Virus record (IMG/VR): IMGVR_UViG_3300025722_000002
Span: 1 to 27,297 of that record
Direction: 5' to 3' (one strand)
DNA length: 27,297 bases
DNA from: a virus
Below are positions 1 through 27,297 of the stretch, in pieces. The translations under genes were made by a program, and so were the position numbers. The notes under the pieces were generated by a model. It was given only the letters and a program-made list of their open reading frames with translations. It had not been told where the DNA came from and made no database searches. Positions within the stretch are counted from its first letter, which is position 1, and every line of letters starts with the position of its first letter.

Positions 1-1
1 C

Positions 2-268
2 AAGCGCGAGATAGTCGACGCAGGCCGCAAGCAGGACCTGCGCGAGCTCATGAAGATGCCGCAGTTCAAGCGGTTCCTGCACCGAGCTCTGACTGAGTTT
101 GGCATCGACCGGTCTGTGATGACCGGAAACTCGAATACATACCACCTGGTTGGCCAGCAGGATGCAGCTCGAACGCTGCGCCAGTGGGTCGCTGACGAGG
201 TGGATGAAGGGCAGGCGCTCGACCTGCAGCACAGCAAACATGGAGACGAATACTATGTCCGAGATTAA
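2..268 (+). CDS. Bbp19-like phage structural protein, C-terminal part (5' end outside window)
   Basis: The reading frame is open from the left edge, so the start lies outside the window; about 88 residues are visible. The visible part has the pattern of small Bbp19-family proteins of Bordetella phage BPP-1 and related podoviruses: a 'P-x-F-x-R-F-L-x-R-x-L' segment (from the proline of MPQFKRFL), an aromatic and asparagine-rich middle, a Gly-Gln-Gln-Asp-Ala-Ala-Arg helix and an acidic end finishing in Tyr-Tyr-Val-Arg-Asp. These proteins usually sit between portal and scaffold genes, as here. No enzymatic motif is visible and the molecular role of the family is not well established. It overlaps the scaffold gene by 14 bases. 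The family match is from pattern memory, not from a search. Confidence 0.6.
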   Translation, partial: KREIVDAGRKQDLRELMKMPQFKRFLHRALTEFGIDRSVMTGNSNTYHLVGQQDAARTLRQWVADEVDEGQALDLQHSKHGDEYYVRD

Positions 269-989
269 CGCCGAGGCTGGAGGGGATAACACCTCACCTG
301 GTAGCGATGTTATTGCGGGCGACGCCAGTCTTGCTGCCGGCGTGGCAGATGCAGCGCTCGATGCGCCGTTACACACACCCGACGCGGTTGTGGACGGTGC
401 GGACGGTGCGGACGCAAATGCCGCAGCTGACGACAAGGGTGGTGAAGCTGACGGGGATGCCGGCGCCGCTGTCGTTCCCGAATCGTATGTCTTCGACAGC
501 GTAGAGCTGCCCGAGGGCATGACCGTCGACCAGGGGCTGGTCGAATCAATGTCACCCGTCTTCAAGGACATTGGCATCACTCAGGAGCAGGCCAACAAGC
601 TGGCTGTCGCCTGGGCGCAACGGGCAGATGCTGACAACGCAGCGTCGACCGCGGCAAGTGCTGAGTTCAAGAAGGCAACCCAGGACACCTGGGTGTCTGC
701 ACTCAAGGCTGACCCCGAGGTCGGTGGCCCCGGTGGGGATGACTACGAGCGCAACACCAAGCTGGCCGCCCAGTTCGTATCCACGTACGGCGACAAGGAG
801 TTCAAGGACTTCCTCGAGACGTCGCGAATGGGCAACCACCCGTCAATGGTCCGCATGATGCTCAAGGCCGCGAAGGCTGCGGGGCTGAATGAGGACGACA
901 TCGGTGGAGCTGGCGAGCCTGGGAGCAAGGCCGAGACTCCGTTGTCGCTTCGGATGTACAAGCCTGACGGCTCACCCCTGGACACATAA
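255..989 (+). CDS. Capsid scaffolding protein
   Basis: A 244-aa acidic protein placed directly before the major capsid gene. Residues 1 to about 75 are low-complexity, rich in Ala, Asp and Gly. The rest is mostly helical, with a 'PESYVFDSVELPEGM' segment, a 'GITQEQANKLA' helix, an 'ADPEVGG' segment and a C-terminal 'GNHPSMVRMML' motif. This order is typical of podovirus scaffolding (sometimes labelled protease-like) proteins, which template procapsid assembly and then leave. I chose ATG 255 because GGAGA at 242-246 is spaced 8 bases from it. The frame stays open upstream to an ATG at 150, but that extension is basic and reads across the previous gene. No protease catalytic motif is evident. 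Confidence 0.85.
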   Translation: MSEINAEAGGDNTSPGSDVIAGDASLAAGVADAALDAPLHTPDAVVDGADGADANAAADDKGGEADGDAGAAVVPESYVFDSVELPEGMTVDQGLVESMSPVFKDIGITQEQANKLAVAWAQRADADNAASTAASAEFKKATQDTWVSALKADPEVGGPGGDDYERNTKLAAQFVSTYGDKEFKDFLETSRMGNHPSMVRMMLKAAKAAGLNEDDIGGAGEPGSKAETPLSLRMYKPDGSPLDT

Positions 990-1023
990 CGCAAACCAAC
1001 GCAACCAATAGAGGAACTGACCA

Positions 1024-2055
1024 ATGGCAGTTATTGGCAATACCTATCTGGACCTGCTCGACGTCATCAAGCAGCGTGACCCCAAGGGGAACATTGCACC
1101 GGTGATCGAGATGCTGATGCAGCTCAATCCAATGATGGAAGATGCTGTCGCAGTCCAGTGCAACAACGGCACCAGTCACACGCATCTCGTGCGTACTGGC
1201 CTGCCAGACGGCGCCTGGGGCAAGCTCTACAAGGGCACCCCGGCCAGCAAGTCCGAGAAGGAGCAGGTCACTGATGTGACGGGCTTCTACGAGCAGCTGG
1301 CTGAAATCGACGAGCGTGTGCTCGAGCTGGCCGGCAGCACCGGTCATGCACTGCGGCTGAACGAAGCCAAGGCGCACCTCGAGGCCATTGCCCAGGAGAT
1401 GCAGGCGACGATGATCTACGGGTCCGACGTAACGGCGCCTGAAGAGTTCATGGGCCTGGCGCCACGATTCAACGACAAGTCGGCACAGAATGGCAACCAG
1501 ATTATCGATTGTGTGCACACAACGCCGGATACGGACAACACCTCTATCTGGTGGGTCCACTGGTCCGACAGCACCTGTTTCACCCTCTACCCTGAGGGCA
1601 CGCAGGCCGGCATCAAGCGGAAGGACTATGGGCTGCGCCGAGTCGAGGATTCCGACAGCAATCCTTACTTCGCGTATTCCGAGAAGTTCACGCAGCATTG
1701 CGGTATCGGTCTGGCCGATTGGCGGTACGTGGTTCGTATCGCGAACATTCAGAACGCTGAGCTGCAGGCTGATCCGACGAACGTCGACGGCAACAACAAC
1801 AGCCTTTACCACTTCATGCGCAAGGCTTTCTATCAGTTCGAGGGGCGTCGATTCCCGCAGTCGGGTACGTCGGTCATTTACTGCAACAAGGACGTGCTCG
1901 AAGCGCTCGACGCGTTGGGTACGAACGCGGGCAGCAATGACATCTTCGCCCGGCTGAAGCCGATGGAAATCCAGGGCAAGGAAGTACTCACGTACCGGGG
2001 CATCCCCATCCGTGAGACTGACGCGCTCCACAACGCGGAGGCGACGGTCACCTAA
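1024..2055 (+). CDS. Major capsid protein (BPP-1 / Bbp17-like)
   Basis: A 343-aa protein that builds the icosahedral shell. Recognisable family landmarks are an N-terminal 'YLDLLDVIKQRDPKGNIAPVIE' pattern (residues 8-29), 'VRTGLP' (56-61), the 'SKS...QVTD' stretch (75-84), 'GLAPRF' (144-149) and 'NTSIWWVHW' (172-180). These match the major capsid proteins of Bordetella phage BPP-1 and many relatives, expected to have an HK97-type fold. Length is normal for the family. GAGGAA at 1011-1016 gives a good ribosome binding site 7 bases before the start. The scaffold gene precedes it and a cement-like gene follows, as in BPP-1-type head modules. A long minus-strand open frame covering this gene is a composition artefact. 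Confidence 0.95.
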   Translation: MAVIGNTYLDLLDVIKQRDPKGNIAPVIEMLMQLNPMMEDAVAVQCNNGTSHTHLVRTGLPDGAWGKLYKGTPASKSEKEQVTDVTGFYEQLAEIDERVLELAGSTGHALRLNEAKAHLEAIAQEMQATMIYGSDVTAPEEFMGLAPRFNDKSAQNGNQIIDCVHTTPDTDNTSIWWVHWSDSTCFTLYPEGTQAGIKRKDYGLRRVEDSDSNPYFAYSEKFTQHCGIGLADWRYVVRIANIQNAELQADPTNVDGNNNSLYHFMRKAFYQFEGRRFPQSGTSVIYCNKDVLEALDALGTNAGSNDIFARLKPMEIQGKEVLTYRGIPIRETDALHNAEATVT

Positions 2056-2057
2056 GC

Positions 2058-2082
2058 GAGCTCGGCCGCAAGGCCGGTACTC
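2058..2082 (+). other. GNRA-tetraloop hairpin between capsid and cement genes
   Basis: CGGCC (2063-2067), loop GCAA (2068-2071) and GGCCG (2072-2076) form a perfect 5-bp stem closed by a GNRA tetraloop. An outer GAG/CTC pairing (2058-2060 with 2080-2082) can extend it. It begins 2 bases after the capsid stop codon. There is no T tract, so it may protect the mRNA 3' end, mark a processing site or act as a weak attenuator rather than a full terminator. Confidence 0.45.
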
Positions 2083-2121
2083 GTCTGGATTGATCTTCCC
2101 AAGCACAAGAGGAATCAGTAA

Positions 2122-2580
2122 ATGATTTTATCTCTCGAGCAGCAGCTGTGTGACGACCAGGACCTGAGCCAGGTCGCCGGCAGCTATTACAGCACCAACA
2201 TCTTCGACCGCGGGGCTCCGGGTACGCCGAAGTACGCGGCCGCGGCGTTGAATATCGACATGGGCCAGGGCAACCCCATCCCGTTCGATGTCATCGTGAC
2301 CGAGGCCTTCGTTGGTGCAACGGCGACGGTTACCTTCTCCCTGGAGATGGACACCACATCAGCCTTCGGTTCGGCCACTACCGTGATGACCACCGCGGCC
2401 ATCCCGGTTGCCACGTTGGTTGTCGGTTACGACCCGTTCCAAGGGCTCTGGCTGCCGCTAGGCATTACCGAGCAGTTCCTGCGTCTCAAGTTCGTCATCG
2501 CGACTGCGACGACGACGGCAGGCACGGTGTCGGCGTACATCGCCTCTGGCGGCCGTCGACGCAACCACCCGTACGTCTAA
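2122..2580 (+). CDS. Capsid cement protein (Bbp16-like)
   Basis: A 152-aa protein directly downstream of the capsid gene. It starts with a short helix (LSLEQQLCDDQDL), then reads as beta strands: 'STNIFDRG', 'PKYAAAALNIDMGQG', 'VIVTEAF', 'ATVTFSLEMD', 'LWLPLGI', 'FLRLKFVIA' and 'TAGTVSAYIASG', ending 'GRRRNHPYV'. This pattern fits the Bbp16 family, the capsid-stabilising cement protein of BPP-1, which binds the outer face of the shell. Position after the major capsid protein agrees. AGAGGAA at 2108-2114 supplies the ribosome binding site. Length fits the family (about 130-160 aa). Confidence 0.8.
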   Translation: MILSLEQQLCDDQDLSQVAGSYYSTNIFDRGAPGTPKYAAAALNIDMGQGNPIPFDVIVTEAFVGATATVTFSLEMDTTSAFGSATTVMTTAAIPVATLVVGYDPFQGLWLPLGITEQFLRLKFVIATATTTAGTVSAYIASGGRRRNHPYV

Positions 2581-2608
2581 GTCCAGATACTGGGCATTAG
2601 CTAGCAAG

Positions 2609-2634
2609 AAGTGCCCTCCATTGTGGGGGCACTT
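2609..2634 (+). terminator. Hairpin after the capsid/cement pair (partial terminator)
   Basis: AAGTGCCC (2609-2616) pairs perfectly with GGGCACTT (2627-2634). The inner CCA/TGG (2618-2620 with 2624-2626) can extend the stem around a TTG loop with one bulged T. It lies 28 bases after the cement stop. No U-tract follows, so termination may be leaky, as is usual behind podovirus capsid genes. The next gene's GGAGG (2639-2643) begins 5 bases later. Confidence 0.6.
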
Positions 2635-2648
2635 AATCGGAGGCACTC

Positions 2649-2945
2649 ATGGAATACGTGCGACTGAGAAACGATGGCGGCACTCGATTCATCGACGGCG
2701 CCCGAGTTCGCCCCGGCCAGGTGTTCACGACCTGCGACCCGTCATTCGTTGATGATGAGAAGCGGCCCGATGGCATAGAGGTCATCGAGCGGTTCACCGA
2801 GACAGAGGCATCGGCGCAGGACGTTAAGGCCAAGACCAAGGCAACCCTGGCGACGCGCCGCAAGAAGGTCAAAGACGGTGACCCGCCTGCCAACAACCCA
2901 GGTGCGGCCGACCGCATCGAGAAGTCTGGGCAGCCGACGCTCTAG
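2649..2945 (+). CDS. Hypothetical phage protein between head and tail genes
   Basis: A 98-aa protein that I cannot assign. The first 35 residues look like a small beta unit ('YVRLRNDGGTRFIDGARVRPGQVF'-type pattern with Gly and Pro turns). The remainder is charged, Lys-rich and probably disordered, ending 'RIEKSGQPTL'. Small proteins with this N-terminal pattern often sit between cement and tail tubular A genes in podoviruses, so a head-tail joining or decoration role is possible but only inferred from position. GGAGG at 2639-2643 supports ATG 2649. The next gene starts 3 bases after its stop. Confidence 0.7.
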   Translation: MEYVRLRNDGGTRFIDGARVRPGQVFTTCDPSFVDDEKRPDGIEVIERFTETEASAQDVKAKTKATLATRRKKVKDGDPPANNPGAADRIEKSGQPTL

Positions 2946-2948
2946 GCG

Positions 2949-3662
2949 ATGGCAACCAAGAACCAGATATGCAACCTGGCGCTGGGGCGGATACGTGCCG
3001 GCGTCGTCAATGATGTCGACAACGAAACGTCAGCCCAGGCGATTCAGTGCCAGGTCTTCTACGACGTCACTGTCGAGCATTTGCTGGCCATGTACCCGTG
3101 GATGTGGGCGCGCAAAACTATAGCGCTGGCACCGACCACCGGGTACACACAGCTCGGCTGGAGGTACGAGTACGCCTATCCCAATCAGTGCGCGCAGATG
3201 ATCGCTCTGGTGCCTCAGTCGCTTGTCACGACCAGCGGTTCGTCTACGGGGCCGTTGACGCCTGGCGTCAGTCAGCCGTCAACCGACCTGGCGCCGATAC
3301 CGTTCGAGATTGCGAGCACCAACGATGTGCTGTCCGACGACACGGTCATCCGCACCGATCAGGATGGGGCCTACGGCATCTACACCTATGCTGTGACCAA
3401 CGAGCAGCGATTCCCCGCCCTGTTCGTTCAGGCACTGTCGTGGCTTCTCGCCGTCGACCTGGCCATGAACCTGGGCGGCGACTCGACCAAGTATTACCGA
3501 GACAGGGCCATGACGAACTTCGTCTCAGCAATGGACCTGGCTGCGGCGCAAGACCTCAACCAATCAGAACAGGGCCGACCGCGGATGCCTGCGAGCATCG
3601 CTGCGCGGTACGCCTACGGCTCAGCCCCATGGCGTAACGACCTGCCATATATGCGGTTCTAG
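2949..3662 (+). CDS. Tail tubular protein A (T7 gp11-like)
   Basis: A 237-aa tail protein. The N-terminus shows the family signature: 'QICNLALGRIRAG' (6-18), Ala and Cys in 'AQAIQCQVFYD' (29-39), then 'LLAMYPWMWARKTIAL' (45-60) and 'YEYAYPNQC' where the family has a Tyr-Pro-x-x-Cys-like segment. In T7, gp11 forms the ring connecting the portal to the tail nozzle. The protein is somewhat longer than T7 gp11 (196 aa) but normal for non-T7 members. The following gene is tail tubular B, the expected partner. The upstream spacer is only 3 bases and its ribosome binding site is weak, suggesting coupling to the previous gene. Confidence 0.9.
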   Translation: MATKNQICNLALGRIRAGVVNDVDNETSAQAIQCQVFYDVTVEHLLAMYPWMWARKTIALAPTTGYTQLGWRYEYAYPNQCAQMIALVPQSLVTTSGSSTGPLTPGVSQPSTDLAPIPFEIASTNDVLSDDTVIRTDQDGAYGIYTYAVTNEQRFPALFVQALSWLLAVDLAMNLGGDSTKYYRDRAMTNFVSAMDLAAAQDLNQSEQGRPRMPASIAARYAYGSAPWRNDLPYMRF

Positions 3663-3669
3663 GTGAACA

Positions 3670-5958
3670 GTGAGACAGACACAAACCGCCTTATCAGGTG
3701 GCGAGCTCGACCCGGCGCTGCACTCCCATTCCGACCTGGCCAAGTTCCAGACAGGTGTCGCGCTAGCTGACAACTGGCACGTCATCGCCCAGGGCGGCAT
3801 GAAGACCCGCTCAGGCACGGCATTTGTCGGGGAGACACCTAATCAGAGCGCCGGCCCGGTGCGCCTGGTTGAGTTCGAGTTCAACGTCGACCAGACATAC
3901 GTGCTGGTGCTGCATGACCTCAAGGCTGCATTCGTTCGAGACACGAGTGGGTCTGCCGGCTACATCCTCGAGACAGGCCAGAACGTCATCAGTGTGACGC
4001 TGACCAACCCGTGCGTGGTTGAACAGACAGGCCACCTGTACGCCAACGGCGACATGATCTACCTCGAGGGGCTGGGCGGCACCACTGAGCTCAATGGTCG
4101 GTACGTGTTCGCAGCTAACGTCACAGCCAACACGTACGAGCTCGTGGGCATAGACGCGACCGGATATACCCCGTTCACGACGGGCGGCACCGGAGCTCGC
4201 GTCTACCAAGTCACCACGGCGTGGAGCGAGGACGACATATTCGGGCTCAAGTTCGAGCAGTCCGCTGACGTGCTGACCGTGTGCCACCCTGACTACGCGC
4301 CGCAGAACATCAGCCGGGTGGCTGAGACGAACTGGACTGTGACCGCAGTTAACTTCGGCACAAGCGTGGCAATCCCCACGGGCGTGGGCTCGGCAACGCA
4401 GGGCACAGCCTCAGGCTCGAACAACAAGACTTACCGTTACATCGTCACAGCGGTGGATGACAACGACGACGAGTCGACGGCATCCGCGAGCACGACCATA
4501 ACGATGAACGCGCAGAACACGACGTGGGGCGCCAGAATTACGTGGACCGACCCAGGGGGCATTCCCTACTGGAACGTGTACAAGGAGCTGAGTTACGGCA
4601 GCCAGGTGTATGGCTGGATAGGCGAAGCGGTCAACAATGCGTTTGACGACTTCAACCTTGGGCCTGACATGGCGATCACTCCACCGCTGTCGAACAACCC
4701 ATTCGGCGGAGCGGATGACTACCCTGGTGCTATCGCGTACCACCAGGAGCGTCGCGGGTACGGCGGCTCGAACAACAACCCGACGACGTTCTGGCTATCC
4801 AAGACGGCCCTGTACGAGAACATGAGATACAGCCGGCCGCTGCGTGACGACGACAGCTTCAACAAGACGCTCAACGCCCGTCGGCTCAACCGCATTGAAC
4901 ACATGCTCAGCCATAAGGAGCTGCTGCTGTTCACCTCTGGCGGTGAGTTTGTGGCGAATGCCGCCGGCGAAGTGCTGACGCCAAGCGACGTGAGCTTCAA
5001 GAAGGAAGGCGGCCGAGGTTCGGGCCCGCTGGCGCCCCAGGTGGTTGGCGAGTCGGTCCTGTACATCCAGGCCCGAGGCACGCGGGTGCGCGACCTGAAC
5101 TTCCAATGGGAGGACCAGGGCTATTCCGGTGACGACCTAACCATCCTTGCGCGCCATCTGTTCGAGGGCAAGTCGCTTGTCGACTGGTGCTACCAGGAGG
5201 AGCCCTACTCCCTGGGCTGGGTTGCCAGGTCCGATGGCACGCTTCTCTGCCTGACCTATCTGCGCGAGCATCGAGTGTTCGGGTGGACACAGTGCCACCT
5301 GGCTGATGCGGGCAAGGTTAAGAGCCTGGCGGCGATACCAGAGGGCACTCGAGACGCTGTCTACCTGGTGGCCGAGCGGGTGGTCAATAGCGTAACCAAG
5401 CTGTTCATCGAGCGCATGGCCGACCCCGTTGTCGCCGACCTCGAGGACTATGTCGGCCTGGACTGTTCGCTCGAGTACGACGGCGCTGCGACTGATTCCA
5501 TCACGGGGATGTGGCACCTCGAGAGCGAGACGGTGTGGGTGTTGGTCAACGGGGCCGTGTACCGCGACCTGGTCGTGACCGATGGCACCGTAACACTGCC
5601 GCCAGGGACTGACTGCACGAGGGCCATCATTGGATTGCAGTACAACTGCGACATCCAGACGCTTGAGGTATCGGCCCAGGGTCGCACGGTCCAGGGGCGC
5701 AAGAAGTCGGTAGCCGTTGTCACGCTGCGCGTCAAGGACGCCAAAGGCCTGCAGGCCGGCCGTGACGCGGAAACCCTGCACGAGTTCCCCGAGCGCACCC
5801 CGGCCATGGGGTACGGGATGGTTCCGCTGTCGTCAGGTACTCAGCAATTCGCCGTCGAGCCGAGCTGGACTGAGACGGGACAGGTGTACATCCGGCAAGA
5901 GAACCCCGTACCCTCAACCATTCTCGCCATCACGCCGGAGCTCGCCATCAATGGCTAG
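3670..5958 (+). CDS. Tail tubular protein B / tail nozzle (T7 gp12-like)
   Basis: A 762-aa tail protein starting at GTG 3670, with AGGTGA at 3661-3666 as ribosome binding site. The N-terminus has the hallmark 'GGELDPAL..HSDLAKFQTG' followed by 'GGMKTRSGTAFVGE'. Residues ~115-185 hold a beta domain ('NPCVVEQTGHLYANGDMIYL'-type) common in phage nozzle proteins. Residues ~243-345 look like a fibronectin type III domain ('YRYIVTAVDDNDDES'). The C-terminus ends with 'GYGMVPLSSGTQ' and a Pro-rich 'PVPSTILAITPE' segment, as in other gp12-like proteins. In T7 the protein forms the hexameric tail tip through which DNA leaves. It overlaps the next gene by 8 bases (ATGGCTAG). Confidence 0.9.
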   Translation: MRQTQTALSGGELDPALHSHSDLAKFQTGVALADNWHVIAQGGMKTRSGTAFVGETPNQSAGPVRLVEFEFNVDQTYVLVLHDLKAAFVRDTSGSAGYILETGQNVISVTLTNPCVVEQTGHLYANGDMIYLEGLGGTTELNGRYVFAANVTANTYELVGIDATGYTPFTTGGTGARVYQVTTAWSEDDIFGLKFEQSADVLTVCHPDYAPQNISRVAETNWTVTAVNFGTSVAIPTGVGSATQGTASGSNNKTYRYIVTAVDDNDDESTASASTTITMNAQNTTWGARITWTDPGGIPYWNVYKELSYGSQVYGWIGEAVNNAFDDFNLGPDMAITPPLSNNPFGGADDYPGAIAYHQERRGYGGSNNNPTTFWLSKTALYENMRYSRPLRDDDSFNKTLNARRLNRIEHMLSHKELLLFTSGGEFVANAAGEVLTPSDVSFKKEGGRGSGPLAPQVVGESVLYIQARGTRVRDLNFQWEDQGYSGDDLTILARHLFEGKSLVDWCYQEEPYSLGWVARSDGTLLCLTYLREHRVFGWTQCHLADAGKVKSLAAIPEGTRDAVYLVAERVVNSVTKLFIERMADPVVADLEDYVGLDCSLEYDGAATDSITGMWHLESETVWVLVNGAVYRDLVVTDGTVTLPPGTDCTRAIIGLQYNCDIQTLEVSAQGRTVQGRKKSVAVVTLRVKDAKGLQAGRDAETLHEFPERTPAMGYGMVPLSSGTQQFAVEPSWTETGQVYIRQENPVPSTILAITPELAING

Positions 5959-6415
5959 CGCGCAGTTCATCACGCCGAGCAACGCGGCCGCGGTCTATGT
6001 GGCAAACCACATGCGCGAAGCCGACCGTCTTGAGGTTGCATCCCTGGGCGTAACGCCTCATCGGGCAATCGAGATCAGCTGGAACCACTCAACCACCGCG
6101 CACATGGTGGCGGTCGGGGGCTCTCCTTCGATTCTATTCGGGGTCTGCCCAGAGTCTGTACTGACGCGCAAGGGCATCCCTTGGTTACTGGCGACCGACG
6201 GCATCGAGCTCGTGAGCCGGCGGTTCCTCCGGGAATGCCGCGGCCATCTTGACGCAATGTTCACGAGCTACGACACGCTCTCCAACATGGTCAGCGTGGA
6301 CAACGCGGTGTCAATTCGATGGCTCGAGTGGATGGGGTTCCAGTTCGGCGCCCCAGTTCCGGCGGGCATCGTCGGGCAGATGTTCTACCCATTCACGATG
6401 AGGAGTGACCACTGA
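5951..6415 (+). CDS. T7 gp13-like protein (DUF2833, GNAT-like fold)
   Basis: A 154-aa protein matching the pattern of T7 gp13, a small protein encoded between tail and internal virion genes and needed for efficient morphogenesis. Visible landmarks are 'EADRLEVASLGVTP' (23-36), 'HMVAVGGSP' (51-59) where T7 has 'PLAIGGN', a 'RRFLRECRGHLDAMFTSYDTLSNMVSVDN' helix-strand (90-118) and 'IRWLEWMGF' (122-130) where T7 has 'IRFLKTIGA'. The last unit resembles the end of GNAT acetyltransferases, but no activity can be claimed. I chose ATG 5951 because GGAG (5937-5940) precedes it; the frame is open further upstream inside the previous gene. The junction with the next gene is TGATG (1-base overlap). Confidence 0.8.
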   Translation: MASAQFITPSNAAAVYVANHMREADRLEVASLGVTPHRAIEISWNHSTTAHMVAVGGSPSILFGVCPESVLTRKGIPWLLATDGIELVSRRFLRECRGHLDAMFTSYDTLSNMVSVDNAVSIRWLEWMGFQFGAPVPAGIVGQMFYPFTMRSDH

Positions 6416-6975
6416 TGTGTGGCCTACAAGCAGCAATGTCCATAGGCGGCATGATGATGTCAGCCATGCAGCAAGGCGAGCAGCAGAGCGCTCAGGACGC
6501 CCAGCAGCGTGCGCAAGCCGATGCAGAGGCCATACAGGCCAAGCAGCGAGCTGATGAAGCAACCTACAACGCGCAGATTGCATCGAACAACGCGGTAGTG
6601 CAGCGCAACCAGGCACAGAGCGAGAAGACTGCGGCCGAGCTCCACGTCGCCAAGGCGAAGATGGACGCAGGCCAGAAGGCGGGCTCGCAACGCGCTGCCA
6701 TGGGTGCGAGTGGCGCCCTGCTCTCTGGGGATACCAATGCCGGCATTCTTGCAAGCACGATGCTTGATGCTGAAATGGACGCGATGATGATCCGGACGTC
6801 GGGCAACAACAAAGCGGCAGCGTACGAAGCGGCAGCGAAGAACTACGAGTCTCAGCGTGACATCGACCTATGGGCCGGGTCCGACTACGGCCGCAAGGAA
6901 ACCCCAACGCTGCTGACCCAGTCGTCACCCGTGTCTAGCAAGTGGGACCCGCTGCGACAAGCGGCGTCCGCGTAG
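6415..6975 (+). CDS. Internal virion protein (T7 gp14-like)
   Basis: A 186-aa, Ala/Gln-rich, mostly helical protein. It begins 'MCGLQAAMSIGGMMM', the short hydrophobic start typical of gp14-type proteins, then a long coiled-coil-like helix (about 20-95) and a 'GASGALLSGDTNAGILASTMLDAEMDAM' segment that is characteristic of the family. In T7, gp14 is ejected into the outer membrane and helps form the DNA conduit. AGGAG (6401-6405) gives the ribosome binding site. Its place just before a gp15-like gene supports the call. Confidence 0.85.
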   Translation: MCGLQAAMSIGGMMMSAMQQGEQQSAQDAQQRAQADAEAIQAKQRADEATYNAQIASNNAVVQRNQAQSEKTAAELHVAKAKMDAGQKAGSQRAAMGASGALLSGDTNAGILASTMLDAEMDAMMIRTSGNNKAAAYEAAAKNYESQRDIDLWAGSDYGRKETPTLLTQSSPVSSKWDPLRQAASA

Positions 6976-6983
6976 GGGTAACC

Positions 6984-8885
6984 ATGCCAACCATCCCGCA
7001 GAGCAGCACGCTCAATCACATCCCCGAGCCGGCACGGCAACCGACGCAGCAACGGATAGGCACCGGCACGTTCGATGACAGGACGGCCAAGGAGCGCGTC
7101 ACTGCCGGCCAGCGCGAAGCCGCAGGGCATCAGAAGACGTCGGGCTTCTTCGGGTTGGGCAAGGGTTTGCTGTCACAAGCCGGCTCTCTAATGGCCGCCA
7201 TGCAGAAGCAGGAGGACGAGACAGACCTGGCCGCGGCCAAGAACGCCGTCAACATGCTGGATAAGGATGCGTTCACGTGGATGCACGAGGGGGACAACCC
7301 GTACCTGGCGCGCAAGGGCATCAATGCCGTGAGCGGCATGACCGAGTTTCGAGAGCAGTGGGACAAGGCCGTCGAGGTAAGCGCCGGCGGGCTCGAGTCA
7401 GACGCCCAGCGCAAGCTGTTCCGCGAGGCGCTCGTTGCACGCCAGCGATCCCACTTCGGCGCCATGGGCAAGCTCGCCCTGGCCGGCCAGAAGGAATACA
7501 CCGACAACGCCCGCCTGGTGAACATCGACGCATTCGAGCGGCACGCTGTGCAGCAGGCTGCGGCCGGTGGTAATGCCATGGAGTTCATGGCTGGCGCCGC
7601 GGCCGAGATTAAGATGCGCGGCGTGGGCAATGGCTGGTCGCCGGAACAAGTCGAGGCAGAGCAGGTCAAGAGCCGCACGCGGGTGCATGCTGCCGTTGTG
7701 CAGGACCTGATGGTCAAGGACCCGCAAGGTGCCCAGGCGTACCTCAACTCCATGCCATCAACCGGTGAGGGTGACACGCAGATAGATGCGCGGGTACGCG
7801 CCAGGCTCGAGCAGCTCGTTGAATCCAAGGTCGGCGACCAGGCTGCTCTCGAGGCTGCCGATCAGGCCATCGCCGGCGGCGGCTCCACCAGCGCGCAGCT
7901 GAAGCGCCTGCGCGAGCTCAACCGCAAGGGCGACATCACGGCGAACCAGTACCGCACGGCCGAGTCGAGGGTGACCCGGATGGCTCAGCTACGCTCAGCT
8001 GAAGCGAGCAATGCTCGAGCCGCTGCCGACCGCAGTGCCGTCAACGCCATCATCAAGGGCGGCGCTGATCCGGCCGCATACTTCATGGCAAACCCCGGCG
8101 CGAAGGACCAGGTGTCCGGTGCCGTGTACATGCAGCTGCTCAAGGGTGTGCCGCCTAAATACGACGGCAGGGTGCACGCCACGGTCAACGCCATGGTTGG
8201 TGGGGTGGATAGTCTCGAGGCCCGCGACCTGGCTCTCGAGCAAGTGCATGCGAACAAGCAAAGCCTGACGCCTTCGCAGTACGCAGGCTATATCGAGGAG
8301 CTCGGCAAGTTCGACCCCAACAAGGGCGCCGCTGCAAATGAGTTCACGGGGACCGCGGGTGATTCGCTCGAGCGCTCGATGCTTGGACAGATCGGCCCGA
8401 AGCCAGGAACCAAGGCCACCATGCAGGACCGCCGCGACTACGCCTGGCGCCACGCCGAGGTGCTCAAGGTCGCGCTCGAGCCTGTCCAGGCCTGGCGTGC
8501 GGCTAACGGCCCTGACAAGACCCCACCGCCGGAAGTCCTGCAGCAGGGTATCGACGCGGTGGAGAAGCTCACCACGACGACTGAGGGCTGGTTCACTGAT
8601 ACCGTGGAGGGCTACGGCGAGCTCGACGCCGATGACATGAACAAAGCACGTGACAGCCTGCGTCGCCTGGGCGTTGAGCCCCACGCCGGTAGCATCAAGC
8701 AGTATCTCATCGACCTCGATGGTCGCGATGACACGATGGGGGTCCTGCGCCAGATGATTCGGAACGACCCAGACAAGCGATATACACCTGGTGACAAGGC
8801 AGCCGAGAAGCTGCTCTGGGAGCGATACCTCACCGACGACAGTATGCGCTCTGCTCTGGAGAAGTGGCGAGGCCGCGTTAAGTGA
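6984..8885 (+). CDS. Internal virion protein (T7 gp15-like)
   Basis: A 633-aa, largely helical protein following the gp14-like gene. It opens with a Pro/Gln-rich tail, then a helical body starting 'LAAAKNAVNMLDKDAFTW'. It contains 'NPYLARKGINAV', a repeated Gln/Ala/Arg helix pattern and a conserved-looking 'AQAYLNSM' segment. No transmembrane span and no lysozyme or transglycosylase motif is visible. In T7, gp15 forms part of the periplasmic tunnel with gp16. The start at ATG 6984 follows AGGGGT (6974-6979); the frame extends 14 codons further upstream, but that extension overlaps the previous gene and has no better site. The end overlaps the next start (GTGA). Confidence 0.75.
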   Translation: MPTIPQSSTLNHIPEPARQPTQQRIGTGTFDDRTAKERVTAGQREAAGHQKTSGFFGLGKGLLSQAGSLMAAMQKQEDETDLAAAKNAVNMLDKDAFTWMHEGDNPYLARKGINAVSGMTEFREQWDKAVEVSAGGLESDAQRKLFREALVARQRSHFGAMGKLALAGQKEYTDNARLVNIDAFERHAVQQAAAGGNAMEFMAGAAAEIKMRGVGNGWSPEQVEAEQVKSRTRVHAAVVQDLMVKDPQGAQAYLNSMPSTGEGDTQIDARVRARLEQLVESKVGDQAALEAADQAIAGGGSTSAQLKRLRELNRKGDITANQYRTAESRVTRMAQLRSAEASNARAAADRSAVNAIIKGGADPAAYFMANPGAKDQVSGAVYMQLLKGVPPKYDGRVHATVNAMVGGVDSLEARDLALEQVHANKQSLTPSQYAGYIEELGKFDPNKGAAANEFTGTAGDSLERSMLGQIGPKPGTKATMQDRRDYAWRHAEVLKVALEPVQAWRAANGPDKTPPPEVLQQGIDAVEKLTTTTEGWFTDTVEGYGELDADDMNKARDSLRRLGVEPHAGSIKQYLIDLDGRDDTMGVLRQMIRNDPDKRYTPGDKAAEKLLWERYLTDDSMRSALEKWRGRVK

Positions 8886-11629
8886 GCACGCCCAATCCGT
8901 TTGGTGTTGACACGCTCGCCGAGTCGAGCGCTGCAGCAGCGCCTGCAGTGGACGCCACCGCAGATGTGGCACCGAGCACCGCAGCTGCGGTGCCAGCAGC
9001 CAATGACTCTCCGTTCGCCGGCGTCGACCTGGGCCCTGCCCCGGCCGCTCCCAATGTCGCTGACGACCCGTTCGCCGGTGTCAATCTCCCCGAGGCCCAT
9101 GCGCTCGAGGACTTGACGCAAACGATGGGCCAGGCAGTCGAAACGAACCCGGCCGACGAGTCAGCGCTCGAGGACCTATCGCGCCAGATCGGCAAGGATA
9201 TTGAGTTTACGAGGCGTAACCGCAAGTGGGCCGAGGGCGAGGTGGCCCGCGGGCAAATCCCATTTGATGCCATCCTGTCTGACACGCCCGTCGTGGCGTC
9301 GCACCTGGCTGACATCCAGTTCGCCAAGCAGGCGCACACCAGCGTCCCGGCGCTGACCGACATCGAGCGCGTCATGGGGCTAAGCCTGAGCGACTCGAAC
9401 TACTGGTCGCAGAACGGCAAGCTCGTACAGACCCCGGAAGCCGGCCAGCCGGAGATGTCGATGGTTGATGCGATGGCGAACATCGCGAGCAATCCCACGC
9501 GGATGTTTCAGGGTGTCGGCGCCGCGGCCTGGGCTCGGTATCAGCAGTTTTACAACGACCAGCTGCACAGTCAGATGCAGGCGTATGTGGACGTCAACAC
9601 TCTCGGCGGCAACTATGTTCTGGCAGGAGTTCCCGGCCTGGGTGGTGACGTCGGCATGTTGGGCTACATCATGGAGCGGTATGCCCCTAAGGCGCACGCC
9701 AACCTGCTCAGGGTGCAGAACCAGGTCGCCACGGCCAACGAGCAGTTGAACATCCCTGCTCTGCTCAAGGAATCGAACGAGCTCGAGGAGCAAATCAGGT
9801 CAACCACGCCGGCCGGCATGAACTGGCTCGAGCATGGCATGCGCTCTGGCCTCATCAGCACCGTGACTCAGGTGCCCGCGCTGATGCTCGGCGCCGTCAC
9901 GCGCAACCCCAACACCGCGCTCGCCATAATGGGCTCGCTAGAATTCGGCAACGCTCGCCTCGAGGCAATCAAGGAAGGCATGAACCCGGCCGGTGCGTTT
10001 GTGTACGCGCTCATCAATACCGGCATCGAGGTCGGTACTGAGAAGCTACCAACCGATGCGCTGATGAAGGGGCTGGGCGATGGCTGGAAGGGCAACATCA
10101 AGAATTTCATCCTGTCGGAGATTGGCGGCGAGCAGCTCGCTAGCTTCGGCCAGGCGCTGACCGGTGCCGTCGCGGAGGTCGGTGACCAGGGTAAGGCGAT
10201 ACGGGATGCGTACGAGAAGGGCGACACAGCGAACCTGTGGGAGATAGCCAAGACCACGGCGCGTGACACGCTCGTGTCGAGTGTGACGAGCAGTGCGACG
10301 CAGATTGCCGGCGTGCAGGCCGTGGGTGTAACCACCAGGCGCATCGACCGAGCATTAAGGGACCACCAAAAGCTACAGATGATGGCAGACCTGGCCAACC
10401 GCGCCGAGCTGAGGGTCAACAACCCCAAGCGGTTCGCCGCCCTGGTTAAGGAGATGGGGTTCGAGGCTGGCACCGAGTATGTCTATCTGGACCCGACCCA
10501 GGCCGAGGTGTATCTGCAGCAGCTCGCGCTTCCTCTCGAGGACCCGCTGACCGAGGCGGTCGAGGAGCTCAAGGAGCAAGTCGCCGAGGCGGCCGCCACG
10601 GGTTCTCTGGTCGGGATACCCATCGAGACATTCATGTCGCAGTACGCCGGCACCGAGGTGCACGAAGCGCTCAAGCAAGACATGAAAACCGACCCCGAGG
10701 GCATGACGCTCAACGAGGTATTCAACGAAGACGTGCAGGCGCGCATCGCCGAGTTGCAGGCCAAGGCCACAGACGAGCTCGAAGGCGGCAGCCAGGTCTA
10801 TGACAACGTGTACGACCAGCTGATCAAGGCCAGCACGCCAGCTGACGTCGCGAGCTCCTACGCGCTCGTGCACCAGGCGTTCTTCGAGACGCTACTCGAG
10901 CGCCCAGGGCTGAAGGCGGCCGGCGTCACGATGCAGGACCTGATGGACAAGTACGGGCTGACCATCATGGAGGAGATCGACCCGCGGCTGGCCAAGCACA
11001 TGGAGCAGGTCGACCTGTTCGACATGCAGCTCGACAAGATGCGCGAGGGCTCAATCCCAACAGAGGGCGAGGCCCGCGGCGCTACGTTAGGCGAGACGCT
11101 CGCGGCTGCGGGCATCGACACCAGTGACATGAACATCGACGTTGCGAACGGCGCAGACCTGTCCGGCCTGGCTGATACGGCGCAGTCGATGTTCGACCAG
11201 GGGTTCCTCGAGGCGAACGACCCACAGACGTTGGTCAACGCAGTGCTTGGCGAGCTCGTGGGCAAGCCAACCTACTCGCCGATCAACGCCAATGAGGACG
11301 CGACGGCTGTGTTCGAGCGTGCCCAAGCGCTACAGGAAGTGCTCGACGACAACATGCTCGACCTAAGCCAACTGGACAATGAGGCCGTCCGCAAGGCGCT
11401 GGGCCAGGCCGACGATCAGCGCCTTGAGCAGGATGAAATTGCCGCCGGTGCGGTTACAACTCCGGTGGCGGATGTGCAGGACTTCGGCGAGACTCGCATC
11501 GGAGAAACGGTACAGGTTCGCGAGACGGGCGAGCAGGTCGACATCGTGCGAGATGCGCAGCGCACCTTCGAGCAGGTGGGCAAGCGACGCGGCGTTGTTG
11601 AACAACTAGCTGACTGCATGGGGGCGTAA
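8882..11629 (+). CDS. Large internal virion / ejection protein, 915 aa
   Basis: Starts at GTG 8882, with CGAGG at 8868-8872. The first ~40 residues are an Ala/Pro/Thr-rich tail. Two 'PFAGV(D/N)L' motifs (44-50 and 63-69) and two 'ALEDL' motifs (74-78 and 95-99) follow. Residues ~315-440 form a Gly/Ala-rich, weakly hydrophobic region ('ISTVTQVPALMLGAV', 'GAFVYALINTGIEVGTEKLP') of a kind seen in phage ejection proteins. Beyond this it is acidic and helical. Position after gp14-like and gp15-like genes suggests a gp16-like place in the ejected DNA conduit. No transglycosylase motif is visible, unlike T7 gp16. The family is inferred from context and composition, not from a clear signature. Confidence 0.65.
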   Translation: MSTPNPFGVDTLAESSAAAAPAVDATADVAPSTAAAVPAANDSPFAGVDLGPAPAAPNVADDPFAGVNLPEAHALEDLTQTMGQAVETNPADESALEDLSRQIGKDIEFTRRNRKWAEGEVARGQIPFDAILSDTPVVASHLADIQFAKQAHTSVPALTDIERVMGLSLSDSNYWSQNGKLVQTPEAGQPEMSMVDAMANIASNPTRMFQGVGAAAWARYQQFYNDQLHSQMQAYVDVNTLGGNYVLAGVPGLGGDVGMLGYIMERYAPKAHANLLRVQNQVATANEQLNIPALLKESNELEEQIRSTTPAGMNWLEHGMRSGLISTVTQVPALMLGAVTRNPNTALAIMGSLEFGNARLEAIKEGMNPAGAFVYALINTGIEVGTEKLPTDALMKGLGDGWKGNIKNFILSEIGGEQLASFGQALTGAVAEVGDQGKAIRDAYEKGDTANLWEIAKTTARDTLVSSVTSSATQIAGVQAVGVTTRRIDRALRDHQKLQMMADLANRAELRVNNPKRFAALVKEMGFEAGTEYVYLDPTQAEVYLQQLALPLEDPLTEAVEELKEQVAEAAATGSLVGIPIETFMSQYAGTEVHEALKQDMKTDPEGMTLNEVFNEDVQARIAELQAKATDELEGGSQVYDNVYDQLIKASTPADVASSYALVHQAFFETLLERPGLKAAGVTMQDLMDKYGLTIMEEIDPRLAKHMEQVDLFDMQLDKMREGSIPTEGEARGATLGETLAAAGIDTSDMNIDVANGADLSGLADTAQSMFDQGFLEANDPQTLVNAVLGELVGKPTYSPINANEDATAVFERAQALQEVLDDNMLDLSQLDNEAVRKALGQADDQRLEQDEIAAGAVTTPVADVQDFGETRIGETVQVRETGEQVDIVRDAQRTFEQVGKRRGVVEQLADCMGA

Positions 11630-11982
11630 TGGTTCGCAAGGTAGGACAGAGCGAGCTCTCCGGCGATGATGTCGTAGAGCTGCGCCGGCACAAGACGGGG
11701 CTCGAGCGAACGGTTGAACAACTGCTCGAGGCGCTGAGCTCTCAATCAGCTAAACACGCCGCGGCGATGGATGAGCAGCGCCTACAGCTGTCGCTGATGT
11801 GCGCAGCGGTGGAAGCCCTGACCACCAAGGGCGACGCAGACCGCGAACAACTCAAGGCGGTCACGGGGGCCATGCAGACGATGGCCAGCGCCATGTCGAA
11901 GCCGCGCCCATTTCCCGAGCTCGAGTTCGACCTTGACGGCACTGGTGACATCGTCGGCGTGAAACCGAAGGCGAGGCACTGA
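11629..11982 (+). CDS. Small coiled-coil protein, unknown function
   Basis: A 117-aa protein with a continuous heptad-like helix from about residue 15 to 90 (Leu, Val and Ala at spaced positions; 'LERTVEQLLEALSSQ', 'AVEALTTKGDADREQLKAVTGAM'). A short Pro-rich linker and an acidic, Gly-containing end follow. The start overlaps the upstream stop by 1 base (TAATG), with GGGGG at 11620-11624; its own stop overlaps the next start by 1 base (TGATG). It may be a trimeric or dimeric adaptor or a chaperone for the neighbouring virion proteins, but this is inferred from coiled-coil content and position only. Confidence 0.7.
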   Translation: MVRKVGQSELSGDDVVELRRHKTGLERTVEQLLEALSSQSAKHAAAMDEQRLQLSLMCAAVEALTTKGDADREQLKAVTGAMQTMASAMSKPRPFPELEFDLDGTGDIVGVKPKARH

Positions 11983-14264
11983 TGGCTAGGCCACTTCGTT
12001 CGGGTTCCGTTATATCGGACGGCAACCAGACGAGCATCACCATCTCTATGCCTGCCCATGTGTCGGGTAACGAGTTAATGGTTCTCGTTAACCACGACAT
12101 TTACGGGGGTACGCTCGCCACCGTGAGCACCAATTGGACCAAAGAGCAGCAAACCTCCGGCAAGCGAAATACCGCAGGACTCTTTGTTAACAGGGCCGCA
12201 TCTAGCTCGGAGGTTGACCTTGTAGTCACAGGGGCAAATGGCGAATGGTCAGCGGTTGTAATCGTCATGGACGGGGCGCACGCCACGACCACCTACACGA
12301 TTACAGAAACAACCGAGGCTTCCGCGTGGTACTACGACACGCCTAGCGTTACGCCAAGTGAGGCGAACACCTACATTGTCGAGGCTGCCTTCTCCCAGTC
12401 AATCAACGGGATGGTCTTCGAGACTGCGGCGACTCAGATAGCGGCAGCATCAAACTACAATTGCTCCATGGCAGTTGCCGGTTACACGCACCAGCAGGCC
12501 AGCGTAGCGACGACCTCCCATAGATGCAGGCAAGCCTATACCGTCACGCGATTCGGTCACGCTTGGACTATTGAGGTGCGTGACGATGGGAATGCGGAGA
12601 TAGACGCTTACCAAGACCCGACCGATTCTCCGGCTACGCTTGTTCATGGGCTGTTCGAGGCCGGTTACAGTGCAGAACTTGGAACATCCCCCGACGCAGA
12701 CCCAACCGGAGCGGTTCCTGACTTGGAAGGTACCACCTGCACGTTTCAGGCGGTTACTGCCAACTACCCAATGCCGCTCGGCCCGCGAAACGGTTTAATA
12801 GACCACTGCAATTACCAATTGTACACGGGCGACCGATACGAACCTTCGATAACACGAGTCCCTCTAGCAAGCGCGCAAGACCTAAGCGGTGCAATATTGT
12901 CGTTTATACATAAGGTTGGGAGCGTAGCCCTTGCTGACTGGAGCATAGGCGGGATGTACATCGGCCTTATTACAGGGACGACTACAGGCGCAAACGTGTG
13001 GAAGATGGCGTCCCGAGATACCTTGGTCACACCAAATCGCGGCACGTTTCCTTACGTTTTTGAAGCCTCAGAGACACCTTACGAGACGCACGGCACTCCT
13101 AACAACGCATCTGTAAGCGACATAATGTTTGGGTTCTGGTCCGAGTATTCTAATGACCAGCCCGTGTGGGCGTTCCTGTATAGCTTGCTGACGATGAAAA
13201 TCATTGGCGGCTCAACCGGAGGGGCAGTGGCTTCATTCAGCACTGCTGAGAAGATAGCAAGCAGCGCTGGCCTCTCAAGTGTTCAAGCCCAGGGCGGGCA
13301 GGCGACTTCCCAGTTCTACGCCCACCAAAGCATCCAGATTGGCAACGGCGCTAGGAAGACAATTTGGGATAGCACGTCACAGGCGGTAGAGTTCCCTGCG
13401 GCTGCGGACATCGACATTCTGCAAATGCACTGCCAAGTGTCGGCGGCGGCATTCACGCTCAGTGTTTACGCCAGCGACGACTGCGACATTACGCTAGACA
13501 AGACGACTGTCAACCTGGGGAACCTGCACAACTTCCTTATTAACGCATTGACCAGCGCAAGCGCGGCCTACTCGATGAATGGCCTAACGCTGTTGTCGGG
13601 CACCGTAACTCTTAACGATATTGGCTCGCCGATTGCGGGCATGACAATCACAGGGTGCAAGGAGATAACCAAGAACAGTGCAGACTTGAGTGGAGGCAAC
13701 ACGTTCGATAACACCCTTGACGCGCAGTGCATGACTATCTCGGGTGCCACGCAGGCGGCACTACAGGCAGAGCTTGACGACCTCGCAAACTGTACATTTT
13801 CAAATAACGCGATTGGGCTGCGCGTCGAGTTCACCGGCACTGGCGCAGTATCGTTAACCGCTGACGCGATCACGGGCAGCGGCAATACGGTAGACCTGCA
13901 CTACAACTCAACCAACAGTTCCGCGCTCACGGTCGTGCTGTCTAATGGGTCGGACTTCTCGACCTCCTCTATCTCAGGAAGCGCCACGGGCGTCACCTAC
14001 TCCAACGACGTGACGTTCACCGTCAACATCTCACCGACCGGCGCAGAGCTAACCATCCTCGCCGCCGGAACGCAAACCGAAGAACTGCACGTCGAGACAG
14101 CTGGCACGTCTGAGGCATTTGTATTCACGGCGCCACTTGGCAACAACGTCGACATTCAGGTGTTCCTGGCCGGGTACAAGCCCTACTGGCAGTCGAACCT
14201 TAATGTTGGCTCTGTTGACTCCAGCATCAGCGTCACGCTAGAGGTGGACCCAGCGTATGGCTAG
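11982..14264 (+). CDS. Large beta-rich virion/tail protein, 760 aa
   Basis: A protein rich in Thr, Ser, Ala and Gly with alternating beta-strand patterns throughout. Residues 1-~200 look like a beta-sandwich unit ('TSITISMPAHVSGNELMVLVNHD', 'WSAVVIVMDGA'). Residues ~480-670 have the repeated short strand/turn pattern of a parallel beta-helix ('LSGTVTLNDIG', 'ISGATQAALQAELDDLANCTFSNNAIG', 'NGSDFSTSSISG'). The end (~670-760) is another beta domain. It could be a capsid or tail appendage binding surface glycans; no catalytic residues are evident. The 5' part is less GC-rich (51% in 12781-12960 by hand count) than the core genes, suggesting acquisition. GCGAGG at 11971-11976 precedes the start. 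Confidence 0.65.
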   Translation: MARPLRSGSVISDGNQTSITISMPAHVSGNELMVLVNHDIYGGTLATVSTNWTKEQQTSGKRNTAGLFVNRAASSSEVDLVVTGANGEWSAVVIVMDGAHATTTYTITETTEASAWYYDTPSVTPSEANTYIVEAAFSQSINGMVFETAATQIAAASNYNCSMAVAGYTHQQASVATTSHRCRQAYTVTRFGHAWTIEVRDDGNAEIDAYQDPTDSPATLVHGLFEAGYSAELGTSPDADPTGAVPDLEGTTCTFQAVTANYPMPLGPRNGLIDHCNYQLYTGDRYEPSITRVPLASAQDLSGAILSFIHKVGSVALADWSIGGMYIGLITGTTTGANVWKMASRDTLVTPNRGTFPYVFEASETPYETHGTPNNASVSDIMFGFWSEYSNDQPVWAFLYSLLTMKIIGGSTGGAVASFSTAEKIASSAGLSSVQAQGGQATSQFYAHQSIQIGNGARKTIWDSTSQAVEFPAAADIDILQMHCQVSAAAFTLSVYASDDCDITLDKTTVNLGNLHNFLINALTSASAAYSMNGLTLLSGTVTLNDIGSPIAGMTITGCKEITKNSADLSGGNTFDNTLDAQCMTISGATQAALQAELDDLANCTFSNNAIGLRVEFTGTGAVSLTADAITGSGNTVDLHYNSTNSSALTVVLSNGSDFSTSSISGSATGVTYSNDVTFTVNISPTGAELTILAAGTQTEELHVETAGTSEAFVFTAPLGNNVDIQVFLAGYKPYWQSNLNVGSVDSSISVTLEVDPAYG

Positions 14265-16371
14265 GATTACCGCCAAGGCGAACTGCTCAGACGGGACCGA
14301 AATGACGGTCAACCTGAGCACCAAGAAGGTAACACTGAACATCGCTGGCAACCTGTCTGCTGGCGCGGCCAATGGCATCACGGGTGCGGCACTCTTCGGC
14401 GCGCTCTCCGACCTATGGAACTCCGGCGCCACGCACAACCAGTACCGCATGCCGTTCGCCATGGCCGACGGCCCCATCAAGACAATGCTGGAGTTCAGGC
14501 AGGGCTGGGAGTTTTTCAGCACCGCGTCGGCAGCGCTGCTGCGCTCGTGTGGGTTCGCCTACATCGACACCAGTGACGTCACGCAAGAGGAATGGCTCTG
14601 TCTCGTTCAAGGCGGCACGCTTGCCGATGCAGCAGACCAACCTTACTACCTGCTCGACGGCGATGCGGCGAAGACGAACTTCGGGGTGGCTGATGCGTTC
14701 AACGAGTGCATCCAGGTCTACGACAACGGTGTCATTGACAGACGAACGGCCCTGGAGATTTACGCCCGCGAAGCTGGCAAGACTTACGGGTACTACGACC
14801 TGGTCACGACGCAGGCGCTGACAGCACTCACCTATCGCAGCTACCTCATCCCGATGACCACGGTGACCGACGCAGGCATCGTCACCACCAGCCCGTCAGG
14901 CTCGCCCTACGATTCGATGACGCTCACCCTGGGCGCGACGACGCATACAATCAATGGGGTCAGCCGCGACTTCGCGGTCGGTGAGATTGACGCCAATGGT
15001 GGCACGGTGCAGCAGTGTTACGACTGGTATCAGAACGAACTGCTGGCCACCGGCACAATCGACGTGGGCGCGACTGAGGTCGGCAACATCTACGCCGAGG
15101 CTACGCTCTCATTCTCTGGCGGCGTCATCACGACCAGCCAGGGCCTGACCATCAAGAACATCGCGGCTGCAGATGCGTCCAACATAATCCACGTCGACGA
15201 CCTGGGCGTCAGTCGTCAGGTGACTGTCACGGCGACGGTTGGCGGCTCAGGAATGCCGACCACTGGCGCCGACATCCGACTGCAGGTCACAAACGTCGCG
15301 GCGCTAACAGCATCAGCCTGGGCGGCGACGACAGCCTACTCGCTGGGCGACAAGGTGCTGCGCTCAACCGGCCTGGGCACAGAATCAACGGCAGGCCTGT
15401 ACATGGTCTGCACGACGGCAGGTACGTCGAACGACACCGAGCCGACCTGGGACACAACCGTCGGCAACACGACGGCTGACACCAATGGCTCTGGAGCTGG
15501 CGACGTTGTTTGGACCACGTACGCCATCCTGTTCTACGACGCTGACCCAGCTGGCGCGACGGTTGCCCTCAACTACACCAACGGTGAAGAGTTCTCGGCT
15601 GGAGATGCGTTCCGGGTAAGGTTCGCGGAGCTTGATGGTGCCACGAGTTTCAGTCTCTACGACACCAGCGGCATCGCTGCGGCGTCAGGGTTCTCGTTCG
15701 TGGTGGCCGTTGTCGCTGACTCGCCCTATGCCATCAACGCGGTAGACGGCTCTGCCGTGACCATGTTCTCGGCCGACTACGTCAACGATGAGATAGACCT
15801 CGCTGCGGATGCTGACTACGCCGGCACGCAGTTGTGGGCGTTCTATTGCTACGCCCTCACAACAACGGCCGGCATGCACCAGTTCTGGGGTGGTGCGACA
15901 GCCATCGACCCGGCCAACTATCGAATCAACACCGCGGTAGTTAACTTGTATCTCGATGAGACAATCGGCGCCTTCGTCAAGCAGACCGACAGCTCGCGCA
16001 TATTCCGCGACGACGACGTTCGGCCAGCCAAGGACCCGACGACGGGCGGCTACGGAATCGAGGTCAACTGGCGCAACCCGGTCTATGGGTATGACGCCGG
16101 TGGTGGTGGATTCACGGCCGGCGACCGCGCTGCCGCGGTGACAGCTGCCGCATCCTCTGCTGCTGCGGCCACCGATGCGGGGCTCGCCAGGCAGATTGTG
16201 CAGAACCGAAACGAGACTGACGACGAGACGAGCAAGCAGAAAATATACAACGACGCGGGCAGTGCGGTACTGCTTGAAGCCCCGCTGTGGGCCGACGATG
16301 AAGGTACCGAGGCCTGGACTGCAGCCGAAGGTCAGACCATCAAGCGCCGAGATGCGCTAGCGTCGCCATGA
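14257..16371 (+). CDS. Tail/virion protein with CBM-like module, 704 aa
   Basis: A virion-type protein. Residues 1-~180 are a mixed domain ('GAALFGALSDLW', 'GWEFFSTASAALLRSCGFAYID'). Residues ~355-425 hold a 'W-A-x-x-x-A-Y-x-x-G-D-x-V ... TEPTW ... VVWTTY' unit, like the small Trp-rich carbohydrate-binding modules (CBM5/12 type) repeated in phage tail proteins. The C-terminus has a short Ala-rich helix (~615-635), then 'NRNETDDETSKQKIYNDAGSAVLLEAPLW', an end motif common in phage tail proteins. A tail-tip or receptor-contact role is plausible. GAGGTGG (14241-14247) is the ribosome binding site. It overlaps the previous gene by 8 bases (ATGGCTAG) and the next by 4 (ATGA). Confidence 0.65.
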   Translation: MARITAKANCSDGTEMTVNLSTKKVTLNIAGNLSAGAANGITGAALFGALSDLWNSGATHNQYRMPFAMADGPIKTMLEFRQGWEFFSTASAALLRSCGFAYIDTSDVTQEEWLCLVQGGTLADAADQPYYLLDGDAAKTNFGVADAFNECIQVYDNGVIDRRTALEIYAREAGKTYGYYDLVTTQALTALTYRSYLIPMTTVTDAGIVTTSPSGSPYDSMTLTLGATTHTINGVSRDFAVGEIDANGGTVQQCYDWYQNELLATGTIDVGATEVGNIYAEATLSFSGGVITTSQGLTIKNIAAADASNIIHVDDLGVSRQVTVTATVGGSGMPTTGADIRLQVTNVAALTASAWAATTAYSLGDKVLRSTGLGTESTAGLYMVCTTAGTSNDTEPTWDTTVGNTTADTNGSGAGDVVWTTYAILFYDADPAGATVALNYTNGEEFSAGDAFRVRFAELDGATSFSLYDTSGIAAASGFSFVVAVVADSPYAINAVDGSAVTMFSADYVNDEIDLAADADYAGTQLWAFYCYALTTTAGMHQFWGGATAIDPANYRINTAVVNLYLDETIGAFVKQTDSSRIFRDDDVRPAKDPTTGGYGIEVNWRNPVYGYDAGGGGFTAGDRAAAVTAAASSAAAATDAGLARQIVQNRNETDDETSKQKIYNDAGSAVLLEAPLWADDEGTEAWTAAEGQTIKRRDALASP

Positions 16372-16607
16372 GCATTGTCACACTGGGGATGGGCGCATCG
16401 AACCTACCGGCATTCGGGTTCGCCGCCGGTGCCGCGGCCGCGGCCGAGACGGTGCCGCACGTCGTCACTACTGGCGGCCAAGGCAGGGGCATAGGCCCAG
16501 GACCGGGCCGGTCATCCGGCAACCTTGAGTCATCATTGCGGCGCGCTCAACGGCGCCGACACGCTATCATCCTAGCGGTAATCGCGTACTACCACATGGA
16601 GAACTAA
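16368..16607 (+). CDS. Small hypothetical protein with C-terminal hydrophobic helix
   Basis: A 79-aa protein whose start overlaps the previous stop (ATGA), so translation is likely coupled. Residues 1-28 are hydrophobic and Gly/Ala-rich ('MSIVTLGMGASNLPAFGF'). The middle is a Gly/Pro/Arg linker. Residues 57-75 have a basic stretch followed by 'HAIILAVIAYYH', possibly a short membrane segment. I do not recognise a family. It ends 3 bases before the GTG of the giant gene, and its last codons carry that gene's ribosome binding site (GGAGA, 16598-16602). Confidence 0.6.
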   Translation: MSIVTLGMGASNLPAFGFAAGAAAAAETVPHVVTTGGQGRGIGPGPGRSSGNLESSLRRAQRRRHAIILAVIAYYHMEN

Positions 16608-16610
16608 CCG

Positions 16611-19600
16611 GTGGCATCACTGGCTGACTGCATCCGTAAGGCGGGCAAGGCTCTCGATGGCAAGGACCGTGACGCCCTCGAGGCGTACCTGGCCCACGGG
16701 GCCGATCCGGCCAGCGCTGTCGACGCAGTCGTCGCCGAGCTCGACATGCAGCAGCGCCAGGTAGCGCGCCAGGCCGGCGCCGCTGGGGCCGCGGTGGCGC
16801 CGCTCGAGGCCGAGGTGGTGCAACCCGGCAACGTGCCGCTCAGGCAGCCAGTAGACACGCCCTCATTCGTCACTGACTTCACCACCGACGCCCAGATTGC
16901 CGAGGCCATCCGCGAGAACCCCGAGCGATTCGAGGGCAAGCTCGAGCGCATCGAGACGGTCATGACGCCGCAGGAGTTTCTCGCACGAGTACAGGATCAG
17001 TTCGGCGAGCGCGACTCGATGGAAGGCGTCGAGCAGGACGTCGTCGACGGCTACGTCGAGAGCATGCGCAACGGCGACGTGTTCCCTGCCGGGTTCCTGG
17101 GGTACGTCAGGAAGGATGGCGCCACGAGCAACGACCATGGCGGGCGTCATCGTGCCCTAGCGGCAATCGAGGCGGGTGTTGAGTCCATGCCTGTGGTTGT
17201 CGTGCGTAACGCGACGGGCGAGGTCGACCCGCGCTCCGAGGTGCCACGTGTGGCGCAGCTGCCTCAGCGCCTCGATCAGGGTGTCGGGCATAACGGTGGC
17301 CCTTCGATGCGCGAGCCCAGCGTCAACGGGCAGGACGAGGACGGCAATCACCCGTTTAGAATTTCAACGCGCCAGGCCGCGGGGCCGCGTGCGACCGAGA
17401 ACCCGCTCGAGGACAACCTGGTCATCGGCGTCGAGCAGTTCACGTCGCTGCCTGAGGCGCCAGAAGGCGTCGACCCGTCGGATGGCAGGACACCTGGCGT
17501 GGGCGGCACCAAGACCCGCGCCGCGTTCCTGGCCATGCAGGCCGGAGGGTTCAAGCCAACGGTATCGTGGGACAACCCCGATCAGGTCATCGAGGAGTTC
17601 ATCGCTCACGTTAAGGAGAACCTGCTGTGGATTCACAACAACATCGACCCGGAGATACGCGAGCGCTCACGGCGCTGGTATGACGGCGCTCGAGCGCTGA
17701 CATCCCGCTGGGCTGATCGGTTCGGCATTCCCGATCATGCGATGGCTGGCGTGTTCGCAGCGCTGTCACCGCAGAAGGATTGGTTTGAGAATATCAGCCT
17801 GGCTGAGCGGGTCGTCGACCTACACTTCAACGTGCTCGAGGATGTCGGCGCCGCCACGCCTGAGATGATCGAGTGGGCAGAGTGGAAGTACGGGCCCAAC
17901 GGTTACGTGTCGGAGATATACGGCAAGCAGCGGCGAGCCAAGGCCGAGAGTGCCAAGGCCAACAAGCGAGGGCGGCTCGCTCGGCTGGCCCTGCCAGAGG
18001 GCGACAAGGGGCGCAAGCAAACCCATGCAGAACGCAAGGGCAGGTTCGAGAGTCGCGGCTCTCTCGAGGACCTCGAGAACTTGCGACGGGTGCTGCAGTC
18101 AGACTACGCGAGCCTGACGTCGACCAAGGACCGAGCGATGTGGTTGCGTGCCTACGACGAGGCACACAACGAACGCGGGCACCGGGTGCTAACACCCGAG
18201 GGCGACTTCATCGGCGAACCTCGAGGCACCACCTCGTGGAACTCATACGGGGAGATGTCCAAGGCGCTCGCGGTTCTGGATGACATGTCGTTCGAGGGGG
18301 TCAGCGCAGCAATGGGCGACGCGCACAAGGTGCGCAACTTCTACAACAACATCCTGTCGCCAAACAACGACTACGGCGACGTGACGATTGACACGCACGC
18401 TATCGGCGCCGGCCTGATGCTGGCCGTCGGCAGCTCGGCCGCGGAGGTCTTGAAGAACTTCGGCGGGTTCAGCTCTCAGCACACGGGCATCCGCGGCATT
18501 TACGGCATCTATGCGGAGGCATATAGGCAGGCAGCTGCCGAGGCCGATGGCGGCCCCATCCTCCCTCGCCAGATACAGTCCATTACGTGGGAGGCTATTC
18601 GCACAGCGTTCCCAGCCGACTGGAAGACCGATGCCAACCAGGCAGCGGTTCGCGATATGTGGGATAATGGGGCCACCAAAACAAGCGCGGAGAGAGACGA
18701 TGTCCGACAAGCTATCCTCGACCTGGCCGGAGGCGTTTTCCCCGCTCCCGAGTGGGCAAACCCTGACGACGCCGGAGCTGCAGCGGATGCGAGCCCAGGA
18801 GATTCCTCTTACGCCAATGGACTGGGCCGAGTTCGTGAGGGAGGGGGACGGCCTTACACCGGAGGAGACCGCGGGCTGGCTAGCCGAGACGGAGTGGCCG
18901 CCGGAGTTCCCGCAAGACTGAACCAGTTTGCGGGTGAGCAGGCCCGCAACGTCCCGCCTGGCGCCGCTCGCGCCGAAGAGATGCTCGACCAAGGCCGCAA
19001 CGCCGCGTACGTTCAGCGAGAGACTGGCTGGACCCGCGGCGCTGACGGCTATATGCGATTCGAGATTGACGACAGCCAGGCGACGCTGTCGATACCCGAG
19101 CCCGTGAAGGACCCCGACGCCCTGTTCGGTGATCCAGGTCGCATTCACGACGACCTGGTTGCGTTGAGCGAAGACATCAGAGGGCTGTTACGGCCTCATC
19201 ACATTGCTGCAATGCTGGACGAGACGGGCTGGAATTACACAAGCAATCCGCGGTTTGTCTCCGTTCTCAGAATATCCCTCACGGACAATGGCTGGGAGGA
19301 TGGCCCCGCGGGGGCGTTCGCCAAGGAAATCGCAGCGACGATGTCGTTGCGCAACATGATCCTCAGCGGCGAGCAGCCTACGACAGACCAGGCGGCGCAG
19401 GCCTTGGCTGCAGCTCGCGACTCTGGTATCGGCAGCAAGCGCTCGAGCGCCCCGCTCGACAAGGTCCTCGACCACCCGCGCCTATTCGAGGCGTACCCAT
19501 CGTTGCGTGACATCACGGTTGAGGTGCGGCCGTTACCTGGCAATACGCTCGGCCAGTGGAACGTGCAGAGCCAGACGCTGGTGATGTCGCCCAAGCTCGC

Positions 19601-22600
19601 CGAGCCTGAGATGCTGACAACCGTATTGCACGAGGTCCAGCACGCTATCCAATCCCTCGAGGGGTTCGCCCAGGGTGGTAACTCGAGCCCACAGATGAAG
19701 GCGCTGGCGGTCGAGGCATACAAGTCGGCGTCGTCGGCGTTTAGTCACGAGTTCGATAGCTGGATGCGCGTGCACTTCGGCGACGTCATGCCCGAGATGA
19801 TGGACGCCTACGAAGCGAAGGCCCTGGAAACGGTGCACAACGCACACCTGTATGGCGACATGCTGAAGCTGCGCGAGTACGTGGCTCGAGACAAGCTGAC
19901 CACGGTAGGGCGTCACGTTCGCGGACTGCTCGAGTGGGCGCACCATCCAGAGTTTCGAGAACTAGACCCTCAGCTTACCCGCGACCTCTCGGCGTGGGGT
20001 GGCAGCGCGCCAAAACGTCGGAGCAAGGACTACAACGAATGGCTGCGGAGGTCATCGCTGCGCATGGCGGCCGCCATTGAAACGAGGCTGGGGCCGTCGT
20101 GGCTGGCGACGTTCGAGAGCGACCCTCGAACGGTGAGAACAATACAAGCAGCCGCGTCCAAGGCCTATGGCGCCGCTGTCGCCACGGTGGCCCCTGGCCG
20201 AGCGCTCCGCAAGAAGCATGTCGAGCTACAGAACCAGCTGCACGACGTCAAGTACGCCAGCAGTTATGAGCTCTACCACCGCTTGGCCGGTGAGGTCGAG
20301 GCCCGCGCCACTCAGGCGCGCATGCACCTGAACGCAGCCGAACGTCGCGAGGCCCCTGTGGCACATCGGCGTGATATGTCCGGCGCTCCACGAGCAACTG
20401 AGGACGTGGCACGCGACGACCAGTTCGTCGTCTGGCACAACCGCAACGTCGCGCTGCCGGCGCCAGCCGCGCTCAACCAACCGAAACCCGTCGCGAGCGC
20501 GCCCGAGGCTCGAGGCTATTACGAGCCGGCCAAGCGTCGCATCGTGCTCGGCCGCGGCAAGGACAAGAGCACATTCCTACACGAGAGCGCGCACTACTTC
20601 CTCGAGGTGATGCGCGACGCTCAGACCATCGACCCATCTATTGCCAACGACCTGGCGGCCGCAGAGACGTGGTTCCGTAGCCAGGGCGCCAAGGACGAGC
20701 GCACCAGGCACGAGCTGTTTGCAAGCGGCTTCGAGACGTATCTCATGGAGGGCCGCGCCCCGAGTCGCGAGCTCGCCAGCGTGTTCAACAAATTCCGCGC
20801 CTGGCTCATGCACCTGTACCGCAACCTGCTGCGCTCGAGCCCGTTCGGCACCAACAAGCTGGGCGGCGCCGAGCTCAACGACCCCATTCGCGAAGTCTTC
20901 GACCGCATGCTGGCGACCGACGACGCCATCCTGGCGGCTCGAGAAGCGGCCGGCCAGCGCAACGAGCTGCCGCTCGATGGCCTGGGCTTAGACGACGATG
21001 CACGCGCCCAAGTGCAGGACGCGATGGACGCAGCCGCGGAGGAGGCCACCGCCCAGCTGACCGTCGAGATGATGAAGGACCTGCAGCGCGACACGACCGC
21101 GTACTTCAAGGACGTCGAGCGCCGTCGCCAGGCCGACGCGGCAGCTGAGCTCGAGCGCGACCGCGATGTGGTGACCTGGGACTTCTTGACGTCGGGCCAG
21201 GTCAGCGACCGATTCTCTGCAGCGACGGCAGCCCTCGACGGCACAGATGCGTTCAAGCTCAACGCCAGCCAGGTGCGGGCACTAACCGACGCACCGCGCT
21301 CGAGGCGCATGAACCGACTGACGGCCAAGGATGGTGTCGACATCGACATCGCGGCCAGCGTGCTGGGGTACTCGAGTGGCGCCGAGCTCGTCGAGGCCAT
21401 GGCCAACACCATGACCAAGGCAGAGCGCAAGGCATACGCCAAGGCAGAGGGCACCAGGCGCGCCAAGGCCGAGGTGTCCGAGATGGACGACGACACCATT
21501 CGCACACGAGCTGCTGCAGCAGTGCACGCCGATCAGACCGGCGAGTCCCTGGTGCGCCAGATAGCGGCGCTGCGCCGGCAGATGGGCAGCCAGGAGCAAC
21601 CAGGCGACATCCGCGGCCAGTTGCGAGCTGCGGCCGAGGCCGCCACAGCCAACGTCCCGCTGCGCAGCCTGCGGCTAGGGCAGATACAACGCCAGGAGCA
21701 GAAGTGGGGCGACGCGGCCGTGCAGGCAGCTGCTCGAGGCGATGCGCAGGCGACGCTCGAGGCCCTCACGCGCCAGGCACACCAGCACTACATCTGGAAG
21801 GCGGCCAAGGCACAGCTCGAGCAGGCCGAGAAGTCTCGAGCTCTGGCCAAGTCCATGCGCCGCGGTGTGCGCTACGACCGGGTCAAGGCGTCAGGTGACA
21901 TCTACAAGAACGCGCTCGACACAGTCCTTGCTGTGTTCGACTTCCGGCGCAAGGGCGGCAAGCCTGTCGACGTGCAGGCGCTGCGCTCGCAGCTGCTCGA
22001 GACGGCCGGCTTCGCCAATCCTGAAACGCCACACGATGCGCTGCCCGAGGAGGAGCGTGCGCTGCGCCGACAAGAAGAACGTGAAGACGCCCAGGCGTTC
22101 GGTATGGACATCCCCGGATTGACCGCACTGCTTGACCAGGACCAGGTGCATTACCTGAGCCTGACGGGTGAGCAGCTCGCCACCGTGCACCAGGCGCTCG
22201 AGATGCTCGAGGGCGCCAGTCGCTCGAAGGCGTTCATGCTGGCCCAGGGTCGGCGCGAGGCCCTCGAGGTAGCGCAGGCCAAGCTGCTGCGCACGATGGA
22301 GCTCAATGCCAAGCACGCGCCCAAGGTCGACACGTTCGGCGGCGAGGACCTCACTGTCCTCGAGAAGACCAGGGCCGTCATGGATGGCTCGCTGACTATA
22401 TCCAACCTGGTGCGGATGCTCGATGGCTACCAGGACGACGGCGACGCCTGGCGCCTCATCGGGCAGCCATTACAGGATGCGGCCGTCGCCGAGTCTGAGA
22501 TGCTCAACGCAGCCAACGAGGAGCTCGGCGATCTGTTCGACCGATACTACGGCGCTCGAGCTCAGTCGCGCATGAAAGCCAAGACCTGGGATGAGAACCT

Positions 22601-24320
22601 GGGCACCGGCATCAGCAAGAACGACGCGCTCACTGTGCTGCTCAACTGGGGCACCGAATCCAATCGGCAGCGAGTGCGTGACGGCTGGGGGTTTACCGAC
22701 CAGCAGGTCGAGTACATCTTCGGCAAGTACATAGACCAGTCCGATGTCGAGTTCGCCCAGGGTGCCTGGTCAATGCTCGAGGGGCTGTGGCCGCAGACGG
22801 CGCAGCTGCACCGGGACATGTACGGATTCACGCCGCCCCGTGTGGAGCTCACGACATTCGAGGTCAATGGCCAGGTCGTTGCCGGCGGGTACTTCCCAAT
22901 CAAGTACGACCCCAAACAATCAGCCAAGGCCGAGGAGCACGCGCTGACCGGCGAGCACCACTCCGGTGACCGTCTAGGTGCGAAGCCCAAGCACGGCGCC
23001 GCACAGGCCCGTGTGGCGCGTGTTAAGGGCCGGCCGCTACGCTCGGACGTGCTCGGCGTGATGACGGCACACCTGACCGATACGCTCCATCATGTGACGC
23101 ATGATCGCGCACTGTTCGATGTCGGCCGGCTGCTGTCCAACGATGACGTCAAGACGGCGATGCAAGGGCAGTACGGCGAGCACGTCTACGACTACTTGAC
23201 TAGGCGAATCCGCCAGATGAGAGACGGTGCCAGCCAGTTGCACGACATGCAGGATGCGTTACTCACCAAGGTGCGCAACAACGCGACCATCGCAATGCTC
23301 GGCGCCAGCATGCGCACGACGGCGCTGCAGGTCTTCGGCGTGACCAACTCGGTGGTGCGGATGCGGATGTCAGGCATCGGCGTGCACAGCGTCGTTGCGG
23401 CGTACGCTCGCATGAGCAAGAACCCCGCGGCCGCCAGCGCTCGAGCGCAGGAGCTCAGCGGGATGATGCGCACCCGGATGAACACGCAGAGCATGGCGCT
23501 GCAGCGGATACGCAACCGCATTCAAACGAACGGGGGCATCACTGACGGGCTCAAGCAGGCGGTCATGTTCCCTATCGTGCAGTCGCAATACTGGGGCGTT
23601 GACCTGCCAACCTGGATGGCTGCATTCGACCATGCGTCGAGCCTAGGCAAGAGCGACGACAACGCAGCCAAGTGGGCAGACCAGGTGGTGCGCACCGCGC
23701 AGGGCGGCGGCGGCCCGATGGACACGACGACCCACATGGACGATGCGCAAGGCGGCCCGTGGCGCAAGCTGTTCACCAACTTCCTGACGTACACCATGAC
23801 CACCTACTCGCTACAGGTGGAGAACAACCGGCGCACCGGCCTGGCTATGAAGGCAGACGACGCGAGCGCGCTCGACAAGATGGCGGCCGGGTACAACTGG
23901 TCGGTCAATACGTTCGTCACCATGTCGGTGCCAGCCATCCTCAACGCGATGCTCGGCGCCTGGGTTGCCGGCGACGACGAAGACACCCCGTTCGAGGAGC
24001 GCCTGGTGCGTGAGCAGGTCGGGTTCTTCTTGGGCATGAACATCTTGACTGCGCAGCTCTCAGGCATGGCACAAGGGTTTGACTACAGTGGACCACAGGG
24101 GCTGTCTGTCATCCCGGCATTCACGCGCCTGGTGAAACAAGCGCAACAAGGCGAGGCCGACCAAGCGGCCGCCAAAGCTGCGATACAAACCATAGGCCTG
24201 CTGTTCGGTCTGCCAACCACACAGATAAATCGGTCAATTTTCGGGTACATTCACGCGCAGGAAACTGGCGCAGACGTGCCATCCACTGTTAAACAAGTCC
24301 TGTTTGGACCGGAGCGCTAA
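16611..24320 (+). CDS. Giant polyvalent ejection protein, 2569 aa (ParB-like, glycosylase-like, two zincin motifs)
   Basis: Starts at GTG 16611, 8 bases after GGAGA. Domains in order: (1) residues ~115-205, ParB-like, with 'MTPQEFL' and 'HGGRHR' (176-181); (2) ~330-700, with 'RRWYDGA' (354-360), 'AALSPQKDW' (383-391), Lys573 in 'HKVRNFYNNI' and Asp594 in 'VTIDTHA', resembling HhH-GPD glycosylases; (3) low-complexity linker ~720-770; (4) ~785-1060, with 'TGW' (805-807) and HEVQH (1007-1011) then 'EGFAQGG'; (5) ~1290-1400, with HESAH (1324-1328) and Glu1368/Glu1375 as possible third zinc ligand; (6) long helical and coiled-coil regions ~1440-2300; (7) hydrophobic segments near 2431-2452 and 2470-2490. 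The mixture matches the 'polyvalent proteins' of phages and conjugative elements, thought to enter the host with the DNA. The position beside ejection genes fits packaging in the virion. Confidence 0.8.
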   Translation: MASLADCIRKAGKALDGKDRDALEAYLAHGADPASAVDAVVAELDMQQRQVARQAGAAGAAVAPLEAEVVQPGNVPLRQPVDTPSFVTDFTTDAQIAEAIRENPERFEGKLERIETVMTPQEFLARVQDQFGERDSMEGVEQDVVDGYVESMRNGDVFPAGFLGYVRKDGATSNDHGGRHRALAAIEAGVESMPVVVVRNATGEVDPRSEVPRVAQLPQRLDQGVGHNGGPSMREPSVNGQDEDGNHPFRISTRQAAGPRATENPLEDNLVIGVEQFTSLPEAPEGVDPSDGRTPGVGGTKTRAAFLAMQAGGFKPTVSWDNPDQVIEEFIAHVKENLLWIHNNIDPEIRERSRRWYDGARALTSRWADRFGIPDHAMAGVFAALSPQKDWFENISLAERVVDLHFNVLEDVGAATPEMIEWAEWKYGPNGYVSEIYGKQRRAKAESAKANKRGRLARLALPEGDKGRKQTHAERKGRFESRGSLEDLENLRRVLQSDYASLTSTKDRAMWLRAYDEAHNERGHRVLTPEGDFIGEPRGTTSWNSYGEMSKALAVLDDMSFEGVSAAMGDAHKVRNFYNNILSPNNDYGDVTIDTHAIGAGLMLAVGSSAAEVLKNFGGFSSQHTGIRGIYGIYAEAYRQAAAEADGGPILPRQIQSITWEAIRTAFPADWKTDANQAAVRDMWDNGATKTSAERDDVRQAILDLAGGVFPAPEWANPDDAGAAADASPGDSSYANGLGRVREGGGRPYTGGDRGLASRDGVAAGVPARLNQFAGEQARNVPPGAARAEEMLDQGRNAAYVQRETGWTRGADGYMRFEIDDSQATLSIPEPVKDPDALFGDPGRIHDDLVALSEDIRGLLRPHHIAAMLDETGWNYTSNPRFVSVLRISLTDNGWEDGPAGAFAKEIAATMSLRNMILSGEQPTTDQAAQALAAARDSGIGSKRSSAPLDKVLDHPRLFEAYPSLRDITVEVRPLPGNTLGQWNVQSQTLVMSPKLAEPEMLTTVLHEVQHAIQSLEGFAQGGNSSPQMKALAVEAYKSASSAFSHEFDSWMRVHFGDVMPEMMDAYEAKALETVHNAHLYGDMLKLREYVARDKLTTVGRHVRGLLEWAHHPEFRELDPQLTRDLSAWGGSAPKRRSKDYNEWLRRSSLRMAAAIETRLGPSWLATFESDPRTVRTIQAAASKAYGAAVATVAPGRALRKKHVELQNQLHDVKYASSYELYHRLAGEVEARATQARMHLNAAERREAPVAHRRDMSGAPRATEDVARDDQFVVWHNRNVALPAPAALNQPKPVASAPEARGYYEPAKRRIVLGRGKDKSTFLHESAHYFLEVMRDAQTIDPSIANDLAAAETWFRSQGAKDERTRHELFASGFETYLMEGRAPSRELASVFNKFRAWLMHLYRNLLRSSPFGTNKLGGAELNDPIREVFDRMLATDDAILAAREAAGQRNELPLDGLGLDDDARAQVQDAMDAAAEEATAQLTVEMMKDLQRDTTAYFKDVERRRQADAAAELERDRDVVTWDFLTSGQVSDRFSAATAALDGTDAFKLNASQVRALTDAPRSRRMNRLTAKDGVDIDIAASVLGYSSGAELVEAMANTMTKAERKAYAKAEGTRRAKAEVSEMDDDTIRTRAAAAVHADQTGESLVRQIAALRRQMGSQEQPGDIRGQLRAAAEAATANVPLRSLRLGQIQRQEQKWGDAAVQAAARGDAQATLEALTRQAHQHYIWKAAKAQLEQAEKSRALAKSMRRGVRYDRVKASGDIYKNALDTVLAVFDFRRKGGKPVDVQALRSQLLETAGFANPETPHDALPEEERALRRQEEREDAQAFGMDIPGLTALLDQDQVHYLSLTGEQLATVHQALEMLEGASRSKAFMLAQGRREALEVAQAKLLRTMELNAKHAPKVDTFGGEDLTVLEKTRAVMDGSLTISNLVRMLDGYQDDGDAWRLIGQPLQDAAVAESEMLNAANEELGDLFDRYYGARAQSRMKAKTWDENLGTGISKNDALTVLLNWGTESNRQRVRDGWGFTDQQVEYIFGKYIDQSDVEFAQGAWSMLEGLWPQTAQLHRDMYGFTPPRVELTTFEVNGQVVAGGYFPIKYDPKQSAKAEEHALTGEHHSGDRLGAKPKHGAAQARVARVKGRPLRSDVLGVMTAHLTDTLHHVTHDRALFDVGRLLSNDDVKTAMQGQYGEHVYDYLTRRIRQMRDGASQLHDMQDALLTKVRNNATIAMLGASMRTTALQVFGVTNSVVRMRMSGIGVHSVVAAYARMSKNPAAASARAQELSGMMRTRMNTQSMALQRIRNRIQTNGGITDGLKQAVMFPIVQSQYWGVDLPTWMAAFDHASSLGKSDDNAAKWADQVVRTAQGGGGPMDTTTHMDDAQGGPWRKLFTNFLTYTMTTYSLQVENNRRTGLAMKADDASALDKMAAGYNWSVNTFVTMSVPAILNAMLGAWVAGDDEDTPFEERLVREQVGFFLGMNILTAQLSGMAQGFDYSGPQGLSVIPAFTRLVKQAQQGEADQAAAKAAIQTIGLLFGLPTTQINRSIFGYIHAQETGADVPSTVKQVLFGPER
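18689..18696 (+). promoter_or_regulatory. Strong internal ribosome binding site for the nested gene
   Basis: GGAGAGAG lies inside the giant gene, with GGAGA ending 6 bases before an out-of-frame ATG at 18700. Its strength and spacing equal or exceed those of accepted genes in this window, and it has no obvious purpose in the long reading frame. Confidence 0.55.
18700..18921 (+). CDS. Nested overlapping gene, 73-aa acidic protein (unknown function)
   Basis: An open frame in +1 relative to the giant gene, starting at ATG 18700 behind GGAGAGAG. The 73-aa product is acidic and looks protein-like: 'LTTPELQRMRAQEIPLTP', 'MDWAEFVREGDG', 'LTPEETAGWLAETEWP', ending 'PEFPQD', with four Trp and well-spaced helices. 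By hand count about 82% of its codons end in G or C. Over the same bases the giant frame drops to about 54% and reads as a Gly/Ala/Asp/Arg linker; it is about 67-76% on either side. The third-base signal therefore moves to the nested frame. I do not recognise a family. It could be a small regulator, inhibitor or accessory factor. The alternative is a chance open frame in GC-rich DNA. Confidence 0.6.
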   Translation: MSDKLSSTWPEAFSPLPSGQTLTTPELQRMRAQEIPLTPMDWAEFVREGDGLTPEETAGWLAETEWPPEFPQD

Positions 24321-24322
24321 CC

Positions 24323-25666
24323 ATGACCATACCTGCTGGCCAGACCCCACTCAACAACCACACCGCCAATGGCGTCACCGCGGCGTGGAACTACACGTTC
24401 AAGATCGGCTTGAAGACCGACCTACTGGTGACCACGACTGACACTCTGGGCGTTGTCACCACGCACGTGGTTGATGTCGACTACACGGTCACTGGGGTTG
24501 GCGTGGACGCCGGCGGCCAGGTCGTTTTCGTTACGCCACCAACAAACCTCCACGTCATCGCGATTGAGGACAATCCGCCTACGTCGCAGATCATCCCGTT
24601 CGCTACCGTCGGCGACTTCCGCGGCTCGTTGCATGAGAACGCATTCGACAAGGTCACGCGGGTGGTGCGCAAGGCTGACTTCACTGTCAACCGGGCCATC
24701 CATTTGCCGACGGCCGCTGACCCACTATTCAGTGGCACCATGCCGTTGCCGGCCGGTAACGGTGGCAAGTTGTTAGCCCTGGCAGCCGATGCGCTGGGCG
24801 TGCAGTACCTGAGCGCTGCAGATGTTGACCTGGCGCTAGTGACGGCATACATGCAGACCCTGCTGTTAGAGACTACGGCTGCAGCGGCAAGGGCAAATCT
24901 GGGGATTGTCGAGTTCGGCCGGATAAACGATCACGGCTTCTCGGTGGCCAACGGCACTGATGCCGATCATGACCTGGATATAGGTGCCGGTGGGTGCTGG
25001 GATAGCACCAGCACTGAGTACATCACCTATGCTGCTGCTACGATTGTGTGTGATGCGCTGTGGAGCGGAGCGGGGAACTTAGACACCGGAGTTATCCCTG
25101 CTAGCGACATTCTGTACCTGTACGTTACGCACGATGCAGCCCAGGCAAATTCGATTGTGGTGTGCAGTACCAGCGCGACTTGGGCGGGCGTAACTAAGCA
25201 GAGCGGGTTCACTCTTGGTAGGCGGATTGGAGCGGTTTCGACCGACGCCTCGAACAATTTGCACGGTTTCGATGAGAGTGCCGGACACTATCGGTTTACT
25301 ATCCCACTAACCCAAATATCCACAACCGCATGGACGCAGAGCGTCTTAACGTTGTTTACATGTGCGGCTGCTCCGGCACATTCGGTTGTGTTTGGCAACA
25401 TGTACGTCGCGAACAACATCTACGCGGGAAACCTAATAGGCGGTATCGGGGCAGCATCGGAGTCGGGGAACGGGACCAACTACTTCAACGAGATTGGGCA
25501 CACCGCGGTCAATGGCACGCTCGTGGGCACGCTATCTGGAGCCTTTGCGATGCGCCTCGACGCAAACCAACAGATGACCGGCTCCCGGTATGCGCTCACC
25601 GGCATACCTACGGCGAACGTGGGGATAAATAGCTACATGTTCACAGATAGATTCTCAGAGGTATAG
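24323..25666 (+). CDS. Tail fibre protein with T7 gp17-type anchor
   Basis: A 447-aa receptor-binding protein. Residues 1-~130 match the T7 tail fibre N-terminal domain that attaches to the tail: 'WNYTFKIGLKTDLLVTTTD', 'DYTVTGVGVDAGGQVVF', 'IEDNPPTSQIIPF' and 'LHENAFDKVTRVVR'. Residues ~175-200 form a short helical linker ('MQTLLLETTAAAARANLGI'). Residues ~200-447 are beta-rich and unlike T7, with 'YLYVTHDAAQANSIVVCS' and 'GFTLGRRIGAV', and presumably bind the host surface. GGAG at 24311-24314 precedes the start. The distal part is less GC-rich than the anchor, consistent with exchange of the receptor-binding region. Confidence 0.85.
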   Translation: MTIPAGQTPLNNHTANGVTAAWNYTFKIGLKTDLLVTTTDTLGVVTTHVVDVDYTVTGVGVDAGGQVVFVTPPTNLHVIAIEDNPPTSQIIPFATVGDFRGSLHENAFDKVTRVVRKADFTVNRAIHLPTAADPLFSGTMPLPAGNGGKLLALAADALGVQYLSAADVDLALVTAYMQTLLLETTAAAARANLGIVEFGRINDHGFSVANGTDADHDLDIGAGGCWDSTSTEYITYAAATIVCDALWSGAGNLDTGVIPASDILYLYVTHDAAQANSIVVCSTSATWAGVTKQSGFTLGRRIGAVSTDASNNLHGFDESAGHYRFTIPLTQISTTAWTQSVLTLFTCAAAPAHSVVFGNMYVANNIYAGNLIGGIGAASESGNGTNYFNEIGHTAVNGTLVGTLSGAFAMRLDANQQMTGSRYALTGIPTANVGINSYMFTDRFSEV

Positions 25667-25670
25667 AGAC

Positions 25671-26018
25671 ATGGGAATGGTTGCAGACATAGATGTTGAT
25701 CGGAAGTTGCTCCAATGGGGTGACGAGCGGAATACTAAACCACCGGGGACCGTCAGCAGGATGCCCTCGCCAACAGAGCCCGATGGGGATGTTCTCGCTG
25801 CTGACGGAATGAGCTGGGAGAGAAGCGATCCTGACCGCGACAAGCGGTTGGCCATTGATTCCGAGCTACTCGCAACGGACGCCAAGTTGGTCCGGCGAAT
25901 GGAAGATTATTTCAGCCAACCAGGAATGATTGGCACTCTCGACCAATCGTTTCGGGATGACATCAGCGCACGAGTGGCCAAGCGTACGGAGCGTGGCGCG
26001 CTGCGCCAACCTGTATAA
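25671..26018 (+). CDS. Hypothetical protein downstream of the tail fibre
   Basis: A 115-aa hydrophilic protein starting at ATG 25671, 4 bases after the fibre stop, with AGAGG at 25657-25661; a second in-frame ATG at 25677 is possible. It has 'DVDRKLLQWGDE' followed by a Pro-rich 'PPGTVSRMPSPTEPDG' stretch, then a charged helical second half. The Trp-Gly followed by Pro-Ser layout faintly recalls small phage proteins of the antitermination type, but the match is too weak to assign. Base composition resembles the distal fibre rather than the core genes, so the two may travel together; a fibre chaperone is one possibility. Confidence 0.65.
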   Translation: MGMVADIDVDRKLLQWGDERNTKPPGTVSRMPSPTEPDGDVLAADGMSWERSDPDRDKRLAIDSELLATDAKLVRRMEDYFSQPGMIGTLDQSFRDDISARVAKRTERGALRQPV

Positions 26019-26039
26019 CCAAGCAACCAGGAGACCGTC

Positions 26040-26432
26040 ATGCTAAGCGCAATTCTGGGCATCGTTCCCAGCATCATCGACAAGATTATCCCTGATCCGC
26101 AGGCAGCGATGGAAGCTAAGCTGAAGCTTGTAGAGCTGACGCAGGCTGGCGAGCTGAAGTCCCTTGAGGGGCAGATAGCGATCATCACTGCGGAGGCGTC
26201 GTCTCAGCACTGGCTGACTGCCAACTGGCGACCCATCACGATGCTGGTGTTCGTGGTCATCATCGCGAACAACTACATCATCTACCCGTACCTCTCGTTG
26301 TTCTGGCCGGAAGCGCCGACGCTTGAGATTCCACCGGACATGTGGGGGCTGCTCAAGATAGGCCTGGGTGGTTACGTTGTCGGCAGATCAGCCGAGAAGG
26401 CCGTCACGGCATGGAAGGCGCCTAAGGGGTAG
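26040..26432 (+). CDS. Holin (GTA-type three-TM family)
   Basis: A 130-aa membrane protein. A first hydrophobic helix at residues 1-17 ('MLSAILGIVPSIIDKII') is followed by a charged helix (25-55), then 'NWRP' (62-65), a clear membrane span (66-88, 'ITMLVFVVIIANNYIIYPYL') and a second Gly-rich span (101-117), ending in a basic tail. The 'W-R-P-I-T-M-L-V-F-V' segment and the closing 'IGLGGYVVGRSAEK' are typical of the GTA_holin_3TM family. Such holins permeabilise the inner membrane to time lysis. AGGAGA at 26029-26034 is the ribosome binding site. No endolysin is adjacent. Confidence 0.85.
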   Translation: MLSAILGIVPSIIDKIIPDPQAAMEAKLKLVELTQAGELKSLEGQIAIITAEASSQHWLTANWRPITMLVFVVIIANNYIIYPYLSLFWPEAPTLEIPPDMWGLLKIGLGGYVVGRSAEKAVTAWKAPKG

Positions 26433-26487
26433 CCGGGTGAACACACTTGCAGGCAGGTGCCGAAGGAAACACCCAAGGAATGTAGGA

Positions 26488-26907
26488 ATGAGCGAGAAGA
26501 AGCAGGTCATAGTTGAGCATGCGGCGAGCGCCGGCATGTTCGGTGAGTTCGGTATGGTGGCAATAGCGACCATCACCGGGCTGTTGCTCACTGCGTTTGG
26601 CTGGGTGTTCAAGCGCCAGGTCAGGGCCATCGACAATCTAGCCGAGAAGAAGGCCGACAAGACCGAGATGGCCGCGGCTCTCGATGGCGTGCACACCGCG
26701 CTGCGCGACAACGCCACGCTAATGCGGGAGGACATGACGGTCATCAGGACGTCGGTCATCGAGGGGGGCAAGAAGCGCGACGCCGATCTGATACGCACTG
26801 CCGAAGCTCAGTCTGATGCGCTCACACGCCTGGCCGACTCTCAGGCCAAGGAGACGACCCGCATCCACGAGCGCATCGACCGCCTGAACCAACGCACCGG
26901 AGACTAG
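26488..26907 (+). CDS. Membrane-anchored coiled-coil protein, probable lysis-module component
   Basis: A 139-aa protein: a short polar start, one membrane span (residues ~21-41, 'FGMVAIATITGLLLTAFGWVF'), then a charged coiled-coil to the end. The layout could suit an inner-membrane spanin, an antiholin or a holin-associated protein. However, the Lys/Arg cluster just after the span ('KRQVR') favours a cytoplasmic C-terminus, which argues against a spanin. No nested lipoprotein partner was seen. I chose ATG 26488 because of AAGGAA (26475-26480); a GTG at 26437, in frame and preceded by AAGGGG (26424-26429), is an alternative adding 17 residues. It follows the holin by 55 bases and ends the + strand block. 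Confidence 0.75.
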   Translation: MSEKKQVIVEHAASAGMFGEFGMVAIATITGLLLTAFGWVFKRQVRAIDNLAEKKADKTEMAAALDGVHTALRDNATLMREDMTVIRTSVIEGGKKRDADLIRTAEAQSDALTRLADSQAKETTRIHERIDRLNQRTGD

Positions 26908-26912
26908 AACGA

Positions 26913-26942
26913 CAAACGCCCCAGCTGAGGCCAGGGCGTTTG
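26913..26942. terminator. Intrinsic-type hairpin ending the + strand block (possibly bidirectional)
   Basis: CAAACGCCC (26913-26921) pairs perfectly with GGGCGTTTG (26934-26942), a 9-bp stem with a 12-base loop. It begins 6 bases after the last + strand stop. The A-run of the left arm and T-run of the right arm give a short T stretch in either direction, so it could stop transcripts from both sides of this convergent junction. Confidence 0.7.
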
Positions 26943-27035
26943 AAGGGCTTGAGTTTACTAGGGGCAGACTAACTAGCCGGATCATCATCACCGACGCACC
27001 GCCCTGACTTTGCCAGTCACGTTCTAATGTTAGGT

Positions 27036-27075
27036 GCGGCACCTCCACGGGGCCCAAAACCCCGCGAGGTGCCGC
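27036..27075. terminator. Very stable GC-rich hairpin in the convergent intergenic region
   Basis: GCGGCACCTC (27036-27045) pairs with GAGGTGCCGC (27066-27075). After a small internal mismatch, CGGGG (27048-27052) pairs with CCCCG (27060-27064) around a CCCAAAA loop, giving 15 base pairs. It lies 23 bases beyond the minus-strand stop codon, as a terminator for that gene would. No T tract follows on either strand. The rest of 26943-27098 holds only two minor inverted repeats (27005-27019 TGACT/AGTCA; 27024-27033 CTAA/TTAG) and no gene. Confidence 0.55.
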
Positions 27076-27098
27076 GGAGCGCACGGAGACGCGCACGC

Positions 27099-27297
27099 TC
27101 AGATGGGCGGCATGTCCTCAGGCGCGGACGACGTGTCACCCGCGTCGGATTGTGCACCACTGCCGGCCGCGGGGTCACTTGTTTCTGTAACCGTAGCGTC
27201 TTCAATGTCACCGCTCTTGGCGTCGCCCATGACGGTGGCCTGGCCGGTGGTCGAGTTGCCCACGCCGCCCGGGCCGTGGCCGCCGCTGCCGGCGCGG
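27099..27297 (-). CDS. C-terminal end of a minus-strand gene (start outside window)
   Basis: Reading the minus strand from the right edge, a frame is open for 65 codons and stops at TGA (27101-27099). The product is a Gly-rich then acidic, Thr/Ser/Ala/Asp-rich tail with 'GNSTTGQATVMGDAK', 'SGDIEDATVTETSDPAAG' and a last segment 'SSAPEDMPPI'. Codons end mostly in G or C, as in the confirmed genes. The competing minus-strand frame over 27017-27211 is Arg-rich and looks like a shadow. The tail is probably disordered and I cannot name the protein. It marks a convergent gene block, possibly the next functional module. Confidence 0.6.
   Translation of the reverse strand, partial: RAGSGGHGPGGVGNSTTGQATVMGDAKSGDIEDATVTETSDPAAGSGAQSDAGDTSSAPEDMPPI

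What the first reader, a model, noticed from the sequence alone, without database searches (positions are those of the whole stretch)
18700..18921. Out-of-frame gene nested inside the giant polyvalent gene
A 73-aa frame starts at an ATG with a strong, well-spaced GGAGAGAG site inside the 7.7-kb gene. Hand-counted GC at third positions is about 82% in the nested frame but only about 54% in the long frame over the same bases, against roughly 67-76% in the long frame just outside. The nested product looks like a folded acidic protein, while the long frame reads as a Gly/Ala/Asp linker between two domains. This is the pattern expected if a small gene was retained in, or overprinted onto, a tolerant linker. 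An acidic protein made separately from an ejected multi-domain protein could regulate or inhibit it, but that is speculation.
Basis: partly seen in the sequence, partly recalled or inferred. Interest (0 to 1): 0.75.

Follow-up and report, generated by a model that had tools for sequence, protein, structure and literature searches.

The report
Hidden gene inside giant phage gene
A giant phage gene hides a second, real small gene in another reading frame; in many other phages the same small gene sits beside the same partner domain as a separate or partly overlapping gene, so it was kept each time the neighbouring genes fused over it.

Summary
The finding is confirmed. The 73-aa frame (18700-18921) is at the stated place, and the GC3 figures hold: nested 82%, long frame 54%, at the 0.24th percentile of the gene's 74-codon stretches. 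Openness alone is not significant. Comparison is what decides it. A pattern for the small protein's core motif, scanned over 2.9 million viral contigs, hit almost only the 3' end of genes for one domain, DUF7178. Among 93 distinct small genes, 37 partly overlap that gene, 53 are wholly nested (frame +1) and 2 are separate; another lies inverted on the opposite strand. Nested frames are under purifying selection (pN/pS 0.18-0.46). The long frame over the same bases mostly is not (0.5-2.5, above 1.3 in six of eight groups), although it is constrained on both sides (0.07-0.35). In the window, the nested frame, not the long one, aligns with the nearest relatives (Z 7.6 versus 2.0). So this is an undescribed small acidic protein family, tied to DUF7178, kept when DUF7178 was fused in frame to downstream virion domains. 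The DUF7178 model resembles HhH-GPD glycosidases. I infer, without direct evidence, that the small protein holds that domain in check in the producing cell.

The parts
18700..18921 (+). nested small gene, 73 aa, frame +1 relative to the giant gene
   Evidence: homologues; alignment with nearest relatives Z 7.6
18689..18696 (+). Shine-Dalgarno-like GGAGAGAG of the nested gene
   Evidence: sequence; SD matches of 5 nt or more in 48 of 96 distinct relatives versus 2.5% at random sites
18802..18825 (+). IPLTPMDW, counterpart of the family core motif P-x-T-R-E-x-Y-x-x-L-A
   Evidence: alignment
16611..24320 (+). giant polyvalent virion gene (2569 aa) in the position of the last T7-like internal virion protein
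17604..18755 (+). DUF7178 domain of the giant protein; AF2 model almost all-alpha, HhH-GPD-like
   Evidence: PF23802 E 5.3e-24; model pLDDT 89; VIA matches
18756..18921 (+). doubly coded stretch; in the giant frame a Gly/Ala/Asp linker
18924..19088 (+). LPD23 domain of the giant protein, starting right after the nested stop codon
   Evidence: PF18838 E 6.1e-16

Best explanation
The 73-aa frame is a real gene: a divergent member of an undescribed family of about 50-120-aa, mostly acidic, helical phage proteins whose genes sit at the 3' end of DUF7178 genes. Shown by comparison: the family exists, is under protein-level selection, usually has its own ribosome-binding site, and stays next to DUF7178 in every arrangement seen. 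Inferred from arrangement: in some lineages the DUF7178 gene lost its stop codon and became fused in frame with downstream virion domains, so the small gene was trapped inside the resulting linker and kept. Inferred mechanism: ribosomes start internally at 18700 and make the small protein as a separate subunit that binds the DUF7178 domain. DUF7178 resembles HhH-GPD N-glycosidases, so the most likely role is a cognate antagonist that keeps the domain inactive in the producing cell and is not part of the ejected chain. The confidence given is for gene identity and retention; the antagonist step alone is about 0.35-0.4.
For: All but four lie over or just after a DUF7178 3' end. Of the four, L144 and L207 begin at the edge of the held DNA but still show the DUF7178 tail, L158 is cut at its first base, and L179 has DUF7178 convergent on the opposite strand. 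Distinct arrangements: 37 partial overlap, 53 fully nested, 2 adjacent. Overlap pN/pS: nested 0.18-0.46; long frame above 1.3 in six of eight groups; long frame outside the overlap 0.07-0.35. SD enrichment. Window versus L033 over the overlap: nested Z 7.6, long Z 2.0. Window versus family profile without its nearest kin: empirical p about 0.003; with them, 0 of 3000 shuffles and 1 of 3000 synonymous shuffles. Nested/not-nested state changes at least 7 times on the DUF7178 tree. DUF7178 model: the 12 best VIA chains are all HhH-GPD-like (Z 8.1-5.4), the next unrelated row is 2.8; invariant K242 and D263-T-H.
Against: No expression data. The window's protein is divergent; on its own it scores only 5.5 bits against the family. 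No near relative of the window was found, so selection could not be measured on its own lineage. Sequence profiles do not link DUF7178 to HhH-GPD, Foldseek found nothing significant in the PDB, and a VIA Z near 8 can be chance for helical folds. Some DUF7178 genes lack the small gene (L003-L017), so it is not strictly required. Nothing here shows binding or inhibition.
Confidence: 0.85

Rival explanations
1. The small protein is a packaging or ejection chaperone or structural subunit of the DUF7178 part of the virion protein, not an inhibitor.
For: Constant neighbourhood, acidic helical protein and virion context fit an escort equally well; some genomes carry two tandem copies (L120, L205).
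Against: No sequence or fold match to a known chaperone. The tie is to DUF7178, not to the downstream domains, which differ between phages.
Confidence: 0.35
2. The small frame is translated as a +1 frameshift extension of DUF7178, giving a DUF7178-small fusion instead of a free protein.
For: Nearly all copies are in frame +1; in the window the frame is open for 82 codons upstream.
Against: In-frame stops lie within 10 codons upstream of the start in 41 of 92 relatives and within 25 in 68 of 92; strong SD sites; separate +2 copies and one inverted copy.
Confidence: 0.05
3. Chance open frame in GC-rich DNA, with no gene.
For: Openness at the site is expected in 62% of synonymous shuffles.
Against: Conserved protein family in the same place, selection on the nested frame, SD enrichment.
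Confidence: 0.04

Closest known systems
Two-component spanins Rz/Rz1 (embedded, overlapped and separated architectures; PMC6139136)
   Same: A small gene out of frame inside or over the end of its partner's gene, often missed by annotation; separate, overlapping and embedded arrangements exist.
   Different: Not a lysis protein: no Cys in P0001, so no lipobox. That paper reports no spanin family mixing embedded with the other architectures; here one family spans separate, overlapping, embedded and inverted.
DUF7178 (PF23802) and phage polyvalent proteins (PMC5512222)
   Same: The giant protein contains DUF7178 and LPD23.
   Different: No paper in the library mentions DUF7178, and the polyvalent-protein paper has no hit for 'overlap' or 'glycosylase'.
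Uracil-DNA glycosylase inhibitors Ugi and p56 (PMC3794593)
   Same: Small phage proteins that block a glycosylase, some as DNA mimics; works-like analogy only (abstract).
   Different: Those target the Ung-type UDG met in the host; here the proposed target is the phage's own HhH-GPD-like domain. No homology tested or claimed.
DUF7462 (PF24261) / phrog_2093
   Same: Weak 10-residue match to P0001.
   Different: Below the cut-off (15.5 versus 27 bits), and no other member of the family tested matches.

Membership tests
DUF7178-linked small protein family (defined here) | position at the DUF7178 3' end in frame +1 | tested here: met
DUF7178-linked small protein family (defined here) | core motif and sequence similarity | tested here: met
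   aligned with L033/L024 Z 7.6 and 7.35; hhalign P 5.7e-5; empirical p about 0.003 without nearest kin; Arg of the TRE motif not conserved in the window
DUF7178 (PF23802) | Pfam profile match over cut-off | tested here: met
   85.6 bits versus 27
HhH-GPD superfamily (for the DUF7178 domain) | HhH-GPD-like fold | tested here: inconclusive
   VIA Z 5.4-8.1, only HhH-GPD-like chains above Z 2.8; Foldseek not significant
HhH-GPD superfamily (for the DUF7178 domain) | sequence profile similarity (PF00730, EndoIII/MutY) | tested here: not met
   no PF00730 match in hmmscan; hhalign probability 0.2%
HhH-GPD superfamily (for the DUF7178 domain) | catalytic Lys and Asp at suitable spacing | tested here: inconclusive
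   invariant K242 and D263-T-H in 63 sequences; geometry not measured
o-spanin (Rz1-like) | lipobox cysteine near the N-terminus | tested here: not met
   P0001 has no cysteine
Ugi-like glycosylase inhibitors | binds and inhibits a glycosylase | not testable with these tools
   only acidity shown: family median pI 4.48, P0001 4.05
DUF7462 (PF24261) | profile match over cut-off | tested here: not met
   15.5 bits, cut-off 27, 10 residues

The most novel reading that the evidence does not exclude
The phage encodes an effector-antidote pair within one gene: an ejected HhH-GPD-like glycosidase domain and, nested in the linker behind it, its acidic inhibitor, which is left behind when the virion protein is ejected so that the enzyme becomes active only in the next host.
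Probability: 0.25. Interest if true: 0.88.

Novelty: new variant of a known kind. Interest (0 to 1): 0.72.

Why it matters
Embedded genes are usually single curiosities. Here one family shows separate, overlapping, fully nested, duplicated and inverted arrangements, and copies fused over by a virion protein of up to 2569 aa. That makes the stop-loss route to nested genes, which PMC6139136 only proposes for spanins, open to direct test. It also reveals an unannotated protein family tied to a phage virion domain, and gives a testable idea of what DUF7178 does. Gene callers can miss the nested copies: the phage record OP947163.1 shows a single CDS over the region where L022 carries a weaker candidate (18 bits).

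Tried and rejected
Searches with P0001 and its 3-sequence alignment found nothing: the protein is too divergent; relatives came through DUF7178. Pfam, PHROGs and PDB fold searches gave no family for the small protein; the NCBIfam call failed on a bad reference and was not repeated. Bacterial genome surveys found DUF7178 rare: 3 of 385 and 1 of 369 genomes, the centre genomes included. tblastn of two family members in INPHARED found nothing. De novo overprinting was rejected because the small gene also exists without coding overlap. Group B small frames (L047-L080) occupy the same place with selection on the nested frame (0.30), but their homology to the main family is not shown (hhalign probability 23%); they are left out of the family counts. 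Three phage-collection rows were not accepted for structure prediction, so the alignment was rebuilt without those records.

Full report
Observation. The window is a 27,297-bp IMG/VR virus record holding T7-like late genes: major head protein, two tail proteins, an internal virion protein, a lysozyme-like protein, large proteins, then a tail-fibre gene. The 2569-aa gene 16611-24320 carries DUF7178 and LPD23, and its C-terminal half matches phrog_9880. The nested ORF 18700-18921 lies between DUF7178 and LPD23. Openness is expected by chance in 62% of synonymous shuffles, so it carries no weight.

Relatives. Searching with DUF7178 gave loci in which the frame +1 at the DUF7178 3' end encodes a small protein. 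Where DUF7178 is a gene of its own, the small gene mostly starts 10-90 nt before its end and extends past it, usually with an SD-like site upstream. In other phages the DUF7178 frame runs on about 60-100 codons, covering the small gene, or for 150 to more than 1000 codons into further virion domains, as in the window.

Independent check of the linkage. A degenerate DNA pattern for P-[hydrophobic]-T-R-E-[NQKH]-Y-[hydrophobic]-x-L-A, which uses no information from DUF7178, was scanned through viral contigs (stopped at 120 rows). Profile searches of the hits show DUF7178 directly upstream in all but four. Two of those still show the DUF7178 tail at the edge of the held DNA, one is cut at its first base, and in L179 the small gene is convergent with DUF7178 on the opposite strand with its own GGAGG. 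In L106 and L201 it is a separate gene in frame +2. L120 and L205 have two tandem copies. Counts for distinct proteins: 37 partial overlap, 53 fully nested, 2 adjacent, 1 far.

Selection. In eight groups with overlap, the nested frame has pN/pS 0.18-0.46, while the long frame over the same bases has 0.52-2.50 (above 1.3 in six). The same long frame upstream has 0.07-0.35 and downstream 0.09-0.32. For the window, compared with L033 over the overlap, the nested frame aligns at Z 7.6 and the long frame at Z 2.0; with L024, 7.35 and 2.07. The profile test excluding those two kin gives p about 0.003. SD matches of 5 nt or more precede 48 of 96 distinct small genes versus 2.5% of random sites.

Evolution. 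On a quick DUF7178 tree the window groups with L033 and L024 (97*), and the nested/not-nested state changes at least 7 times. L033 was mislabelled 'none' there because it fell under the score cut. Counts do not give direction, so stop-loss fusion is the likely but not proven route; the present linker sequence is largely the shadow of the small gene's codons in the other frame.

Function. The small protein model built on the window sequence has three helices, core pLDDT 84-90, with no PDB match. The DUF7178 model (pLDDT 89) has no significant Foldseek PDB match and in the viral library matches other phage proteins, mostly of uncultured Caudovirales. VIA-align gives Z 8.1-5.4 only to HhH-GPD-like proteins (queuine salvage enzyme DUF2419, AGOG, hOGG1, MUTYH) and then drops to 2.8. 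Sequence profiles do not support this. Invariant K242 and D263-T-H match the Lys/Asp layout of HhH-GPD enzymes as I recall it. The inhibitor model is inference from acidity, linkage and this fold lead.

Limits.

Noticed in passing
L120:9700-10170 (-) and L205:990-1433 (+): Two tandem copies of the small gene downstream of DUF7178.
   Followed up: partly
L179:1986-2150 (+): Small gene convergent with DUF7178 on the opposite strand, ends nearly touching.
   Followed up: yes
window 8882-11629 and 16611-24320: phrog_9880 (2231 aa) matches the 8882-11629 product with its N-terminal part and the giant protein (aa 1299-2564) with its C-terminal part, as if one virion protein had been split with other genes placed between.
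   Followed up: no
L061, L077-L080, L053, L067, L074, L076: A different-looking small frame (ending ...ILSG...) in the same place, nested and under selection, not shown to be homologous to the main family.
   Followed up: partly
L003-L017, CRP-738 (L021): DUF7178 proteins without the small gene often end in a hydrophobic Gly/Ala-rich tail (PSWxxYxGxRRxI...AGLxG...GLASA).
   Followed up: no
window aa 80-215 of the giant protein (about 16848-17255): Stretch that looks ParB-like by eye; no Pfam match.
   Followed up: no
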